In this document: piece after piece, positions 1 to 64,000 of the stretch
Position numbering within the stretch: the first letter of the stretch is position 1
How the letters are laid out: every line of letters begins with the position of its first letter
Assembly (NCBI GenBank): GCA_035283685.1
Contig: DATETJ010000004.1
Location: forward strand, 62,001-126,000
Reading direction: 5' to 3'
Length of the DNA: 64,000 nucleotides
From: Candidatus Bathyarchaeia archaeon
GTDB taxonomy: Archaea > Thermoproteota > Bathyarchaeia > Bathyarchaeales > Bathyarchaeaceae
Notes under the pieces: generated by a model
What the model saw: the letters and a program-made list of their open reading frames with translations, nothing else
Database searches by the model: none
What the model was told of the DNA's origin: nothing
Program-made: the position numbers and the translations under genes

Positions 1-1
1 C

Positions 2-700
2 AGTGACATAGTTCCGTCGGCGCTTCCTATATCTGGTATGTCAATGCTGTTCTCGACGTTTGACTTGGGAGTTTTCTCACTTTTTGTTCTAGCATGGACG
101 GTGGGTATGCTTGCTATGATGTTTCCGACCATGATACCTGTTGGTTCTTTCTACTTCAAGACAATGGAGAAGACTGGTTTGTCATCGAAAGCAGCTAAGA
201 CTGTTGGCATCATGATTTTTCTGGGCGGCTACCTTATTCTCTACGTTGTCCTCGGTTTCGCAGCGTATTTTGCTGTATTTGTAGCCTTCCAGCTAGGCGC
301 GATTTTTCCGTCGTCATCGACATATTCAACCCAGGTTGCTGGGATTGTCCTGGTGGGTGCGGGTGTGTGGCAGTTTACTCCGTATAAAGACACGTGTGTT
401 AAACACTGCGTTTCTCCTTTGGGTTTCTTTCTAACACATGCTAAGAACGGTCTTGGTGGAGCTTTGAGAATGGGTGTTGAACATGGATTTTATTGTGTCG
501 GGTGCTGCTATCTTTACATGATAGTGATGCTTTCGGTTGCGGCCATGAGTCTTCCCTCAATGGCGCTATTGGCCATCGTAATAACTTTGGAAAAGGTTAT
601 CGTCAAGGGGGCAAAATGGTTCACATGGCTCGTTGGAACTGGTTTCATAACCTTGGGCATAGCAGTCTGGTTTGTACCAGAACTCCTGCTAATTGTCTAG
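2..700 (+). CDS. DUF2182 family membrane protein (5' end outside window)
   Basis: Predicted multi-pass membrane protein of the DUF2182 family, whose function is not established. The frame is open from base 2 and the first ATG is at 38, so the true N-terminus may lie upstream. Seen: an AMMFPT-like motif near the N-terminal end of the visible part, a YKDTCVKHC Cys/His cluster followed by SPLGFF, and a second cluster HGFYCVGCC before a helix ending in LEK. These paired Cys/His motifs at membrane borders define the family and suggest metal binding (inference). Roughly five hydrophobic segments are visible. The next gene is on the opposite strand, so no operon partner can be seen here. Confidence 0.8.
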   Translation, partial: SDIVPSALPISGMSMLFSTFDLGVFSLFVLAWTVGMLAMMFPTMIPVGSFYFKTMEKTGLSSKAAKTVGIMIFLGGYLILYVVLGFAAYFAVFVAFQLGAIFPSSSTYSTQVAGIVLVGAGVWQFTPYKDTCVKHCVSPLGFFLTHAKNGLGGALRMGVEHGFYCVGCCYLYMIVMLSVAAMSLPSMALLAIVITLEKVIVKGAKWFTWLVGTGFITLGIAVWFVPELLLIV

Positions 701-843
701 CCTAAGAAAAACTAAGGTTCTCAGGGTAAGTCGGGGTCTTGAGGTATTACGCAAGCCCAACCAAAAAAGGGAAGTTTGCCGGGGGATCAACAATAGTTGT
801 TCTAAAAACCTTTCGTGTTCGTTGGCAATCGTATGCCGACTCA

Positions 844-1188
844 TCAACTACGTTTGAAAATCTCTCGCATTTTCAGGAGCAAACCTAGGTCGCCTTCGAC
901 ACGGAACTTGCCCCGCATGTAGGCTAGAGCAGGGTCCATCTCGCCTGAAGTGATGGCAATCCACACCTCAGATGGCGTATGAATCGTGGCTGTGGGTGAG
1001 TTGGCAACACCTTCATGAAAAGTGCACTTGCCATTCTCAATGCTTAGATAGTAGTCTCCGGGCTCCTTGCCCGACGCGCGAAACTGAACCGTGGCAGAAA
1101 GATCGCCAGCTGCCTTGGAATCGAACACATCAGCCATGCTTGCGATTAATTCGCGGAAAGTCGTGCGGTTCATGCTCCACGGATCCAT
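844..1188 (-). CDS. SCP2 sterol-binding domain protein
   Basis: Small cytosolic single-domain protein of 114 residues resembling the SCP2/sterol-carrier fold. Seen: the order of an N-terminal helix, a beta stretch (TVQFRASGKEPGDYYLSIE), a sensible 'PTATIHTPSEVWIAI' segment, the typical 'G..DP..AYMRGKFRVEGDL' block and a C-terminal helix. The 'GKFRVEGDLGLLLKM' end is characteristic. Known: such stand-alone SCP2 proteins bind hydrophobic ligands; the archaeal ligand is unknown. It lies 37 bp downstream of the nucleotide-sugar dehydrogenase on the same strand and may share its transcript. A second Met at residue 6 is an alternative start. Confidence 0.75.
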   Translation of the reverse strand: MDPWSMNRTTFRELIASMADVFDSKAAGDLSATVQFRASGKEPGDYYLSIENGKCTFHEGVANSPTATIHTPSEVWIAITSGEMDPALAYMRGKFRVEGDLGLLLKMREIFKRS

Positions 1189-1224
1189 CCCACAGTCTTG
1201 AACGTTGAGGCTCTACCTTACGAT

Positions 1225-2589
1225 TTATGATTTGCGTGTTCCCTTTCCCACGCCTCTGTACGTTAGACCTGCTCTGACCGCGGCGTCTTCGTCAAAAGCA
1301 TTTCTGCCATCAACTAAGACTGGTGTGGCCAGCTTTGTCTTCAGTTCGCTCAGGTCGAGTTTCAGATACTCCTTGTGTTTGGTGGAAATGACAACTGCGT
1401 CTGCTTTCGAGAGCGCTTCATCCAAGTCCTTGGTAAATGGCAAATCGAAGTCACGCACAATTGGATCGTGAAGTATTGGCTGTGCTCCTCGCTTTCTTAG
1501 TTCAGAGTATATTTCAGCTGAGGGTGTGTTGCGGGTATCGTCGCAGTTTTCAAGGAAAGCCACGCCGAGAATAGCCACTTTGGCTCCTTTCAACTTCCTG
1601 TCATGTTCAGCCAAAGCGTCTTCTATCAAGTCAACAACATGCCTTGGCATGGAATCGTTGACTTCTCTTGTGCTAACTATGATTTTTGGGAAAAGCTTGA
1701 ACTTTCCAAAAGCGTCTAAGCCATATTTGAGCAGCCAGCCGTCTTTCGGGAGACAGTGCCCCCCAACTCCTGCGCCTGGGTAGTGCATGTTTCTGATCGG
1801 GTTTGATGCTGGATTTGACGAATCGTTGGGCAGCGTATTAACTAGTTCGCGCACCTTGAACACATCGACTCCAAGGCTCTCACAGATCAAAGCCACTTCG
1901 TTTGCGAATGCGATGTTGACGTCTCTGTATGTGTTCTCCACAACTTTTGTCACTTCTGCGGTGAGAGCATCAGTGGGAAAAAGTTTGGCTTTGACAATGT
2001 GTGAGTACAGTTCCATGGCGCGTTTTGTGCTTTCTTCATCCACGCCTCCAACTATTCGGGAGAGCTCTACCATGTTCTTGATCAATCGTCCAACCATGAC
2101 TCGTTCGTAGCAGAATGCGAGATAGAAGTCTTTGCCCGCTTTCAGGCCTGATGACTTCTCCAAAATGGGTTTGACAATATTGTCGGTTGTGCCAGGCGCC
2201 ACCGTGGATTCGACAACAACAAGTGTACCGGTGCTCATGAATTTGCCAACGGTTTCGCTGACTTCTTTGAGCGAGTCATAATTAGGTGTCTTGTCAACAT
2301 CTGTGGGCGTCTGCACATCAATCAAAACTGCTTCAGCGTCTCGGCATGTCGAAATATCATCGACAACCTTGAATGCGCCCTTCTTCACCACGCGCGAAAT
2401 CAGTTCAGATAATCCCGGCTCGTCTCCGCCAATAGGATTCTTGCCTTCATTGAGCCAGTCTATTTTCCATCCAGAGCGTTTGGATCTGCGTTGCACGCCT
2501 ACAACGGTAAATCCAGGTGTATCAGCAAAAAGTGCGGCGATGGGTATGCCCGCGTATCCCATGCCTACAACGACTATCTTTCCTAGCAT
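1225..2589 (-). CDS. UDP-glucose/UDP-ManNAc dehydrogenase family protein
   Basis: NAD-dependent nucleotide-sugar 6-dehydrogenase that oxidises a UDP-hexose to the uronic acid, a step in surface polysaccharide or N-glycan precursor synthesis. The protein begins with a Rossmann motif (VVVGMGYAGIP), continues through the central dimer domain (VVESTVAPGTTD; KVVENTYRDVNIAFANE), carries the catalytic-Cys motif GGHCLPKD, and ends in the C-terminal UDP-binding domain (ILGVAFLENCDDTRNTPS). The open frame extends 16 codons further upstream to 2637, but those residues precede the Rossmann strand and the ATG at 2589 fits the family. The exact substrate (UDP-Glc, UDP-GlcNAc or UDP-ManNAc) cannot be decided from sequence alone. 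Confidence 0.88.
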   Translation of the reverse strand: MLGKIVVVGMGYAGIPIAALFADTPGFTVVGVQRRSKRSGWKIDWLNEGKNPIGGDEPGLSELISRVVKKGAFKVVDDISTCRDAEAVLIDVQTPTDVDKTPNYDSLKEVSETVGKFMSTGTLVVVESTVAPGTTDNIVKPILEKSSGLKAGKDFYLAFCYERVMVGRLIKNMVELSRIVGGVDEESTKRAMELYSHIVKAKLFPTDALTAEVTKVVENTYRDVNIAFANEVALICESLGVDVFKVRELVNTLPNDSSNPASNPIRNMHYPGAGVGGHCLPKDGWLLKYGLDAFGKFKLFPKIIVSTREVNDSMPRHVVDLIEDALAEHDRKLKGAKVAILGVAFLENCDDTRNTPSAEIYSELRKRGAQPILHDPIVRDFDLPFTKDLDEALSKADAVVISTKHKEYLKLDLSELKTKLATPVLVDGRNAFDEDAAVRAGLTYRGVGKGTRKS

Positions 2590-2774
2590 GTGAGCATGCA
2601 AATAATGGTCGAATATATCATGTTTTCGCTCTCTCAAGTTCTGATGTTGAAGTTGAGATTAGCAAAGGTTAAAAGAGAGCGGTTCACTGATAACATGCTT
2701 CGTAACTAGTACACGTTTACGGCGTTACTGGGATTATTCCCATATAACAAAATATCACTAGGAGGTGCATGCTA

Positions 2775-3917
2775 ATGGGATCATCACAGACAGTTACCGT
2801 AAAGTATGTTATCCGCGCCAGATTCGAAATTGAAGGCGTGGTTGAAAAACCCGACGTAATAGGAGCAGTTTTCGGACAAACAGAAGGCTTGTTCGGCACG
2901 GAACTTGACCTGCGCGAACTGCAAAAATCAGGACGAATCGGAAGAATAGAAATCGAGCTGCAATCGAAACAAGACAGAACCACTGGCACAATCGTGATAC
3001 CGACCAGCCTCGACAGAGTATCTACCGCTATAATCGCAGCTAGCATAGAGAGCATAAACCGTGTTGGACCATGCGAGGCAAAAGTCACCATAGACAGACT
3101 TGAAGACATACGAGACTCAAGACGCAAAGTCATAATTGAACGAGCAAAGAGCATCTTGCAGAAATGGCAAATCGAGTCCATGCCCAGCACAGAGGAAGTC
3201 TTCCGCGAAGTCTCAGAAACCCTCAGAGTGCCCAAAGTCGAAAAATACGGACCAGACGAATTGTCAGCTGGACCAGACGTAGACCGCGCCAAAGACGTCA
3301 TAATCGTGGAAGGCAGAGCTGATGTCATAAATCTGCTCAGATGCGGAATCGAAAACGTTGTGGCACTTGAAGGCGCAAAGGTTCCAGACACTATCATCAA
3401 ACTCAGCAAAGAGAAAACAACAACAGCACTCTTAGACGGTGACAGAGGCGGCGATCTCATCCTCAAGGAACTTCTGCAAGTAACCGACGTCAAGTACATC
3501 TCGCGGGCACCGCCTGGAAAGGAAATCGAAGAATGCACATCGACTGAGATATTCAACGCTTTGAAAAACAAAGTGCCAATCGAAGAGTTCAAGGCGAGAA
3601 AGCCGCGTGAACGCCCAAGAGTCCTTGTGCCAAAGCAGATCAAGGAAGCGCGAAAAGAACTTGAAGGCACATTGGAAGCCGTATTGTTCAGCGAGAAAAT
3701 GGAGCAAATCGAACGAATACCAGTAAGCGCACTGGCGGAGAAGCTTCAGCAAACTGCAGGCGTTGACACAGTGGTGTTTGACGGCATCATAACGCAGCGG
3801 CTGGTAGACATAGCAGGCGAAAAGGGCATCAAATTCGTAGTAGCAGCGCGTGTTTCAGATCAGGTTAAGCAACCGCTTAAAGTTCACCTACTGACCTTCG
3901 CAGAAATGGAAAGCTAA
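2775..3917 (+). CDS. dnaG: DnaG-type primase (archaeal, TOPRIM domain)
   Basis: Archaeal DnaG homologue with a central TOPRIM domain. Seen: the conserved N-terminal 'YVIRARFEIEGVVEKPDVIGAVFGQTEGLFG' region (split here only for reading), the TOPRIM glutamate in VEGRADV, and the acidic motif DGDRGGD. The zinc-binding domain of bacterial DnaG is absent, as expected for archaea. Known: archaeal DnaG has primase activity and also associates with the exosome. Start choice: GGAGGTG at 2761-2767 sits 7 nt before the ATG at 2775, whereas the ATG at 2769 is too close to the Shine-Dalgarno. A TATA-like ATATAAC element lies upstream near 2740. Confidence 0.95.
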   Translation: MGSSQTVTVKYVIRARFEIEGVVEKPDVIGAVFGQTEGLFGTELDLRELQKSGRIGRIEIELQSKQDRTTGTIVIPTSLDRVSTAIIAASIESINRVGPCEAKVTIDRLEDIRDSRRKVIIERAKSILQKWQIESMPSTEEVFREVSETLRVPKVEKYGPDELSAGPDVDRAKDVIIVEGRADVINLLRCGIENVVALEGAKVPDTIIKLSKEKTTTALLDGDRGGDLILKELLQVTDVKYISRAPPGKEIEECTSTEIFNALKNKVPIEEFKARKPRERPRVLVPKQIKEARKELEGTLEAVLFSEKMEQIERIPVSALAEKLQQTAGVDTVVFDGIITQRLVDIAGEKGIKFVVAARVSDQVKQPLKVHLLTFAEMES

Positions 3918-3930
3918 ACAAAAGAATTCA

Positions 3931-4348
3931 TTAGGTGAACTTTGCGAGCGTTCTAGGCTTAGAGCCAGAGGCTACAAGCAGTTCTTCCTCAGATATGCCG
4001 AACATTGTTAGAACGGAGACGCTGCTGGAACAATCTGATTATTAATGTGATGACAGCTTCAACGAGCCTTCCAAAATACTTCCTTTTAACTGGCTCTAAT
4101 TTCAGAACTGATGGAAATTCGTTCTTTCGAGTTGTTATGTTCTGAATCACTTTCTGCGGATCATGTTCATTCTTAACGACTAGGTAGAAGTAGGCTTGAA
4201 AGCTGCGTTCGATGATGAGGATGCGTTGGTCTTTGTCGTCGATGCCCCAAATCCAGATCTCAGGCTTGTGCTCCCTTACTTCAGAGTTGACGTCTAAGAG
4301 CCAGAACGCTTTCTTCATAAAAGCAGACCTTCCAGCAGTCCCGCTCAA
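3931..4348 (-). pseudogene. Family-B DNA polymerase remnant: N-terminus fused to C-terminus by internal deletion
   Basis: The first ~95 residues match the N-terminus of archaeal family-B polymerase (AFWLLDVNSEV, KPEIWIWGIDD, RILIIERSFQAYFYLVV, KRKYFGRLVEAV). They then stop matching. Immediately afterwards the DNA encodes, in a second frame, NNQIVPAA, and in a third frame VSVLTMFGISEEELL ... RTLAKFT, followed by a TAA at 3931-3933. Those two pieces look like the polymerase C-terminus (the '(I/V)PAA..VL..FG..E..LL' tail). The exonuclease and palm/fingers domains, about 600-700 residues, are missing. I infer a pseudogene produced by a large in-gene deletion plus a frameshift. It lies tail to tail with dnaG. 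No intact polB is in the window. Confidence 0.7.
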
Positions 4349-4467
4349 CGTATTTTCTTTATCACATTTGAAGGTAAGAGTTTATCCTAGCAAGTAAGAG
4401 TAAAGAATTTTAGTGAATCCTGAGAACAAGAGTGTTGCCGCCGACTGATCTTGGCGAGGGCGGGCTC

Positions 4468-5550
4468 TTGAAAATCCTACAAATGCACCTTAAGAAAGGC
4501 TTCGTTAAGATAGTGCCGCAAAGCCTCGATGATCTATGGCATCTATACAACATCGTGTACCCAGGCGACCAAGTCTACGCCCGCACTACCAGGGAAGTTA
4601 AAGTCCAAGGAGAGTTCATTCGCCCACAAGAGGGTAGACGAGTCACAGTTTCTTTGGGCATCAATGTTGAAAGTGTTCTTTGGGACAGAAGCCTTAACCG
4701 TCTGCGAATTCGCGGAGTCATAATTGACATTCCAGAAGACATTGGTGGCAGGGGCTCTTATCACACCGTGAATGTTGTCGTCGATCAGCCTCTGACCATA
4801 ACAAAGGCAAAGTGGTTGAAGCATCAGGTTGACCGCTTGGAAAAGGCTAGCCACGTTGAAACTCCTCTTGTCTTACTAGCCTCAATAGACGATGAAGAAT
4901 ACGCGGTTGCTCTTCTTCGCCAATATGGATTAGACGTTAAAGCAGAGAAACATATTCGATTGCCAGGCAAATTGGAGCCTGAAAAACGGGAGGAAGCCTT
5001 CAAAGCCTATTTTAAGGATGCCTTAAGTCTGACTCGTAAGGCTTGGGAAAGCATCAAGTGTCCCATAGTTGTTTTGGGACTTGGCTTTGTGAAGAACAGC
5101 TTCGTTACCTATGTTAAGGACAAGGACAAGGACATAGCATCTGCCATTGTGGACGTCAAGAGCGTGAACAGCCCTGGTTTAACAGGCATCAACGAGGCGA
5201 TTCGGTCAGGCGTGTTGACGAAGACCCTGAAGGGCGCCAGGATGGCTGAAGAAACAAAGCATGTTGAAGAAGTGCTGGCACGACTTGGGAAGGGAAAATC
5301 GGACGTAACCTACGGACTGGACGAAGTAACCAAGGCAACTCAATACGGCGCAGTTGAGAGACTGTTGATAGCTGACGTTCTGCTTCGTGACTCGCCAGAT
5401 GAAAAACGACTAGAACTGGAAAAAATAATGCGCGAAGTAGAGGAGAAAGCAGGACAAATTACAGTTGTTAGTACGGAACACGAAGCGGGTCACAAACTAA
5501 AAGGACTCGGCGGGGTCGCTGCGCTTCTCAGATATCCAATAAGTGGTTAG
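4468..5550 (+). CDS. pelA: mRNA surveillance protein pelota (Dom34)
   Basis: Pelota/Dom34, the aRF1-like factor that enters the A site of stalled ribosomes and, with aEF1A and ABCE1, rescues them. The N-terminal domain is Sm-like (HLKKGFVKIVPQSLDDLWHLYNI, lacking the NIKS motif), and the central domain lacks GGQ, as is usual for pelota. The C-terminal eRF1_3 domain has YGLDEV and the STEHEAGHKLKGLGGVAALLRY end. The open frame begins with GTG at 4432, but TTG at 4468 gives the conserved N-terminus (KILQ.HLKKG) and has GCGAGGG about 8 nt upstream, so I prefer 4468. Length of about 360 residues is normal. Confidence 0.93.
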   Translation: MKILQMHLKKGFVKIVPQSLDDLWHLYNIVYPGDQVYARTTREVKVQGEFIRPQEGRRVTVSLGINVESVLWDRSLNRLRIRGVIIDIPEDIGGRGSYHTVNVVVDQPLTITKAKWLKHQVDRLEKASHVETPLVLLASIDDEEYAVALLRQYGLDVKAEKHIRLPGKLEPEKREEAFKAYFKDALSLTRKAWESIKCPIVVLGLGFVKNSFVTYVKDKDKDIASAIVDVKSVNSPGLTGINEAIRSGVLTKTLKGARMAEETKHVEEVLARLGKGKSDVTYGLDEVTKATQYGAVERLLIADVLLRDSPDEKRLELEKIMREVEEKAGQITVVSTEHEAGHKLKGLGGVAALLRYPISG

Positions 5551-5571
5551 ACCTTAAGCCGCAAAACTGAT

Positions 5572-6285
5572 TTAGTAGCCAAATAGCCTGAGTCGCCTCC
5601 GAACAGCTGGATTCTCATCTGCTAACTGCTTCAGCACCATTTCGTAGGTTTCCGTCGGAGCAAGCTCGCGCTTAATGAAGACTCCTGTTCTGCCCACCTT
5701 GTCTCGACGCAGTAATGCGTGTACTCGGTCAAGCACCGTGTCAACTGAAATATCGAGCAGCTTTGCCACCGTTTCCTCTTTGCCAACAATACTATCTTCA
5801 ATATGTCCTTTTGCTGTAGGTTCAATCAGCACAAGCCGCTTATCGACGCCTTTGACTCGGCTATTGTCTCTGAGCATTTGGAACGTGGCTTGACCGCTAA
5901 ACTGATACAAGTCGCGTTCTACGGAGCGCAGCTTCATCAATGGAAAAGATATAACGCTTTTCGGGTCGAGTTCAATGTAGCCTTTCGCAGCATAAGAGGG
6001 AGTTGCCTGCACAAGAAAACGTCGATTGACTGTTATTCCAACGCGTTCAAGTGCCGATTCGATCACGAATGAACTGGAAGGATCGGAGACGAAGACATCA
6101 ATATCACTGGTTTCGGAAACGTCGCCTCTCGCAATGCTTCCATGTGTAATGCATGCCAAGTTTGCTTTCTCAATGGGCATCATAATGTCCATAGTCTTTT
6201 GCCTCTGTTCGTGAAGCAGTCTCCATCTCTCCTTACCGTAGATCACTTCAACGCGATCAGCACGTTTAACTGGCTTCTTCGCCAT
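5572..6285 (-). CDS. Predicted nucleotidyltransferase (MNT/Pol-beta fold) with C-terminal helical domain
   Basis: Archaeal nucleotidyltransferase of the Pol-beta superfamily, resembling COG2413. Seen: the signature HGSIARGDVSETSDIDVFV, providing the GS and the DxD metal ligands. The C-terminal half includes a helix-turn-helix-like stretch (EETVAKLLDISVDTVLDRVHALLRR) and may bind nucleic acid. The N-terminus is basic (AKKPVKRADRVEV). Substrate unknown. It starts 3 bp after the cutA stop codon, so the two are probably cotranscribed. No partner HEPN antitoxin/toxin gene is adjacent, which argues against a minimal MNT-HEPN toxin system. Confidence 0.75.
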   Translation of the reverse strand: MAKKPVKRADRVEVIYGKERWRLLHEQRQKTMDIMMPIEKANLACITHGSIARGDVSETSDIDVFVSDPSSSFVIESALERVGITVNRRFLVQATPSYAAKGYIELDPKSVISFPLMKLRSVERDLYQFSGQATFQMLRDNSRVKGVDKRLVLIEPTAKGHIEDSIVGKEETVAKLLDISVDTVLDRVHALLRRDKVGRTGVFIKRELAPTETYEMVLKQLADENPAVRRRLRLFGY

Positions 6286-6288
6286 GGC

Positions 6289-6618
6289 TCAGCTTTCACC
6301 AGATTTGGCGAGAGTACCATCTAACCATTCTAAATAGGGCTTAAATCCTGCCTCAATCGGCACCGCCACGATTTCAGGCACGTCGTAGCTGTGCGCTTCC
6401 TTGACGGCTTTTGAAAGTTTAAGAAAAAGTTTCTGATCCGACTTCATTATCACCAAGAATTCCTTTGCCCTGGCAATCTTACCCTGCCACCAGAAATGAG
6501 ACTCTGTAGGACCCAGAATATTAGCGCACGCTATTAGATGCTGCTCAAGTAAGGTTTGCACGATTCGCTGTGCTTCGCGTTTTGAAGCGGTAGTCACAAA
6601 CACTATGATCGGCGCCAT
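6289..6618 (-). CDS. cutA: CutA1 divalent-ion tolerance family protein
   Basis: CutA1-type trimeric ferredoxin-like protein of 109 residues. Seen: the N-terminal IVFVTTASKREAQRI strand-helix, the ACANILGPTESHFWWQGKI block, and the central EFLVIMKSDQKLF and YDVPEIVAVPIEAG motifs that define the family. The length is typical. Known: linked to copper tolerance in E. coli, but the molecular role in archaea is unsettled. It is the first gene of a two-gene unit with the downstream nucleotidyltransferase. Very confident in family, not in function. Confidence 0.92.
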   Translation of the reverse strand: MAPIIVFVTTASKREAQRIVQTLLEQHLIACANILGPTESHFWWQGKIARAKEFLVIMKSDQKLFLKLSKAVKEAHSYDVPEIVAVPIEAGFKPYLEWLDGTLAKSGES

Positions 6619-6711
6619 TCAGCCTCGACCCTCACCTATTTTCAACACTATGTTTAAGTATTATATCCTTGTTAATTTCTAGAAACGTCAGTTCAAGGAA
6701 TCAGAAAGGCA

Positions 6712-7872
6712 ATGGCTCTCACGTTGACGCCTGAACTAACATTTCTAGTAGGCGTAGCTGTTTTCTGGACTATTTTGTACATTGTAGCTTACATTTTTCA
6801 TCTGGACAAACGTGGACTAGAGGTCAAACCGGCTTTCTTCATGTATAGGTCGAAAGCTCTGAACTCATCAATAGACGCACTGGCTAAGAGAGCGCCAAAA
6901 CTCTGGATCACTCTGTCTAACATGGGCTTAGCCTTCTCTATCGGTCTAATGGCCTACGCCTTCTACTTCCTCATCAACAATCTGCTCAGATTCAGCCAAG
7001 AGGGCGACATTGGCTACGTTGCAATACCCATCCCAGGTCTGACTTTGAGCCTCTATTGGCTACCTTTTTTCCTCTTCGCCATAGTGGTGATTATCCTGCC
7101 GCATGAACTTGCTCACGGCATAATGGCGCGTGTAGAAAATATCCCAGTGCTGTCCACAGGCGTCGCTGCAATGCTGGTGTTTTTTGGCGCTTTCGTGGAA
7201 CCTGATGAGAAGGAATTTGAAAAAGCCTCTTTGACCGCTCGGCTACGAATGCTTTCAGCTGGATCATCAACAAACTTGGTGACAGCTTTGCTAACCCTCA
7301 TGCTGCTGACCGGATTGTTTGCAGCGCCGTCGGGCTTGTTGATTCAAGAGACCATAGCAGATGGACCGGTAGACCGGGCTGGATTGGAAAGATGGGACGT
7401 TATTCAAGCTATCAACGGCACGCCGATCGCCACATACGCTGACTTTGCTGGCTACATGAGAGGTGTCAAAGCTGGAGCGAATTTGACTCTTACCGTTCTC
7501 AAGGACAACAGAGCCACAGATGTGTTTATCACAACCGCGGCAGACCCAGAGAACAAGAGCCGAGCAATTATTGGATTGAACACTGGATTCGGCGCAAGCT
7601 ATCAACCAAACAAACTCGGATTGGAACAATACACTGGCGTCAACTTGTACTGGACTCTATTCTGGACATGGGTGTTCGCGTTCAGTGTCGCAGTCTTCAA
7701 CATGCTACCATTGTATCCATTTGACGGCGAACGAGTCGCGTACTATCCACTTGAACGATTTGTTGGGAAAAGAAAAAAGGAACTGCGTATCGGATTAAGC
7801 GCGTTCACACTTGGGCTTTTCGCATTGAACATAATTCTCAGCATATGGCGCTATGGACTGCTAGCGTTCTAG
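6712..7872 (+). CDS. Site-2 protease family membrane metalloprotease (M50) with PDZ domain
   Basis: Intramembrane zinc metalloprotease of the M50/S2P family. Seen: N-terminal membrane helices, the zinc motif HELAH at residues 131-135 inside a hydrophobic segment, a PDZ-like domain roughly at residues 205-285 (AGLERWDVIQAINGTPI), and the second metal motif NMLPLYPFDGE with the Asp at residue 338. A last helix follows. Known: such enzymes cleave transmembrane substrates, commonly anti-sigma or regulatory proteins; the archaeal substrate is unknown. The tRNA thiolase gene follows after 22 bp and may be cotranscribed. Confidence 0.9.
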   Translation: MALTLTPELTFLVGVAVFWTILYIVAYIFHLDKRGLEVKPAFFMYRSKALNSSIDALAKRAPKLWITLSNMGLAFSIGLMAYAFYFLINNLLRFSQEGDIGYVAIPIPGLTLSLYWLPFFLFAIVVIILPHELAHGIMARVENIPVLSTGVAAMLVFFGAFVEPDEKEFEKASLTARLRMLSAGSSTNLVTALLTLMLLTGLFAAPSGLLIQETIADGPVDRAGLERWDVIQAINGTPIATYADFAGYMRGVKAGANLTLTVLKDNRATDVFITTAADPENKSRAIIGLNTGFGASYQPNKLGLEQYTGVNLYWTLFWTWVFAFSVAVFNMLPLYPFDGERVAYYPLERFVGKRKKELRIGLSAFTLGLFALNIILSIWRYGLLAF

Positions 7873-7894
7873 CGAAGGTCATGGCGATTCTGCG

Positions 7895-8842
7895 ATGGCG
7901 AGATGCACTTTTTGCAGGCGCAAAGACGCTGTCTACATGCGCGTTTACTCAGGTGAACAACTCTGCGCCAAATGCTTCACAGAATCAATTGAAGCCAAAG
8001 TCAAATCGACAATAGCCAAACATAAAATGCTAAACCCAGACGATAGAATCGCAGTGGCGGTCTCAGGTGGAAAGGACAGCGTCACTCTGTTGCACATTCT
8101 GGCTAGGTTCGAGAAATTGTTTCCGAAAGCCAGCCTCTGCGCAGTCACAGTGGACGAGGGAATTCGAGGCTATAGAGATGAAGCAATCAAGTTGGCAGTC
8201 GATAACTGCCAGAGGCTTGGCGTAGACCACACTCTGACTTCGTTCAAACAGCTGTTCGGCGTTCAACTCGACGAAATAGTTAACTTGCTCAGAGACCGTG
8301 GAAGAAGCAACACTGACACGCTTTCACCATGCACCTATTGTGGCGTCTTGAGAAGGCGAGCCTTAAATCTGGCAGCTCGACAAGCGAAGGCGGACAAACT
8401 TGCACTTGCGCACAACTTAGACGATGAGGTTCAAACTATATTATTGAATATTATGCACGGCGATGCTCCACGTTTGGCACGGGTTAAACCCGTGTTGGAG
8501 AAGTCGAATCCAATGTTTGTGCCACGCGTGAAACCACTTTGCACTGTGCCTGAGAAGGAAATCGCCTTTTACGCGTACCTGAAAAAGATTGACTTCCAAA
8601 GCGTGCCCTGCCCCTACGCGCTCACAGCAATGAGAAACGACATAAGATTGATGGTTAACCGCCTTGAGGAGAAGCATGCTGGCACCAAGTTCACTGTGCT
8701 AAAGTCTATTGAAAGGATTAGACCCGCCTTGGAGTCCTATGAGAAGGCCGTTATCTTGCATGCGTGCAGAGTGTGCGGAGAGCCTACTGTGGGTGAGATC
8801 TGTAAACCATGTGAAATGCTGAGGAAAATTGGTGTGCGCTAG
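7895..8842 (+). CDS. TtuA/Ncs6-family tRNA 2-thiolation enzyme
   Basis: PP-loop ATPase of the TtuA/Ncs6/CTU1 family that adenylates tRNA uridine for sulfur insertion. Seen: an N-terminal zinc-finger pair (CTFC ... LCAKC), the PP-loop VAVSGGKDS, the catalytic-Cys region SPCTYCGVLRRR, a second conserved Cys in PCPY, the LAHNLDDE motif, and a C-terminal zinc finger (CRVCGE ... ICKPC). All are conserved in the family. Whether the target is U34 (Ncs6/NcsA) or U54 (TtuA) is not resolvable here. Expected partners are a ubiquitin-like sulfur carrier and an E1-like enzyme; neither is adjacent. Confidence 0.88.
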   Translation: MARCTFCRRKDAVYMRVYSGEQLCAKCFTESIEAKVKSTIAKHKMLNPDDRIAVAVSGGKDSVTLLHILARFEKLFPKASLCAVTVDEGIRGYRDEAIKLAVDNCQRLGVDHTLTSFKQLFGVQLDEIVNLLRDRGRSNTDTLSPCTYCGVLRRRALNLAARQAKADKLALAHNLDDEVQTILLNIMHGDAPRLARVKPVLEKSNPMFVPRVKPLCTVPEKEIAFYAYLKKIDFQSVPCPYALTAMRNDIRLMVNRLEEKHAGTKFTVLKSIERIRPALESYEKAVILHACRVCGEPTVGEICKPCEMLRKIGVR

Positions 8843-8922
8843 CCGCTTCCATATAGGTCATTGTTCTAGAAGCATCTTCCTCAAGAGTAATATATGCTCC
8901 ATGCACATGGTATATTTTGGAG

Positions 8923-9219
8923 ATGAGGCAGGCAGTGGCTACTATCGAGCTAAATAACAGCAAACGAAGAGATCGTCACGACATTGTTGCAGAAATATTG
9001 AAAACCGCTAGAGAGGGCAGAATCAAGACACACATCATGTACAAGGCCAAACTGAGCTATTCGCAAATGAACTCATACCTTCAGTTGCTGGTTGACAAAG
9101 GCTTCTTAGAAAACAATACTGTCATAAGAAAAAAGCAGATAATAACGCTCTACAAGACAACGCCCAAAGGAGTCCACTTCATAGAGAACATTGACACAGT
9201 CAATCAACTGCTTGGTTGA
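8923..9219 (+). CDS. Winged-helix DNA-binding protein (HTH_45/ArnR1-like)
   Basis: Small archaeal winged-helix protein of about 99 residues. Seen: RHDIVAEILKTAREGRIKTHIMYKAKLSYSQM (helices 1-3, written over several motifs), followed by LQLLVDKGFLENN and a beta-wing, then TTPKGVHFIENI. This layout is typical of archaeal HTH_45 regulators, which act as transcription factors. A TATA-like TAATATATG at about 8887 lies roughly 30 bp before the ATG at 8923, consistent with a leaderless transcript. The frame also has TTG at 8917 and a GTG at 8935 preceded by GATGAGG, so the start is uncertain. Target genes are not evident. Confidence 0.78.
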   Translation: MRQAVATIELNNSKRRDRHDIVAEILKTAREGRIKTHIMYKAKLSYSQMNSYLQLLVDKGFLENNTVIRKKQIITLYKTTPKGVHFIENIDTVNQLLG

Positions 9220-9277
9220 AACCAGAAGCCTCTACATTCTTGTCACGAAAAAAACCAAATAGAAAGAAAAACGGAAG

Positions 9278-11596
9278 TTATTGAGGTTCTTCGCCGCGGC
9301 TGAAGACGATCACTTTGAATTTTATCAGAACCACCACGATAACCACGACTATCACTGGGATTATGATAAGGAGCAGCGTTGTCAAAGACAGCCCGAACAG
9401 CCCGCCGGCTCCTTGTTCCTGCGAAGGATTCACGGCGAGTGAAGTTTGACCTTGCCCGTCGACATAACCGCTCTTAGTTGCCGATGCGCTGATGGTAATG
9501 TCAATCAACGTTGCTGTCTCAGGCGTCGTGAAGGCCGTCAGAAAGTCGCCATTCGCATCAGTTAGCCCTGTGGTTGAAGAGAACTCACCTGTTACATCTG
9601 ACAACACGGTGACGGTAGCATTTGCAACTGGCATTCCATCCGAGGCCACATGAACTGTCATGCTTGCATTATCTCTTGAATCGACAGTTGTTGGGTTGGC
9701 AGTAACCTCAACACTTAACGTTCTTGGAGAGACGGACAGTTTGACTTGATCTGAACCCGCCCAGTAACCGATCTTTGTCACGGTCGCTGTCAATGTAACG
9801 TTTTGCTGAGTCAAAGTCTGAGGAGCCTTGTACCCAAACTTGAACCAACCTTCGGAGTCTGTGCTTCCACTCTGTGGCGTGAAGCTTCCGCCCCTGTCTG
9901 ATGCCAGTGCGACGGTTGCACCTTCAACTGCTTCTGAATTGTACGTAACGTGAATTGTTCCGTTAATGCTTGCTTCTGATTTAATTAGATCAAGGTCGAC
10001 TGTAAGATCGACGGACAGAGGAGGCACAACTTCCAAGTATTTGTGGGATGAGCCGTCTGCGTTGCCAGTTCTGTAGGCGCGTGCCATCAATCTTACGTTT
10101 GTCTGCTCATTTACGCTTGGCGCTTGATAGGAAGCGGTGAAATAACCCGTGGAGTTCGTCAGACCATTCTGTGGTGTGATTGTTCCGCCCAAGATGGACA
10201 TCAGCGCTATGTTCACGCCTGAAACTGGCGAAGCGCCAATCATTGCTCGGGCAGTTATTGCAGCTTGTCCTTCAGACACTATCTGAGAGTGACTTAGGTC
10301 TACTGTAACCTCAAGTGGCGTGAGCGCGCTCACCGTTATTGTCACGATAGCGGTGTTCGTACTGATGGCGCCGAAGTCATCCATAGCTTTGACGTTTGCT
10401 TGATATGTTCCCGTTGATGGATATTTGTGATCAAAAATCGAGAGCGTTGTCCAGCTTGTGTTCTGAGCGTCGCCGAAGTCAAAGAAGTATTTGTCAACGC
10501 GTCGGTCATCGCTTGAATTAGTGCCTATGAACGTGACTGGTTGGTTCGGTTGAACTAGGATTTTGTCGGTTAGCAGTCTAGCTGTGGGTTGAGTATTGAT
10601 GTAGCCGTTGGGTGCGCTTAGGAATTCTATGAAGTCCAAGTCTTCTCCGTTGCTTTGCACTGGATTGCCTTTACCATACGGGTTCAATGATGCATGGTAT
10701 GCGCCGGTTGAGTCACCCCAGTAATTGTATTCCATGTTTATTGGCTGGCTTGCCGTAACATTCACGCCGTAAATGTTGTTGTATATGTCGTTGAACTGTG
10801 GCGATACAGTGCTTGTTGCGTTTTCGAAGTAGACTCCAACATCGTTGAATGAAATGGAATTGCGCGTTACACTTGCACTAACGCTGCCGAAAATGTTGAT
10901 TCCCCGTGAGTTCGAGGACAGAGTATTGTTGAAAATGGTTACGCTACTTATGGAGGTACCCTCGGCATTCTGGAAGTCTATTCCGTTGTCTATATTTGCT
11001 GAAATGCGATTATCCCGAATTGTCATCCCTGATGTGCTGCCGCTTAGAATGATTCCGTCCCTGTTGAGTTGAATTGAGTTGTCTTCAATTGTGCCAATGT
11101 TATTGCCTGTGAGGTAAATGCCGCTTTGATAATTACTTGCTATCTCACAATCGCGTACTTGGACATTCCCATTTTCAACAACTATTCCGTTTGTCGCGTC
11201 TTTAACCACGCTGTAAGAGATCGTTGAAGCTTGAAGTTGATTGATGAACCGAATTGCGCCCCAATCGCCTAGCTGAGGCTGATCTTTATTTGAAACAAAC
11301 TTGATCATTCCTTCTGACGTGCCAATCGCATTGAGTATGCCTTCAACGGTTAACGAGAAGTTGCCTCCAAATCTTACTTCAACGCTCGGCTCTATAGTCA
11401 GCGTGTATCCAGATTTTACAACCACGTCATTGATGACTATGAACGGGCTATCAGTCAACGTCCAGACAGTGTCCTGTTGAATGTATCCCTCCACATAGGT
11501 CGCATTCGCCTGTGGAAGCAGAATCTTGCTTGTTGCCGCGAACATTCCAACTAACAAAACCGTCAAAATGACGTAAAGTCTAAACTTCGTTTTCAT
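9278..11596 (-). CDS. Large secreted surface protein: beta-helix, PKD and Ig-like repeats, C-terminal anchor
   Basis: Predicted cell-surface protein of 772 residues. Seen in order: a signal peptide (residues 1-32, LYVILTVLLVGMFAATS), a right-handed parallel beta-helix region about 60-305 with repeated 'N.I..N..GI' turns (NosD-like), a PKD domain about 340-420 (YFFDFGDAQNTSW ... VKAMDDFGA), and three related Ig-like repeats about 420-725. Each Ig-like repeat has a 'G.VT.Q.G.T.S.GWF...Y.AP' signature. A final transmembrane helix (about 738-762) ends in a short basic tail. This is a typical archaeal adhesin or S-layer-associated architecture. The ligand is unknown. The gene is monocistronic in this view. 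Confidence 0.85.
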   Translation of the reverse strand: MKTKFRLYVILTVLLVGMFAATSKILLPQANATYVEGYIQQDTVWTLTDSPFIVINDVVVKSGYTLTIEPSVEVRFGGNFSLTVEGILNAIGTSEGMIKFVSNKDQPQLGDWGAIRFINQLQASTISYSVVKDATNGIVVENGNVQVRDCEIASNYQSGIYLTGNNIGTIEDNSIQLNRDGIILSGSTSGMTIRDNRISANIDNGIDFQNAEGTSISSVTIFNNTLSSNSRGINIFGSVSASVTRNSISFNDVGVYFENATSTVSPQFNDIYNNIYGVNVTASQPINMEYNYWGDSTGAYHASLNPYGKGNPVQSNGEDLDFIEFLSAPNGYINTQPTARLLTDKILVQPNQPVTFIGTNSSDDRRVDKYFFDFGDAQNTSWTTLSIFDHKYPSTGTYQANVKAMDDFGAISTNTAIVTITVSALTPLEVTVDLSHSQIVSEGQAAITARAMIGASPVSGVNIALMSILGGTITPQNGLTNSTGYFTASYQAPSVNEQTNVRLMARAYRTGNADGSSHKYLEVVPPLSVDLTVDLDLIKSEASINGTIHVTYNSEAVEGATVALASDRGGSFTPQSGSTDSEGWFKFGYKAPQTLTQQNVTLTATVTKIGYWAGSDQVKLSVSPRTLSVEVTANPTTVDSRDNASMTVHVASDGMPVANATVTVLSDVTGEFSSTTGLTDANGDFLTAFTTPETATLIDITISASATKSGYVDGQGQTSLAVNPSQEQGAGGLFGLSLTTLLLIIIPVIVVVIVVVLIKFKVIVFSRGEEPQ

Positions 11597-11762
11597 CCAA
11601 GACCGCGTCCTGTTTGGAAATCAGACTATCATCGACAAAAATGCTCTTTAACCATTATGAATTCATAATCCACCTTCAGAATCAATGAGCGGTTCTTGGT
11701 TCGAGGTCTGAACAGATCCGTTTATCCCAAGTTTTAAGTGTGACAAACCGAAGTTTCAGTTT

Positions 11763-12323
11763 ATGGAACTCTTTGAGCGAAAGTTTGCTGGCGCGCTTGT
11801 GTTTGTTGGTGGGGCGCAGTTTCTTGTCGCAATGATTATTGCAGAAGCATTGTATCCAGGCTACAGCGTCTCATTGAACTACATTAGTGATTTGGGTGTG
11901 GGACCAAGCGCAATCATATTCAACTTATCTGTCTCTGTCTTTGGCTTAACAATCGTCGCAGCTTCATTTTACATCCGGCGTATATTCAAGAATCTGTTGT
12001 TAAGTTCACTAGTGGCGCTAGCTGGCGTAGGCGCTATAGGCGTCGGACTGTTTCCTGAAAATGTTCCTCCGCTGCATGGCATTTTCTCTTTTGTAGCCTT
12101 TTTCTTCGGAGCGGTTTCAGCAATCGCAGCGTACATGATTCAGAAATCGCCCATTCGTTATTTTTCGGTTCTGATGGGCGTCATGTCGCTTCTAGCTTTG
12201 ATTCTCTTTGCGACAAGGAACGACTTGGGACTTGGGATTGGAGGCATGGAGAGAATGATTGCGTACCCGATTATTCTGTGGGCAATAGGCTTCGGGGGCT
12301 ACCTAATGAACCACTTTAATTGA
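11763..12323 (+). CDS. DUF998 family membrane protein
   Basis: Integral membrane protein of 186 residues with about six hydrophobic helices. Seen: the DUF998 hallmarks YPGYSVSLNYISDLGVG near the first loop and FPENVPPLHGIFSFVAFFFG in the middle, in the expected order. Function of the family is not established. The gene stands between two divergent or convergent neighbours and is followed about 115 bp later by an HTH-membrane protein on the same strand. Confidence 0.83.
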   Translation: MELFERKFAGALVFVGGAQFLVAMIIAEALYPGYSVSLNYISDLGVGPSAIIFNLSVSVFGLTIVAASFYIRRIFKNLLLSSLVALAGVGAIGVGLFPENVPPLHGIFSFVAFFFGAVSAIAAYMIQKSPIRYFSVLMGVMSLLALILFATRNDLGLGIGGMERMIAYPIILWAIGFGGYLMNHFN

Positions 12324-12438
12324 ATGAAAGCCTTTCAGTCCTTGCCCATGTAAACCCGGGGGCGTCCTTGCGCCTGTTCCAGAAATTGGACTTATAAGAC
12401 TAATACCTTAGACTTGATTTGGTGAAGCGTGGCTACTA

Positions 12439-12885
12439 TTGAGCCTTGAAGATGAGGTTAACCTTGAATATGCGCTTCGCGGTAAAGCTTGGAAAGTCTA
12501 TTGGCTACTCCTGAAAACTGGTCGCCCAATGAGTGTTCGAGAGGTTCAGAGAGCGTTAAACTTCAGTAGTCCAAGCGTGGCCAATCACCACCTTGAGCAG
12601 TTGCGTGAACTCGGTCTGGTGCAAAAACAACATTCTGACGGAAACTACGCTTTGGTAGGCGAGGTCAAAATCGGAGTACTTCGGCATTTTGTCAAGCTGG
12701 GTAAACTTCTCTTTCCGAGGTATTTCTTCTACGCTGTTTTCTCAACAGCTTCCTACATGATCTATCTTCTGTTGCTTAGACAAGCTTATGTGCAAGAGAA
12801 CCTGTTTGTCCTTGCTTTTGGAGCCGTTGTTTCAGCCATTTTTTGGTATGAAGCCATCCGAGTGTGGTCGCTAAAACCGTTCTAG
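12439..12885 (+). CDS. Winged-helix protein with C-terminal membrane helices
   Basis: Protein of 148 residues starting at a TTG. Seen: an N-terminal ArsR-like winged helix (YWLLLKTGRPMSVREVQRAL, SSPSVANHHLEQLRELGLVQK, a short wing) followed by two hydrophobic helices (FFYAVFSTASYMIYLLLL and LFVLAFGAVVSAIFWYEAI). This makes it a membrane-bound candidate transcription regulator. It lies 73 bp upstream of the beta-propeller protein on the same strand, so it may regulate or be cotranscribed with that gene (inference). No ligand-binding domain is seen. Confidence 0.75.
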   Translation: MSLEDEVNLEYALRGKAWKVYWLLLKTGRPMSVREVQRALNFSSPSVANHHLEQLRELGLVQKQHSDGNYALVGEVKIGVLRHFVKLGKLLFPRYFFYAVFSTASYMIYLLLLRQAYVQENLFVLAFGAVVSAIFWYEAIRVWSLKPF

Positions 12886-12958
12886 TTTCTGGTTGAGATC
12901 GTACTAACGATTAGGATAAAATACAATAATCACTTGATGTTGATTAGGCGACCTGAAG

Positions 12959-14731
12959 ATGGAGAAGGAAATTAGGAAACGCGCAGCGCTCTATGCATTC
13001 GTCGCGGTTCTCTCAGCTATAGTTCTGGGCGCTTTTGCCTACAACTTTTCGATTTATCCACTTGAACCCTATCAACCCGTTCAAGTTGGGCAACTTCTGC
13101 CAACTTTTTCATCTCATGAAGAGCTGAGAACCTTCCTACTGGCCAATTCCAAGACTCGAGGAGTGTTCCCATTTTACAGTCCCTCCGACGTCAACACGTT
13201 GACCACACGCGCGCTAGTGTCCTTCGATGTTGCTCAGCAAGGAGAGAGCTTCAAATTCGAACATTCGACCACGAATATTCAGGTTGCAGGGGTTGATGAA
13301 GCGGACATCGTTAAGACCGATGGGGAGCACCTCTACCTGATCTCAGGGAACAACGTCACAATTGTGAAGGCTTATCCACCCGAAGAAGCCCAAGTGCTCT
13401 CCAAGATGACTTTCAACGACACTTATCCTGTGGGTATATTCGTGAGTCAGGACAAGCTAGTGGTTCTGGGTAGCCACTACACCGTTTCATCAAGGCAGTA
13501 TTATGAACCCGTCGTAATAGACATCAAAACCTCAGCGAGCGTATACGATATTTCTGAAAAGACGCAACCTGTATTGCTAGGAAACTTCACGATAACTGGC
13601 AGCTATTTCCACTCAAGAATGATAGGCGACTACGTATATTTCGTTGTCAGCCAGCCAGCCTATGTGATTTACGACACTGTTGTTCTTCCAAAGGTTTACG
13701 CAGACGACGAAGTGAAGGAAATAAGCCCTTCAGAAATCTACCACGCCAACGCGTCAGACAACTACTATCTGTTCACGACAGTTGCCGCAATGAACATACA
13801 CCGAGTTGAAGAAGAGCCGACGTACAGGACACTTATGCTCGGGGGCACAAGCAGCATGTACGTTTCTCTTGACAACGTTTACATAACGTTTCCAGAAGCA
13901 GACGCTCAAACATCAATCTACCGAATAAGCGTGGAGCAAGATGCTCTGGTGGTTGAGGCTCATGGCAAAGTGCCGGGCCGCGAGCTCAATCAGTTCTCAA
14001 TGGACGAGTATGATAGCTACTTCCGAATAGCCACTGCAACATGGGCTAATGGAACTGTTCACAGCAACCTCTACATAATGAACATGGACCTAAGCATCGT
14101 TGGCAGACTAGAGAACATTGCACCCGACGAAACCTTGGATTCGGCTCGATTTATCGGCAATCGCGCCTATCTTTCAACCTCGGTCGTTCAGAGAGATCCC
14201 TTTTTTGTAGTAGATGTCGGAAACGCAAGCAGTCCACAAATCCTGGGCTATCTCAAAATCCCGGGTTTCACACGGTACCTGCACCCGTACGATGACAATC
14301 ATCTAATAGGCATAGGCAAGGACGGAACTAATGTGAAAATTTCGCTTTTCAACGTAGCCAACGTAAGCACGCCAACTGAGATAGACAAGTACCTTTTTGA
14401 AGGCGTCTCGTCCGATACGCTCGTTTTGACTGAGCACAAGGCCTTTCTCTTGGATAAGACGAAGGAGTTACTGGTGCTCCCAGTCTCAGTGAATAATATG
14501 GACTACTCGTTTTGGCAAGGCGCATACGTTTTCAAAATAACCGTGACAGATGGTCTAGTCATGAGAGGCACAGTCACTCACAGAGACTCTGTCGTCTATC
14601 AGTACGATGAACGCTTTTTTGTGGTGAGAGAGCTTTACGTCGAAAATGTGCTTTACACAGTTTCTAACAAAAGGATAAGAATGAACGACCTATCAGATCT
14701 GAGTTTGATAAACCAAGTTGAGTTGCCGTAG
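12959..14731 (+). CDS. Secreted beta-propeller domain protein
   Basis: Membrane-anchored extracellular protein of 590 residues. Seen: an N-terminal signal-anchor (ALYAFVAVLSAIVLGAFAY), the family signature STTNIQVAGVDEADIVKTDG near residues 104-123, and many repeated beta-strand blades through the C-terminus (VSQDKLVVLG; SARFIGNRAYLST; DDNHLIGIGKDG). This matches the archaeal/bacterial beta-propeller family PF09826 (COG4880). Function is unknown; a structural or binding role at the cell surface is likely. It is preceded by a membrane winged-helix protein. Confidence 0.88.
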   Translation: MEKEIRKRAALYAFVAVLSAIVLGAFAYNFSIYPLEPYQPVQVGQLLPTFSSHEELRTFLLANSKTRGVFPFYSPSDVNTLTTRALVSFDVAQQGESFKFEHSTTNIQVAGVDEADIVKTDGEHLYLISGNNVTIVKAYPPEEAQVLSKMTFNDTYPVGIFVSQDKLVVLGSHYTVSSRQYYEPVVIDIKTSASVYDISEKTQPVLLGNFTITGSYFHSRMIGDYVYFVVSQPAYVIYDTVVLPKVYADDEVKEISPSEIYHANASDNYYLFTTVAAMNIHRVEEEPTYRTLMLGGTSSMYVSLDNVYITFPEADAQTSIYRISVEQDALVVEAHGKVPGRELNQFSMDEYDSYFRIATATWANGTVHSNLYIMNMDLSIVGRLENIAPDETLDSARFIGNRAYLSTSVVQRDPFFVVDVGNASSPQILGYLKIPGFTRYLHPYDDNHLIGIGKDGTNVKISLFNVANVSTPTEIDKYLFEGVSSDTLVLTEHKAFLLDKTKELLVLPVSVNNMDYSFWQGAYVFKITVTDGLVMRGTVTHRDSVVYQYDERFFVVRELYVENVLYTVSNKRIRMNDLSDLSLINQVELP

Positions 14732-14827
14732 CTTATCCTTTTTCCTATCCTGACCATATTTTCATTATCAAATCAGTGAAACAGCGGTAATGAGAGCAAT
14801 GCGGTGCCTGCTCTGCACCAAGTGGAA

Positions 14828-15205
14828 TCAACAGGTTGTCTTCCGGTATTCTTTTGCTCTTTTCAATGCTTCCGGCGTTCCTATCTTCTCGGCAACTTCT
14901 GCAGCTGAACGGTAAAAACAACTTTTCGCGTAGTATCGTTCAGCTCTTTCTAACGCTTCAACCGACGGCAATTGCTTCGCAAGCTCAGCCGCAGCCAAGA
15001 GCCATCCGACTTGGACGTAGTATTCTTCAACTCTCTTCAGGGTATGTGGAGCATGTTTTTTCGTGGCGTTTATGATTCTTGGCAGAGATAGTCTTTCAAC
15101 TGAACTTTCTTGAACACCCATCTTGTCTTTGAGCCATTGGAAAGACTCTATCCTGAACTCCTGAGGGACATGGACGACTTTGTCTTCAGGTTTCTCAGTT
15201 TCCAT
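14828..15205 (-). CDS. Hypothetical helical protein
   Basis: I do not recognise this family. The likely start is the ATG at 15205 (METEKPEDK); the open frame reaches 15286 but the extra residues are Ser-rich and look non-coding. The C-terminal two-thirds consists of regularly spaced amphipathic helices (TLKRVEEYYVQVGWLLAAAELAKQL / ALERAERYYAKSCFYRSAAEVAEKIG / ALKRAKEYRK). This suggests two or three TPR/SEL1-like hairpins, with an 'A.RYY.K....AAE.A' pattern repeated. It probably mediates protein contacts. Confidence 0.5.
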   Translation of the reverse strand: METEKPEDKVVHVPQEFRIESFQWLKDKMGVQESSVERLSLPRIINATKKHAPHTLKRVEEYYVQVGWLLAAAELAKQLPSVEALERAERYYAKSCFYRSAAEVAEKIGTPEALKRAKEYRKTTC

Positions 15206-15389
15206 GCCAGAACCACTCGAAGACAGGGACAACGATACTATTACTTTGCATAGTTGACTTATGGGCTTTGTTCTCAGCCGTATCAACCGACCTCGCTAGA
15301 AACAAGCTAGAACAATAAGACTAAACCTGCATTCAGAGTCCGTTTTCATAAACGATAACTATTCAACCTAAGGTAGAAGATAATGCTGA

Positions 15390-15641
15390 TTGACGTTGGC
15401 GAAGCTCAAACTCAACGGCCACTTTGCCCGTTTACGCCTAGCTTTTCACAGTTTAGGTTTGAGTTGTTTAGGCGGCGCCGTGTTTCTGCAGATCCTAGTT
15501 TTTAAAGACATCTTGCAGCAAGGCTACTTCATGGGCATTGAAAACAACCCTGTTATCCTTCAGTTTGAGGTGGCACTCACCATCTTCGCCGCCATATACT
15601 TGCTTCACTTGTACATTTCAAAGATACGTTCAATTCCATAG
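15390..15641 (+). CDS. Small two-helix membrane protein, hypothetical
   Basis: Short protein of 83 residues beginning at TTG. Seen: two hydrophobic segments (LGLSCLGGAVFLQILVFKDIL and FEVALTIFAAIYLLHLYIS) separated by a short polar loop, with a basic N-terminus (AKLKLNGHFARLRL) and a basic C-terminus, as expected for a hairpin membrane protein. No family recognised. The evidence is its membrane-like composition and the absence of any better frame in the gap. Confidence 0.45.
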   Translation: MTLAKLKLNGHFARLRLAFHSLGLSCLGGAVFLQILVFKDILQQGYFMGIENNPVILQFEVALTIFAAIYLLHLYISKIRSIP

Positions 15642-15654
15642 CGTACTGGCCAGA

Positions 15655-16467
15655 TTAGGCTGTGACTTTGGGCGGCACTCTGACGGGCTTGCCGAACTTC
15701 ATGCGTAGAGCAATGCGATAAAGCCGACGCAAAGACCTGATCAAGTATTCAACGCTTGGCGCCAAAGAATAAACCAGAGGAATGCGGTCGTACTCAGAGA
15801 GTTTTGCTGCCAGCTCGTCGGGTTCGGCGCCGTGGAAAACCACTAGCCGCGGTTTCAGGGGGCTGATCCTTACAGCCAACATGGGCGACAGCTCCCTATG
15901 CACGTTCGTGAACACTAAAGCGCGTTCGGTGGTGCTTCCAAAAATGGTGAAGAACTCCCATCCTGACAACGTTTCCATCGCCTTCAGGCTGTCCACAACA
16001 GTATAGCCTAGAATTTCGCTTTGAGCTTCTTCTTTGCAGGTTAACACTTCGCCGAGCACAGCCTTGCAGAATAGCTCAGTGCGCACAGGAATTGGAAACT
16101 CGCGCAAGTCGAGAATAGGAGTTGTCGGCGAACTCGTCAACCGTGCCAATTCACGAATGTATCTTCCACCTTTTTCCTCATCGATCACCAGCAAAGCCCA
16201 CACAAATCGCCTCACAAAGCGTGTGCCAGGGCTCTTACGACGCCCACTCTCATAATCGCTGATAACCGACGGCGAAGAAAGAACCATTTTCTCAGATAAT
16301 CGCATTTGCGAGACAGAAAACAGTTCACGCCACTTTCTCATTGTGGCGCCAGGCTTCCTTGACAGAATAATCTCACCTGCAATTCGACGTGCCAGCACCA
16401 TGCGGACACTTGGAGACACGGACAACTTGCGAGTGTATCCCCCTAAAAGATGCCGAAACTTAATCAT
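15655..16467 (-). CDS. Archaeal HTH transcriptional regulator (COG1709-like)
   Basis: Predicted DNA-binding regulator. Seen: an N-terminal HTH of the Xre type (TMRKWRELFSVSQMRLSEKM, SPSVISDYESGRRKSPG) followed by a helical region and a larger alpha/beta C-terminal domain (GWEFFTIFGSTTERALVFTNVHRELSPMLAVRI; RLVVFHGAEPDELAAKLSEYDRIPLVYS, quoted in part). The combination matches an archaeal family of predicted regulators. The open frame extends to a TTG at 16518; the ATG at 16467 is preferred because it begins a normal N-terminus. It is divergent from pyrF across a ~100-bp region, so it could regulate that gene (inference). Confidence 0.72.
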   Translation of the reverse strand: MIKFRHLLGGYTRKLSVSPSVRMVLARRIAGEIILSRKPGATMRKWRELFSVSQMRLSEKMVLSSPSVISDYESGRRKSPGTRFVRRFVWALLVIDEEKGGRYIRELARLTSSPTTPILDLREFPIPVRTELFCKAVLGEVLTCKEEAQSEILGYTVVDSLKAMETLSGWEFFTIFGSTTERALVFTNVHRELSPMLAVRISPLKPRLVVFHGAEPDELAAKLSEYDRIPLVYSLAPSVEYLIRSLRRLYRIALRMKFGKPVRVPPKVTA

Positions 16468-16566
16468 GAACGTAACATATAAAACTGCCTTTAGACCGTG
16501 CAGGTTCAAAGCGGTCAATCATAAGTGTTTTTAAAGCTGCACAACAATTGCTGAAAAGGTGCAAAC

Positions 16567-17328
16567 TTGTTTAGGCAAGAAATGGAGAGGTCGGCAGAAA
16601 AGCACAGGTCAAACATAGTTCTTGCATTGGATCTTCCCTCTGACACTCCTCGGCGCCTCATGGCGAGAAGCCTTCGGATCCTTGATTTAACACATCAGCA
16701 TCTGTGTGCGCTGAAGCTGAACAGGCAAGCCGTTTTGCCGCTTGGCTTGTTTGACGGCGTGAAGGAAATCGTCGAAAGGGCGCACGATCTGAGGCTACCA
16801 GCCATCATGGACGCAAAGATAAACGACATTGGGAATACAAACCTCGCCATCGCTGAGTACTATTTCAAAGCGGGCTTCGACGCTGTAATCGCGAGTCCAT
16901 TCGTTGGTTGGGAAGAAGGAATGCAACCTGTGTTTGAAGTTGCCCAAAAAATGAAGCGGGGCGTCATTCTGCTAGTTTACATGAGCCACAAGGGCGCCAC
17001 TGAAGGTTACGGGCAAATGGTGCAAGACCCAAACACTAACCAGTTAGTTCCACAGTACAGGGTTTTCGCGGAAAAAGCGTTAAGATGGAAGGCTGACGGC
17101 GCCGTGGTAGGAGCTACATTTCCAGACAAAATCCGTGAAATTCACGCTGTACTAAAGGACAGAGTACCGATATACTCGCCGGGCATAGGCGCTCAAGGAG
17201 GAGATGCAGTAGCAGCGGCAAAGGCTGGAGCGCGATATCTCATTGTGGGTAGAGCCATCGTTGATGCAAAGGACCCAACGAAAACTGCCGAGCGAATCAG
17301 AGATGAGGCGTGGAAGCTTGAAAACTAG
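16567..17328 (+). CDS. pyrF: Orotidine 5'-phosphate decarboxylase
   Basis: Catalyses OMP to UMP, the last step of de novo pyrimidine synthesis. Seen: the catalytic motif MDAKINDIGNTN (the family D-x-K-x-x-D-I-x-x-T charged network), an upstream KLNRQ lysine strand, VGATFPDKI, YSPGIGAQGGD phosphate-binding loop, and the terminal IVGRAIVDAKDP motif of the TIM barrel. Start: TTG at 16567 has AAGGTG 5 nt upstream, giving it better support than the ATG at 16582. Stand-alone gene; pyrH is elsewhere in the window at 40.3 kb. Confidence 0.92.
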   Translation: MFRQEMERSAEKHRSNIVLALDLPSDTPRRLMARSLRILDLTHQHLCALKLNRQAVLPLGLFDGVKEIVERAHDLRLPAIMDAKINDIGNTNLAIAEYYFKAGFDAVIASPFVGWEEGMQPVFEVAQKMKRGVILLVYMSHKGATEGYGQMVQDPNTNQLVPQYRVFAEKALRWKADGAVVGATFPDKIREIHAVLKDRVPIYSPGIGAQGGDAVAAAKAGARYLIVGRAIVDAKDPTKTAERIRDEAWKLEN

Positions 17329-17359
17329 AAAAGTGGAAGCGCAGTAAATTCGTGCCCGC

Positions 17360-17527
17360 TTATTCTTCTCGTCCTCTTTGCCAGAGCTCTTTCTTCAGCA
17401 TGTCTCTAACAGCTGAGCGAATTGCGGAGCTTCTGCTTGGATACATGTTTGATCGGACGAGCTCGTCTAAGCCTTCAAGATAGGCTTCGGGTAACAGAAC
17501 TGTAACTAGTTTCAATCTTGCACTCAC
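17360..17527 (-). CDS. Ribbon-helix-helix (CopG/MetJ-type) small DNA-binding protein
   Basis: A 55-residue protein encoded by a short frame that is easily overlooked. Seen: an N-terminal beta strand (RLKLVTVLLPEAYLEGLDEL) followed by two helices (SNMYPSRSSAIRSAVRDMLKKEL) and a charged tail. The 'LP..YL..LDELV....Y.SRSSAIR.AVR' pattern is the classic RHH repressor or antitoxin layout. The start is GTG at 17527 with an in-frame TAG immediately upstream, so it cannot be longer. It is convergent with pyrF. No toxin partner is adjacent. It may be a stand-alone regulator. Confidence 0.8.
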   Translation of the reverse strand: MSARLKLVTVLLPEAYLEGLDELVRSNMYPSRSSAIRSAVRDMLKKELWQRGREE

Positions 17528-17599
17528 CTATTCTGCGTTATTTGGGCATGTTTGCAGCATATTATGGCGAGGTAGCTGTTATAGAACTTGCGCTCCCGC

Positions 17600-17947
17600 T
17601 CAGATCACATGTCCCTTTATTGTGCCCAACTCTTTGACCACTTTCGGAAAAGTCTTGAACACATCGTCAACATGCAACGCTGAATTCCGCATTTTCAGCT
17701 GAATCAAACCCGCCGCAATCATAGCTGAACCTACGACATCGCTTATCGTAGGATCTGGAAAAGCAATCATCGCCAAGCCAGCTTTAATCAAGAACGACTT
17801 ATTTCCCTGTTTCCACAGTTTCTGAGTTGACCGCAATTCACCTTTGAAACCGCGTATCGCGCTGTCTGCTACGCTCACGGTCTGGTTTCGACTTTCGCCG
17901 TAATGCTTCAGCAGTTCCACAACGTTCTTAGCTTCTTCTTGGTTCAT
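17600..17947 (-). CDS. Hypothetical conserved archaeal protein
   Basis: No family recognised. The likely start is the ATG at 17947 (MNQEEAKN); the frame reaches 17998 but the extra residues are Ser/Arg/Gly-rich. The protein of 115 residues has a helical N-terminal part (NVVELLKHYGESRNQTVSVADSA) and a hydrophobic segment in the middle (AGLAMIAFPDPTISDVVGSAMIAAGLIQ). The latter could be a membrane-associated hairpin rather than a secreted signal. The C-terminal part looks soluble. Confidence 0.55.
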   Translation of the reverse strand: MNQEEAKNVVELLKHYGESRNQTVSVADSAIRGFKGELRSTQKLWKQGNKSFLIKAGLAMIAFPDPTISDVVGSAMIAAGLIQLKMRNSALHVDDVFKTFPKVVKELGTIKGHVI

Positions 17948-18132
17948 ATTAGGACCCGGGCCACTCGCACTCACATTCCTAGAACGCTCCGAACACAAAA
18001 ACCTTAACTGAAGAAAAGAATGGAAACCAAGGGACGCTGAACCAAGGTTAACGAGGATTCCTTTTCAGGAACGCAACAAAAGCTTAGCACGATGACCGCG
18101 AAATTTGCGGCAGAAATGCTCAAACCTCCAGA

Positions 18133-18909
18133 TCAAAATTGAACAAATTCTCGTCTTCTTCGGGTGAACCTGACTATTTCGTCGTAGCCAACTCTCGTCA
18201 CCAGATCAACGGCTTTGTCGAAATCAGCTCCAACATCCTCTGGTAAATGAGCGTCCGAGCCGAATGTAATAGGCAAACCGTTGTCAAAGCACATTTTCAG
18301 CAGCTTCTCGCTCGGATAAATTTCGCGACAAGGCTTTCTTAATCCACTAGTGTTGATTTCGATACACATGCCGCTCTTGCTTATCGTTTGCACGGTTTCA
18401 AGCAGAAGGTCGTCGAGGTCATTTCTTGGTCGGAAGTTGAAAATTTTGACCAAGTCCAGATGCCCAACAATATCGAATAATTCCGTCCTCGCCATGGTTT
18501 GAACCAAGTCAAAGTATTGCTCATAAACTTGGTCAACATCTCTTCTAACCCATTCCTCCATGGCGGATTTACTGTCAATCAACCAGTCTCCGATGTAGTG
18601 TACGGAACCCATGAGATAATCGAAGTCAAAATGACGAATCGCCTGCATCAGAGTCTCCACCCTGTCAGGGACAAATTCCACTTCCAAGCCCGTTTTGACA
18701 GGAATCGGCGAGGTCTGTTTGAAACTGCCGATGGCCTCAACATAGTTGTTCAGTCGTTTAGGATCCATAGACCATGCCTCTTTGCGCAAGTGAAAGTGGT
18801 CTGAGAAGCCGATTTCGTTGATTCCCTTTTTAGCTGCTCCGTCAACGTATCGGGCCATTTCGCTGTTGCCATCTGAAAACGCTGTGTGCATGTGGTAATC
18901 CAAGCGCAT
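18133..18909 (-). CDS. PHP-domain phosphatase, histidinol-phosphatase-like (HisJ/HisK)
   Basis: PHP-family phosphoesterase of 258 residues. Seen: the four canonical metal motifs, namely YHMHTAFSDG (I), SDHFHLR (II), the central H in GSVHYIG plus GHLDLVKI (III), and GSDAHLPEDVG (IV). The TGLEVEFVPD glutamate strand is also present. The length and order match HisJ-type histidinol-phosphatases, which complete the penultimate step of histidine biosynthesis. No other his gene is nearby, so another small phosphoester could be the substrate. Confidence 0.8.
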   Translation of the reverse strand: MRLDYHMHTAFSDGNSEMARYVDGAAKKGINEIGFSDHFHLRKEAWSMDPKRLNNYVEAIGSFKQTSPIPVKTGLEVEFVPDRVETLMQAIRHFDFDYLMGSVHYIGDWLIDSKSAMEEWVRRDVDQVYEQYFDLVQTMARTELFDIVGHLDLVKIFNFRPRNDLDDLLLETVQTISKSGMCIEINTSGLRKPCREIYPSEKLLKMCFDNGLPITFGSDAHLPEDVGADFDKAVDLVTRVGYDEIVRFTRRRREFVQF

Positions 18910-19007
18910 CTCAGTTCCCGTCTTCCTTTGCCATTTGGCAACTCATATACTTTAGTTAATTATTTTAAGGCTGAGATTAGTAATCTAAGGCTTAACTCTT
19001 CGCTTCG

Positions 19008-19457
19008 GTGTCCAAGATGACTGAGGAACACTACGCCTACATTCTTGTTGAAGATGAGAAGTGGTGGTCTCGCAGGTGCACCATAAACAAGCGGGGTAAT
19101 TCGGTTCACTCGTTTGTGCGTCGGGGAAAGGTTGGTCCCAAAGAGACAAGTAAGCTACTATTCTACATCAAGTCCCCCGCTAGACACATCAGGGGCTTCG
19201 GTGAGTTCGTGGAGAGAATTACGGGATCACAAGATGAGTTGTGGAACCTTTACGGCGCTGAAACAGTTTTTGAGAACAAGGAGGAATATGACACGTTTGT
19301 CGCTGGCAGAGAAAGCGTCTCCATGATACGCTTCCGAAACCTAGAAGAACTTGACAAGCCCGTGTCTTTCGAAGTCTTTTATGCTGCCGTGGGCATCAAG
19401 AAAATGCCTAATGGAGGCATGTACATAAGCAGAGAAACCCTGAACCAGATGATCTGA
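19008..19457 (+). CDS. EVE/PUA-like domain protein (DUF365-like)
   Basis: Protein of 149 residues that resembles the EVE/PUA-like fold of archaeal DUF365 proteins. Seen: TSKLLFYIKSPARHIRGFGEFVERI, a strand-helix pattern typical of EVE domains, and near the C-terminus the conserved 'YAAVGIKKMPNGGMYISRETL' type block. PUA-like domains usually bind modified bases or RNA; function here is unknown. GTG at 19008 and ATG at 19017 are both possible starts. The GMP synthase subunit gene follows after 18 bp, suggesting cotranscription. Confidence 0.6.
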   Translation: MSKMTEEHYAYILVEDEKWWSRRCTINKRGNSVHSFVRRGKVGPKETSKLLFYIKSPARHIRGFGEFVERITGSQDELWNLYGAETVFENKEEYDTFVAGRESVSMIRFRNLEELDKPVSFEVFYAAVGIKKMPNGGMYISRETLNQMI

Positions 19458-19475
19458 GAGGAAGCTGTCAAAATT

Positions 19476-20693
19476 ATGTCAGAGTTAAAAGCAAAATTCG
19501 ATCCTGAAGAGTTTGTTGAAAAACAAGTGGAGCAGATAAGAAACGTTTTGGGGAGCGAACGAGCACTCATCGCAGTTTCCGGCGGGGTGGACAGTTGCAC
19601 GTGCGCCGCCCTTGTGCACGGCGCAATTGGAAACAACCTGCTCTGCGCCATGCTGGACGACGCCTTCATGCGCATTGGTGAGCCTGAGAGAGTCGCCGCA
19701 CTATTATCTCAACCTCCGCTCAGTCTGCCGATCAAGATCCTTAACGTGCAAGAGCGCTTTCTGGAAGAAATGCGTGAATTGCGAGACGCCGAAGAAAAGA
19801 GGAAAGTGTTCAGAGAAACTTTTTACCGTGTTCTGAGCGAGGCAGCGCAGCGCGAAGGGATTAGCTATTTGGTGCAGGGCACTATTCTGGCTGACATCAT
19901 TGAGACTGCTGGAGGCGTCAAGACCCAACACAATGTTCTTTCACAAATAGGCATCAACCCTAGGGAGCGCTACGGCTTTCTCATTGTCGAGCCGCTGGCC
20001 ACCCTGTTCAAGGGTCAAGTTCGAGACGTAGCCCGTTTTCTCGGCTTGCCACGTGAAATCGCTGAAAGGCAACCGTTTCCTGGCCCAGGGCTGTCAGTTC
20101 GTGTTGTGGGTGAGATCAGAAGAGACAAGCTGGATGCTGTGAAGGTGGCGACAGCTATAGCTGAGGAGAAACTAGCACCCTACGCGCCAAGCCAGTATTT
20201 CGCGGTTATATTAGATAATGTCGAGGACGCATCTCATGATTCTCAGCTACTGCAGATGCAAGGGCAGGCGGCGGAGTTTTTCAAAGTGCCAAAAGGGCAA
20301 GTTCAAGTGACTGTTTTTGAGGACAAGGCGACGGGCTTGAGAGATGGCAACAGAGTGTACGGTGAAGTAGCCACCGTGAAAGTACTCGATGCTGGAGGAA
20401 GCATCCATCAGTCACCAGTTTCGAACTTGAACGAGTTACAGAACATAATTTTGACCAACAATGTTTCCTTTACTAGGTTCTTCTACCTGATCCGTGAGAA
20501 ACCGAAAAAACAGCCGTATGCCATTGCTGTGAGAGCTATAAGTACAACGGACTTTCTGACAGCCAAGGTGTCAGACATAGCTTGGGAAACTTTGGATGAC
20601 ATCGCGGAAAACATACTGCGTGCTTGTTCGAATGTTTCAGCGGTTTATTATGATGTGACGCCCAAACCGCCTGCGACAGTTGAAATGGAGTAG
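19476..20693 (+). CDS. GMP synthase PP-ATPase subunit (GuaA-C type) with internal extension
   Basis: ATP-pyrophosphatase subunit of GMP synthetase; it adenylates XMP and accepts ammonia from a separate amidotransferase subunit. Seen: the PP-loop AVSGGVDSCT, GTILADIIE, the KTQHN.. motif, the PFPGPGLSVRVVGEI block, and the C-terminal dimer segment ending YYDVTPKPPATVE. At 405 residues it is about 95-100 residues longer than the usual subunit. The extra part lies roughly at residues 246-345 inside the dimerisation domain. The glutamine amidotransferase partner is not in this window. Confidence 0.87.
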   Translation: MSELKAKFDPEEFVEKQVEQIRNVLGSERALIAVSGGVDSCTCAALVHGAIGNNLLCAMLDDAFMRIGEPERVAALLSQPPLSLPIKILNVQERFLEEMRELRDAEEKRKVFRETFYRVLSEAAQREGISYLVQGTILADIIETAGGVKTQHNVLSQIGINPRERYGFLIVEPLATLFKGQVRDVARFLGLPREIAERQPFPGPGLSVRVVGEIRRDKLDAVKVATAIAEEKLAPYAPSQYFAVILDNVEDASHDSQLLQMQGQAAEFFKVPKGQVQVTVFEDKATGLRDGNRVYGEVATVKVLDAGGSIHQSPVSNLNELQNIILTNNVSFTRFFYLIREKPKKQPYAIAVRAISTTDFLTAKVSDIAWETLDDIAENILRACSNVSAVYYDVTPKPPATVEME

Positions 20694-20744
20694 ACAAGGG
20701 AAAGCATAAAACCTCTCGCCGTGTTCAGTAACTAGACGTAGAAT

Positions 20745-21083
20745 GTGGGATTTGTGTTGGTACGCGTAAGAGTTCAACGCATCGAATCCATAAGAGACCC
20801 GGAAGGCAATTTGGGCAAGCGAATTGAGCTTTTGGAAGATAGGGTTATGCCACGCATGGTGATTAGACCTCAGACTGATGAAGCCCGTATGGCGCAAGAC
20901 ATAATGCAGGCGCTTCAGCAGCAACTGCCCATGTTTCCTCAACAAACACAATTCACGTTTCCCAAGCTGATCCTATTCTTAACCGAACAAGAGTATGAGA
21001 GCTTGGGCGTGGATTTTGACGTGAACCAAGTCTACGAACTGGAGTTGTCAGGTCAGAGCATCAAGTTCAAAAAGGCTCCCTAG
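20745..21083 (+). CDS. Possible arcadin-1-like protein
   Basis: Short protein of 112 residues whose pattern reminds me of arcadin-1, a protein of unknown detailed function encoded with the archaeal actin crenactin. Seen: an N-terminal beta segment (VLVRVRVQRIESIRDPEGN), a helical centre (MAQDIMQALQQQLPMFPQQ), and a conserved C-terminal block (LILFLTEQEYESLGVDFDVNQVYEL). Recognition is by overall pattern only, so the name is tentative. No crenactin gene is adjacent. It lies 51 bp after the GMP synthase subunit on the same strand. Confidence 0.45.
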   Translation: MGFVLVRVRVQRIESIRDPEGNLGKRIELLEDRVMPRMVIRPQTDEARMAQDIMQALQQQLPMFPQQTQFTFPKLILFLTEQEYESLGVDFDVNQVYELELSGQSIKFKKAP

Positions 21084-21122
21084 CATGGACGATTCAAGTT
21101 CTCTGAGAAGAACCCAGCGCCC

Positions 21123-22916
21123 CTAGTCTTTGCCTGCAGAAACATAGTAGTATTCGTTAGCCTTTTTCTGGTGGCGATCCATCTTGGAGCCTTCTTTGTT
21201 GACTCGGGGTCTTTTTGTTTCTGGATCTCGGCGGAAGGTTATGTTCATGTCCTTGAGGAACAGGTTCATCCCCTTACGAAGAGAAGTTGGTGCTGCAGCT
21301 GTGCCTTTGACTCCTGGATCACCCTTGAATATCATGAGTCGATCCGCAATGAAGTCCTGTGCCACAACATCGTGCTCGACCACGAATGCCACAGCGTTTC
21401 GGGTTTCTACCACGCGTCGTATGATTCTAGCCACGGCTAACCTTTCTTCCACGTCTAGGTAAGCACTGGGCTCGTCAAGCAAGTAAACGAACGCTTTCTT
21501 AGAGAGGCAAGCGCTAATGGCAACTCTCTGCAGCTCACCTCCACTAAGTTGAGCAACATCTCTTTCTAGCAGTAGCTCCAAGTCTAGGGGTTGCATGATC
21601 TCGCTTTTGTACCAGCCAGAGCCGAATTCATCTTTTGCCATCCCACGGAGCAACTGCTCCACTGTGCCCTGATATTCCGCTGAGATGTACTGCGGCTTGT
21701 AGCTTACGGCTGAGTCGCTCTGCATCGGAGATACGCCTATATCGGGTTTCTCGATTCCAGCCAGAAGCTTGACGAACGTGGTTTTTCCGATGCCGTTTGG
21801 ACCTAGTATGCCAATTACTTCGCCCAAGCCAGCTTCTCCAGCTTCGACAGCCAATGAGAAACCGCTGTATGTCTTCTGCATTTCTTCCCATTTCAGCACG
21901 ATTTCATCAGCTGCCCAGCCTGCTGTAGGTGGCTTAACATGGAAGATTATGGGTTCCTTGCGGAAACGCACATTTTCGTCTGGCACAAAGCCTTCCAGGT
22001 AGATGTTTATGCCCGTGCGCACCGCATGCACGTGGCTGACTATGCCGTAGACTGCTGGGCAACCATAGAAGACGCATATGTAGTCGGAAAGGTAGTCCAG
22101 TATGGCCAAGTCGTGTTCAGCCACGATGACGGTTTTGCCTTCATCCTTAAGGCCACGTATCACTCGGGCTGCCTGCAAGCGTTGTTGCACGTCTAGGTAG
22201 CTTGAGGGTTCGTCGAAAAGATAGACATCGGCGTTGCGGCTGATTGACGCGGCGATAGCGACGCGTTGCAGTTCGCCGCCGCTGAGCACATCTAGTGTAC
22301 GGTCTAGAATGCTGCTTAATTGGAGCTGTTCGGTCAACGTCTTGAAAACGCCTCGTTCATCAACTCTTCTGAGCAGTTCGCCTACTTCGCCTGAAATAGC
22401 TTGAGGCAACTTGTCAACGTACTGCGGTTTTGAAACCACTCGCAACTGTTTCTGGCTTAATCTCAGCAAGTAGTCCTGTAGGGTTGAACCTCTGAAATGT
22501 TGGATGATCTCAGGCCATTTAGGGGGCTGCTCGTACTTCCCAAGGTTTAACTTGATTTCGCCCGAAAGAATTTTAAGGGCGGTGCTCTTGCCGATGCCGT
22601 TCTGACCTAACAGCCCGAGCACGCCACTAGGGGAGGGAAGCGGTAGGCGAAAGAGTTTGAATGTGTTGGCTCCGAAGCGATGGCTGCATTCGCCTTCGAG
22701 TTCGTCTGGTAAGTTGACGACTGATAAGGCTTTGAAAGGGCATTTTCGGACGCATATACCACAACCAACGCAGAGAGATTCCACAACAATGGGTTTGTCA
22801 CCCTCAAACCGTATTGCTTCTATTTTGCTGCGTACTGGCGGACAAAATCGATAGCATACTTTGCCACAACGTTTCGGCTGGCATTTGTCCTCATCTAGAA
22901 CGGCGACTCGAACCAT
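21123..22916 (-). CDS. ABCE1/Rli1 ribosome recycling ATPase
   Basis: Ribosome-splitting twin ABC ATPase. Seen: two N-terminal 4Fe-4S clusters (CQPKRCGKVCYRFCPP and CVGCGICVRKCPFKAL), NBD1 Walker A GQNGIGKST with signature LSGGELQRVAIA and VYLFDEPSSYLD, then NBD2 Walker A GPNGIGKTT with a second LSGGELQRVAIS and LLDEPSAYLD. The C-terminal region ends with the conserved FRRDPETKRPRVNK stretch. Known: works after aRF1 or pelota to split the 70S ribosome and recycle subunits. The ATG at 22916 (MVRVAVLD) is the true start; the frame runs to 22952 but those residues precede the conserved N-terminus. Length is normal. Confidence 0.96.
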   Translation of the reverse strand: MVRVAVLDEDKCQPKRCGKVCYRFCPPVRSKIEAIRFEGDKPIVVESLCVGCGICVRKCPFKALSVVNLPDELEGECSHRFGANTFKLFRLPLPSPSGVLGLLGQNGIGKSTALKILSGEIKLNLGKYEQPPKWPEIIQHFRGSTLQDYLLRLSQKQLRVVSKPQYVDKLPQAISGEVGELLRRVDERGVFKTLTEQLQLSSILDRTLDVLSGGELQRVAIAASISRNADVYLFDEPSSYLDVQQRLQAARVIRGLKDEGKTVIVAEHDLAILDYLSDYICVFYGCPAVYGIVSHVHAVRTGINIYLEGFVPDENVRFRKEPIIFHVKPPTAGWAADEIVLKWEEMQKTYSGFSLAVEAGEAGLGEVIGILGPNGIGKTTFVKLLAGIEKPDIGVSPMQSDSAVSYKPQYISAEYQGTVEQLLRGMAKDEFGSGWYKSEIMQPLDLELLLERDVAQLSGGELQRVAISACLSKKAFVYLLDEPSAYLDVEERLAVARIIRRVVETRNAVAFVVEHDVVAQDFIADRLMIFKGDPGVKGTAAAPTSLRKGMNLFLKDMNITFRRDPETKRPRVNKEGSKMDRHQKKANEYYYVSAGKD

Positions 22917-23066
22917 GGGGCTGCTGATGCTCCAACTCTTACGATGAAACAAAAATCAATAGAGAGAGCTGGTTATAAACTTGCGTTACAAAATGAAGAA
23001 ATCGATCGAATAATAAGGACATATGTTCAAAACAATAGTAAGAAAAACTTGCGCTTTGCATTGCGG

Positions 23067-23141
23067 CTACCATTCTTCTTCTTCCCATTCTTCGTCGTCA
23101 ACTCCTTCTTCTTCGCCTTCTTCTTCCCATTCTTCCTCCAA
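23067..23141 (-). CDS. Acidic microprotein of about 24-27 residues
   Basis: A tiny gene preceded by a strong Shine-Dalgarno: on the minus strand GGAGGTG (23154-23148) lies 6 nt before TTG at 23141-23139. The 24-residue product is nearly all Glu and Asp with regularly placed Trp. It starts MEEEWEEEGEEEG, continues VDDEEW, and ends EEEEW before a TAG at 23067. An in-frame GTG at 23150 would add MKT in front. There are no basic residues in the 24-residue form. The sequence lies between ABCE1 and an ABC transporter gene and is antisense to nothing recognised. No family is recognised; a DNA-mimic or metal/basic-protein-binding peptide is conceivable (inference). Confidence 0.55.
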   Translation of the reverse strand: MEEEWEEEGEEEGVDDEEWEEEEW

Positions 23142-23359
23142 AGTTTTCACCTCCCCCTATGGGTGTGAGCATCCTTAGAAGACCCATGCTTGGTTTTTTA
23201 AGGGTTTCCGTTCGGCTATTGACGAAAGCTGGGTCGGTGAGAAGAGAGTTTCTTGGCGGCGTTGTCGGTTATGTTTGCCTTCGAGCGTTCAATTCTGGGG
23301 TGTCTTTCTGTGGGTCAAAAAGGGGCTTTGGTGGCTGTTGTGGCAGTGAGGAAATTCTT

Positions 23360-24388
23360 ATGTTCATGGATGCAGTTGTTAGTCTGCGATTTGATATGCA
23401 GCATTGCATAGAAACCAAAGATCTGGTCAGAGTGTTCAAAGGTTCGGGCAAAAGCGTAGTTAAGGCTCTGGACAAGGTTTCAGTTACTATTGAGGAAGGC
23501 GAGATCTTTGGTTTGCTGGGTCCAAACGGGGCTGGCAAAACCACGTTCATTAAGATTCTTTCCACGCTTCTGTTGCCGACCAGCGGCGAGGCGTATGTGA
23601 AAGGATTTAGTGTCGTGAAGGAGCCGAACAAGGTTAGAAAAATCATTAATCTGGTTTCTGGCGGCGAGACCCCTGGATACGGTATTCTTAGTGTTAGAGA
23701 GAATTTGTGGTTTTTCTCGCAGCTCTACGGGTTGTCGTCTTCGGCTGCAAATGGGAAAATTAAGCAGTTGATGGCTGAGTTGGACTTTGAAGAGTATGCC
23801 AAAACTAGAATGAACAAACTGTCCTCTGGCTATAAGCAACGGTTGAACCTTGCCAGAGGGTTGATAAACGATCCGCATATTCTGTTTCTCGACGAGCCTA
23901 CGTTAGGCTTGGATGTTTTGACTGCGAAGAATCTGAGGAATTACATGGTGAAGTGGGCGAAGCAGGAGAGGAAGGGAACTGCTTTGTTGACAACGCATTA
24001 TATGGCTGAAGCTGACGAAATGTGTGACAGAGTGGCAATAATCGATCGTGGACGAATTCTGGCATGCGACAGCCCCCAGACGCTGAAGGAGAACTTAGCC
24101 AAGAATCCGTCTGCCAAACTTGAAATCTCTTCGGTTAACGTGAATTTTGATTTCCTGAAAACTATGCAAGGTGTTATTGGATTCACTGAGACGCGTAACA
24201 TTCAGACAGGCACGACCGCGTTGAAGGTCATCGCGCGTAATGAATCGATCTTTTCGGAGATTGTGTCAAAGATGAGTCAGGAGAACGCCAAGGTCTTGAG
24301 TGTGAGCAAGACTGAGCCCACGTTGGAAGACGTTTACATTAGCCTTGTTGGTCGAGGGTTCGAGGAAGCCGAGGCTGCCGGTTCATGA
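23360..24388 (+). CDS. ABC transporter ATP-binding protein (ABC-2 exporter)
   Basis: ATPase of an ABC-2 type exporter. Seen: LLGPNGAGKTTFIKIL (Walker A), a Q-loop region, signature KLSSGYKQRLNLARG, Walker B ILFLDEPTLGLD, and switch-region TTHYMAEADEMCDR, followed by a C-terminal regulatory domain. The open frame starts at 23159, but the first 65 or so residues look non-coding. GTGAGG lies 8 nt before the ATG at 23360; ATG 23396 is an alternative. The stop overlaps the start of the first permease gene, and a second permease follows, giving an ATPase-permease-permease operon. Substrate unknown; such exporters often move drugs, polysaccharides or peptides. Confidence 0.86.
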   Translation: MFMDAVVSLRFDMQHCIETKDLVRVFKGSGKSVVKALDKVSVTIEEGEIFGLLGPNGAGKTTFIKILSTLLLPTSGEAYVKGFSVVKEPNKVRKIINLVSGGETPGYGILSVRENLWFFSQLYGLSSSAANGKIKQLMAELDFEEYAKTRMNKLSSGYKQRLNLARGLINDPHILFLDEPTLGLDVLTAKNLRNYMVKWAKQERKGTALLTTHYMAEADEMCDRVAIIDRGRILACDSPQTLKENLAKNPSAKLEISSVNVNFDFLKTMQGVIGFTETRNIQTGTTALKVIARNESIFSEIVSKMSQENAKVLSVSKTEPTLEDVYISLVGRGFEEAEAAGS

Positions 24389-25194
24389 TTGAAGACTTGG
24401 TTTCTAACATTAGAGTTGCCTATGCTAGACTATGGGTCAGAGTTAAAGGCGGCAATCGTGAACCCCATTGGATCTTTACTGAGGTGACAGTGCCAGTCTT
24501 AACGTTGAGCGCGTACGTGTACCTCTATAAAATGTTAAGTGCTCCAGCCGAGTTTGCTGGATTCGTTGTAATCGGCGGCACGATGATGGCTTTTTGGTCA
24601 AACGTGCTGTGGAATATGTCTGCGCAGTTTTATTGGGAGAAAGAAACTGGCACCCTCCAGATGTATTTAGTTGCTCCTATTTCCAGAATGGCGATTCTCT
24701 TAGGTATGGCTCTGGGCGGCATAGTGAACACTGCTTTGAGGGCTGCGGCGATTCTTGCAGTGGGCATTTATGTTTTTCAGGTGCCCATTTTCCTGCGCGA
24801 TCCAGTTGTAGCTTTGTTGATTTTTGTTTTGACCATTGTGGCTCTCTACGCGTTAGGTATGCTGTTTGCTTCGTTGTTTCTGATGTATGGCAGAGAAGCG
24901 TGGCACACTGCAAGCTTGCTTCAGGAGCCGGTGCATTTTCTGTCGGGGTTCTATTTTCCTGTTCGGTACCTGCCTTTTCTGATTCAGCTTGTGGCGTCTG
25001 CGATCCCAATTACTTTTGGGTTAGACGGGATAAGGCGAGTCATAATATCCGGTGAAACCGCGGCTGATGTTCTGCCGCATGTAGCTGCTTTAGTTGTGTT
25101 CATTGCGTTTTTGATGCCGTTGGCGAAGCTTGCGTTGGGTTACATGGAGAACTTGGGTAAGAAAGAGGGGAGGCTGACTTTGCGGTGGCAGTGA
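24385..25194 (+). CDS. ABC-2 type permease, subunit 1
   Basis: Integral membrane permease of 269 residues. Seen: about six hydrophobic helices, and a periplasmic-facing segment including FYFPVRYLPFLIQLVASAIPITFGLDGIR, a stretch typical of ABC-2 permeases. The ATG overlaps the ATPase stop by 4 bp and its own stop overlaps the next permease start, so translation is likely coupled. Works as half of the exporter channel. Substrate not inferable. Confidence 0.85.
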   Translation: MIEDLVSNIRVAYARLWVRVKGGNREPHWIFTEVTVPVLTLSAYVYLYKMLSAPAEFAGFVVIGGTMMAFWSNVLWNMSAQFYWEKETGTLQMYLVAPISRMAILLGMALGGIVNTALRAAAILAVGIYVFQVPIFLRDPVVALLIFVLTIVALYALGMLFASLFLMYGREAWHTASLLQEPVHFLSGFYFPVRYLPFLIQLVASAIPITFGLDGIRRVIISGETAADVLPHVAALVVFIAFLMPLAKLALGYMENLGKKEGRLTLRWQ

Positions 25195-26042
25195 GCACAA
25201 TCCTCAGGTCTGTTAAGCAAGCGATCTGGGTTGGCTGGAAGGTTGAGACAAACTGGGCTGATCCTTTGGTGTTTTCCATTTATTACGTTATAAGACCGTT
25301 AGCGGGCTTGCTTATCGTTGGTTTCGTTTTCCTCATTGGCAGCGCTGTTGCGGGGGCGTTTAGGCCTGAGTATTTTGCGTACATGTTCATTGGAAACACT
25401 TTTTTCATCTATGTGTTGCAGGTTACGATGACTATGGGTTTTCTGATTCATGAGGATCGTTCGCATTATGAGGTTTTGAGGCATATTTATCTCTCTCCGG
25501 GTTCGTTGCCTTACTATATTTTGGGTAGAGCCTTGAATGGCGTGTTGAATGCTTCGATTTCGCTGGTTTTGACTATTGGTTTGGGGGTGTTGATTTTTCA
25601 GGGGTTGATTGGAATTAGCCTGCCTATTGATTGGTTGAGTGCCAATTATCCAGCTGTAGCGTTGAGCTTAGTAGTGGGCACGGCTTGTATGATTTCTATT
25701 GGTTTCATTTTTTCGGGCATCAACCTAGTGACTGCGAGAATTCAGTTTGCCTTGCCTGATTATGTTTCAGGTATTTTCTATCTGTTGGGCGGAGTTGTAT
25801 TTCCTCCGGAGATATTGCCGTCTTGGGCTCAAAGCGTGTCGAATGCTCTGCCTATTACTTATTTTCTGCAGGCTGTGAGGTCTTCGTTTGGTTTGGCTCA
25901 GCCTTATGACACTTTAGGTGCAGACTTGCTTTACTTGGGTTTGACAACTGTCGTGACCGCGGTTGTTGGCGCGCTTGTCTTCAAAGCTGCTGAATACAAG
26001 GCTCGGAAAGATGGACTCATAGATCGTAAAGAAGAGTATTAA
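25185..26042 (+). CDS. ABC-2 type permease, subunit 2
   Basis: Second permease, 285 residues. Seen: about six membrane helices and the typical ABC-2 segment GGVVFPPEILPSWAQSVSNALPITYFLQAVR. It starts 10 bp inside the previous permease gene. It forms the channel with subunit 1 and is powered by the upstream ATPase. Two related but non-identical permeases imply a heterodimeric exporter. There is no accessory lipoprotein nearby. Confidence 0.85.
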   Translation: MAVSTILRSVKQAIWVGWKVETNWADPLVFSIYYVIRPLAGLLIVGFVFLIGSAVAGAFRPEYFAYMFIGNTFFIYVLQVTMTMGFLIHEDRSHYEVLRHIYLSPGSLPYYILGRALNGVLNASISLVLTIGLGVLIFQGLIGISLPIDWLSANYPAVALSLVVGTACMISIGFIFSGINLVTARIQFALPDYVSGIFYLLGGVVFPPEILPSWAQSVSNALPITYFLQAVRSSFGLAQPYDTLGADLLYLGLTTVVTAVVGALVFKAAEYKARKDGLIDRKEEY

Positions 26043-26055
26043 CAAGGCGTCGGCG

Positions 26056-27039
26056 CTAGAGGTTGGCGCTTTCTAGGTCGGTTTCGGTTACGTATTTGGC
26101 TTCCATACTTGCCTTAGGTTTGGCGGTTTTAGGTGTCATGTATGCCCAGCACATGTTGCGGGTGTTATGAGCCGCGCCTATTCTGCCCTGTGTGTCCACG
26201 GCTATTAAGCCCATGCTGTTTTTGATCTTGAGCCTGCGGTTTACGAGTGTGATGGCGTTTTCCACTGCTTCCTGCGCTGTTTGTCCTGTGCGTATCTGAT
26301 CGCAGACGTGTTTGGCTAGGACTAGGCGTATGGCTACTTCGCCTATGCCTGTGGCGCTGCAGGCTCCGGTTTGGTTGTCGGCGTAGTTGCCAGCGCCGAT
26401 TAGGGGTGAGTCGCCTATTCTGCCTGGAAACTTCAGCGTGAATCCTCCTGTGCTTGTTGCTGCTGCTGTGTCGCCGTGTTTGTCCAGTGCTACGGCGCCG
26501 ACTGTGTCTGTTTCAAATAGGTCTGGATGGGTTTGGAGGAGTTGTCTTAGTTTGGGTTGGTTTTCGGTTTCGCCGTTTTCGAGTTTTTGTTTGAGTTCGT
26601 GCCAGTAGCGTTCTCGGAGTTCGGTGTGGGGGTTTCTGCGTTCGAGTTTGAAGAGGTTGGCTAGTTTTTCTGCGCCTTCGCCGACTATGAAGATGTGGTC
26701 GGTGTGTTCCATTGTGAGGCGGGCTAGGTGGACGGGGTTTTTGATGTCTGTTAGGAGTCCTGTGGCTCCGGCGCGTAGGGTTTTCCCGTCCATGATGCTG
26801 GCTTCCATTTCGATGTGCTTGTCTATGGTAAACACTGAGCCTAGTCCAGCGTTGAACGCTGGGTTGTCTTCCATTGTTTTGACTGCGGCTTCAACTGCGT
26901 CTAGGGCTGAGCCTTTAGGTGATTCTAGTATGTCGTAGGCTGTTTTGGCTGCGGTTTTGACTCCTGCCACGCCAGCTTTTCGGCGTTCGGGGTGCCAGGC
27001 GCCGGCTCCGCCGTGAACAACTATTACTCGTCTCTGCAT
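26056..27039 (-). CDS. Isoaspartyl peptidase/L-asparaginase (Ntn-hydrolase, type 2)
   Basis: N-terminal nucleophile hydrolase that cleaves isoaspartyl dipeptides or asparagine. Seen: the N-terminal VHGGAGAWHPE strand, the ALDAVEAAVKTMEDNPAFNAGLGSV block, the autoprocessing site TDTVGAVALD with the Thr nucleophile, and the conserved GRIGDSPLIGAGNYAD and SATGIGE motifs. The long linker before the processing site matches the plant-type/archaeal enzyme. The likely start is ATG 27039 (MQRRV); the open frame runs to 27120. Processing to alpha and beta subunits is expected. Runs convergently with the ABC-2 operon. Confidence 0.92.
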   Translation of the reverse strand: MQRRVIVVHGGAGAWHPERRKAGVAGVKTAAKTAYDILESPKGSALDAVEAAVKTMEDNPAFNAGLGSVFTIDKHIEMEASIMDGKTLRAGATGLLTDIKNPVHLARLTMEHTDHIFIVGEGAEKLANLFKLERRNPHTELRERYWHELKQKLENGETENQPKLRQLLQTHPDLFETDTVGAVALDKHGDTAAATSTGGFTLKFPGRIGDSPLIGAGNYADNQTGACSATGIGEVAIRLVLAKHVCDQIRTGQTAQEAVENAITLVNRRLKIKNSMGLIAVDTQGRIGAAHNTRNMCWAYMTPKTAKPKASMEAKYVTETDLESANL

Positions 27040-27254
27040 GGTGTGAGACACGTCCCATGTGCTTTGTGATTCCGGATGGGAGACGATTATGGTGTGGGTG
27101 TGGGTATTTAAAGTCTCCATGAAGGGTGAGTGAAAGCTTCGAGCCTGGTAGCTGACATTGGTTCATATTTGCGGTCTTGACTTGCTGTTCATACTTCTTT
27201 TATCGCGGCAGCCGGACATGGAAACTTAGACTAGCGGTTGGGCAGGTCGAAATT

Positions 27255-28394
27255 TTGGCTTCGTTTCGTTTTGCTGTTGTCTTGGCTTCAACGGTTTTCC
27301 TGGTGGCGTTTTCCCTTTTTCCATACTCGTTTGGAGCAGACTTTACACCTAGTTATTGGCTTCTTGACCATCCTGATGGCTCTGACCGCTATGAGTTGAA
27401 TGTGTCTGTGTCGTCTTCGCTGTATGAGTATTTTGTGGGCAAGGATCATAATTTGCGTTCCACATTGGATCTGGGCAAGTTTGTTACGCCTTATGCGTTG
27501 GAGCCTGTGGCTGATAGCTTGTGGACTATTTATCAGGATGATGAAGACTTTGCCAATGGCGTGTTGATGATTGTACATCAGATTCCGTATGTGGCTAGTG
27601 CGCCTCAGGAGTATCCTGTTGAAACACTGGTTGAGAACGTGGGGGATTGTGATCTTTTTTCTTTTGTGGCAGCGTCGGTTATGGTGGCTGGTGGGTTGGA
27701 TGTGGTGTTGCTGTATTATGAGAGTGAGGTGCACATGAATATCGGGGTGAGCCTTTCACATGCGCCGCGGGATGCAAGATCAACAGTTCGATATTTCGAG
27801 TACAACAATGAGCGCTATTACGTGGCCGAAACCACGGGTGGCAACTGGGAAAACGGTTGGCGAGTTGGCGAGTACCCGGATTCGCTGGTTGGCGCTTCGG
27901 CTCAGGTTATTACTTTAGAGGATGCTGAGCAGGTGTCGCCTGGGCAGGTTTCTGCGAGTTTTAGCGCGTTAGCGACTTCTTCGATTACGTTGTCGGTTTC
28001 ATCATCTCTGCTGATTGAGGGCAGTTCGGTGACGTTGAGCGGAGCGGTTTCTTCTGCTTCGGTTAACAGCGTGGTGACGATTTATGTGAGGTCGGATAAT
28101 TCTTCTTGGACAGTTTTAGGAACCGTGTCAAGTAGTTCTAATGGGCAGTATTCTTATGAGTGGAAGCCTAGGTCTGCTGGAACGTATTTTTTCCGTGCGA
28201 GTTGGTCTGGAGACACGGGTCATGCGGGTGCGGACAGCAACGTTAGTTCTGCGCGTGTTATTTCGTCGAACTGGGTTTGGTTAGGGGCAACAATGCTTCT
28301 GTTGGCTGTTGTGGCGGTCGTTGTGTTTGCTGTGTCAAGGCGAGTTGGAACAGTTCCTGAGTACCCAGTTACGCAGTCAAGCGTGCAAAACTAA
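27255..28394 (+). CDS. Membrane-anchored transglutaminase-like surface protein with Ig-like domain
   Basis: Extracellular protein: a signal sequence (FRFAVVLASTVFLVAFSLFP), then a transglutaminase-like domain with Cys in ENVGDCDLFSF, His in SEVHMNIGV and a downstream acidic strand, then an Ig-like repeat (SITLSVSSSLLIEGSSVTLSG ... AGTYFFRASWSGD), and a final membrane helix with a short tail. Cys-His pairs in this fold can act as thiol proteases or cross-linking enzymes. The open frame starts at 27177. A TTG at 27255 gives a cleaner signal peptide, with GGCAGG upstream, but the start is not certain. Confidence 0.65.
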   Translation: MASFRFAVVLASTVFLVAFSLFPYSFGADFTPSYWLLDHPDGSDRYELNVSVSSSLYEYFVGKDHNLRSTLDLGKFVTPYALEPVADSLWTIYQDDEDFANGVLMIVHQIPYVASAPQEYPVETLVENVGDCDLFSFVAASVMVAGGLDVVLLYYESEVHMNIGVSLSHAPRDARSTVRYFEYNNERYYVAETTGGNWENGWRVGEYPDSLVGASAQVITLEDAEQVSPGQVSASFSALATSSITLSVSSSLLIEGSSVTLSGAVSSASVNSVVTIYVRSDNSSWTVLGTVSSSSNGQYSYEWKPRSAGTYFFRASWSGDTGHAGADSNVSSARVISSNWVWLGATMLLLAVVAVVVFAVSRRVGTVPEYPVTQSSVQN

Positions 28395-28428
28395 TAATAG
28401 GGACGTTTTACCTTCAACTGTATTGGGA

Positions 28429-28475
28429 TGATGTGAGGCGACGGCTAGGAGCCTCACGGCTGTGACACGGCCATT
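28429..28475 (+). repeat. Short dispersed repeat, copy 1
   Basis: An unassigned stretch in the gap between the transglutaminase-like gene and a membrane protein gene resembles another stretch at 30177-30222. Shared pattern: GATGT(G/A)AGGC(G/T)AC(G/A)GCT(A/G)G(G/A)AGC followed by a TGTGA. The spacing is similar in both. The two copies bracket a 1.7-kb block carrying a membrane protein, a VapBC pair and a broken DUF2283 gene. They could be ncRNA-like or repeat remnants. I see no convincing C/D-box RNA. Confidence 0.4.
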
Positions 28476-28517
28476 TGCCGAACTGACCTCTTCGTAGGGT
28501 TGGAGGCGAAATATGTA

Positions 28518-29045
28518 ATGGCGACTAAACTGGGTGGTTTAGGCGTTGTTGTGAGTTTGGTTGCTTTGGCTTCGCTTTTCTTGCCTTGGTGGTCTATTAG
28601 GGCTTCAGGCGTGAGTATAGATGTTTACCCGTTTAGGGTGATGGCTTGGAACGTGCCCGCTTATGATGTTGACTGGGTTGTTGATCGTCTCCTAAGTTTA
28701 GATGGTGCTTTGCTGGTAGTTGGTTTGCTCGTGGTTGTTTCCAGCGTTATGGGAGCTGTTGGAGTTGGAAGCCCTCGGCTTCGGCTTCTGTTGATAGCTC
28801 CGCTTTTGTTGAACTTTGCAGCTGCGTTTCTGTTTTTTAACTTGATGTATTCTGCCTTAGACGATCTTGCGTTTGGGTCTTTCAGTGGTACAAACTTGGT
28901 TGCGACTCCTGGAGGACCTTGGGGCTTCGCAGTTGGCACAGGCTTATGTGTTCTTGCAGGAGTAGCTTCACTAGTTCTCTTCGGGTTGTCGTACTTGAGC
29001 TACTTCAGATCAGAGCCACGCAATGCCGAGAAGCAAATCCAATGA
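28518..29045 (+). CDS. Four-helix membrane protein, hypothetical
   Basis: Predicted membrane protein of about 175 residues with four hydrophobic helices (GGLGVVVSLVALASLFLPWW, LLSLDGALLVVGLLVVVSSV, LLIAPLLLNFAAAFLFFNLM, GFAVGTGLCVLAGVASLVLF), and a polar loop between helices 1 and 2. GGAGGCG upstream of the ATG at 28518 supports translation, although the open frame also includes an in-frame TTG at 28500. No family recognised. A similar W-x-W motif after helix 1 is often seen in small archaeal membrane proteins of unknown role. Confidence 0.55.
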   Translation: MATKLGGLGVVVSLVALASLFLPWWSIRASGVSIDVYPFRVMAWNVPAYDVDWVVDRLLSLDGALLVVGLLVVVSSVMGAVGVGSPRLRLLLIAPLLLNFAAAFLFFNLMYSALDDLAFGSFSGTNLVATPGGPWGFAVGTGLCVLAGVASLVLFGLSYLSYFRSEPRNAEKQIQ

Positions 29046-29204
29046 AATGCCTAAGAACTAGAGTTAGACAATGCGGAAGACCTCGACCAAACCGATTATC
29101 AGGCGTAAAGCATAGCGACCAGCATCAGCAGAACTCGTTCGTGTAGTTTTCGGTTCTGGATAATCTTTATATTCTGGGTTATCTGGGTATTCTTGGTGAC
29201 CTGT

Positions 29205-29477
29205 GTGGCGACGATTCTTGTCAAGAATTTGCCTGAGGATTTGTTGAAGGAGCTTAGAAGGCTTAAGGTTGAGCTGGGCTGCAGAACATGGGCTGAACTT
29301 TTGACTAAGCTGGTTGAATCGGAGAGAGCGGTTTCATTGAGTGAGGAGGAAGTGAAGGAGATTAAGAAAGGAGTTGAGGGTTTCCTGAAGCTTAAGGGTA
29401 AGGTCTCGAAAAAATGGACTGGACGTCCTAGCGTGCTCGGGGAAACAAGAAGGTCTAGGCACCATGAGAACCAGTAG
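29205..29477 (+). CDS. vapB: VapB-like antitoxin
   Basis: Putative antitoxin of the type II VapBC system. Seen: a short N-terminal strand and helices resembling a ribbon-helix-helix or AbrB-type domain (ATILVKNLPEDLLKELRRLKVELGCRTWAELLTKLVE), then a charged C-terminal tail that would contact the toxin. It starts at GTG 29205 (or the GTG at 29196). A TATA-like TTTATATT at about 29170 lies about 30 bp upstream, consistent with a nearly leaderless mRNA. The stop overlaps the start of the PIN gene by 14 bp. This overlap and the small size support a toxin-antitoxin pair. Confidence 0.7.
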   Translation: MATILVKNLPEDLLKELRRLKVELGCRTWAELLTKLVESERAVSLSEEEVKEIKKGVEGFLKLKGKVSKKWTGRPSVLGETRRSRHHENQ

Positions 29478-29910
29478 TCGCATGTTGACCCTCGACTCGA
29501 ATGTCTTGATAGCTGCTTTGAAAGAGGATGAGCCATACAGTAAGAGATGCTATAAGATACTGAGCGCCGTGCCTGATGACTTCGTTTTGTCGGAGCCCAG
29601 CATTGTTTACCAAGAAGTGTGTGGAACCTTAGCCAGAAGAGTTGGGGCTAATATTGCTGACCAAGGGAGAAAGCGGCTTGACTTGATGGTTCATCCGAGG
29701 CTTCTGAATAACTGTAACAAGGCTTTTTGCTTGTCAGCTTATCCTCTCTGCTCTACGTACGGCGTCTACGCTATAGACGCTATGTATCTGAAAGTTGCGT
29801 TGGATCGTCTTGCTGTTTTAGTGTCCTTGGACAAGGAAGACTTTATTGACAAGGTAAATTCGAAAAGTCCAAATATCGAAGCATATCACGTGTCAGATTT
29901 TCCGTACTGA
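29464..29910 (+). CDS. vapC: PIN-domain ribonuclease (VapC-like toxin)
   Basis: PIN-domain endoribonuclease of 148 residues. Seen: the first metal Asp in LTLDSNVLIAAL, the central Glu in SEPSIVYQEVCGTLARR, the next acidic pair in YGVYAIDAMYLKVAL, and VLVSLDKED near the C-terminus. This is the D-E-D-D pattern of the fold. It overlaps the antitoxin gene start and is translated just after it. Target RNA unknown. The adjacent 29941-30139 broken gene shows this short island includes decayed genes. Confidence 0.8.
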   Translation: MRTSSRMLTLDSNVLIAALKEDEPYSKRCYKILSAVPDDFVLSEPSIVYQEVCGTLARRVGANIADQGRKRLDLMVHPRLLNNCNKAFCLSAYPLCSTYGVYAIDAMYLKVALDRLAVLVSLDKEDFIDKVNSKSPNIEAYHVSDFPY

Positions 29911-29940
29911 CCGCGAATCCAAGCGCCAAACTGGACTGGT

Positions 29941-30139
29941 GTGGTGTGTAAGATCCAGTATGATGAGGAAGCTGACGTTCTTATTCGAGTGGTTTGCTGA
30001 AAAGGGAAGACTTTCTCACGCAGAGGAAGCGGGTCACGTAGCGGTTCATTTTGACAATGATGGGAAACCACTCTTCGTCGAGATATTGAGGGCTAGCAAA
30101 ACTGTGCCGTTGATGGTTCAGGGCTTAGCCAAAAAGTAA
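29941..30139 (+). pseudogene. DUF2283 family gene interrupted by a frameshift
   Basis: The two halves of a DUF2283 protein lie in different frames. The first frame, starting at GTG 29941/29944, encodes KIQYDEEADVLIRVV and hits TGA at 29998-30000. The second frame carries the remainder, EKGRLSHAEEAGHVAVHFDNDGKPLFVEILRASK, ending at 30139. The two halves match the family's 'I.YD.EADVLYI' start and 'VHF...G.P..IEIL.ASK' end, so a single indel near 29995 restores a normal ~65-residue gene. This may be a real pseudogene or an assembly error. DUF2283 proteins are common neighbours of toxin-antitoxin and defence genes. Confidence 0.65.
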
Positions 30140-30176
30140 GTCGTAATAATCTAGCGAACCAGCATTTAGACGCTAT

Positions 30177-30222
30177 CGGAACGATGTAAGGCTACAGCTG
30201 GAAGCTCCATGAATTGTGAACG
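30177..30222 (+). repeat. Short dispersed repeat, copy 2
   Basis: Second copy of the sequence at 28429-28475, with about three-quarters of positions matching (GATGTAAGGCTACAGCTGG ... TGTGA). It lies between the broken DUF2283 gene and the convergent PEGA-type protein gene. No coding potential. Confidence 0.4.
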
Positions 30223-30253
30223 ATGACTAAATACTGGGATTTTTGTAGGCTTT

Positions 30254-30694
30254 TTAGGCGTGGCTCAGTCTCACAGTGGTGTGCGCCGTGTCTCCGGCGT
30301 TTACTGTCGCGGTCACTGAGTCTGGATTATACCCAGCTGCGCTGGCCGAAATAGAATACGTGCCTACGGGGATGGATTGGAACGAGTACACGCCATCAGT
30401 TGCAACAATGCTTGTTGTGTATGGTCCGGAAATCTCTATAGTTGCTCCGCCGATGAGGTTATCAGTTGCGTCATCCACAACGTGCACGATCAGATCGCCT
30501 TTTTGTTCAGCAGGCGGCTGCGAAATTTGGGGCAAGTTTCCTGTTGCAGCGACTAGGACAATTATTGTTACTGTCAAGACCACTGCGGTGAAAAAATAGT
30601 ATTTCCTCCTTCTTTTCCTAGCCCGTATGCTTCTTCGAATTTCTTGGCTGGAATACGTTTTGGCGGATTTCTGAGGCTTTTTCCCTTTATTCAT
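30254..30694 (-). CDS. Membrane-anchored protein with carboxypeptidase-regulatory-like domain
   Basis: Protein of 146 residues. Seen: a basic N-terminus (KGKKPQKSAKTYSSQEIRRSIRARKRRRKYY, given by position rather than in full) immediately before one membrane helix (FFTAVVLTVTIIVLVAATG), then a ~95-residue beta-sandwich of the carboxypeptidase-regulatory/PEGA type (DLIVHVVDDATDNLIGGATI ... YSFQSIPVGTYSISASAAGY). Likely a single-pass protein with an outside domain. Followed by another small membrane protein on the opposite or same strand unit. Confidence 0.7.
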   Translation of the reverse strand: MNKGKKPQKSAKTYSSQEIRRSIRARKRRRKYYFFTAVVLTVTIIVLVAATGNLPQISQPPAEQKGDLIVHVVDDATDNLIGGATIEISGPYTTSIVATDGVYSFQSIPVGTYSISASAAGYNPDSVTATVNAGDTAHTTVRLSHA

Positions 30695-30716
30695 ATTGTG
30701 TCCTTTGAAGGTTTTT

Positions 30717-30989
30717 CTAGGCTTGAGTCTTCCAGAACCTTATGATTATTAGTGCTTCTATGATGGCTAAAAGGATGCTGAGGAATCCAGCCACCATGTG
30801 GATAGTTAAGATGGATTCACGTTGTCTCTCCACGTCTTCTGCAATTTGCGTGTGTCCCGCCACTAAGTGTATGTGCCACTCTTCATGCAGGCTTCTTGAG
30901 ACAGTTGATGTATACAGCTGAACAAGCAACAAGCCTGAGATCGCTATGGCAATGCCAAATGATAGCCACTTGAACTTCGTGCCACTCAA
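30717..30989 (-). CDS. Small membrane protein, hypothetical
   Basis: Ninety-residue protein with two membrane helices (WLSFGIAIAISGLLLVQLY and ILTIHMVAGFLSILLAIIEALIIIRFW) and a polar segment between them (SRSLHEEWHIHLVAGHTQIAEDVERQRE). Histidines in the loop and helix 2 might bind a metal, but no motif is conclusive. It lies 22 bp upstream of the PEGA-type gene in its direction of reading and may form a two-gene unit with it. Confidence 0.55.
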   Translation of the reverse strand: MSGTKFKWLSFGIAIAISGLLLVQLYTSTVSRSLHEEWHIHLVAGHTQIAEDVERQRESILTIHMVAGFLSILLAIIEALIIIRFWKTQA

Positions 30990-31370
30990 AAATTGATCCC
31001 AACTTTATCTCGTTTGCGTTTGACACTTGCCACTTCATGGTTCATGAGTGACGCCTTTAAGTCTTTCTTTCAGACTCAAAATGACCCTGCAGTCCGATGT
31101 TTTTGCAGAAGTATTCTGGTTCTTCTCGCTACGGTTTCGTTCATTTCGTGCGTGTATGTGTTGTGTTCGCAGGCGATAGTAAATGATTCTAGCCTTTTTC
31201 AAATTCACCAGCATGCCGGGTCAAAGTCACCCATCTCACCTGAGACAGGGCGAGAACAACAATAGAGACTGACTCCGTGTTTTAAGGTGTAAGCTTGTTG
31301 TTGCCTTCTTCTTTTGAAATTTCTTTTCCTATACTGTCTAACGTACAGCATCACGACGATGACAACGGCT

Positions 31371-31739
31371 TCAATATTTGTAGGAAACCCGAAAAGAATA
31401 CCTGCCAGCATTTTGATATGCGGCGATGTATTCCTCCGCGAATTTGTTGGCGTGTTTCTCTGTTCCCATATGCTTTCCGCCATGCGTCCTGAGATGATGA
31501 TAGAACTCGTGCAAGATCACAAACGGGTCATAAAGCCTCTCCATGCTAGTCACATGAACCGTCTTCGTGCCTGAAACATAACATCCAGCTTTGCCACCAG
31601 ACCGTTTAGGCATCCCAACCCTCAACCGAGGAACACCAACACGGTAATGCTTACTGAGAGCCTCAAGAGCCTCCTCTACCTCTTTCCCGAGAATCAACTG
31701 CACAACCCCAGCCTTAAACAACTGCTCATCAGCAAGCAT
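31371..31739 (-). CDS. Metallopeptidase-like protein with HEFYHH motif
   Basis: A 122-residue protein with a zinc-metallopeptidase core: VTSMERLYDPFVILHEFYHHLR, which has the HExxH motif plus an extra His, and an upstream acidic/Gly-rich region (GVPRLRVGMPKRSGGKAGCYVSG). The C-terminal part (KFAEEYIAAYQNAG) is helical. It is a small protein like SprT or M48-like single-domain enzymes, but I do not recognise the family exactly. A second frame just beyond its stop encodes a possible membrane helix, described in the findings. Confidence 0.6.
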   Translation of the reverse strand: MLADEQLFKAGVVQLILGKEVEEALEALSKHYRVGVPRLRVGMPKRSGGKAGCYVSGTKTVHVTSMERLYDPFVILHEFYHHLRTHGGKHMGTEKHANKFAEEYIAAYQNAGRYSFRVSYKY

Positions 31740-31838
31740 TAGAAGGAATCCTCACTTAGGAGAAATCTCCCTTAGACTCTCCTTTTTGTCGGTTTTCCTA
31801 TTGAAACATCATTATCAATCTCTATCAATCCTCCTAAT

Positions 31839-32297
31839 CTACACGTAGCTACGTCGTAACTTCTCGAAACGTAACGCGTCCTTGCCTTTCCCATAGAAAT
31901 CTGTAATTCTCTCGAAAACTTCGAACCCGTTTCTTTTGAGAAAAGCAATCATGTTTTTGTTTTCTACACTAGTATGAACACTTAGCGCCTCGGCATTCTT
32001 AGTTTTGGCGATTTCGGCAGCTTTGGCAGCCAAACTCGTGGCTATCGCCTTACGCTGAAAGCCTGGATCCACATCAAGCCAGTCAATCTCCAGTGTGCCA
32101 TCATTGTTTGGCGAAAGAATCATAAAACCAACCGCCTGAGCATCAGCTTCGGCAACCCAGATCTCTTCTTTCTCAGTCATCTTCTGGATTCTAGCGTTAA
32201 GTTCTTGCTCTGCCTCGTTTCCCCAATTCGTAGTTTTCTCCAGCGTGCTAACATATGCTCTAAAATCTCGTTTCTCATACCTACGAATCTTTAACAT
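31839..32297 (-). CDS. GNAT family N-acetyltransferase
   Basis: GNAT acetyltransferase of 152 residues. Seen: the AcCoA-binding motif A (DVDPGFQRKAIATSLAAKAAEIA; the Q/RxxGxG/A pattern is FQRKAIA here), the preceding beta strands WVAEADAQAVGFMIL and EIDWLDV, and a C-terminal LKRNGFEVFERITDFYGKG. Substrate unknown. It is convergent with the metallopeptidase-like gene and has its own gap upstream. Confidence 0.85.
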   Translation of the reverse strand: MLKIRRYEKRDFRAYVSTLEKTTNWGNEAEQELNARIQKMTEKEEIWVAEADAQAVGFMILSPNNDGTLEIDWLDVDPGFQRKAIATSLAAKAAEIAKTKNAEALSVHTSVENKNMIAFLKRNGFEVFERITDFYGKGKDALRFEKLRRSYV

Positions 32298-32367
32298 CTC
32301 ATCGCCAGTCCTCTCTTATTTCGAGTGATGTTTCAGTCGTTTTCACTCCTTCACATCAATGCTGTCT

Positions 32368-32478
32368 CTACTTCAAGGGTCCACGGAGTATTTCAAACAC
32401 TTCATGGGTCAGCTTCTTATAATTCCTAGGCATCTTCGGATCCATCAAGACTCTCAATAGTTTCTCGTAGCTTTTAAC
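32368..32478 (-). other. Short conserved-looking ORF without a canonical start codon
   Basis: A 36-codon frame between a GNAT gene and an ASCH gene, reading on the minus strand. It codes for a peptide with clear protein-like character (KSYEKLLRVLMDPKMPRNY then KKLTHEVFEILRGPLK) ending at TAG 32368-32370. The frame opens with GTT at 32478, preceded 2 codons earlier by in-frame TAG-TGT; the only standard starts are a TTG and an ATG inside the peptide. It could be a decayed or truncated small protein. I report it as a suspect rather than a gene. Confidence 0.35.
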
Positions 32479-32532
32479 CTCAACACACTAAGTTTTTTAG
32501 CCTTGGTCCGCTATGTCCAGCAATGTGTTCAC

Positions 32533-32994
32533 ATGGACATTTCAAAAAAGGCGGCGGATTACTGGAAGCGCTTTCGAAAAGAAAGCGGCATAACTGAATC
32601 TTTTGTCGATGCTTGGTCTTTCGGAGAAAACCCCAAACTAGCTGATGAATTACTAAGACTGGTGTTAACAGGCAAGAAGACAGGGACGGCAACCCTAGTC
32701 ATCGAGCTAGAGAAGAAGAGAGAAAAGATGCCCAAGGTAGGCGACTACAACGTCATATTAGATGGCAAAGGAGAACCCGCTGCAATCATCAAAACCGCAT
32801 CAGTTGTGGTTAAACCATTCAACGAGGTAGAAGCAGCGTTTGCCTACTCCGAAGGCGAAGATGATCGCACCCTAGAATCTTGGAGAAGAGAACACTGGAA
32901 ATACTGGACCCGACTAGGCAGAAAACTTGGATTCACAATGAAAGAAGACCTGCTAGTGATCTGTGAAAACTTTGAACTCGTTTACCCAAAATAA
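32533..32994 (+). CDS. ASCH domain protein
   Basis: RNA-binding-like ASCH-domain protein of 153 residues. Seen: ISKKAADYWKRFRKESGI, then LVLTGKKTGTATL (the signature 'GxKxxT' region), the beta strand PKVGDYNVILDGKGEPAAIIKT, and a C-terminal helix (EVEAAFAYSEGEDDRTLESWRREHWKYW, quoted in part). Known ASCH proteins include pyrophosphohydrolase-like and RNA-modification factors. The likely start is ATG 32533 (MDISKKA), as the earlier residues in the open frame do not fit. A TTG/ATG at 32503 is the open-frame start. Confidence 0.82.
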   Translation: MDISKKAADYWKRFRKESGITESFVDAWSFGENPKLADELLRLVLTGKKTGTATLVIELEKKREKMPKVGDYNVILDGKGEPAAIIKTASVVVKPFNEVEAAFAYSEGEDDRTLESWRREHWKYWTRLGRKLGFTMKEDLLVICENFELVYPK

Positions 32995-33012
32995 CCTTTC
33001 ACGTGAACTGAA

Positions 33013-33399
33013 ATGAACCCTCTAAAGCTAATGTCGATTGCTCTGAAATTCAACGAAAAAATCAATGAGCAAGATCCCGAAGGCCTAGCAGAATTAATGA
33101 CAGATGACCACACATTCATAGACAGCGACGGAGCCACCACCAAAGGCAAAGAAACCATGAAAAAAGTTTGGAAAGAATTCTTCAAAGAATACCCAGACTA
33201 CCAGAACACCTTCACCTGCGTCACAACCCAGAACAACATCGTCGTCGTGGTCGGTTACTCCACCTGCTCCCACAAACCACTCAACCGCCACAACATATGG
33301 ACAGCTAAAATACGCGGCAAACGCGTGTCAGAATGGAGAGTAATCTGGCTCAACCAAAGACAAGAAAAACCCAATGAAAGACAAACAAATCACACATAA
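33013..33399 (+). CDS. NTF2-like (SnoaL-type) small protein
   Basis: A 128-residue NTF2-like fold protein. Seen: the N-terminal helices with DPEGLAELMTDDHTFID, then the beta sheet with TTKGKETMKKVWKEFFKEYPDYQ, and the terminal strand pair (IVVVVGYSTCSH ... KRVSEWRVIWLNQ). This is the standard layout of the SnoaL/NTF2 superfamily; a catalytic or binding pocket is likely, substrate unknown. The gene follows ASCH after 18 bp and may share its transcript. The C-terminus is basic and hydrophilic. Confidence 0.72.
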   Translation: MNPLKLMSIALKFNEKINEQDPEGLAELMTDDHTFIDSDGATTKGKETMKKVWKEFFKEYPDYQNTFTCVTTQNNIVVVVGYSTCSHKPLNRHNIWTAKIRGKRVSEWRVIWLNQRQEKPNERQTNHT

Positions 33400-33447
33400 C
33401 TACACTGGAAGCCAACACAAAACAAGTTCAAACAGTCGGAGCTTGCG

Positions 33448-33731
33448 TGTTCAACTACAACTGTCCAAGCCAACAGCCGCAACGCGGTAGAAGAAGGCGC
33501 TAAGCGACTGTTCCCTTCTTCTTTTGAAATTTCTTTTCCCGCAGAGCCTCGTCTACATACCTAATCGCCACGCATGCCAACATTAAACGTCACGCATAAC
33601 AACATAGAACGTCACGCAAAAAACACAAAAACAGAACCCAACCCCCAAACAGAAACAAGAACAGCGCCCAAACCACAAACAGAAAAGTAGAACTCTCACC
33701 ACAAAAAAATTTTTCCAGACTCATACTAATA
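33448..33731 (-). repeat. Dispersed element R1, copy B (245 bp core plus linker)
   Basis: Non-coding repeat on the minus strand, 33731 to 33487 being the 245-bp core. Order (minus strand): TTAGTATGAGT, an A/T block AAAAATTTTTTTGTGGT, a T-rich stretch, two to three tandem ~22-nt units beginning GCGTGACGTT, the motif AATTTCAAAAGAAGAAGG, and an inverted repeat AGAAGAAGG ... CCTTCTTCT. A linker follows that contains the 18-nt GACAGTTGTAGTTGAACA (33465-33448), identical to 42101-42118. Copy C at 41008-41252 has the same length and order. It occupies the gap between the NTF2-like gene and tRNA-Ala. Confidence 0.75.
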
Positions 33732-33790
33732 GACCCCCCACCCACGTCACAAAAGAATAAAAGGAAACATACAACACAAATCACCACAAC

Positions 33791-33865
33791 GGGCCGGTAG
33801 TTCAGCTTGGTATGAACGCCTGATTCGCAATCAGGAAGCCGCGGGTCCAAATCCCGCCCGGTCCA
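33791..33865 (+). tRNA. tRNA-Ala(CGC)
   Basis: Cloverleaf read by eye: acceptor GGGCCGG paired with CCGGTCC, including the G3:U70 wobble pair that is the alanine identity element. Anticodon stem CCTGA/TCAGG encloses TTCGCAA, giving anticodon CGC at positions 34-36. The T arm is GCGGG/CCCGC around TCCAAAT. The discriminator is A at 33865 and CCA is encoded at 33866-33868. No intron seen. Confidence 0.93.
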
Positions 33866-33957
33866 CCACCAGCACAAACCCTAAGCTCCCATGCTCAACG
33901 GTTTTATTCCTCCTCAAACTCATATCATATCCAAAACCAAAAGGAAAAAACAGCCAA

Positions 33958-35097
33958 ATGCCAACAAACGACAACATACTGTTGAACGTAAACCACCTAA
34001 AAACAAACTTTTACGTGGCACAGCGAACAAGCGACTTCCAACCAATCCAAGCCACAATAAAAGCCGTTGACGACATAAGCTTCCAAATCATAGAGGGAAC
34101 AACGTTTGGATTAGTGGGAGAATCAGGCTGCGGCAAAACCACAGTCGCCTACTCCCTACTAAACCTAATACCATACATAGTCAAAGCCCAAGACGTCGAC
34201 TACGTCCACCTAGGACGCTCAGGCTCACAATGGTCACGCGGCTACCTCCGCGGCGACTCAAAAGGACTCACACACAAACGCATAACAGCCGAAGGCGAAG
34301 TCCTCGGAGGCGAAGTCCTATACAAAGGCAAAGACCTACTCAAAATGACCCAAGAGGACGTCAGACACTACCGAGGCAAAGAAATAGCAATGATCTTCCA
34401 AAACCCCCTCCCAGCACTCCACCCAATGGAATTCATCGGCTCCCAAGTAGGCGAATCAATAACAGCACACGAGCAAACCAGAAGAGAAAAACTACGCCAA
34501 CTAGTCTTCGAATACCTCGGCAAAGTCGAACTAAAAGACATCGAAAAACGCTACCACAACGCCCCACACCTATTCAGCGGCGGCGAAGGACAACGCATAA
34601 TGATCGCCATGGCACTAATAAGCGGACCCGCCCTCCTAATAGCAGATGAACCCACAAAATCACTGGACGTAATCGTGAAAAGACAAGTGCTAGAACTGCT
34701 CAGACAGATGAAAAAACAGTTCAACCTAGCCATGCTACTCATATCACACGACTTCGCTGTCGTAGCCGAAATGGCAGACTACGTAGCCTTCATGTACTCA
34801 GGAAAAATCGTAGAAAACAGCGACGTGGTCTCAGTCTACAAGGATCCTAGGCACCCTTACACGCGTGGACTGCTAGCTTCAATTCCCAGATTAGACAGAC
34901 CCTTAACAAGAGAACTCCACGGACTTCTAGGCGACCCACCTGATCCAGTCGTCCAGATATGGGGCTGCAGATTTCATCCCAGATGCCAATACGTCATAGA
35001 CAAATGTCGGCTGGAAGAACCACCACTGATAGAAGTGAAACCAGGCCATCTATCAGCCTGCTTCCGCGCACATGAACTCCCAGAATGGCGAGACTAA
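33958..35097 (+). CDS. Oligopeptide/dipeptide ABC transporter ATPase (DppD/OppD-like)
   Basis: ATP-binding subunit of the OppD/DppD type. Seen: GLVGESGCGKTTVAYSLL (Walker A), AMIFQNPLPALHP (Q-loop), the signature LFSGGEGQRIMIAMAL, Walker B LLIADEPTKSLD, switch H in LISHDFAVVAEMADY, and the C-terminal oligopeptide domain with the YKDPRHPYTRGLLASIPRL and CRFHPRCQ motifs. This C-terminal domain places it in the oligopeptide/nickel subfamily. No permease or binding-protein gene is adjacent, so it is an orphan ATPase here. A 55-residue insert between Walker A and the Q-loop (DVDYVHLGRSGSQWSRG...) is larger than usual. Confidence 0.88.
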   Translation: MPTNDNILLNVNHLKTNFYVAQRTSDFQPIQATIKAVDDISFQIIEGTTFGLVGESGCGKTTVAYSLLNLIPYIVKAQDVDYVHLGRSGSQWSRGYLRGDSKGLTHKRITAEGEVLGGEVLYKGKDLLKMTQEDVRHYRGKEIAMIFQNPLPALHPMEFIGSQVGESITAHEQTRREKLRQLVFEYLGKVELKDIEKRYHNAPHLFSGGEGQRIMIAMALISGPALLIADEPTKSLDVIVKRQVLELLRQMKKQFNLAMLLISHDFAVVAEMADYVAFMYSGKIVENSDVVSVYKDPRHPYTRGLLASIPRLDRPLTRELHGLLGDPPDPVVQIWGCRFHPRCQYVIDKCRLEEPPLIEVKPGHLSACFRAHELPEWRD

Positions 35098-35199
35098 TAG
35101 CAAAGGCATGGTCCCTTCTGGCCTCATCCCTAAAGCAATTCTTATCTATACCCATCCTAAACTAGGCATAACAAACCATAAACAGGCGAATGAATCGAA

Positions 35200-36474
35200 G
35201 TGAGCACATCATCTATCTCTGAAAAACGCACATCGCTTGAGCGATTTCGACTCAAAAAAGCACTAAGAACCCTAAGCAGGAAAGAGGGACGAGGAACCGA
35301 ACTCGTATCATTGTTTGTTCCTCCTGGCAAACAAATCGCCGAAGTAATGAATATGCTACGACAAGAATACGGCACAGCCACAAACATCAAATCAGACACC
35401 ACACGGAAAAACGTTCAAGACGCAATCACCAAAGTCCAGCAGAAGCTGAAACTGTTCAGAGAAGTGCCCAAAAACGGACTGGTAATTTTCTCAGGCGCCA
35501 TACCCCAAAACGGACCAGGAAGCGAACGCATGGAAACCTACGTCATAACGCCGCCTAAACCAATCAACATCTACCTTTACCGCTGCGACCCCAAATTCCA
35601 CACCGAATACCTGGAAGAACAGCTAAGAGAAGAAGAGGCATATGGAATCATGGTCATCGACACAACCGAGACAACAATCGCCACACTGGAAGGCAACCGG
35701 CTCCAAATAGTCCGCGAGGAGACATCAGGCGTCCCGGGCAAGCATCGAGCAGGCGGACAATCTGCTCGAAGGTTTGAGAGACTTAGAGAAGCTAACATTT
35801 TAGCCTATTTCAAACGTGTCGGAGGACATGCAAACAGCATATTCATACCAATTGCCAATTTGAAAGGCATAATAATGGGAGGTCCAGGACCGACCAAATA
35901 CGATTTTCAAAAAGGCGACCATCTAAACTACATGCTGAAACAGAAAATATTGGACACAGTTGACACCGCATATACAGGCGACCAAGGCGTAGAGGAAGTG
36001 GTGGAACGCGCACCGGAAATCCTCAAAAAAGTTCGTTACGTCGAAGAGAAAAAGGTCATGCAAGACTTTCTGTATCAAATAGGTCATGACACGGGCTTGG
36101 CCAGCTACGGCTTAGAAGATGTAAAGAGAGCACTCCAAGCAGGCACGGTGCATACACTGTTGCTGTCCGAAGGACTGAACATAATAAGAGCAACAGTCAA
36201 ATGCAACGCGTGCGGCGATGAGCGCCAAGAAACGATGAAGGAACCGGCACTTCCACCATTTGAACAAGGCTTGATTGGGCAACCCTGCCCTGATTGCAAT
36301 GCTCCTTCTCTGGCGGTAGTTGAAACTAGAGATCTTATAGATGACTTCGCTGACCTAGCTGAACAGGTTGGGGCTAACGTGGAAATCATATCGACCGAAT
36401 CTGAGGAAGGTCATATGCTGAAAAACTCGTTCGGCGGAATCGCTGCTATACTCAGGTTTAAGCTGGCAAGCTAG
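35200..36474 (+). CDS. prf1: Archaeal peptide chain release factor aRF1
   Basis: Class-1 release factor recognising all three stop codons. Seen: domain 1 with TNIKS (GTATNIKSDTTRK) for stop-codon reading, domain 2 with HRAGGQSARRFER for peptidyl-tRNA hydrolysis, and the C-terminal domain ending SEEGHMLKNSFGGIAAILRFKL. A four-Cys motif is present near residues 328-368 (CNACGDE and CPDCNA). Works with aEF1A and ABCE1. The start is GTG at 35200, matching the family's N-terminus. Length (424 residues) is typical. Confidence 0.95.
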   Translation: MSTSSISEKRTSLERFRLKKALRTLSRKEGRGTELVSLFVPPGKQIAEVMNMLRQEYGTATNIKSDTTRKNVQDAITKVQQKLKLFREVPKNGLVIFSGAIPQNGPGSERMETYVITPPKPINIYLYRCDPKFHTEYLEEQLREEEAYGIMVIDTTETTIATLEGNRLQIVREETSGVPGKHRAGGQSARRFERLREANILAYFKRVGGHANSIFIPIANLKGIIMGGPGPTKYDFQKGDHLNYMLKQKILDTVDTAYTGDQGVEEVVERAPEILKKVRYVEEKKVMQDFLYQIGHDTGLASYGLEDVKRALQAGTVHTLLLSEGLNIIRATVKCNACGDERQETMKEPALPPFEQGLIGQPCPDCNAPSLAVVETRDLIDDFADLAEQVGANVEIISTESEEGHMLKNSFGGIAAILRFKLAS

Positions 36475-36596
36475 AGAAACTGCGCGGCAAAGATTCAACG
36501 AACGAGTCTTTCCAAAACCGGGCTGCAAATCACCTTGATAGGCTAATCGATAAGGGATTAGTCCAGAGAAGCGGCAGAGCTATGCTCTCGTGTTAA
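36462..36596 (+). pseudogene. Possible remnant of a winged-helix protein
   Basis: Just beyond aRF1, a frame overlapping its last codons reads LEKLRGKDSTNESFQNRAANHLDRLIDKGLVQRSGRAMLSC then TAA at 36594-36596 (parts shown separately: FQNRAANHL and LIDKGLVQRSG). The F(x)NRxxxHLxxLxDKGLVxR pattern is that of a winged-helix recognition helix and wing. There is no start codon and no upstream domain, so if real it is a broken tail. Confidence 0.3.
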
Positions 36597-36816
36597 TGAT
36601 AACCGCGTTATGGCGTCACTAACAGGCGTAATCATGCTAGCATTGATCCATAATGTTTAAATTTGTAGCATTGAACTTGCATTTGACAGCGAGGCTGTTG
36701 AGATGACCGCCTGCCAAGTCGATTAGGTCTGGCGCAAATTCTTTTAAGCGTATCAGTTAATTCCATTAAGCCGTTTCGCTGCGTGTTATCACTAATTTGA
36801 CAGAGAGATTGAGAAA

Positions 36817-39258
36817 ATGACGGAACCTAATGACAGACAAGCCTTTAAACCTAGGATAAAAGCCTCGCGATGGGACATCAGACGTGAAGAAGAACAGATC
36901 CGATTGTGGGAGGAGGAGGACACTTATCGATTCAGCAAGGCGTCCAAGAAACCTCTGTTCTCAATTGACACGCCTCCGCCCACCGCGTCTGGACCATGGC
37001 ACGTTGCGGGAGCAGCACACTACGCCCAGATAGACATGGTGGCACGCTACTTCCGCATGAAGGGAAACGAAGTTTTGTTCCCCATCGGCATTGACAGAAA
37101 CGGACTACCCGTTGAGGTTCAGGTTGAAAGAGAATCAAAAATCTACGCCCATGAAACGTCACGTGAAGAATTCATTAAAATATGCAAGGCATTTCTCGAC
37201 AATGTTGAAGCTCAACTACTTCAAATAGTGCGCAGAATGGGCATGAGCTGTGATGTATCCAACTATTACCGAACAGACAGCCCAGAATACCGTAGCATAA
37301 CGCAGGCAACTTTCATAGAGATGTGGAGAAGGGGTCTAGTCTACGAGGACAACCGTCCGTCGAACTGGTGCCCTGTGTGCAGAACTACCATAGCCGACGC
37401 CGAAATCGATTACAGGGAAATTGAAACCAGTCTGAACTACTTGAGGTTCAAGGTCAAAGAGACCGGCGAAACAATAATAATCGCAACGACGCGACCAGAG
37501 CTGCTTTGTACTTGTGCAGCTGTTCTTTTCAACCCTGACGATTCCAGATATCAACACTTGAAGGGTAAGACTGGCATTGTGCCAATTTTCAGTCAAGAGG
37601 TGCCTATACGCGTCCACAGTTCTGCCAAGCCAGAGTTTGGAACAGGACTCATGATGGCTTGCTCCTACGGCGACTACTCTGACTTACGACTCTTTAGAGA
37701 ACTAAACCTCAAGGGTTCAATAGCAATAAGCCAAGAGGGAAGAATGAACGAGGTGGCAGGCTCCTACAAAGGGTCAATGGTTGAAGAAGCCAGAAAAAAA
37801 ATAATCCAAGACCTAAAAGACAGAGGCTTGCTGGTCAAGCAAGAGAAGACTGTTCATCGGACTCCTACTTGTTGGCGCTCTGAAAATCCAATTGAGTTCA
37901 TAGCCATCCCTGAATACTATCTGAAACAACTTGAGTTTCTGGATGACATCAGGGCTATCGTGAAGAAGATGCGTTTCTATCCGAAGGAACTGAGGCAGAT
38001 TCTGGACAACTGGATTGACTCGATTGCAATTGACTGGCCTATTTCTCGCAGGCGGTTCTACGGAACGGAGATTCCTCTGTGGTTTTGCAGTCAATGTGGC
38101 AGGCCTCATGTGCCTGAACCGGGAAAATACTATCAGCCATGGAAGGAAAAGGCGCCTTTCGATCACTGCGAGTGCGGGGCGAGGGAGTTTGTTGGAGAGC
38201 AGCGAACTTTCGATACATGGTTTGATTCAAGTATATCTGAACTCATAACTATAGGCTATGGCAAAGATCATGGGTTTTTCCATAAGGCATTTCCCGCTTC
38301 GCTTCGGCCTCAAGGCATGGACATTGTTAGAAGCTGGCTTTACTACTCAATCTTAAGGGTTTATCTGCTTTTCAAGGAACCCGCGTTCAAGGGTGTGAGG
38401 TTGTCGGGTATGGGAATGGATGCTAAAGGCGAACCCATGCACAAGTCCAAGGGCAACGTTGTCTATCCTGAAAGCATGTTCCAGAAGTATGGAGCTGATG
38501 CGTTTAGGTTTTGGAGCGCTTCGGAATCTCGACTTGGCTCGAATTATCGATTTTCAGAAGACAGAGTTAAGTCAGCAGGTTTGTTTATGACTAAGCTGTG
38601 GAACATAACTCGATTTATATCCTCATTTCCAGTCATAACCAACAACTTTGAGCTGTCTGCTTTAGATAAGATGATGTTGGCCCAACTCAACGAGATCATA
38701 AGGGAATGCACAGCGGGCTACGAGGAACTCGACATGTACGTTCCAGCCAACGCTATTAGGGATTTTGCGTGGAGCATCTTTGCAGATCACTACGTTGAGG
38801 CGGCGAAGTCAAGGGCTTACAACCAGAACGGCGAGTTTGATGAGAAGCGTCAGCGGGGGGCATGGTACACGCTTCACACCTGTTTGGGTGCTGTCCTTAA
38901 GTTGCTGGCGCCGATCTGTCCATTTGCAACCGAAGCTCTGTGGCGTGAGGTGTATTCCAGTGAAAGCATACACGTGCAACCGTTTCCGACGGAAGTGAAG
39001 GATTTGGGAAGCGAGTTCAGAGAGCTGTTGCCTCAGCTTATGGAATTCGACACAGCAGTCTGGAAGTTCAAGAAGGAGAGGAACACTGCCTTGAGTCAAG
39101 GAGTGAGCGCAGCTGTCTATGCGCCTGCTGAGTTGAAGGTTTTTGAAGCTGACCTCAAAGCTATGCACAAGATCAGGGATCTCTACTTTGGCGAGCCGCC
39201 CAAGGAGATTGAAGTGAAGGCAAAGGCTTTGGGCAACAATACGTTTGCCGTTGAATGA
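36817..39258 (+). CDS. valS: Valyl-tRNA synthetase
   Basis: Class I aminoacyl-tRNA synthetase charging tRNA-Val. Seen: the archaeal HIGH-equivalent WHVAGAAHYAQ in DTPPPTASGPWHVAGAAHYAQ, the editing domain (TTRPELLCTCAAVLF), IGIDRNGLPVE, the WPISRRRFYGTEIPLW motif, a four-Cys insertion (CSQCGRP and CECGARE), GMDIVRSWLYY, the KMSKS equivalent MHKSKGNV, and the anticodon-binding helical domain. The 813-residue length and 'AHYAQIDM.ARY' motif mark the archaeal type. The ~340-bp region 36475-36816 holds its promoter; a TATA-like GTTTAAATTTG sits near 36655. Confidence 0.93.
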   Translation: MTEPNDRQAFKPRIKASRWDIRREEEQIRLWEEEDTYRFSKASKKPLFSIDTPPPTASGPWHVAGAAHYAQIDMVARYFRMKGNEVLFPIGIDRNGLPVEVQVERESKIYAHETSREEFIKICKAFLDNVEAQLLQIVRRMGMSCDVSNYYRTDSPEYRSITQATFIEMWRRGLVYEDNRPSNWCPVCRTTIADAEIDYREIETSLNYLRFKVKETGETIIIATTRPELLCTCAAVLFNPDDSRYQHLKGKTGIVPIFSQEVPIRVHSSAKPEFGTGLMMACSYGDYSDLRLFRELNLKGSIAISQEGRMNEVAGSYKGSMVEEARKKIIQDLKDRGLLVKQEKTVHRTPTCWRSENPIEFIAIPEYYLKQLEFLDDIRAIVKKMRFYPKELRQILDNWIDSIAIDWPISRRRFYGTEIPLWFCSQCGRPHVPEPGKYYQPWKEKAPFDHCECGAREFVGEQRTFDTWFDSSISELITIGYGKDHGFFHKAFPASLRPQGMDIVRSWLYYSILRVYLLFKEPAFKGVRLSGMGMDAKGEPMHKSKGNVVYPESMFQKYGADAFRFWSASESRLGSNYRFSEDRVKSAGLFMTKLWNITRFISSFPVITNNFELSALDKMMLAQLNEIIRECTAGYEELDMYVPANAIRDFAWSIFADHYVEAAKSRAYNQNGEFDEKRQRGAWYTLHTCLGAVLKLLAPICPFATEALWREVYSSESIHVQPFPTEVKDLGSEFRELLPQLMEFDTAVWKFKKERNTALSQGVSAAVYAPAELKVFEADLKAMHKIRDLYFGEPPKEIEVKAKALGNNTFAVE

Positions 39259-39290
39259 GGCAAGATAGCTGGAGGGCTAGGGCTCAGGAA

Positions 39291-40133
39291 CTAGAGGTAG
39301 TTCTCCAAACCCTTGCGTTTTCTTGTGGTTTGAACCTGTATTTGTTCTCCGATTTTGATGTGCGTTCCATCTGAAGCAGCTATTGTTGGGACCTCTGTTT
39401 GTTGCTGTATTGATTGTGCCTCTTTGTCTGGGTTTTTTACTATCATTTGCATGCCAAAATGGGTCAACACAGCCATTTCAGGTTTTGACTCTTCCACTAT
39501 TTTGATTGCGTCGTCTGTGGTCATGTGTCCTTTCCATGGGTTGCCTGCCGGTCTTAGTACGCAGAGGATGAGGGCGCGTGCTCCTGAGTATTGTTTGCCT
39601 ATGCCTGTGAAGTATTCGGTGTCTGATGTGTATGCGATGTTGCCTAGGGTTGGGGTTTCGATTCGGAAGCCCACGGCGTCGGGATCCGTGTGTTTAGCCT
39701 GCGTTACTGATATGTGGAGGTTCTTGATGTCGAATGTTGTGCCTGGTTTTGCGTCTACGAGTTGTTCGGGCATTTGTTGATGGTATTTTGAGATTGAGGC
39801 TTCGCAGTGGTCGCTGCCGTACAAGACGCTGTGTGCTGCGGCTAGGACGCCTTTTTTCCTGGTCATTCCGCTTGTCATGGCTTCGATTAGTACTTCGGCG
39901 TCGTTGTAGTGGTCTGGGTGGCAGTGTGAGATGAGTAGGCCGTTGATTTTCTGAGGGTTTAGTGCAGCTTTCAGTGAGTATATCAGGGCTCCGGGGCCCG
40001 GGTCTAGGTGAACGTTGGCTTTTTCGTATAGGATGCGGATGCCGGCTGTTCTGCGTCGTTGTGTTATTGTGGCGAATCTTCCGCCGCCAGTTCCTAGAAA
40101 TATGAGTTCAAGTGCTTGGGGTGGTGTGGTCAT
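39291..40133 (-). CDS. MBL-fold metallohydrolase
   Basis: Metallo-beta-lactamase fold hydrolase of 280 residues. Seen: LIFLGTGGGRFATITQRRR at the start, the zinc motif SHCHPDHYND, a later His in VTQAKHTD, Asp in YTSDTEYF, and THFGMQMI. These satisfy the MBL Hx[HC]xDH arrangement and resemble RNase Z-like or phosphodiesterase-like members. Substrate unknown. It is tail to tail with valS and head to head with pyrH. Confidence 0.87.
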   Translation of the reverse strand: MTTPPQALELIFLGTGGGRFATITQRRRTAGIRILYEKANVHLDPGPGALIYSLKAALNPQKINGLLISHCHPDHYNDAEVLIEAMTSGMTRKKGVLAAAHSVLYGSDHCEASISKYHQQMPEQLVDAKPGTTFDIKNLHISVTQAKHTDPDAVGFRIETPTLGNIAYTSDTEYFTGIGKQYSGARALILCVLRPAGNPWKGHMTTDDAIKIVEESKPEMAVLTHFGMQMIVKNPDKEAQSIQQQTEVPTIAASDGTHIKIGEQIQVQTTRKRKGLENYL

Positions 40134-40262
40134 TTCTCGTGGTTCGCCTTGGCTTAGCTTGATGTGTGGGGGTTAATGTGTTTTGCTTTGGGGTTTTTGG
40201 GATGCAAGTTTTATTTTCTCATTGCGTGTTTATCGTAGGCTGTTGATTGGGTTGGTGTTTGG

Positions 40263-40937
40263 GTGAGGTTGGTTATTCGTGTTGGGGGTTCGGTTGTGGC
40301 TTCGCCGTTTAATCCGGAGCTCATGTGCTCGTATGTTGATCTGCTTTTGAAGTTGAGGCGTGAGGGGCATGTGGTTGCGGCTGTTGTGGGTGGGGGTTCG
40401 CTTTCGCGTGAGCTTATTCGAACGGCGAAGGCTATGGGTTTGAGTGAGCCTGAGCAGGATGAGGTGGCGATTTCGGTTTCGCGTTTGTTGGCTCAGCTTT
40501 TTGTTTTGAAGTTGGGTGAAGCTGGTTCTGCATTTGTTCCTGTGACTATTGATGATGCGGCGAAACTGGTTGACGAGGGGAAGGTTGTGGTTATGGGCGG
40601 TTTGAAGCCTGGGATGACGACTGATGCGGTGGCTGCTTTGTTGGCTGATCGTGTGAGGGCTGACTTGTTGGTGAAGGGGACTGATCAGGAGGGTGTTTAT
40701 AATCGTGATCCGCGGAGGTTTCCGGACGCGCATAAGTTGGATGCGCTTCGTTTTGAGGATTTGGGGAAGTTGTTTGAGGCTGATAGGCATAGGGCTGGGA
40801 TTCATCAGGTCTTGGATCCTGAGGCTGTGCGTTTGTTGCAGAAGAGTAGGATTAAGACGGTGGTGGTTAATGGTTCTAAGCCTGAGAATGTCTTATTGGT
40901 GGTTAAGGGTGAGAGAGTCGGGACTCTGATCAGTTGA
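40263..40937 (+). CDS. pyrH: UMP kinase (archaeal, PyrH)
   Basis: Amino-acid-kinase-fold UMP kinase making UDP. Seen: VIRVGGSVVASPFNPE (phosphate loop), AAVVGGGSLSRELI, MGGLKPGMTTDAVAAL, ADLLVKGTDQEGVYNRDPRRFPDA and the C-terminal VVVNGSKPENVLLVVKGERVGTLI. The archaeal sequence lacks GTP-activation features of bacterial PyrH. The start is GTG at 40263. A decayed copy of its last ~30 codons lies 320 bp downstream, beyond repeat R1. Confidence 0.9.
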   Translation: MRLVIRVGGSVVASPFNPELMCSYVDLLLKLRREGHVVAAVVGGGSLSRELIRTAKAMGLSEPEQDEVAISVSRLLAQLFVLKLGEAGSAFVPVTIDDAAKLVDEGKVVVMGGLKPGMTTDAVAALLADRVRADLLVKGTDQEGVYNRDPRRFPDAHKLDALRFEDLGKLFEADRHRAGIHQVLDPEAVRLLQKSRIKTVVVNGSKPENVLLVVKGERVGTLIS

Positions 40938-41007
40938 AGTCGTTGTTGTACACAGTTGTTTCCATGTGCAATTGTGTGTAGATGTTTTGGGCTAGGTTGG
41001 AGTAGGG

Positions 41008-41252
41008 TTAGTATGAGTGCTGAAAAATTTTTTTGTGGTCGAATTTGGGCTTTTCTGTTTGCGTTCTGGGCGCTGTTTGGGTTTTTGTATGGTGTTTTTG
41101 GCGCTGTTTACTCGTGTTCTAGCGTGACGTTCAATGTTGGCATGCGTGACGTTTCATGTTGGTTAGCGTGACGTTTGCGCATGTTGAGCGGCTGTGCGGG
41201 AAATGGAATTTCAAAAGAAGAAGGCGCCCTTTCCCTTTAGCCTTCTTCTACC
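41008..41252 (+). repeat. Dispersed element R1, copy C (245 bp)
   Basis: Same length and order as copy B in opposite orientation: TTAGTATGAGT at the left end, then AAAAATTTTTTTGTGGT, a T/G-rich stretch, three tandem ~22-nt units starting GCGTGACGTT (near 41121, 41143, 41165), then AATTTCAAAAGAAGAAGG, and the inverted repeat AGAAGAAGGC ... GCCTTCTTCT at the right end. Overall identity with copy B is roughly 70 percent by eye, higher in the right half. Two copies with matched ends and internal iterons suggest a small non-autonomous element. Any ORF inside (e.g. 40956-41171) is a by-product. Confidence 0.75.
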
Positions 41253-41257
41253 ATGCT

Positions 41258-41365
41258 GGGATAAGAACTGCGGTTGTGAACGGGTTCAAGTCTGGAAAAA
41301 TTCTGTTGGTGGTCAAAGGCGAAAAAATTGGAACAACGATTGAATTAGTGGGGGCTTTCCCATGA
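41258..41365 (+). pseudogene. Decayed 3' end of a pyrH-like gene
   Basis: Directly after repeat copy C, the DNA encodes GIRTAVVNGFKSGKILLVVKGEKIGTTIE, which parallels the C-terminus of the intact pyrH upstream (RIKTVVVNGSKPENVLLVVKGERVGTLI). The match is clear at the protein level but the nucleotide divergence is large, so it is not a recent copy. Only about 30 codons are left and the 5' part is missing. I infer an old duplicate or a second pyrH disrupted by the repeat. Confidence 0.6.
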
Positions 41366-41392
41366 GTGAATGAAGATCGATGGAAAGAATTT

Positions 41393-41797
41393 TCACTTGA
41401 ATAAGGCTAATAGTTGAACTAGATTATTGATTTCTACGGCGTTGGTCTCGGTAACCATTTGAGAAAGTGTAGGATTGGCTTCTGAACCTAGTGTGAGCAT
41501 CTTTTGATCCTTGTACGATATGGTTACTGTGAATCCGTGTTGTTTGAGTTTTTCAGCTATGTTTTTGAGGGTTTTCAGTTTTTTTAGGATGGAGTTTTCG
41601 TCTGTTTTGGCTTCGAGTTCGAGCAGGGTTTTTAATTGTTCTTTTTGGAGGAAGTTCAAGTCTATCTTTTTGTTTTCGACTTGCAGTTGAACGTTTTCTA
41701 CGCCGTTGGTTTGGAGGCTGATGCTTCCTTGTCTGGAGGCGTGAATTAGCAGCTTCAGTATTTGTTGGAGTTCAGCTTCTGGAAGCAGGTGTTTCAC
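41393..41797 (-). CDS. Hypothetical protein, overlaps upstream small gene
   Basis: Protein of about 134 residues from a GTG at 41797. Seen: an N-terminal acidic/amphipathic part (KHLLPEAELQQILKLLIHA), a central beta strand pair (GSISLQTNGVENVQLQVENKKIDLNFL), a long helix (QKEQLKTLLELEAKTDENSILKKLKTLKNIAEKLKQHG), and a C-terminal strand-rich stretch. The GTG overlaps the previous gene's TGA (GTGA), with GGAG 5 nt upstream, so translation is coupled. No family recognised. The open frame goes up to 41866, but those extra residues overlap the other gene's frame. Confidence 0.55.
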   Translation of the reverse strand: MKHLLPEAELQQILKLLIHASRQGSISLQTNGVENVQLQVENKKIDLNFLQKEQLKTLLELEAKTDENSILKKLKTLKNIAEKLKQHGFTVTISYKDQKMLTLGSEANPTLSQMVTETNAVEINNLVQLLALFK

Positions 41798-41985
41798 TTT
41801 TTCTCCGTTACGTACAGGATGTCGAATGAGATGGACCCGTTTAGTTTGGTTTTCATTCCCGCCCATTCAAGTGTTAGGTCTTTGAATGTGAGTTGAAGGT
41901 TGGTTCCTTTGCCAGCCAGTTTGTCAATTAGTTGTGCTAGTGTTTCGCCTAAACCTTTCATGGCTTCAGACAACTGTTTCACCAA
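41794..41985 (-). CDS. Small protein translationally coupled to the next gene
   Basis: Sixty-three-residue protein starting at a TTG at 41985 (or GTG 41982). Seen: a helical segment (KQLSEAMKGLGETLAQLIDKLAGKG) followed by a beta hairpin (LQLTFKDLTLEWAGMKTKLNGSISFDILYV). It ends with TGA overlapping the start of the 41393-41797 gene. Together the pair looks like a two-subunit unit; both have 'LQLTF/QLQVENK' strand-like pieces and might share a fold. No family recognised. Confidence 0.5.
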   Translation of the reverse strand: MVKQLSEAMKGLGETLAQLIDKLAGKGTNLQLTFKDLTLEWAGMKTKLNGSISFDILYVTEKK

Positions 41986-42100
41986 GTTCTAAGATGATCT
42001 GCTAAAATTAAAGAGTTATGGATAAAACGCCAAGTGCAGGCGTGTTTTCAAGAATCTGTGTTCTGCTGCTTTGTGGGACTGTCTAATTGGCAATGGCTTT

Positions 42101-42430
42101 GACAGTTGTAGTTGAACATGTAAGTGCAGGCTGTTTGTGAGCGGTCTGTTTTTTCATGGGTCGTTAACTTTCGCTTAGAGTCAGTAATAATGCCGAGCTA
42201 GCTTTGTTCAGAAGTAGTAGTCTGCGCCGCGTGTTGCTGGACTACTACTTCTATGCTATAGGCGGCAGTGGCTGTGTGGGTGTTGATGCCTAACTGCTCT
42301 TAGTGTCATCAACAAGTGTTGTTCGAAGTTGTTGTTGACTACTGTAGCGCCTTGTTACAACAACTTCTTCGATGTTGGGGCGGTTTCTGTTTCAGATGTT
42401 ATTAGCTCTCGCTTAGAAGAAGTAATGATA
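42101..42430 (+). repeat. Array of stem-loop repeats (copy I)
   Basis: A 330-bp non-coding array. Seen in order: the 18-nt GACAGTTGTAGTTGAACA (42101); a core GTTAACTTTCGCTTAGA (42163-42179) followed by AGTAATAATGCCGAG; a perfect 12-bp inverted repeat GAAGTAGTAGTC/GACTACTACTTC (42211-42222/42240-42251); and GCTGTGTGGGTGT then an 8-bp inverted repeat TGTTGATG/CATCAACA (42281-42288/42307-42314). An 11-bp inverted repeat GAAGTTGTTGT/ACAACAACTTC (42325-42335/42357-42367) comes next, and then a second core TTAGCTCTCGCTTAGA (42402-42417). Related modules recur at 63.6-64.0 kb. Arms differ between copies but stay self-complementary. Confidence 0.75.
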
Positions 42431-42470
42431 ACTTCTTTTTTTCTCGGGTGTGTGTTGGGTTGGGTTGATG

Positions 42471-42739
42471 TTACTCGTTTGTTTCCTGCATGAGTTGTAG
42501 GCATTGTGTCATCATTTTTCTGCAGTCTTCTCTCATTTCGGGTGTCATTTGTTTCATCATGTCAGCCATCATTGAGGGTTCATGTCTTTCATCATTATGG
42601 GCATCATTAGTTGCATCATTTCTGTTTTTTCTTCTTCGCTCATGCTGTCCATGAATTCCTTCATCATCTTCTGCTTGTCTTCCTTGCTCATGCTCTTCAT
42701 GAAGTGCTTCATCATAGCTTCCAATGAGAGACGCCTCAC
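42471..42739 (-). pseudogene. Met-rich small protein gene with a frameshift
   Basis: Two frames join into a single Met-rich protein. From GTG 42739 the first frame encodes RRLSLEAMMKHFMKSMSKEDKQ ... SEEEKTEMMQLMMPIMMKDMNP (shown in pieces) before TGA at 42569-42571. The second frame continues SMMADMMKQMTPEMREDCRKMM ... QLMQETNE to the stop at 42471. The halves share the repeated 'MM..FM.SMS.E.K..MM' pattern, with an intact joint protein of about 88 residues. A single indel near 42570 would restore it. It may be a recent pseudogene or an assembly error. Met-rich/acidic helices sometimes bind metals, but no function can be assigned. Confidence 0.55.
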
Positions 42740-42826
42740 AGATGAATGGATCGCCTTGGATTAAAGGATTCTTCACAGGTTCGGAAAGAATTAAATGATG
42801 CCATGCTAACAAGTTTTGAAACAGGT

Positions 42827-42930
42827 GCAGCGGTAGCCAAGCCAGGTCAAAGCCGAAAAAGGCGACATCAGGCGAAGGACTCAAGATCCTTTCCCGTAGG
42901 GGTTCGCAGGTTCAAATCCTGCCCGCTGCA
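42827..42930 (+). tRNA. tRNA-Leu(CAA), with a 19-nt insert in the D arm
   Basis: Acceptor GCAGCGG pairs with CCGCTGC, followed by discriminator A and CCA (42931-42933). The anticodon stem AAGGA/TCCTT encloses CTCAAGA, giving anticodon CAA. A long variable arm and T arm GCAGG/CCTGC around TTCAAAT complete a type II leucine tRNA. The 3' strand of the D stem is interrupted by 42852-42870. Removing these 19 nt gives a normal D arm and an ~85-nt tRNA. The insert forms a GCC/GGC hairpin and, with GTC/GAC next to it, resembles a bulge-helix-bulge. It may be an archaeal intron at an unusual site, or the gene may be inactive. Confidence 0.8.
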
Positions 42931-42965
42931 CCATTAGATCGACAAATAATACCAAATCCTAATCG

Positions 42966-43757
42966 TTAACTAGAAAGGATTGCTTTGGCGTTCTTCTTGA
43001 CTTGGTCGAGGTTTCTCATTCCTACAACTATCGCGTTTACAAAGCTTAACTGTGCGATTGCCTTTATGGACAACTGGTAATTCTTGACGAGCGGGGGAGC
43101 AGGTCCTCTGACACGACCTCCGAGCACTTTCATGGCGACAACTCCCTTTCCGTTCTCGTGAGCCAACTTAATCGCATCAAACATTTCATCAATTGAGCCG
43201 TCTTCAAGAGGAATATTGTCTGGAAACTCACGAATCATCGCTTGCCCAGCATTGCAGCATATCGTCATTATCACGTCTACTTCGTCAAATCGGGCAGTTT
43301 CCTTCACAACCTTAACGCTGTGAGTCGATAACCCAACTGCCTTGACGATTCCACTTGTTTTCATGTCACTCAGTGTTTTCAGCACTCGACGACTGCCGTT
43401 AATCCAGTCAGACGTGACATAATGCAGCAAGAAAACATCTATGTAGTCAGTGCCAAGCTCCTTCAGCGAACTCCTGAGACTCTTTAGGGCTTGTTCACCG
43501 CTCCTAGCACTCGTCTTAGTGCATACGACAACTTCTTTTCTGGGCACAAGTTTAAGAGCTGAAGCAACATGCGGGTGACTCCCATAATCATCCGACGTGT
43601 CCCAAAAATTCACCCCCAACCTATAAGACTCCATCAAAATTCGACCACCTTCCTCAGGCTCCAAATTAAGCGGAACCCCAAAATCAACCGTCCCAAAACC
43701 CAGCTTCGAAACCTTCAGCCTAGTATTGCCAAGGCTCACAAGAGGGATTTTTGACAC
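42966..43757 (-). CDS. Aldo/keto reductase family protein, paralog 1
   Basis: AKR-superfamily oxidoreductase of 263 residues, NADP(H)-dependent in most members. Seen: the catalytic Asp-Tyr segment in FWDTSDDYG, the catalytic Lys region VVCTKTSAR, the His in FLLHYV, and the C-terminal 'IAQLSFVNAIVVGMRN' cofactor strand. Barrel order is intact, but the protein lacks the long C-terminal loop of many AKRs. Paralog 2 lies 133 bp further on with about two-thirds identity, and their upstream regions also match. Both read back toward the tRNA-Leu gene. Substrate unknown. Confidence 0.83.
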   Translation of the reverse strand: MSKIPLVSLGNTRLKVSKLGFGTVDFGVPLNLEPEEGGRILMESYRLGVNFWDTSDDYGSHPHVASALKLVPRKEVVVCTKTSARSGEQALKSLRSSLKELGTDYIDVFLLHYVTSDWINGSRRVLKTLSDMKTSGIVKAVGLSTHSVKVVKETARFDEVDVIMTICCNAGQAMIREFPDNIPLEDGSIDEMFDAIKLAHENGKGVVAMKVLGGRVRGPAPPLVKNYQLSIKAIAQLSFVNAIVVGMRNLDQVKKNAKAILSS

Positions 43758-43890
43758 ATGTCTCGACCTTATGATTTGCGTCGATTTCCAAGTTCTCTCT
43801 AATGCCTAAACGTGCTTATGTTCTTACCGTGCGAGTTGCACATGTGAATTCCGCACGCTGCATCATTGTTTGCAGTTTTTAAACTGTTGC

Positions 43891-44724
43891 CTATTGAAGT
43901 GCCTTCGCGGAGAGAACGGCTTGTATGTTCTTTTTGACTTCGTCGAGATTGCTCATTCCTACGAACATGGCGTCCACAAAGTCTAATCGTGCAATCGACC
44001 CTATCGAATACTGATAGTTCTTGACGAGTGTTGGAGCTGGACCCGTGACTCGTCCTCCCAAGATTTTCATTGCTATGGTTCCTTTTCCGTTCTCGTGAGC
44101 CAGTTTGATTGCAGTGTACATTTCTCTGATGGTGCCGTCTTCAATTGGAATGTACTTGTTGATAACCGCAGTGCTTGCGTTGCAGCATATTGTCAGTATC
44201 ACGTCTACCTCTTCAATCTGAGCGGCTTCTCTCACAACAGTGACGCTGTGCGTGGACAAGCCGATTGCTCCGACCATTCCTGCCGCCTTTTTGCCATTCA
44301 GTTCTTCAAGCATTCCACGGCAGCCTTTCATCCAATCGGATGATACGCAATGCAGTAGAAAAACGTCGATGTAGTCAGTGTCAAGCTCCTTCAGGAAATT
44401 CCGTAGACTTCTTGAGGCTTCTTTACCGCTCTTTGCGCTTGTCTTGTATGAAATGACTACATCCTTTCGCGGGAGAAGTTTCAGAGCTGAAGCTCCAAGA
44501 GGATGGGTAGCATAATCATCCGATGAATCCCAGAAATTCACGCCCAGCTTATACGATTCTGGTAGAATTCGCCAGCCTTCCTTTGGGCGCAGTCTGAGTG
44601 GGTCTTTGTCTCCAAAATCCACTTCGCCAAAACCCAGTTTCGAGACTTTCAGCCCTGTATTGCCAAGGTTCACAAGAGGAACTTTCAATACTAGTCTCGC
44701 TCCATTGTTTGCATCGATTTCCAA
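43891..44724 (-). CDS. Aldo/keto reductase family protein, paralog 2
   Basis: Second AKR of the tandem pair, 277 residues. Seen: FWDSSDDYATHP, VVISYKTSAKSG, FLLHCVSSDW, TICCNAS and the terminal SIARLDFVDAMFVGMSNLDEVKKN. It differs from paralog 1 by an extra N-terminal segment (MEIDANNGARLVLK). The upstream DNA (AATGCCTAAA ... GCTTATGTT ... TTACC) is shared with the region upstream of paralog 1, showing that the duplicated unit included the promoter. Substrate unknown. Confidence 0.82.
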   Translation of the reverse strand: MEIDANNGARLVLKVPLVNLGNTGLKVSKLGFGEVDFGDKDPLRLRPKEGWRILPESYKLGVNFWDSSDDYATHPLGASALKLLPRKDVVISYKTSAKSGKEASRSLRNFLKELDTDYIDVFLLHCVSSDWMKGCRGMLEELNGKKAAGMVGAIGLSTHSVTVVREAAQIEEVDVILTICCNASTAVINKYIPIEDGTIREMYTAIKLAHENGKGTIAMKILGGRVTGPAPTLVKNYQYSIGSIARLDFVDAMFVGMSNLDEVKKNIQAVLSAKALQ

Positions 44725-44819
44725 GTCTCTTTAATGCCTAAAACACGCTTATGTTTTTACCATAGGGGTTGAGTCTTCATAAGAATGAATGATGTGGGAG
44801 AGACTGGCAAACCCTATTA

Positions 44820-44851
44820 CTGCGGTTCAAATCCTAATATTAGGATCACCA
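44820..44851 (+). repeat. Possible degenerate tRNA 3' end
   Basis: A short stretch in the gap between AKR paralog 2 and the metalloprotease-like gene contains GCGGTTCAAATCC followed by TAATATTAGGATCACCA. This looks like a T-loop TTCAAATCC and a terminal acceptor/CCA, but no stem pairs properly. It is the third tRNA-like 3' end in this region (besides 42.9 kb and 46.5 kb). I cannot assign it to a specific tRNA. Confidence 0.35.
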
Positions 44852-44852
44852 A

Positions 44853-46595
44853 TTGCTAGCATCCTATCTCGAAACTTCCATTATCGGTTTGCTCTTCCTC
44901 ACGGCACTTTATCCGCCCAGCATGTTTCCCCAGGTATCACTCGATGCCGCCAGCGCAATTGACTTTCCCGAAATTCAGCTAACCCAGACCGCAAACATCA
45001 AAGCGGAGTTCCTAGGGGTCTCCTCAGATTACATTAACGAAAGCACGTTTCTATCCAAAGCCACCCGAAACGTTAGGCAATTCGCGCAACCCAACAACAT
45101 GACATGGAGCCTTAACGTGTCCATTGCTTTTCACGAATTTCCTCTGGATGTCATGACTTCGCTTGTCAATAAGGCGTATGATTCTGAAGGAAAAAAATTC
45201 TATAACATAACGCTTCTAAATGCTCTTCTGCTTCAACCTGACTATCTCGCGGCTCCAGATAAAGGGTACCTGTTCGTTTTCATGTCAATTCCCGATGGCG
45301 GAGTCGATCATTCATGGTTTTATGTTCATGAGAGACCAGATCTTTTCCTAGGCAGGACAGATTTCTTTGATGGTCAATCATTCGAATATTGGGTATTTCC
45401 CCCTTACTTTGGAGGAGCGCATAGAGCACTGTATTTTGATTTGAGTGAGTTGATTGAGAGTAATCCGACTAGGACAGCAGTAGCCAACAGAGCCATCGAA
45501 CTCTTCAACAACGCCCTGCCAGACGTATTTGTCAATCTGCTTGGAGCAACAGATTCACGAATGATCCTCGCTGACACGCAGAGACACGAAAATTACGAAG
45601 TGAGAATACTATGGCTAAACGGAACAGAAAACAACTTCCACCCTCAACGAATCAAACAAGCTTTCGAAGACTTGATGCCATGGACGAACTGGACTGTAAT
45701 CACAACAATCAAAGACATGGATGCTGAGTTGAGCCGTCTTTTTGAAAGCCGAACCGCAGAACTAGTACAACCCCTTAATTATTCGTTTTCGCTGACAAAC
45801 GGAACCAGACGCCTCACTGAAGCCAAAAGGAACGTGCAGTGGGACGTTTTCAGAGACTCGGGCGAATACGACCCAATCACCCAGTATCTGTTCGAACACG
45901 TGAAAGACTACTTTAACCTGACAGACATAGAAAACAGATCCATAATCCCTCTTGTGCTTCTGCAAACACGAAATGACACAGCCATTGGCGGAGTCGCAGG
46001 GATAGGTCCCGGGATTTCTTGGTTTTCTCGTAACATCATAATCATAGGATATCAGGATGGCACGCTCCAGGCTATGGGCGAAAGTGGACCCACATTTCTG
46101 ACACAACAGATGCGCCATGAGATTGGACACTGGGTAAGCCTTTCCCACCATTCTGCACGTTTTGAATTAGGCTATCCTAAAGTCATCTGCTCAATGAGAT
46201 CTCTCACCAACCAGTTCTGTATGTTCTGCAAAGATGCTAGAGCTAGGATGAGCTTCATATCCTATTATAGAGCAACCACCGAGCTGATTTTCAGCAAACA
46301 GGCACAGGTTTCCGAGAATGAACTAGAAACCGCAGCGCGACAATTCAATGAGTGGGACTACGCCAATGCAATAAAGACCATAATCTCCATTTATAATGAG
46401 GTCCAGACTAAACAAGCTTTAACGATTGATTCTAGATTTATTCCGTGGGTCATCACAATAACATCTGTCGCAATCGTCTTTACGTTGGTTTTCAAGAATA
46501 GGCGCAAGCTCTCAAAGTTGAGGATCTTTTTCCGTAGGGGTTTGCAAGCTCAAATCCTGCCCGTTCCACCAACTACGTTTTTAACATTCCGTTGA
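44853..46595 (+). CDS. Membrane-anchored metzincin-like metalloprotease
   Basis: Predicted secreted protein of 580 residues, TTG start. Seen: a signal-like N-terminus (TSIIGLLFLTALYP), a large extracellular part, and the zinc motif MRHEIGHWVSLSHH. This has the HExxHxxxxxH spacing of metzincins, although the usual Gly before the third His is Ser. A C-terminal membrane helix (PWVITITSVAIVFTLVFKN) is followed by a basic tail. The last ~25 codons read through a decayed tRNA-Leu 3' half (46521-46571), so the native C-terminus is probably just after the membrane helix. Several Asn-x-Ser/Thr sites are consistent with surface glycosylation. Confidence 0.65.
   Translation: MLASYLETSIIGLLFLTALYPPSMFPQVSLDAASAIDFPEIQLTQTANIKAEFLGVSSDYINESTFLSKATRNVRQFAQPNNMTWSLNVSIAFHEFPLDVMTSLVNKAYDSEGKKFYNITLLNALLLQPDYLAAPDKGYLFVFMSIPDGGVDHSWFYVHERPDLFLGRTDFFDGQSFEYWVFPPYFGGAHRALYFDLSELIESNPTRTAVANRAIELFNNALPDVFVNLLGATDSRMILADTQRHENYEVRILWLNGTENNFHPQRIKQAFEDLMPWTNWTVITTIKDMDAELSRLFESRTAELVQPLNYSFSLTNGTRRLTEAKRNVQWDVFRDSGEYDPITQYLFEHVKDYFNLTDIENRSIIPLVLLQTRNDTAIGGVAGIGPGISWFSRNIIIIGYQDGTLQAMGESGPTFLTQQMRHEIGHWVSLSHHSARFELGYPKVICSMRSLTNQFCMFCKDARARMSFISYYRATTELIFSKQAQVSENELETAARQFNEWDYANAIKTIISIYNEVQTKQALTIDSRFIPWVITITSVAIVFTLVFKNRRKLSKLRIFFRRGLQAQILPVPPTTFLTFR
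46521..46571 (+). repeat. Decayed copy of the tRNA-Leu 3' half
   Basis: This 51-bp stretch aligns to 42883-42933 of tRNA-Leu(CAA) with 8 mismatches (43/51 by eye), keeping the CCGTAGGGGTT variable arm, CAAATCCTGCCCG and the terminal CCACCA. T-stem pairing is lost, so it is not a tRNA gene. It lies about 3.6 kb downstream of the intact tRNA and on the same strand. Such direct repeats of a tRNA 3' end usually mark an att site left by site-specific integration at a tRNA gene. Confidence 0.75.
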
Positions 46596-46626
46596 CGTAT
46601 GTACTGCCCAATTGGAGGAAGGCAAC

Positions 46627-47535
46627 ATGCGCCTTAGCGTGGCCCTTGCATTCGCTGTAGTCTGTGTCGTTTGGGGTTCAACCTACTTGGCCATTCGCTT
46701 CGTAATTGAGACTGCTCCTCCTTTCTTCACAGCTGGAACACGCTGGGCTATTGCAGGAGTTCTACTCTATTGTGTGACTAGGCTTCGGGGCGCTTCAGCT
46801 CCCTCACGGTCACATTGGGGTTCAGCCTTTGTCGTCGGCGGCTTAATGTTGCTGGTTGCACACGGCGCGGTTGTGTGGGCAGAGCAGTGGATACTTTCAG
46901 GGTTAGCTTCGATCTTCGTGGCAACCGTGCCCCTTTGGCTGGTCTTGGTGGAGTCCGTGCATGACCGGAGAAAACCTGATGGAAAAGGGCTTCTAGCGTT
47001 GCTGGCAGGATTCATCGGAGTAATCATACTCGTCGGGGACTTGCCCAGTCTAGGCGGGAGCAATATGGCCCCGATTGCTGCTCTCGCCCTCTTGTTTGGT
47101 GCCCTAGCTTGGGGGCTCGGCTCATTTTATTCCCGTTCCGCAAGCCTCCCAAATTCACATTTCATGGGCGTAGCCATACAAATGATTGCTGGCGGGTTCC
47201 TACTGCTCTTAACAAGCGTAGCCACGGGAGAGTTAGCGAACTTGAGACTAGGCAGCATATCTCAGCGCTCGTTATTCGCTTGGGCTTATCTGATAGTCTT
47301 CGGCTCGCTTGTCGGGTTCACTTCCTACATTTGGCTCCTAAAACAAGCCACGCCCTCGCGTATCGCAACCTATGCCTACATAAACCCCGTTGTCGCGTTA
47401 CTTCTGGGCTGGGCATTCGCAAACGAGCAACCTACCTTCACGAGCATTGTAACCACAACAATAATTCTCATTTCAGTTGCAGTAATAACGTCACGCAAGT
47501 TTGAGCCACAAGACAAAAGCCACGTTAAGAACTGA
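46627..47535 (+). CDS. EamA/DMT superfamily transporter (RhaT-like)
   Basis: Drug/metabolite transporter with ten predicted membrane helices. Seen: the first EamA repeat (AFAVVCVVWGSTYLAIRFV, a typical EamA start with WGSTY) and a second repeat (FVLV...PIAALALLFGALAWGLGSFYSR), plus conserved loop sequences such as FFTAGTRWAIAGVLLY. Start: GGAGGAAGG lies before ATG 46627 (the frame's earlier TTG at 46612 is part of the Shine-Dalgarno). The substrate is not inferable; homologues export amino acids or sugars. Confidence 0.88.
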   Translation: MRLSVALAFAVVCVVWGSTYLAIRFVIETAPPFFTAGTRWAIAGVLLYCVTRLRGASAPSRSHWGSAFVVGGLMLLVAHGAVVWAEQWILSGLASIFVATVPLWLVLVESVHDRRKPDGKGLLALLAGFIGVIILVGDLPSLGGSNMAPIAALALLFGALAWGLGSFYSRSASLPNSHFMGVAIQMIAGGFLLLLTSVATGELANLRLGSISQRSLFAWAYLIVFGSLVGFTSYIWLLKQATPSRIATYAYINPVVALLLGWAFANEQPTFTSIVTTTIILISVAVITSRKFEPQDKSHVKN

Positions 47536-47611
47536 AGCGCAAAAGACCCGAGTCTACATAAACCTCCGAGCCAGAACCATTAAGCTATGCACCAAAAGCC
47601 ATAAGCGCTGA

Positions 47612-48313
47612 GTGAGGCGCTCTGTAATTCGTATGACTCCCAAATTCCCGCGCAAAAGATGGATTCTCGCAGCCATCGTCATAGTGGTTCTAGTTGTGGC
47701 TTCTACGTCGCTTCTTTGGATGAAAGTGGATTATGAACGTGGACAAGACGCGGTTCTGGAATATTTTTCCCATCAACCCGGGATGTCGGATGCTTTTGCC
47801 AAACTGGAAGAACTTACACCGCCGGGTTCAGTTGTGCTCTGTTGGTGGGATTACGGCAGAGCTGTGAGAGAATGGAGCCACAGGGAAGTAATAGAGGCTT
47901 ATCCATCCAGAGACATATACAACACAGTTGGCTCCACCAGAAGCGTCTTCGGCAACCTGCAGGGTCAACTCTTCGGCACATGGGGATCATCAGAAAGGAT
48001 CCACGACTTGACCAATATTTTCATGTTACCTGAAGGACAATCGATGCCGCTTCTAGCTAAGTACAATGCCAAGTACGCGCTAGTGTTCATACCTGACGAG
48101 TTGCAGAAGTTCCCTTGGATCGCGCAAATTGCAGGCTACAACGCAACAGAATACTTAGTCTACAACCAAGAAAGCGACACGCATGAACCCACCGTGCGTG
48201 CTGCCCAAGTGACTCTGCTGCGACTGCTGTTTGATGATACCCTGTTTCCTCAGCATTTCTCGAAGCTCTTCGACAACGGCAAAGCCAAAATTTACCAGAT
48301 TGACTACACGTAA
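47612..48313 (+). CDS. Single-pass protein resembling the soluble domain of AglB/STT3
   Basis: Protein of 233 residues: a membrane helix (WILAAIVIVVLVVASTSLLWM) then a globular domain with the STT3/AglB hallmark WWDYG in VVLCWWDYGRAVREW, a typical neighbouring region HREVIEAYPSRDIYNTVG, and LLAKYNAKYALVFIPDE. AglB/STT3 uses the WWDYG motif to bind the N-glycosylation sequon. The catalytic membrane portion and its metal-binding DXD are missing, so this is either an accessory or a decoy-like domain, not a transferase. Its start could be GTG 47612 or ATG 47633. Confidence 0.6.
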   Translation: MRRSVIRMTPKFPRKRWILAAIVIVVLVVASTSLLWMKVDYERGQDAVLEYFSHQPGMSDAFAKLEELTPPGSVVLCWWDYGRAVREWSHREVIEAYPSRDIYNTVGSTRSVFGNLQGQLFGTWGSSERIHDLTNIFMLPEGQSMPLLAKYNAKYALVFIPDELQKFPWIAQIAGYNATEYLVYNQESDTHEPTVRAAQVTLLRLLFDDTLFPQHFSKLFDNGKAKIYQIDYT

Positions 48314-48427
48314 CTGCGGCAAAGATGGTTGCCTTTCCCGTCTTTCCACCTTTCGCGTGGTAATTTTTCCTGAATCAGTATTCAGGCTTCATAACTCATT
48401 TTTAACCGAGCAAGCGAGTTTAAAGCG

Positions 48428-48727
48428 ATGATGCCAATGCACAAGGTCCCTCAAAGCGAGCTTAACACAACTTTTCCCAGGAAATACTTACAGAAGTTTC
48501 AGGAGTACAGAAAAAGAAGCAGCGAACTCACGTTAAAACCAAAGCAGCCAAGCAAACCATCTGGCACCCCACAGGTTTTCTCAAGCCATTGTAAGCAAGC
48601 GATTTCTTTGGTTAAGGCGAAAGTCTACTGCTGCGTGCTGAAAGAGATGGTGCAAGGCGCAATGTGCAAGGCTTGCCCCTGCCACGAGCCGGAACCGCTC
48701 GAATACACACTTTTCAAAAGAGAGTGA
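48428..48727 (+). CDS. Cys-containing hypothetical protein
   Basis: Ninety-nine-residue basic protein. The N-terminal half has a Lys/Gln/Pro-rich linker (KQPSKPSGTPQ), and the C-terminal half has a Cys cluster (CKQAISLVKAKVYCCVLKEM, then CKACPCHEPE) that could bind a metal. No family recognised. The small zinc-ribbon gene follows 9 bp later on the same strand, so the pair may be one unit. Confidence 0.45.
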   Translation: MMPMHKVPQSELNTTFPRKYLQKFQEYRKRSSELTLKPKQPSKPSGTPQVFSSHCKQAISLVKAKVYCCVLKEMVQGAMCKACPCHEPEPLEYTLFKRE

Positions 48728-48736
48728 ACCGCTTAA

Positions 48737-48853
48737 ATGAAGTGTCCTAACAACTCGTGCAAACGCTCCGCTGACATCGTTGAAAACAATGAGTCAAACT
48801 TCGACTACTGCAAAGAATGTGGAACCGTAATCTACAGAAGCAAGAACAAGTAA
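48737..48853 (+). CDS. Zinc-ribbon microprotein
   Basis: Thirty-eight-residue protein with an ATG start: CPNNSC near the N-terminus (Cys at residues 3 and 8) and CKEC (residues 25 and 28), spaced as in a zinc ribbon, ending IYRSKNK before TAA. The 'CxxxxC-n-CxxCGTVI' layout is that of a metal-binding microprotein such as those attached to transcription or ribosome factors. It is too short to be listed by ordinary gene calling. It sits 9 bp after the Cys-rich 48428-48727 gene. Confidence 0.55.
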   Translation: MKCPNNSCKRSADIVENNESNFDYCKECGTVIYRSKNK

Positions 48854-49023
48854 GCTGGAACAATCGCTCCACAAAGCCTTCGAAACCAAAGATACGTCTG
48901 GTTCTATGGGAAGCATCTGCGGGTAGTTCAGAGACTCCTTTCCTTTCATGTTCTGGCACAGAATGATTTATCTAATTCAAATCAGAAAAATAGGCAAAGA
49001 GGCCAAGTCTTCTGAAGACCTAT

Positions 49024-49233
49024 TTGACCGTCTGGTTCAACAGCGAAGGAGCCGAGCCCAGCGTGGTGGCACAGAAACTCCAGTCAATGGGCTTCAAACC
49101 AGCCAAGGGACACTACGATCACATTTACGATTGGAAAAAAGAACCCACACTAGAGGACGTACTGCAGTTGTGCAACAGCGTACATCACACGTTAAAGGGC
49201 TTGAAGGTCCTTTACAAAATCGAAACAATATAG
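49024..49233 (+). CDS. Small conserved-looking protein, unknown
   Basis: Sixty-nine-residue protein with a plausible alpha/beta layout: YLTVWFNSEGAEPSVVAQKLQSMGF (beta-alpha), HYDHIYDW, and VLQLCNSVHHTLKGLKVLYKIETI. TTG at 49024 or an earlier position gives similar starts; the residues K-T-Y-L upstream fit the pattern. It ends 17 bp before the [2Fe-2S] ferredoxin-like gene and overlaps a different open frame that is non-coding. Family not recognised. Confidence 0.5.
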   Translation: MTVWFNSEGAEPSVVAQKLQSMGFKPAKGHYDHIYDWKKEPTLEDVLQLCNSVHHTLKGLKVLYKIETI

Positions 49234-49250
49234 AAGGCTGGCATCGATCC

Positions 49251-49547
49251 ATGACACCTTACAAGCTGCATATACTTGTCTGCAATGACACTGACTGCGC
49301 AGATAAGGGTTCACAGCAACTCTACGACAACCTGAAGCAAATGGTAAAAGATCGAAACCTGAAAGGAACAATAAAGGTCTCGAAGAGCACATGCTTAGAC
49401 GACTGCGAAATCGGTCCAAACGTGCTAGTCTACCCAAACGGCGTACTCTACAACAGCGTGAAAACCGACAATTTGGAGACCATTCTAGAAGCGCACATCA
49501 AAGGCAAATCGGCTGTGAAACTGAAGCATCACAAAATGCTGAAATGA
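49251..49547 (+). CDS. Thioredoxin-like [2Fe-2S] ferredoxin
   Basis: Small (98 residues) iron-sulfur protein. Seen: a beta-alpha N-terminus with HILVCNDTDCADKGSQQLYDNL and the second cysteine pair STCLDDCEIGPNVLVYPNG. Four cysteines in the order C-x5-C ... C-x3-C, followed by the 'GPNV.VYP.G' strand, define the thioredoxin-like 2Fe-2S fold. The partner redox enzyme is not adjacent. The ATG at 49251 is chosen; a longer open frame from 48948 is an artefact. Confidence 0.82.
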   Translation: MTPYKLHILVCNDTDCADKGSQQLYDNLKQMVKDRNLKGTIKVSKSTCLDDCEIGPNVLVYPNGVLYNSVKTDNLETILEAHIKGKSAVKLKHHKMLK

Positions 49548-49559
49548 TCAAATAGAGTT

Positions 49560-50159
49560 CTAGAGCTCAAGCCTCATCAAAGGCTTCAACGAATTCGTTG
49601 ACTGCACAGTTCTGAAACCTAGTTCCTCAAAGATTCCAACAGGTCCAGTATAGGCAAAGGTTGAACTGACCCGTCGCCCATCTTTAGTCGTTGTAACTGG
49701 ATAAGCCTCAACCGTTTTGACACCTCGTTTTCGCAGCGCATCCACAGCGGCTTTCAAAAGCTCTCGCGACAAGCCTTTCCCACGCCACCTGCGATGAACA
49801 AAAAAACACACAACTGACCAGACATCATCCGCATCATCACGCTTGTACGCCTTGACCCTAATTAGCCGTGGAAAGTCTCGTCTCGGTCCAAAAGAACACC
49901 AGCCCACGGGCTCGTCTTCCACAAACGCCAAGATACCAAAAGCCTTGCCACTATGCACAAGATTTCTCATCGCTTTCTTGTTCCGTGCCCCCTGAAGTTG
50001 CCTCCACTGCTTGTCGAGTTCAATGCGCCACCACATACACCAGCAGCCGCCGCATGCACCGTTTGGACCAAACAGCCGCTCAAATGCAGGCCACAAATCT
50101 GGGCGCAGTTCCTGAAAACGTATTTTTTCCCTAGTCAACTCTATATGCCTAGCCTTCAT
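49560..50159 (-). CDS. GNAT family N-acetyltransferase
   Basis: GNAT enzyme of 199 residues. Seen: GACGGCWCMWWRIE, a Cys/Trp-rich loop used by a subgroup of GNATs, then WCSFGPRRDFPRL, VVCFFVHRRWRGKGLSRELL (motif A with RRWRGKG), and a C-terminal FEELGFRTVQ. Its start overlaps the last bases of the cytochrome b5-domain gene (4 bp), so translation is coupled. The substrate may be a small amine; not inferable. Confidence 0.84.
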   Translation of the reverse strand: MKARHIELTREKIRFQELRPDLWPAFERLFGPNGACGGCWCMWWRIELDKQWRQLQGARNKKAMRNLVHSGKAFGILAFVEDEPVGWCSFGPRRDFPRLIRVKAYKRDDADDVWSVVCFFVHRRWRGKGLSRELLKAAVDALRKRGVKTVEAYPVTTTKDGRRVSSTFAYTGPVGIFEELGFRTVQSTNSLKPLMRLEL

Positions 50160-50437
50160 TTTCCGGATTCGGAAACCAGCACGCCAACTTGTTTCACTCG
50201 TGCAAGAGTTTCTTCTCCATGCGGCGCAAACTTCAGCTCGTCAGTGAGGTCTTTCCCAGCCACGTGTTGACCCTGATGGTCACCTTCTATCCAAAGGAAG
50301 CTCTCGGTAACATCGAACACGTTGCCCTTGTAAGCAACATAAGCTGGTCGTCCTTCTCTGCCGTCATACTGCTTCAGATCCTCCAAAGTGAACTTCTTCA
50401 GTTCGTCTCCCAAAGACAACACCTGTTTGGCAACCAC
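50156..50437 (-). CDS. Cytochrome b5-domain (heme/steroid-binding) protein
   Basis: Ninety-three-residue cytochrome b5-like domain. Seen: FTLEDLKQYDGREGRPAYVAYKGNVFDVTES, where the strand 'YVAYKGNVFDV' is characteristic, and the later HVAGKDLTDELKFAPHGEE helix. Heme-axial His residues are plausible at H of GDHQGQHVAGKD and H of FAPHGEE. It is the first gene of an overlapping two-gene unit with a GNAT enzyme. Confidence 0.8.
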   Translation of the reverse strand: MVAKQVLSLGDELKKFTLEDLKQYDGREGRPAYVAYKGNVFDVTESFLWIEGDHQGQHVAGKDLTDELKFAPHGEETLARVKQVGVLVSESGK

Positions 50438-50526
50438 TAGAAACGTACGGGCTATTTGAATATTAAGTTAAAGAAAACCCTTCACGGAAAAAAAGAGGAA
50501 ATTAGGTGGCTTCGTCTCGATTGCTG

Positions 50527-51054
50527 TTAGGTGTATATGTTGAGCAAACGTCGATTCACCAGAACTGCTATGATAACCTCGCTTACAATCAATTCGACGA
50601 TGAGATAGCCTCCATTGTATGAAGCCGAGTAAAGAATCGGACTCATGCCCACAGGTGCATATTCAGCGAAGAACCAAACGCCAGCCGCAAAGTGAGCCAC
50701 AAAGCGACCAAAGATGCCAACAGGCGCGCCAAACAGCGGATACTTTCTGAACAGTCCTGCCAAGCCGAGAGCGGCGAAAGCAATCGGATAGTCAAGCAAC
50801 GCTTGAACAGGATCAACAATGAAGCTGCCAGGCAAAGCCATGTGGATGAGACCATAAACTGTGCCCGCCTCCAAGCCAGCCCGCAAGCCGCGCCGAAGCG
50901 AGAACCAGAGCAGTGGCAACATGCCTGCCGCTGTTACCGATCCGCCTTGTGGAAGTTCAAAGATTGGGGGCAGTACATCCCTAAGTATGATCGCCAAGGC
51001 GATGAAAACTGCGCCTTCTGCTAAGATCTTGGTTTGAGAAGCTTTTTCGCTCAT
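50527..51054 (-). CDS. thiT: Thiamine transporter ThiT (ECF substrate-binding subunit)
   Basis: Membrane protein of 175 residues with six helices that fits the ThiT S-component. Seen: an N-terminal helix LAEGAVFIALAIILRDVL, GMLPLLWFSLRRGLRAG, the AGLVYG-like LEAGTVYGLIHMA, DPVQALLDYPIAFAALGLAG and the FAEYAPVGMSPILYSASYNG loop with the thiamine-binding residues typical of ThiT. A TPP riboswitch immediately upstream independently supports a thiamine role. ECF ATPases are not adjacent. Confidence 0.82.
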   Translation of the reverse strand: MSEKASQTKILAEGAVFIALAIILRDVLPPIFELPQGGSVTAAGMLPLLWFSLRRGLRAGLEAGTVYGLIHMALPGSFIVDPVQALLDYPIAFAALGLAGLFRKYPLFGAPVGIFGRFVAHFAAGVWFFAEYAPVGMSPILYSASYNGGYLIVELIVSEVIIAVLVNRRLLNIYT

Positions 51055-51063
51055 TTCTTCTTT

Positions 51064-51160
51064 TATCCCTCCCTACGCCAGCATTATCTGGATCAGGTTC
51101 TAAGGGTCGACGACGCCTTAGTCGTCCTCTCAGCCAGGTCTTCCCCAGCTCCCCTAGATT
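51064..51160 (-). promoter_or_regulatory. TPP riboswitch upstream of thiT
   Basis: Minus-strand THI-box elements: GGGGAGC near 51154, CTGAGAGG at about 51131, then GACCCTTAGAACCTGATC and CAGATAATGCTGGCG, ending with AGGGAGGGAT just before the coding start. These are the conserved TPP-binding cores (CUGAGA, ACCC, GAACCUGAUC and GCG.AGGGA). The 3' end of P1 covers the GGAGGG Shine-Dalgarno about 11 nt from the ATG at 51054, so translational repression is likely. A TATA-like TTAAATAG at about 51183-51190 places transcription start near the 5' end of the riboswitch. Confidence 0.88.
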
Positions 51161-51233
51161 TCATTGAGAAACAGAGGTTCAGCTATTTAACACTAATCAT
51201 AGGAGTCCCACATGGTTGAATTGCTGTCGTTAC

Positions 51234-51929
51234 TTAGCGAGCTCTTGATTGCACCCTCGATTCAAGCAAAGTCCAAAGCCAGTCCACAAACTCTCTCAAG
51301 TTCTTCGTTTGAATGTAGACGTCACCGGGACCAGTTACCTCAGTGACCAAGCCTTCGCCGCCTAGAAGAGTCTCTTTCAAGCCTCCGAATTTGATCACTT
51401 TGTATGGGCAGGTGTCGCTGAAAGCCACAAGGTGGAAGTTGTCGACAATCATCTTTTCTCCAGACTTCAGAGTATGCTTGTCGATGGCGCCGAACGTGTT
51501 TATGAAAAGCATCCCCTTACCGGACACTTTGATCATGAACAGGCCTTGACCGAACAAACCTTTCGTGAAACCTTGCCACTGCACATCTAGGTTCACGTCT
51601 TTTGTGGAAGCGATGTACGAGGATTTCTGAACTATGTATCCCTGCGTCGGTGAAACATCAAGAACTTCGATGTCTCCTACCGGCGCTGAGACAAACGCTG
51701 CCTCTCCGGGTTCAGAAGCCGCAGTGTAGTCGTTGACAAAGAATGACTGTCTGCCAAGAAACGTTAGTCCAAGTGTTCCCAGGAAGCTCTTCTCTCTCAT
51801 CCGCGTCTTCACGTCAATACTGGGATTCATGTAGGTCATGGCGCCAGACTCGGCTGTTATGGTCTCGCCTGCATCCAATTGTACGACAAGCATGCTGTAA
51901 GACGGCTTGTACCGTATATCATACTTCAA
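51234..51929 (-). CDS. AIM24/TIGR00266 family protein
   Basis: Protein of 231 residues with the AIM24/YhcR-like beta-roll. Seen: SMLVVQLDAGETITAESGAMTYMNP, MREKSFLGTLGLTFLGRQSFFVNDYTA, GDIEVLDVSPTQGYIVQKSSYIAS, FGQGLFMIKVSGKGMLFINTFGAI and the end TEVTGPGDVYIQTKNLREFVDWL. These strongly match the family. Function is not established. It lies convergent with lonB's neighbourhood and divergent from thiT, about 75 bp from the riboswitch region. Confidence 0.9.
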   Translation of the reverse strand: MKYDIRYKPSYSMLVVQLDAGETITAESGAMTYMNPSIDVKTRMREKSFLGTLGLTFLGRQSFFVNDYTAASEPGEAAFVSAPVGDIEVLDVSPTQGYIVQKSSYIASTKDVNLDVQWQGFTKGLFGQGLFMIKVSGKGMLFINTFGAIDKHTLKSGEKMIVDNFHLVAFSDTCPYKVIKFGGLKETLLGGEGLVTEVTGPGDVYIQTKNLREFVDWLWTLLESRVQSRAR

Positions 51930-52070
51930 AGCGTTCTAAACCTCCAAACCACTGGGACACCTTCTCTATGTGGAAGTTATTAAGCGCTCCTCCTATCAAC
52001 TTCTGCCATATTACGATATTGAAATAACGACTTTAATTTTGGAAAACAATGATGCCTCTTGAGATTCTCC

Positions 52071-54290
52071 ATGTCCTCTTACAGATGCGACGATTACTCA
52101 TGCTTCGGCAACGAAACCGAAATTCTTGAACGAACAATTAATGGAAAAAAGGCGCGAGTACAGTGGGACTGGGCAAATTTCAAATCAACCGAAAACTTCC
52201 CCGTAGACGACAATCTAATGTCTTGGGTTATCGGTCAAGACCGCGCACTTCAAGAATGCTTTCTCTGCCTCGACGAATGGGCTCACAAGCTCAAAACGCT
52301 TGAAGAACAGAAATGGTACGAAGAATGGAAGGATCCGCTAGCGTCAAAGCCAGATGTTAAGACTAAACTCAGCCCCGGACCCTACCTCCTCCTGCTAGGC
52401 GACCCAGGCACAGGCAAATCGCTTCTTGGGCGCGCGTTAGCTGAAAAGCTAACTGAAGTCTACCAAGAGAACAAGATCAAGCTTTTCGATGTGCTGTGCT
52501 GGAAGAACAGAGTTGTCCCCAGCGAACCAAAAATATCCATAAATGAGGCTGGAAAAGGCAAAGAAACAATCAGAAAGGAACGGCTACACCAAGAAAAAAG
52601 AAAGTTCCTAGTCTCTGGCGGCCTGCGCGTAATCCAAACTTTTCTGTTAGCTTTCGGTATGCTTATGCTGTTCATAGGAATGTACGGCATTTACGAATTG
52701 GTTGAAAAATGGCAGTTGAACCCCGGAGTGGCCGACGGTGTCTCTCTGCAGGCAATGTTCAACTACAACTTCTTCGAATACTTCGCCAAGTCATTTCCAT
52801 CACTTGTACTCATTTTCGTGCCAGCAGGGTCGCTCATATTCTTTGGAATATTCATTTGGTGGTTCGGCAAAATGAGCGGCGGCGCCCTCAACCTAGGAGG
52901 CATAGGAGGAGCTCAGCAATCTGGGGTACCCAAACTTCTTGTTGACAACTCTTCTCAAAGGGCGCCTTTTGTTGATGCAACGGGTCACATGTCTTCACAA
53001 CTGTTTGGCGACATAGCGTGGGATCCATTCCAAACTGGCGGGATGGGCACACCTGAACATCAACGCGTCACTGCAGGCGACGTGCACAGAGCGTCTTTAG
53101 GCATCTTATACATTGACGAAATCAAGAACCTGAGCCCTCTCGAAGCAGTAACCCTGTTAACCGTTTTGGAAGATGGACAACTGCCCATAACAACGCGGGG
53201 GCATCTGATGACAAGCGGCACCGCAGCCATGGCAGTGTCAACCGAGCCTATCCCGTCCATGTGCTTCCTCGTAGGCGCCGGCAACTTCGACTCCATCGGA
53301 CAACTGCACCCAGCCCTAATGGATCGTATCTACGGCTATGGCAAAGTTGTACGCATGAACAATGACATGCCCAACACAGTTGAAAACAGACGCAGGTATG
53401 TTCAATTTGTGGCACAGGAAGCCAAACGATTCCACCTGTCTCCTTTCAGTCGGGAAGCATGTGAAGAACTTGTAGAAGAAGGCAGGCGCCGAAGCAACAA
53501 ACGAGATGCACTGTCCACCAAGTTTCGACCATTAATCTCATTGGTAAAGACCGCTGCCACCTTAGCCATGAATGAAGACAATCCAGCAGTTGAACGGCGT
53601 CACGTAGAAGAAGCCATAGAGAAGCATTGCAAAACCATTCAACGCCAGATTTTAGAGCATCAACTCAGCGAAAGAGGCAAACTGCTTGAAATAGACCCGC
53701 ATGGGACACAGCTGGGCCAAATCTACGGCTTGGCCGTTGTAACCGACCCGTACAGCGGCGAGATGACGGGCAACGTGCTCAGCGTGAAGGCGCAGCTGGT
53801 CAAGCGTAGCCAAGTTAACCGAGACTATCCAATGCAAGGATATTACAAAGTCACAGGTGTGGCTAAGGGAAAGACCGATTCATTCATTTCTGACAGCATC
53901 GACAAAGTGCGCAGCGTCATACTGCACAAATACGGCGTCGACATAGCCCAAGACTTTCTCACACACATTGACTTCTCACAATCATACGGCGTCGACGGAC
54001 CATCTGCAGGGGTAACCATGGCCATACTGATTTGCTCACTAATCGAAGGACGGGCCCTAAGACAGGACGTAGCTGTCACTGGCGAAATCAACTTGGGTGT
54101 AGGCGACCAGATAATGATAACAGCAGTCGGCGGATTATACGAGAAGATCAAAGCAGCCGAAGCTTGGGGCTTCAAAAAAGTGGTCGTGCCACAAAAGAAT
54201 TATGAATACTCGCTGGACGTCAAAGACTACAAGATAGAAGTTGTGCCAGCGAAAACTCTAGACGACTACCTCAAGGAATGCCTAATATAG
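52071..54290 (+). CDS. lonB: LonB membrane-anchored ATP-dependent protease
   Basis: Archaeal Lon protease with a proteolytic S16 domain. Seen: VIGQDRALQECF, Walker A LLLLGDPGTGKSLLG, two membrane helices (IQTFLLAFGMLMLFIGMYGIY and LVLIFVPAGSLIFFGIFIWWF) after the P-loop, then Walker B LGILYIDEIKNLSP, sensor ASTEP-like AVSTEPIPS, and the protease motifs DGPSAGVTM (Ser) and the Lys in GGLYEKIKAAEAW. Degrades misfolded and regulatory proteins at the membrane. ATG 52071 or the upstream TTG 52059 may be the start. Length (739 residues) is typical. Confidence 0.93.
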   Translation: MSSYRCDDYSCFGNETEILERTINGKKARVQWDWANFKSTENFPVDDNLMSWVIGQDRALQECFLCLDEWAHKLKTLEEQKWYEEWKDPLASKPDVKTKLSPGPYLLLLGDPGTGKSLLGRALAEKLTEVYQENKIKLFDVLCWKNRVVPSEPKISINEAGKGKETIRKERLHQEKRKFLVSGGLRVIQTFLLAFGMLMLFIGMYGIYELVEKWQLNPGVADGVSLQAMFNYNFFEYFAKSFPSLVLIFVPAGSLIFFGIFIWWFGKMSGGALNLGGIGGAQQSGVPKLLVDNSSQRAPFVDATGHMSSQLFGDIAWDPFQTGGMGTPEHQRVTAGDVHRASLGILYIDEIKNLSPLEAVTLLTVLEDGQLPITTRGHLMTSGTAAMAVSTEPIPSMCFLVGAGNFDSIGQLHPALMDRIYGYGKVVRMNNDMPNTVENRRRYVQFVAQEAKRFHLSPFSREACEELVEEGRRRSNKRDALSTKFRPLISLVKTAATLAMNEDNPAVERRHVEEAIEKHCKTIQRQILEHQLSERGKLLEIDPHGTQLGQIYGLAVVTDPYSGEMTGNVLSVKAQLVKRSQVNRDYPMQGYYKVTGVAKGKTDSFISDSIDKVRSVILHKYGVDIAQDFLTHIDFSQSYGVDGPSAGVTMAILICSLIEGRALRQDVAVTGEINLGVGDQIMITAVGGLYEKIKAAEAWGFKKVVVPQKNYEYSLDVKDYKIEVVPAKTLDDYLKECLI

Positions 54291-54420
54291 GCACATTGCC
54301 CGCTTTTTCTTCAGCTTTCTTCCATCCTTTAGTGTCAGAAATGGCCATTTATCGAAGGTTTAAAAAGCGTGAGTGTAGTTCACAGAGTAGAAACGCTGAC
54401 AGGGCAAGGTGCAAGTCTAC

Positions 54421-54771
54421 ATGGACATTGTATGTCGCGCTCCGAAGGAATTGGTGATTCTGGAATGTACGCATTATCCATCTCTTGAAGCTTTGTCCAG
54501 AATCGTGGCAGTAATAATGAGCAGCGGTGAATCCGTTATCTTGAAATGGGCTGAAGGTGTAGTCTTCTCCTATAACCCCATAGCACCCCAAACCGAGGTT
54601 CTTGTAGACGAGTACATTAAAGGCAGAATATTCTGGTCAGACGTGGTCTATGCGCTTATGCCCGAGTACAAGCAGGCAATACGCGTTGGAACATTGGACA
54701 TACCGGTCATAGACGTGTCGCCAAACCCGCTGCTACGCGAAGCAGCAACGTGGATGAAGAAACACGCCTAG
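54421..54771 (+). CDS. Hypothetical archaeal protein
   Basis: Protein of 116 residues, no family recognised. Seen: alternating strand/helix (ELVILECTHYPSLEALSRIVAVIMSSGESVILKWA, quoted as a layout only), a mid segment TEVLVDEYIKGRIFWSDVVYALMPEY, and a C-terminal VIDVSPNPLLREAATW. The layout suggests a small alpha/beta domain with a hydrophobic core. The open frame starts at a GTG at 54409; ATG 54421 is chosen. Flanked by lonB and a GNAT gene. Confidence 0.5.
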   Translation: MDIVCRAPKELVILECTHYPSLEALSRIVAVIMSSGESVILKWAEGVVFSYNPIAPQTEVLVDEYIKGRIFWSDVVYALMPEYKQAIRVGTLDIPVIDVSPNPLLREAATWMKKHA

Positions 54772-54779
54772 TTTTTTTA

Positions 54780-55283
54780 TCACTTTTGTTGGTCCAAGAA
54801 TCTGCTGTAGATGATGAGATCTAGACCGTACGAATGCTGCCTCATGTAGCCTTCAGGCACAAATCCAGTCTTGATATAGAGCCTTATCGCCGAATGCAGG
54901 TTAGGCGAAGTGAACAGCCACACCTTGTGAGCGTTTCTCTTCTTTGCCTCCTCAAGAAACCTATTAAGCAACATTGAGCCCTCGCCTCCTCTGCGATAAT
55001 CCTTTTTGACGCCTAGAAACCCAAGTGTACCGACTCCGCCTTCTCCTGCCCTTCCAGTTGCTAGTCCAATGATCTCTTTGTCTTCTTCTGCGGAAAGGTA
55101 AATGACCTCTCTATTCTGAAGCATTTCCTGCCAGTTCTGCAGGTAATCAGGTCGCCGAATGTAGTCCATGTTCGGCCTGACAAATGAATCAGGCAGCCAT
55201 TCACTAAGGCTTTCCCAGATCTGCAACTCGCACTCTCGAAGCCTTCCCAAGTCTTCAACTACAGCGAATTTTATCTGAGCCAT
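54780..55283 (-). CDS. GNAT family N-acetyltransferase
   Basis: GNAT protein of 167 residues. Seen: LQNREVIYLSAEEDKEIIGLATGRAGEGGVGTLGFLGV (strands 3-4, shown in part), motif A KKDYRRGGEGSMLLNRFLEEAKKR, and the C-terminal LFTSPNLHSAIRLYIKTGFVPEGY. The motif RRGGEGS is the AcCoA pyrophosphate loop. Substrate unknown. Divergent from the DUF6125-like gene. Confidence 0.85.
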   Translation of the reverse strand: MAQIKFAVVEDLGRLRECELQIWESLSEWLPDSFVRPNMDYIRRPDYLQNWQEMLQNREVIYLSAEEDKEIIGLATGRAGEGGVGTLGFLGVKKDYRRGGEGSMLLNRFLEEAKKRNAHKVWLFTSPNLHSAIRLYIKTGFVPEGYMRQHSYGLDLIIYSRFLDQQK

Positions 55284-55362
55284 ATCATATCCCAGATTGC
55301 TTAGGTCTGTTAAGATATTTAACTGCCTTCACTTATTAGAGAAGCAGCTTGGTGAAAACTCG

Positions 55363-55890
55363 ATGAGCGGCTTAACCAAAGAAGACCAAGAAATGCTGAA
55401 AAGCATGCCAACTGAAACGTTACTCAATCTCTTCAACATGCAAATCCGAAATCTCTGGCGCGTTGACGGCTTGTACTTCCTAGGCATTGAAGAACGATTT
55501 GGCACAGAAGCAGCAACTCAAATCGACTCAAACTGCTGGAAAACCCTAGGCAAGCTTGAGGCTCGCGAACTCAAGAGCTTACTCCAAATCCAGAACAACG
55601 ACATTTCAGCATTAATGTATGCTCTGAGAAACACAAGTTGGTCACTTTATCAAGAGGAGAAACAGATCGAGGAATCGCTTTCCATAGGAGTCTACCGTGT
55701 TACCAAGTGTCGAGTACAAGAAGCAAGGATCAGCAAAGCGCTCGATGTTTTTCCATGCAAAAACGTGCGATTCAGCTACCTTAAAGCCTTCGTCGAAGAA
55801 TTCAACCCAAGCATCAAGGTCAATTGCCGCTTTGCACCGACTGAAGAACGCCCCAAAAACGTCTGGTGCGAATGGGAATTCAAGCTCTGA
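55363..55890 (+). CDS. DUF6125-like protein
   Basis: Protein of about 175 residues, helical and Cys-containing. Seen: EDQEMLKSMPTETLLNLFNMQIRNLWRVDGLYFLGIEERFG (in part), a conserved-looking AARELKSLLQIQNN, then VTKCRVQEARISKALDVFPCKN, and CRFAPTEERPKNVWCEWEF. The Cys positions (CR, PCKN, CRFAPT, WCEWEF) suggest metal or redox binding. I tentatively connect it with DUF6125-type archaeal proteins. The start at ATG 55363 (MSGLTKED) is preferred to the frame start at 55297. Confidence 0.5.
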   Translation: MSGLTKEDQEMLKSMPTETLLNLFNMQIRNLWRVDGLYFLGIEERFGTEAATQIDSNCWKTLGKLEARELKSLLQIQNNDISALMYALRNTSWSLYQEEKQIEESLSIGVYRVTKCRVQEARISKALDVFPCKNVRFSYLKAFVEEFNPSIKVNCRFAPTEERPKNVWCEWEFKL

Positions 55891-55999
55891 TTTCCTCTCG
55901 TGATCCCGTTTGATCCAAAAGTTTCCTGTTGGCAAGGGCTCTTACGCCTACCGCTAGCAGTAGATATATCAGTCTTTACACCTAAACTAAATCCTAGAC

Positions 56000-56527
56000 T
56001 TGCACACGAACAAGGTGAAGAAATTGTCCAAGGAACAATCTGGAGACTTGAAGAAATACCCATACGGAATATGCGGCGTCTATTGTGGCCAATGCCCCAA
56101 TGGCAACGGACGAGTAAAAGTGATAGCTGGAGAGCTGAAACGACTTGTTGACACAGTTCGCTACGACTGGCTCAACGAAGTTGTGAAATCATTCAAGTTT
56201 GACGAGTTCAGAAAAGGCTTAGAATGGTTCTCCGCAGCGCAGTGCCCCGACTGTCTGAACGGTGGGGGCGCACCCTGCGAAAACAAGAAATGTGCTCCTG
56301 AAAAGAAGATTGAAAGCTGCCTTCTCTGCACAGATTATCTTACATGTCCTAACACAGAGTATCACCGCGAGTGGTATCCATTCGTCGTTGAAAACTACGC
56401 GCGCGTCAGGCAGGTTGGACTCCAGAAGCATCTTGAGGAAGAGGAGCAGAGGGCAAAGGCTGGAATCAGCCTGATGAGCCAGTTAGAGAGAAGATGCTGC
56501 AAAGTCGTGAAACTAGAAGACGAATAA
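56000..56527 (+). CDS. DUF3795-like Cys-rich protein
   Basis: Protein of 175 residues with a Cys-rich N-terminal and central region: YPYGICGVYCGQCPNGNG, AAQCPDCLNGGGAPCENKKC, KKIESCLLCTDYLTCPN. This fits the DUF3795 pattern 'CG.YCG.C' with several CxxC pairs, which are likely metal (zinc or iron-sulfur) ligands. The C-terminal part is helical with a charged EEEEQRAKAG. Function unknown; homologues are common in archaea and methanogens. A similar DUF3795 gene is at 58170-58514. Confidence 0.7.
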   Translation: MHTNKVKKLSKEQSGDLKKYPYGICGVYCGQCPNGNGRVKVIAGELKRLVDTVRYDWLNEVVKSFKFDEFRKGLEWFSAAQCPDCLNGGGAPCENKKCAPEKKIESCLLCTDYLTCPNTEYHREWYPFVVENYARVRQVGLQKHLEEEEQRAKAGISLMSQLERRCCKVVKLEDE

Positions 56528-56543
56528 ACGTTGGAGGCTGCCC

Positions 56544-56912
56544 TCAAAGCTTGATTTTTTCGTGTCGTTTCTGTTTTTGTCTGCACTGATCAAGCACATC
56601 GACCGCTCGGCGCAGGTGCGGTATCGTGATCGACCCGCCCACAACCATCGCCACATTCAACGCCTCAAACAACTCCGCGTCGGAAGCGCTTTCCTGCACG
56701 CAGCGTATGACATGATAGGTGATGCAGTCGTTGCAGCGCAAAACGGTTGAAGCAACGAGACCTAGTAGTTCCTTGGTTTTTGCGTCCAAGGCGCCTTTCT
56801 CGTAAGCGCGACTGTCCAAGGCGAAAAACCGCTTAATCCCGAGATGCCCGTTCGAGAGGATGCGCTTGTTCATTTTCTCCCGATAACGTCTAAACTCTTC
56901 TAGGGTGTCCAA
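56544..56912 (-). CDS. Carboxymuconolactone decarboxylase-family (AhpD-like) protein
   Basis: Helical protein of 122 residues. Seen: the active site TVLRCNDCITYHV with the CxxC pair and downstream His, the preceding LDAKTKELLGLVAS helix, and the hydrophobic helix ALNVAMVVGGSITIP. These define the CMD/AhpD fold. Members are alkylhydroperoxidase-like thiol enzymes; substrate not assigned. It is convergent with the DUF3795 gene at 56000. Confidence 0.85.
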   Translation of the reverse strand: MDTLEEFRRYREKMNKRILSNGHLGIKRFFALDSRAYEKGALDAKTKELLGLVASTVLRCNDCITYHVIRCVQESASDAELFEALNVAMVVGGSITIPHLRRAVDVLDQCRQKQKRHEKIKL

Positions 56913-56965
56913 TAATGGTCACGCGCATACACTCTGGAAAATGAGGGCATAAAAGCGTTTATGCA

Positions 56966-58165
56966 ATGACAACAGAAGCAGATTGTATGTCCAGCAATGG
57001 CAAAAAAAGAAGCGTTGAACGCTTTTCTTTGAAAGCAGTCACTCGTCTATACCTTGCCAAACATCACCTGCTTCGAAAAGCCCAAAAAAAAGCCCTTGGC
57101 CAAGTTGTTGACGACGTTTGCGGTTTACATGCTCAAGCGGCAACTACACCTTATTTGTCGTTGTGGAGCAGAGTCGAAGACTTTGACAATAGCCTACTGG
57201 ATGAAGCGCTTTACAAAAGCAAATCGCTAGTAAAGACGTGGGTTATGCGCGGCACGTTGCATGTGACTCCATCTAAGGACTTGCCGATCTTCAATAGAGC
57301 GCTGAGACGAATGTGGTTTGAGCATCATGGTCGTTACATGCGTGCTCCTGACTGGCCGTCAAGAGAGGAGAGGAAAAACGTCATCTATCCCAAGATAATG
57401 GAGGCGTTGGCTCAAGAAGCACTCAAACGCAAGGACCTGAACAACCGCGTGCGTTCGTTGCTCAAAGATGACTCGAAGCCTTATGAAAGACTCTTCTCAG
57501 GTTGGGGCGGTATTCTTAAGGAAACCGCATATGAAGGCTTAACCGTCTACGCCCAGCCCTGCGACAGAAAAGCATGCTTCGCACGATTGGACAAGTGGCT
57601 ACCCAACATCGACTTGAACAAAGTGAGCGAGGAAGAGGCTCAAAAAAACCTTTTTCTGAAATATCTGCACGGTTACGGTCCAGCCACACAACAAGATTTC
57701 GTTCTATGGAGCGGGGTGGTGGCAGGCGACGCCAAGAAAGCAATAGAAGGCGCAAGCGACATGATTGAAGAGGTCGAAATAGAGGGCGCGAAGGGACGGT
57801 TCTGGCTCTTAAAGAAGGATTTCAGGACCTTAGCCTCGATATGTCTCGATGAAAGACCACCGGCGATCCTGCTGCCCAAGTTCGACTCTATTCTTCTGGG
57901 ACATAAAGACAGGACACGCATAATACGAGACGAATACAAGAAACGCGTGTTCAAGCCAAAGGTTGGAGACATAGCCGCTACGGTATGGATCGACGGGCAT
58001 GTAGCTGGAACGTGGAAAACCCAGAAAACAAAACAAGCACTTTCAATTTTGATAGCTCCGTTCGAGAAGATCGGAAAAGAAGACTTGAGAGACCTTGAAA
58101 AGAGGGCTCAAGAGCTAGGTTCGTACACGGGATTCGGGGAAAGCAAGCTTATGCTAGCGGGTTGA
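56966..58165 (+). CDS. AlkZ-like winged-helix DNA glycosylase
   Basis: Protein of 399 residues of the HTH_42 (AlkZ/YcaQ) family, which unhooks DNA interstrand cross-links or removes alkylated bases. Seen: the characteristic VCGLHAQAATTPYLSLWSRVEDF, in which the family's QxQ/QxD motif is HAQ here, WVMRGTLHVTPSKDLPIF, LFLKYLHGYGPATQQDFVLWSG, and the C-terminal LLPKFDSILLGHKDRTRI and WIDGHVAGTWK. The first Gln of the canonical catalytic pair is replaced by His, so activity may differ. ATG 56966 or 56987. Confidence 0.82.
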   Translation: MTTEADCMSSNGKKRSVERFSLKAVTRLYLAKHHLLRKAQKKALGQVVDDVCGLHAQAATTPYLSLWSRVEDFDNSLLDEALYKSKSLVKTWVMRGTLHVTPSKDLPIFNRALRRMWFEHHGRYMRAPDWPSREERKNVIYPKIMEALAQEALKRKDLNNRVRSLLKDDSKPYERLFSGWGGILKETAYEGLTVYAQPCDRKACFARLDKWLPNIDLNKVSEEEAQKNLFLKYLHGYGPATQQDFVLWSGVVAGDAKKAIEGASDMIEEVEIEGAKGRFWLLKKDFRTLASICLDERPPAILLPKFDSILLGHKDRTRIIRDEYKKRVFKPKVGDIAATVWIDGHVAGTWKTQKTKQALSILIAPFEKIGKEDLRDLEKRAQELGSYTGFGESKLMLAG

Positions 58166-58169
58166 TCGG

Positions 58170-58514
58170 CTATTTGCTGAACTTTGGATCAGGGTTTCCG
58201 CCTTTAATTTTCTCTTCGAGCCATGTTTTGGTGCCTATTTTCTTCCTATAGGCCAATTGACCAGCTCTGTAGAACACTCGCCACGCACCTTCTTTTGGAT
58301 CGTACGTTGTCAGATAGTAGTTGCATGGAAACTCGGCGCACAAGCCGCAGTGTTCCACGCATTTTTCTCTCACGCATGAATAGAATCGGCATTCTCCCCA
58401 GAATGGCTTTCCTTTTACGTAGCCGCATCCCGGACAGCCTTGCTTATAGTAGGTGCATTCGCCGCAGTACGAACCACAAGGCGTCACCAGGTTGAAATCT
58501 AGAGTCTTATCCAT
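58170..58514 (-). CDS. DUF3795 protein
   Basis: Protein of 114 residues. Seen: LVTPCGSYCGECTYYKQGCPGCGY, then YSCVREKCVEHCGLCAEFPC. The CGxYCGxC start and dense Cys pairs identify DUF3795, a putative metal-binding family. It follows moaE in the direction of transcription (about 5 bp gap) and may be cotranscribed with it, so a link to molybdopterin or iron-sulfur metabolism is possible (inference). Confidence 0.85.
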   Translation of the reverse strand: MDKTLDFNLVTPCGSYCGECTYYKQGCPGCGYVKGKPFWGECRFYSCVREKCVEHCGLCAEFPCNYYLTTYDPKEGAWRVFYRAGQLAYRKKIGTKTWLEEKIKGGNPDPKFSK

Positions 58515-58519
58515 GACGC

Positions 58520-58990
58520 TTAACGCCTGTCCGTAGGTTTTTGTTCGCTAACCCAATATGATTTGACCTTGCCCTTCTTATCCTTAATGTGTTCTTTCTT
58601 GAAGATGGGCGCCTCTTTCTTGTAGCGTTCAACTGCCTTGCGCAACACGGGAAACACGTCATCCCTATGTCCTCCAGCCACTAGCACATAGACCAAGTCT
58701 TCGCCCAGTTCAAACTCGCCTATGAAATGATGAACCTGCACGTCAACTATGCCTTTTTCGGCTTGAAGGTCTTCACAAATCTGCTCGAGTTTTTGGTCGG
58801 CTTTTTCGTCATAGGCTTCAAGCTGCAAGCGGCTGACAGATTCACCCTGTTTTGTTTCGCCTCTGACCACGCCTACGAAAAGGGTCACCGCGCCCACCTT
58901 ATTATAATCTGGATGCTTCTTGACAGATTCTATAACATCGGATAGCTTCAGCGATCCTTTTGGGTGAACTCCTGCATGTTTAAGCGGCAT
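58520..58990 (-). CDS. moaE: Molybdopterin synthase large subunit MoaE
   Basis: MoaE, which with MoaD converts precursor Z to molybdopterin. Seen: GAVTLFVGVVRGETKQGESV, LQLEAYDEKADQKLEQI, VQVHHFIGEFELGEDLVYVLVAGGHRDDVF, and the active-site KEAPIFKKEH and SYWVSE motifs. The gene is 156 residues, in the normal range. MoaD and other moa genes are not adjacent. It reads upstream of the DUF3795 gene on the same strand. Confidence 0.93.
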   Translation of the reverse strand: MPLKHAGVHPKGSLKLSDVIESVKKHPDYNKVGAVTLFVGVVRGETKQGESVSRLQLEAYDEKADQKLEQICEDLQAEKGIVDVQVHHFIGEFELGEDLVYVLVAGGHRDDVFPVLRKAVERYKKEAPIFKKEHIKDKKGKVKSYWVSEQKPTDRR

Positions 58991-59003
58991 TCTTGGTCAC
59001 AAG

Positions 59004-59927
59004 TTAAGCGTTTGTGATCGCAGATATAAGATCAACTACCAAACCGTTGAGGCTGGGTGACAAGCCGTCGACGTATGGCTTGGGCTCCTGGAGTATGCTG
59101 TCGATTGCCCCAGCCTTCACGATGCGATTGAACAACTGCATTTCGGCTTTCTTGTTGTGAGTGTATGGTATGCCTTTGAGCAGGCTCAGGCAGGCGGCGA
59201 TGCCGTAGGTTCCCCAATTTGAAACGCCGCTGACAACTAGGACATCGGCTGGGGTGGCTGCTGCTATGCCGCTGTTGCAGGGGCATTGGCATTTGGCGCC
59301 GTAGGGTACATGTTTGCGCACGGTTTGGCTTATGAGTCCGCATCCCAGTTCGTTTCCGCCGTCTGCGATGCCTATCGTTAAGACATCGTGTCTCTGGGCT
59401 AAAGTGAATAGGTAGTCTGTCTTGCCCACAGTGTTGGATATGTTCAAGCCGCGCATGTTATGATATTCCCGTTTGCTGTTCCACCCTGGCCGCTCAACTG
59501 CTATGAGTGCTGTTGGGTTGTATTTCTGCAGTACATGCTCTGCTTGAGAATGAGCTTGCTTCGGATCGACTGAGAATTGGAGGACTTCAGTTCCGGGCGC
59601 TGCCGCTTTCACTACTTTGAGGCATGATTCGTCTGTTATGAGGATTGGTTTGAGGTCGATTGCCTTTAGAGACTTGGTCAGCACAGCAGCGCCTATTGGT
59701 CCATCTGTCTCGGGGATGTTCATTGGTGGGATAGCAAATCCTGTGAGTAGAAGGACATGGTCTCCCTTGTTCATGCGTTCCGTGAGCTTTTGGGCGGCGC
59801 TCAGGCAAAGATGCTTGCCGGCATTCGCCTTCAAAGCTGCTTCGTAGAGTTGACGCACTACTCGTCGGGCTGGAAGGTCCATGGACACGGTTTGGTCTAT
59901 CATGTAGGCTTTTTGTTCTGTGTCCAA
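59004..59927 (-). CDS. DUF4392 / D-glutamate cyclase-like protein
   Basis: Protein of 307 residues resembling the DUF4392 domain of mammalian D-glutamate cyclase, which converts D-glutamate to 5-oxo-D-proline. Seen: LLTGFAIPPMNIPETDGPIGAAVL, LIAVERPGWNSKREYHNMRGLNIS, IGIADGGNELGCGLI, and DVLVVSGVSNWGTYGIAACLSLL. These are the family hallmarks. It is followed in the same direction by moaE (13 bp) and preceded by a DAPDH-like gene (33 bp), a probable operon. Substrate in archaea is unproven. Confidence 0.82.
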   Translation of the reverse strand: MDTEQKAYMIDQTVSMDLPARRVVRQLYEAALKANAGKHLCLSAAQKLTERMNKGDHVLLLTGFAIPPMNIPETDGPIGAAVLTKSLKAIDLKPILITDESCLKVVKAAAPGTEVLQFSVDPKQAHSQAEHVLQKYNPTALIAVERPGWNSKREYHNMRGLNISNTVGKTDYLFTLAQRHDVLTIGIADGGNELGCGLISQTVRKHVPYGAKCQCPCNSGIAAATPADVLVVSGVSNWGTYGIAACLSLLKGIPYTHNKKAEMQLFNRIVKAGAIDSILQEPKPYVDGLSPSLNGLVVDLISAITNA

Positions 59928-59960
59928 GTTGAATCACTGTGTCGTCAAGAAAACTGGTTC

Positions 59961-60998
59961 TTAAAGGTATTTTCTCATGTCTTCGACTGCTGCCACGGGA
60001 ACGGGCAGGTCTTTCATGGTGAGTAGGCCCGGGGTTGCGTTCATTACTTTTGGTATGGAGTTGACTATTATGGCGACTGTGGCTAGGTCTCCGTGGACAC
60101 AGGGTGAAATCTTCTGGTGCACTGGGGGCACACCGTCGATGGTTATGGCGTCGTATTCCTCTCTTGCGCCTATGTAGGCTTGAAAATCGAGTGTGATTGC
60201 GTCTTTTCGTTTCATTACGCCTCTGGCAATCTGTCTCAAGCCGGCTACCTGTCCCTTCTTGACTGTTATGGCTTCGCTTTTGGCTTCTTCTTTGGCTATG
60301 ACAGGCTCTGCTTGTTCAACTTGGATTTTGTCCAACTGCCATCGCAACGCTGCGGCTACCATGCCGATTGATTGTGCAAGTCCTACGTGGCCTGTGATTT
60401 CTTTGGTTGCCATTTTCTTTTTGAACTCAGCCACTGTGAGTCCGGCGCCTACTTTCTTTTGGAATGGCACGCGTCGGGTTGCGGCGTTCATTACTCTTTT
60501 GACTTTTATTTTGTCTATTTTTTGGCATACGCCTGTGAGCGTGATGACTAGTGTGTCCATGAGGAAGCCTGGGTTGATGCCTGTGCCCAGGAAGGACATG
60601 GCGTATTTGACTCCTAATGCCTCAAGTTTCTTTGCCAGCTCGGGTTCAGAGAGGTATGGGTAGGAGAGTTCTTCGCAGGTTGAGACCACGTTGACTCCGT
60701 ATGTGGCTACAGGCGCTATTTGTGAATAAACATCTCTTAGGTAAGAGCTAGTGGCATGGACGACCACGTCGGCGCAGGCTTTTTTCATGACGTTGTCAAT
60801 GTCGTCGGATACGGTTACACCGAGTTTTTTCCCGATTTCGAGCACTTGGCCGAGGTCTTTGCCGACTTTGTCTTTGGCTACGTCTATGGCGCCTACGATT
60901 CGTACTCCCTGTTTTTCCAGTAGGAAGCGTGCTATGCGGCTACCTACTGCGCCTACACCGTAGCACACTACGCGTATCTCTTCTTTCTCTTTATCCAT
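59961..60998 (-). CDS. 2,4-diaminopentanoate dehydrogenase-like protein
   Basis: NAD(P)-dependent amine/amino-acid dehydrogenase with a DapB-type Rossmann domain. Seen: RVVCYGVGAVGSRIARFLLEK (nucleotide fold), VHATSSYLRDVYSQIAP, VVSTCEELSYPY, SFLGTGINPGFLMDTLVITLTG and the C-terminal ITIDGVPPVHQKISPCVHGDLATVAIIVNSIPKV. These match the family related to 2,4-diaminopentanoate dehydrogenase (ornithine fermentation) more than DapB. Reads in an operon-like order with the D-glutamate cyclase-like gene. The natural substrate is unclear. Confidence 0.75.
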   Translation of the reverse strand: MDKEKEEIRVVCYGVGAVGSRIARFLLEKQGVRIVGAIDVAKDKVGKDLGQVLEIGKKLGVTVSDDIDNVMKKACADVVVHATSSYLRDVYSQIAPVATYGVNVVSTCEELSYPYLSEPELAKKLEALGVKYAMSFLGTGINPGFLMDTLVITLTGVCQKIDKIKVKRVMNAATRRVPFQKKVGAGLTVAEFKKKMATKEITGHVGLAQSIGMVAAALRWQLDKIQVEQAEPVIAKEEAKSEAITVKKGQVAGLRQIARGVMKRKDAITLDFQAYIGAREEYDAITIDGVPPVHQKISPCVHGDLATVAIIVNSIPKVMNATPGLLTMKDLPVPVAAVEDMRKYL

Positions 60999-61123
60999 AG
61001 ACTGTGCACCATGCTGATTGTTTTGAAATATGACTGAGGCTAGTCTGTGGTTTGGGTTATAAGTTTTTGCCGACAGCGCATTCTCTGTTAGAATTGGGTT
61101 TTTTCAAAAAGGCTTGGAGGCGC

Positions 61124-61414
61124 TTAGAGCATGCCTAGTTTGATGGCGACGTCTGCGGCTTTGTAATCTGGGTGCAGTTTGACGAAGGCTTTTTTTTCGC
61201 CTTTGTGTGTAATGTTGACTGTGACTTTTTCCACTCTTACTTCGTAGAGTTCTTCCACCGCTCGTTTTACGTCGGCTTTGGATGCTTTGAGGTTGACGAC
61301 GAAGACGAGTTTGTTTTCGGATTCCAGTATGCGGCTGGCAACTTCGGTCATGATGGGGTGCAGGATTACGCTGTATGGGTCCATGATGAGTTTTGGTTCT
61401 CCTTTCTTAGGCAT
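61124..61414 (-). CDS. rpl23: Ribosomal protein uL23 (L23)
   Basis: Ribosomal protein of 96 residues at the exit tunnel, where nascent-chain factors bind. Seen: LHPIMTEVASRILESENKLVFVVNLKASK, VKRAVEELYEVRVEKVTV, and KAFVKLHPDYKAADVAIKLG. The first residues (MPKKGEPKLIMDPYSVI) form an N-terminal extension. Its start overlaps the end of the uL4 gene by 8 bp. In archaea uL2 normally follows; here the next gene in this direction is the DAPDH-like enzyme. Confidence 0.95.
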   Translation of the reverse strand: MPKKGEPKLIMDPYSVILHPIMTEVASRILESENKLVFVVNLKASKADVKRAVEELYEVRVEKVTVNITHKGEKKAFVKLHPDYKAADVAIKLGML

Positions 61415-62189
61415 ATAGTTCGTTTAGTTTTTCGAAGGCTGATTTTGACCAGACTGTGAGTCTTCCGGGGTGGGTTCCTGGTGCAAGAAGTTCTACGTTT
61501 AGGTTGTTGACGGTTGTTATGTCCACGCCTAGGAGGTTGCGTGCTGCTTGGGCGATGCCGCCGTTTTCAGCTATGACCAGTAGGGGTCCAACTGCTTGTT
61601 TTAGTCTTCTGCCACGTCCTTTGCCTTTTCCAGCGCGTTCTTTGAGGCTTTCTTTAACTCGTACGATGTCAGGCCATAGTCCGAGTTTGAGGAAGGCGTC
61701 TTCGACTTGGCTTGTTTTTTTGAGGGTTTGTATGTCGTCTGTTACGACTAGGGGGAAGTCTTTGATCATGTCCGCTATATGTCCTCGGGCTGCGACTTGC
61801 TCTTTGGTTCCTGTGGCGGCTAAGGCTGAGCGTATGGCTAGGTGCATTTCTTTTTTTGGGATTTTTTTGTAGATTTTTTTTTGGGATACTGGTGGGAATG
61901 CTTGTCGTCCCTTGACTATGCCTACGCCGAAAGCGGCTGTTTGTCCGCCTGCTTTGAGTCTGGGCACGCGGGCCATGCCGTGTCCTGCGCCTAGTGATTC
62001 GACGCTTCTGCGTTTTCCTGCTAAGGGGTCTCTGCCTTGTGGTTGGTAGCGGTGTGATTGTAGAGTGATGACGCCTCTTTTGATTACGTCTGGCCTCAAC
62101 GGCGTCTTGAAAACTGGCGGGACTTGAACTTTGGCTTTGGGTATGGGTTTCCCTTGTAGGTCGAAGATTTTGCTGGTTGTTTTGCCCAT
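61407..62189 (-). CDS. rpl4: Ribosomal protein uL4 (L4)
   Basis: Ribosomal protein of 260 residues lining the exit tunnel. Seen: GAGHGMARVPRLKAGGQTAAFG, the loop contacting the tunnel, VVTDDIQTLKKTSQVEDAFLKLG, GRRLKQAVGPLLVIAENGG, AARNLLGVDITTVNNLNVELLAPGTHPGRLTVW at the C-terminus. The archaeal/eukaryal signatures are clear. It follows uL3 with a 10-bp gap and overlaps uL23, so the three are cotranscribed. Confidence 0.96.
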   Translation of the reverse strand: MGKTTSKIFDLQGKPIPKAKVQVPPVFKTPLRPDVIKRGVITLQSHRYQPQGRDPLAGKRRSVESLGAGHGMARVPRLKAGGQTAAFGVGIVKGRQAFPPVSQKKIYKKIPKKEMHLAIRSALAATGTKEQVAARGHIADMIKDFPLVVTDDIQTLKKTSQVEDAFLKLGLWPDIVRVKESLKERAGKGKGRGRRLKQAVGPLLVIAENGGIAQAARNLLGVDITTVNNLNVELLAPGTHPGRLTVWSKSAFEKLNELYA

Positions 62190-62199
62190 GTGCTGACTC

Positions 62200-63210
62200 T
62201 CATCCTTGTGGTGATTGAAGTGAGATTTCCATTATTTTTGGTGGTGCTTCTGGTACTCGACTTGGCGGTCTGGCTGGTATTCTGAGTCTTATGAGGCGTT
62301 TGGTGGGTCCGGGTACGCTTCCGTTCAGAACCGCGTATGTGCCTTTTACGGGTCCGTAGCGTAGGAATCCGCCTTTGGGTGTGATTTCTGTGCCGTCGGT
62401 GCCGATTTTTAAGATGCGTTTGTTGTATTCGACTCTTTGGTGGTAGCCCATTTGTCCGCTTCGTGGCACCGTGTATAATACGCGGTGGGGGTTCCATGGT
62501 CCGAGTGTGGCTACGCCGCGTTTCATTTTTCGGCTTTTGCGGTCTCGGATTTTGACGCCCCAGCGTTTGATGACGCCTTGGATTCCTTTGCCTTTGCTTA
62601 CTGCTATTACGTCTAGGTATTGTCCTTCCTTGAAGACGTCGGTTATACTTATGGTTTTTCCGAGTAAGGGTTTAACGTAGTCTAGTTGCTGTTTGATTGT
62701 TGCGCCGTCGATTTTGATTTCGATGAGTTCGGGTTTCTTTTTGGGTACTCCTGCGAGTCGTGGTTGTGTGGCTGCTAGTAGGCGTATTTGGTTTATCTGT
62801 GCTAGGTTGTCTTCGATTTTTTTGAGTCCGTTCTCTGGATCTGGGTTGTTGGGTGGTGTTGTTAGGCGGTTGATGTCTTTGGGTGGGTTTTTCATCCATG
62901 TTTCGGTTAGTGTTTTCAATCCGTATGCGGTGCGCTGGTAAGCGCGTACTGCGATTATTGTGACTGGGGGTGTGTCGATTACGGTCGCGGGCTTGGCTAC
63001 TTCCTTTCCGAAGTTTGGTGAGCCCTGTTGGTCCTCTACCATGATTACGTGGGTCATGCCTGCTTTGTAGCCCATGAAGCCTAGGAGAGAAGGAGCGTCA
63101 GCTTTTAGGCTTGGCCAGTAGCGTATGCGTCCGGTTGGGCTGGCAGCGCGTCCTTTCGGCAGATAAGATAGTGAACCACGTTTAGGAGCGCTGACTTTGC
63201 GGTGACCCAT
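62200..63210 (-). CDS. rpl3: Ribosomal protein uL3 (L3)
   Basis: Ribosomal protein of 336 residues reaching the peptidyl-transferase centre. Seen: the N-terminus GHRKVSAPKRGSLSYLPKGRA, LLGFMGYKAGMTHVI, DVIAVSKGKGIQGVIKRWGV, and RSGQMGYHQRVEYNKRILKIG. First gene of the uL3-uL4-uL23 unit; the ATG at 63210 is the typical archaeal start. Promoter lies in the region 63211-63399; a T/A-rich stretch occurs near 63275. Confidence 0.96.
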   Translation of the reverse strand: MGHRKVSAPKRGSLSYLPKGRAASPTGRIRYWPSLKADAPSLLGFMGYKAGMTHVIMVEDQQGSPNFGKEVAKPATVIDTPPVTIIAVRAYQRTAYGLKTLTETWMKNPPKDINRLTTPPNNPDPENGLKKIEDNLAQINQIRLLAATQPRLAGVPKKKPELIEIKIDGATIKQQLDYVKPLLGKTISITDVFKEGQYLDVIAVSKGKGIQGVIKRWGVKIRDRKSRKMKRGVATLGPWNPHRVLYTVPRSGQMGYHQRVEYNKRILKIGTDGTEITPKGGFLRYGPVKGTYAVLNGSVPGPTKRLIRLRIPARPPSRVPEAPPKIMEISLQSPQG

Positions 63211-63399
63211 GGGTTTTCATCTGGTTATGGTGTTTCGCTGTTTCTGATTAGAATCAAGCGTTATAAAGGTTACTAAAATAGTCGTAGCCTTTTTTGGCTG
63301 TGTGGAATAGAAAAGTCACTGGGTAGTGCTTGTGTGTATTCTGGATTCATAAGCGTAAAATCCTTTGACCTTGAGTTTATGAGTGCAAGGAAGTTGTGA

Positions 63400-63534
63400 A
63401 TGTTGGACAAAGAGACAGAGCGGTTGGTTAACGAGGTTAAGAAGGAGCTGCAGGCGTTAAGAGTTAGGATTGATCAGAGGGAAGACCCGAAGCTCTTGAA
63501 GACGTATCGGAAAATGCAGTCAACATTGGATTAA
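63400..63534 (+). CDS. Small coiled-coil protein of 44 residues
   Basis: ATG-initiated microprotein divergent from the uL3 operon. Seen: KETERLVNEVKKELQALRVRI (long amphipathic helix with heptad-like leucines) then DQREDPKLLKTYRKMQSTLD. The AAGGAAG before the ATG is a possible ribosome site. The length and helical character are those of small archaeal proteins that bind a larger partner. No family recognised. Confidence 0.55.
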   Translation: MLDKETERLVNEVKKELQALRVRIDQREDPKLLKTYRKMQSTLD

Positions 63535-63573
63535 CACGGGTTTAGAAACGGGTCCTCGCAGACTTCTCTCTGG

Positions 63574-64000
63574 TTTCTGTTTCAGATGTTATTAACTTTC
63601 GCTTAGAAACAGTAATAATACCGAGGGTTTCTGCATTCAATTACTGTTATGATCCAAATAGAGCTGTGTGGGTGTCGTCGTCAAACTGTTCTTAGTGACA
63701 TCATCATTCAAATAGCTGTGGCTGCGGGAAGAGTAATTTCAAAAGAAGAAGGCGTTATGCCCCTTATGCCTTCTTCTGCGATGATGCGGGTACATATGTT
63801 CTTGAAGCTGTGTGGATGTCGTCGTCAGAGTGTTCCGGTGACATCAACGAGAAGAATGTTATGTTTGGAGGGGGCCGTGGCGTGTTAAAGTTGTTGTTGA
63901 CCAGCGTAGTGTTTTGTTACAACAACTTCTTGAATGGTGGGTTGTGTTGAGGTGAAGGTATGTTTCTGTTTTATGAGTCGTTAACTTTCGGTTAGAATCA
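63574..64000 (+). repeat. Array of stem-loop repeats (copy F), runs to the window edge
   Basis: Second array of the same modules as 42.1-42.4 kb. Seen: TTTCTGTTTCAGATGTTATT then the core TTAACTTTCGCTTAGA (63592-63607) and AGTAATAATACCGAG. GCTGTGTGG(G/A)TGTCGTCGTC occurs twice (about 63663 and 63811), each followed by a GTGACATCA pair. The R1 hairpin AATTTCAAAAGAAGAAGG with AGAAGAAGGC/GCCTTCTTCT is at 63744-63777. A 10-bp inverted repeat AAGTTGTTGT/ACAACAACTT (63888-63897/63919-63928) comes next, and another core TTAACTTTCGGTTAGA (63981-63996) ends it. No coding potential; the short ORF here just reflects the repeat. Confidence 0.75.

Follow-up and report, generated by a model that had tools for sequence, protein, structure and literature searches.

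The C-terminal tail of the archaeal P-stalk protein aP1 binds translation factors including ABCE1, and eIF3j is a protein of about 25–30 kDa. The acidic N-terminal motif of eIF3j inserts Trp52 into an RRM pocket (PMC2824034). In recycling, ABCE1 is aided by eIF3j (PMC7196836); for yeast HCR1 an interaction with ABCE1/RLI1 has been described, and when HCR1 is lost, high-dosage RLI1 rescues the resulting defects in growth and termination (PMC5737393). The window (the whole stretch of 64,000 nucleotides that was analysed) harbors a micro-ORF of 24 codons, flanked by ABCE1 on one side and by a divergent ABC transporter on the other. The peptide contains no basic residues: nearly all positions are Glu or Asp, three are Trp (the third being the C-terminal residue) and the remainder are Gly or Val. 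Judged from sequence comparison, the micro-ORF is a real gene, and there is strong support for a translated acidic microprotein with a link to ABCE1.

The features of the locus are collected in Table 1. The micro-ORF has the layout of an independent gene: it comes with its own Shine-Dalgarno (SD) sequence, TATA-like box and T5 run, and a second TATA-like box belongs to ABCE1. Among 83 relatives, AT-only octamers cluster at −75 to −55 relative to the start codon, and 86% have a run of at least 5 Ts no more than 90 nt from the stop, as against 49% in shuffles (maximum 64%, 200 shuffles). An earlier note on this DNA had described the GGAGGTG ahead of a TTG start and a short frame without basic residues, almost all Glu/Asp with three Trp and closed by TAG, and the present reading bears this out, with the correction that the third Trp is the C-terminal residue. 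The in-frame GTG that it proposed as a slight extension does exist and would add VKT, but it was dropped as a start in favor of TTG, because it belongs to the SD sequence and the GTG that corresponds to it in the relatives L015, L017, L019, L020 and L024 is not in frame.

Table 1. Features of the micro-ORF locus (positions in the window).
Feature	Position	Strand	Basis
Micro-ORF, 24 aa LEEEWEEEGEEEGVDDEEWEEEEW, TTG start, TAG stop	23067..23141	−	sequence reading; relatives
Shine-Dalgarno GGAGGTG, 6 nt 5' of TTG	23148..23154	−	kept in most relatives
TATA-like box CTTAAAAAA of the micro-gene	23194..23202	−	sequence reading; position of AT-octamers in relatives
In-frame GTG extension VKT, overlapping SD; judged not to be the start	23142..23150	−	frame in relatives
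T5 run, putative archaeal terminator, 20 nt 3' of stop	23043..23047	−	T-run excess in relatives
TATA-like box TTTATAA of ABCE1, downstream of micro-ORF	22973..22979	−	similar box in relatives
ABCE1, ribosome-splitting ATPase, ATG at 22916	21123..22916	−	

Elsewhere in the window a TPP riboswitch is found at 51053–51165 (minus strand), as well as a tRNA at 42827–42930 (plus strand) that was matched by Rfam and missed by ARAGORN; its length of 104 nt points to an intron.

We read the regions upstream of ABCE1 at loci drawn from searches of 27 genomes of the same family and 151 of the same order. The same SD sequence, a TTG, GTG or ATG start, a Glu-rich body, spaced Trp residues and a C-terminal Trp recur in the relatives, e.g. 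in the peptides VEEEEEWEEDEDLEDEEEEW, MVEEEDWEEEEEWEEEDWEEEEEW, MIFEEEDEWEEGEDEEWEEEEW and MREEEEEWEEEEEEEWEEEEW. The earlier note had called for a search for conserved neighbors of ABCE1 and had taken the lack of a homologous short ORF in relatives as counting against its idea; such homologues do lie upstream of ABCE1. An acidic-aromatic ORF is present on the ABCE1 strand, at most 300 nt upstream, in 54 of the 98 order genomes with 300 nt or more of sequence ahead of ABCE1, and in a further 4 of the 98 within the next 900 nt; the antisense strand gave 0/98 and dinucleotide shuffles 0/1960, so that the recurrence exceeds chance. In 44 of the 98 there is no such ORF within 300 nt of ABCE1. The collected set comprises 83 cases, i.e. 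82 distinct ORFs of 16–37 codons, in which Glu and Asp make up 70% and Trp 15% of residues. The distance between Trp residues in these 82 ORFs is 5 in 106 cases, 8 in 35, 6 in 19 and 4 in 6.

This spacing bears on the idea of a DSS1/Sem1-like acidic-aromatic peptide with a ubiquitin-like, PCI or OB-fold partner. Disordered ubiquitin-binding motifs need negative charge together with aromatic residues, Trp being preferred (PMC9381478), which would suit the composition found here. The optimal aromatic spacing in those motifs is 2–3 residues, however, and the micro-ORFs do not share it, their usual Trp–Trp distance being 5. Inspection of neighborhoods by eye likewise did not tie the micro-ORFs to proteasome, ubiquitin-like or RPA genes, and such a partner appears distinctly unlikely.

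Some other elements were seen upstream of ABCE1. At L011 (~130–210 nt upstream) the micro-ORF is interrupted at a Trp position by an in-frame TGA followed by EEEEW-stop, which may reflect either recent decay or recoding. Family f9 has a Lys/Glu micro-ORF (MPKKKKAEEKKEEKAEEKKK and similar) in place of the acidic one of its relatives (L044:1317, minus strand; L048:1269 and L065:1346, plus strand). A conserved non-coding stretch, GGTCAGCGCAGGCTAGTG...GCTCCAACCGTCGCC.CACATCATCCC, lies ~150–420 nt upstream in L014, L016, L021 and L047; it has no Rfam match at the gathering threshold and is possibly a new RNA.

Between 43 nearest same-length pairs of ORFs, A<->G changes number 13, 13 and 88 at codon positions 1, 2 and 3 (chi-square p=4e-22, a nominal value, as the ORFs were pre-selected for acidity and nearest pairs may share sequences). 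This codon-position bias, for which the earlier note had suggested looking, means that selection acts on the peptide and not on a purine repeat: a purine tract maintained at the DNA level would not spare changes of GAA to AAA (Lys) or GGA (Gly). The alternative of a non-protein element, be it a purine-rich DNA repeat whose expansion produced the acidic residues or a regulatory RNA such as an SD-like sponge, draws on the purine-rich ORF with its SD-like GGAGGA repeats. By the third-position bias the repeat origin is rejected, and the in-frame Trp codons and stop likewise speak against a non-protein element. RNA structure gives no signal, since folding in the window is unremarkable (z = −0.91) and Rfam has no match at the locus; the constraint is at the codon level instead. 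The non-protein reading is thus largely refuted by the codon-position test and can be regarded as highly improbable.

The most conserved feature of the peptide is its C-terminal Trp (occasionally Phe). In 58 distinct 11-codon tails positions −5 to −2 are always Glu or Asp, with the reservation that the final Glu/Asp-Trp-stop was demanded by the selection rule of the tail script, so that invariance there is not independent evidence. Manual reading of the relatives gave the same Glu/Asp-Trp-stop ending with few exceptions, namely EEEE-stop in L010, EDEEDEE-stop in L024, EDEF in L259 and EEF in L277. This feature lay beyond the view of the earlier note, as did the phylum-wide spread and the copies away from ABCE1.

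In the class, 80 of 257 genomes have a match to the pattern WEEEEW-stop; in the phylum, 59 of 398 have one to [DE][DE]WEEE[DE]W-stop, mostly near ABCE1; reversed-pattern controls gave zero in both scans, and the strictness of the patterns makes these counts underestimates. Within the class but beyond the order, a copy upstream of ABCE1 is found in families f15, f16, f17, f18 and f23, and in other classes in f30, f32, f34, f38, f40, f42, f49, f54, f55, f56, f57, f63, f68 and f72. For distant copies low complexity precludes alignment and homology rests on anatomy and position; convergence is a possible origin for them. Families f9, f10, f27 and f29 have no match with the strict patterns, and some of the families without a copy may truly have lost the gene.

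The position of the copies is not uniform. The micro-gene is divergent to ABCE1 in L156, acidic ORFs are antisense to it and ~0.7 kb off in L279 and L280, and the distance is 1–3 kb in L226–L229; in L148, L149 and L152 the micro-gene does not adjoin ABCE1, and in L194–L222 acidic copies also lie elsewhere in the genome. Among genomes of the family, 11 of 14 without an intact copy at ABCE1 carry an acidic ...W-stop micro-ORF elsewhere as against 1 of 9 with an intact copy (Fisher p=0.003, or 0.013 with the zinc-finger protein of G014 included, genomes being treated as unrelated). Such a complementary distribution fits a gene that is needed in trans and can be replaced by a paralogue. A small zinc-finger protein in L150 (MSVCARCKKVVDKVYRCTNCGIDFCKDCGVPRNSLCTFCMSYKVEEETWEEEEW, ORF ending at 2458) ends in the same WEEEEW tail, which suggests a modular C-terminal motif.

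These positions are also what weighs on a cis-acting acidic leader, the translation of which would destabilize ribosomes (intrinsic ribosome destabilization, as with E. coli MgtL) or stall them and so tune ABCE1 expression as a feedback sensor. Such a leader agrees with the copies being mostly on the same strand and at most 300 nt upstream of ABCE1, and consecutive N-terminal acidic residues do cause drop-off of bacterial ribosomes, which an ABC-F protein counters (PMC11282234). It does not agree with the divergent, antisense and distant copies, nor with the T-run of the micro-gene and the separate TATA-like box of ABCE1, and drop-off does not need a conserved C-terminal Trp. On these grounds the product most likely acts in trans, and a cis-acting leader seems unlikely.

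In family f1, eight acidic copies away from ABCE1 (L194, L196, L197, L203, L211, L212, L217 and L220, near position 1500) are directly followed 3', after a gap of ~2–60 nt, by a Lys-rich micro-ORF (e.g. MGKKKGKKGKGKKKE, MAKKKGKAKKKGKAQSAR and MPKKKKGKKKGKGKEK). Each pair has the form of an acidic-plus-basic bicistronic micro-operon. Block-charged micro-ORFs, in which a Lys block is joined to an acidic one that closes with Trp (MSKKKPAKKEEEEEEEEEEEPEEEEEW and MSKKKAKKKTKKKEKEEEW), were seen in L208 and L210 (near 1500) and at L212:1875 (minus strand).

The binding of a basic protein such as a ribosomal factor, or mimicry of nucleic acid, had been raised by the earlier note, and in general terms both are plausible. 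In a specific form, the peptide would act as an acidic chaperone, or as a mimic of nucleic acid, toward a basic partner (ribosomal protein, chromatin protein or Lys-rich micropeptide) and would not be specific to ABCE1, its position reflecting a cluster of translation or biogenesis genes. The ~70% of acidic residues and the Lys-rich ORFs behind the f1 copies speak for this explanation, but the periodic Trp (mostly 5 apart) and the near-constant C-terminal Trp exceed the needs of charge neutralization, and the ABCE1-linked copies that were examined had no Lys-rich micro-ORF next to them. It is a possible though somewhat doubtful explanation.

The gene anatomy, the selection on the peptide, the phylum-wide spread, the linkage to ABCE1 and the existence of unlinked and divergent copies are computational results. 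The reading that we prefer, with a probability of about 0.4, is that of a real, independently transcribed microprotein gene, the probably disordered product of which acts in trans, most likely on ABCE1 or the ABCE1-bound 30S subunit. The divergent, antisense and distant copies favor action in trans, as do the micro-gene's T-run and the separate TATA-like box of ABCE1. The product, presumably translated in vivo, would be a peptide of ~16–37 residues; lacking a hydrophobic core, it is most likely disordered, a string of multivalent (E/D)3-5-W short motifs with a free C-terminal Trp (occasionally Phe). Its conserved properties are net charge, Trp spacing of mostly 5 and the terminal aromatic residue. 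The acidic stretches might attach to a basic surface, either on ABCE1 or on the 30S subunit to which ABCE1 is bound, with the Trp side chains, the terminal one foremost, entering hydrophobic pockets; in this way ribosome splitting or the hand-over to initiation could be modulated, much as eIF3j does in eukaryotes with its acidic-Trp N-terminus. Because ABCE1 is the persistent neighbor, our guess for the partner is ABCE1 or its complex with 30S. This assignment is weakened by the 44 of 98 order genomes without a linked copy, by the four families without a match and by the pairing of some distant copies with Lys-rich micro-ORFs. The micro-ORF may thus encode a partner of archaeal translation that has escaped notice, and if the peptide does bind ABCE1 or 30S, it offers a direct handle on the control of archaeal ribosome recycling and on the question of an ancestral origin of eIF3j-like control.

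No known family could be named for the micro-ORFs, as the earlier note had it: the Pfam, NCBIfam and PHROG profiles gave 0 families at E<=1, and a search of PDB chains gave no meaningful relative. A contig scan with ABCE1 returned bacterial ABC proteins only. Searches of the open-access PMC literature gave no description of the micro-ORF, an anonymous "hypothetical protein" entry being possible. A conserved gene of ~24 codons thus adjoins an enzyme that ranks among the most conserved in archaeal translation, with no match in the family libraries searched. It was probably overlooked because standard gene calling misses genes so short and of such low complexity; ultra-short, low-complexity proteins can stay under strict selection across a phylum.

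Several known systems share parts of its design. DSS1/Sem1 and the disordered ubiquitin-binding motifs have the same disordered-type composition of acidic residues and Trp, whereas the micro-ORF is shorter, Glu-based, ends in Trp and neighbors ABCE1. Acidic leaders of the MgtL type are likewise short ORFs, acidic near the start (consecutive acidic residues fall within the first 30 codons here as well) and usually upstream of another gene. The same-strand 5' leader position is usual for the micro-ORF but not general, and it differs from such leaders in its divergent, antisense and distant copies, its terminator-like run and its conservation to the last residue. The tail of aP1 also has an acidic stretch followed by a hydrophobic C-terminus; likeness to it was checked and rejected; the micro-ORFs lack an LFG-type hydrophobic end. 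The genome's own aP1, a separate gene, ends in KKEEAAIEGLGALFG and not in EEEEW.

The closest parallel is eIF3j/HCR1. An acidic run surrounds Trp in both, a resemblance of composition only, and eIF3j works with ABCE1 in recycling and has been described as binding it, while the tie to ABCE1 here is gene linkage. The micro-ORF product is free-standing (16–37 aa), with a repeated motif and a C-terminal Trp, and has neither a folded domain nor eIF3b; the protein body that eIF3j has beyond its acidic motif is absent (0 Pfam matches), and homology to eIF3j/HCR1 is not detectable. The analogy is further weakened by the eIF3b RRM pocket used by eIF3j, of which no archaeal counterpart is known. By analogy, the micro-ORF would work like eIF3j and not be a member of its family. 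It is a rather doubtful extension that the peptide is a phylum-wide archaeal ABCE1 accessory, i.e. a stand-alone acidic-Trp factor regulating splitting or the ABCE1–30S complex and functionally equivalent to the eIF3j motif; if true, an eIF3j-like layer of recycling control would predate eukaryotic eIF3. We regard the micro-ORF product as a new protein family; its probable mode of binding has analogues.
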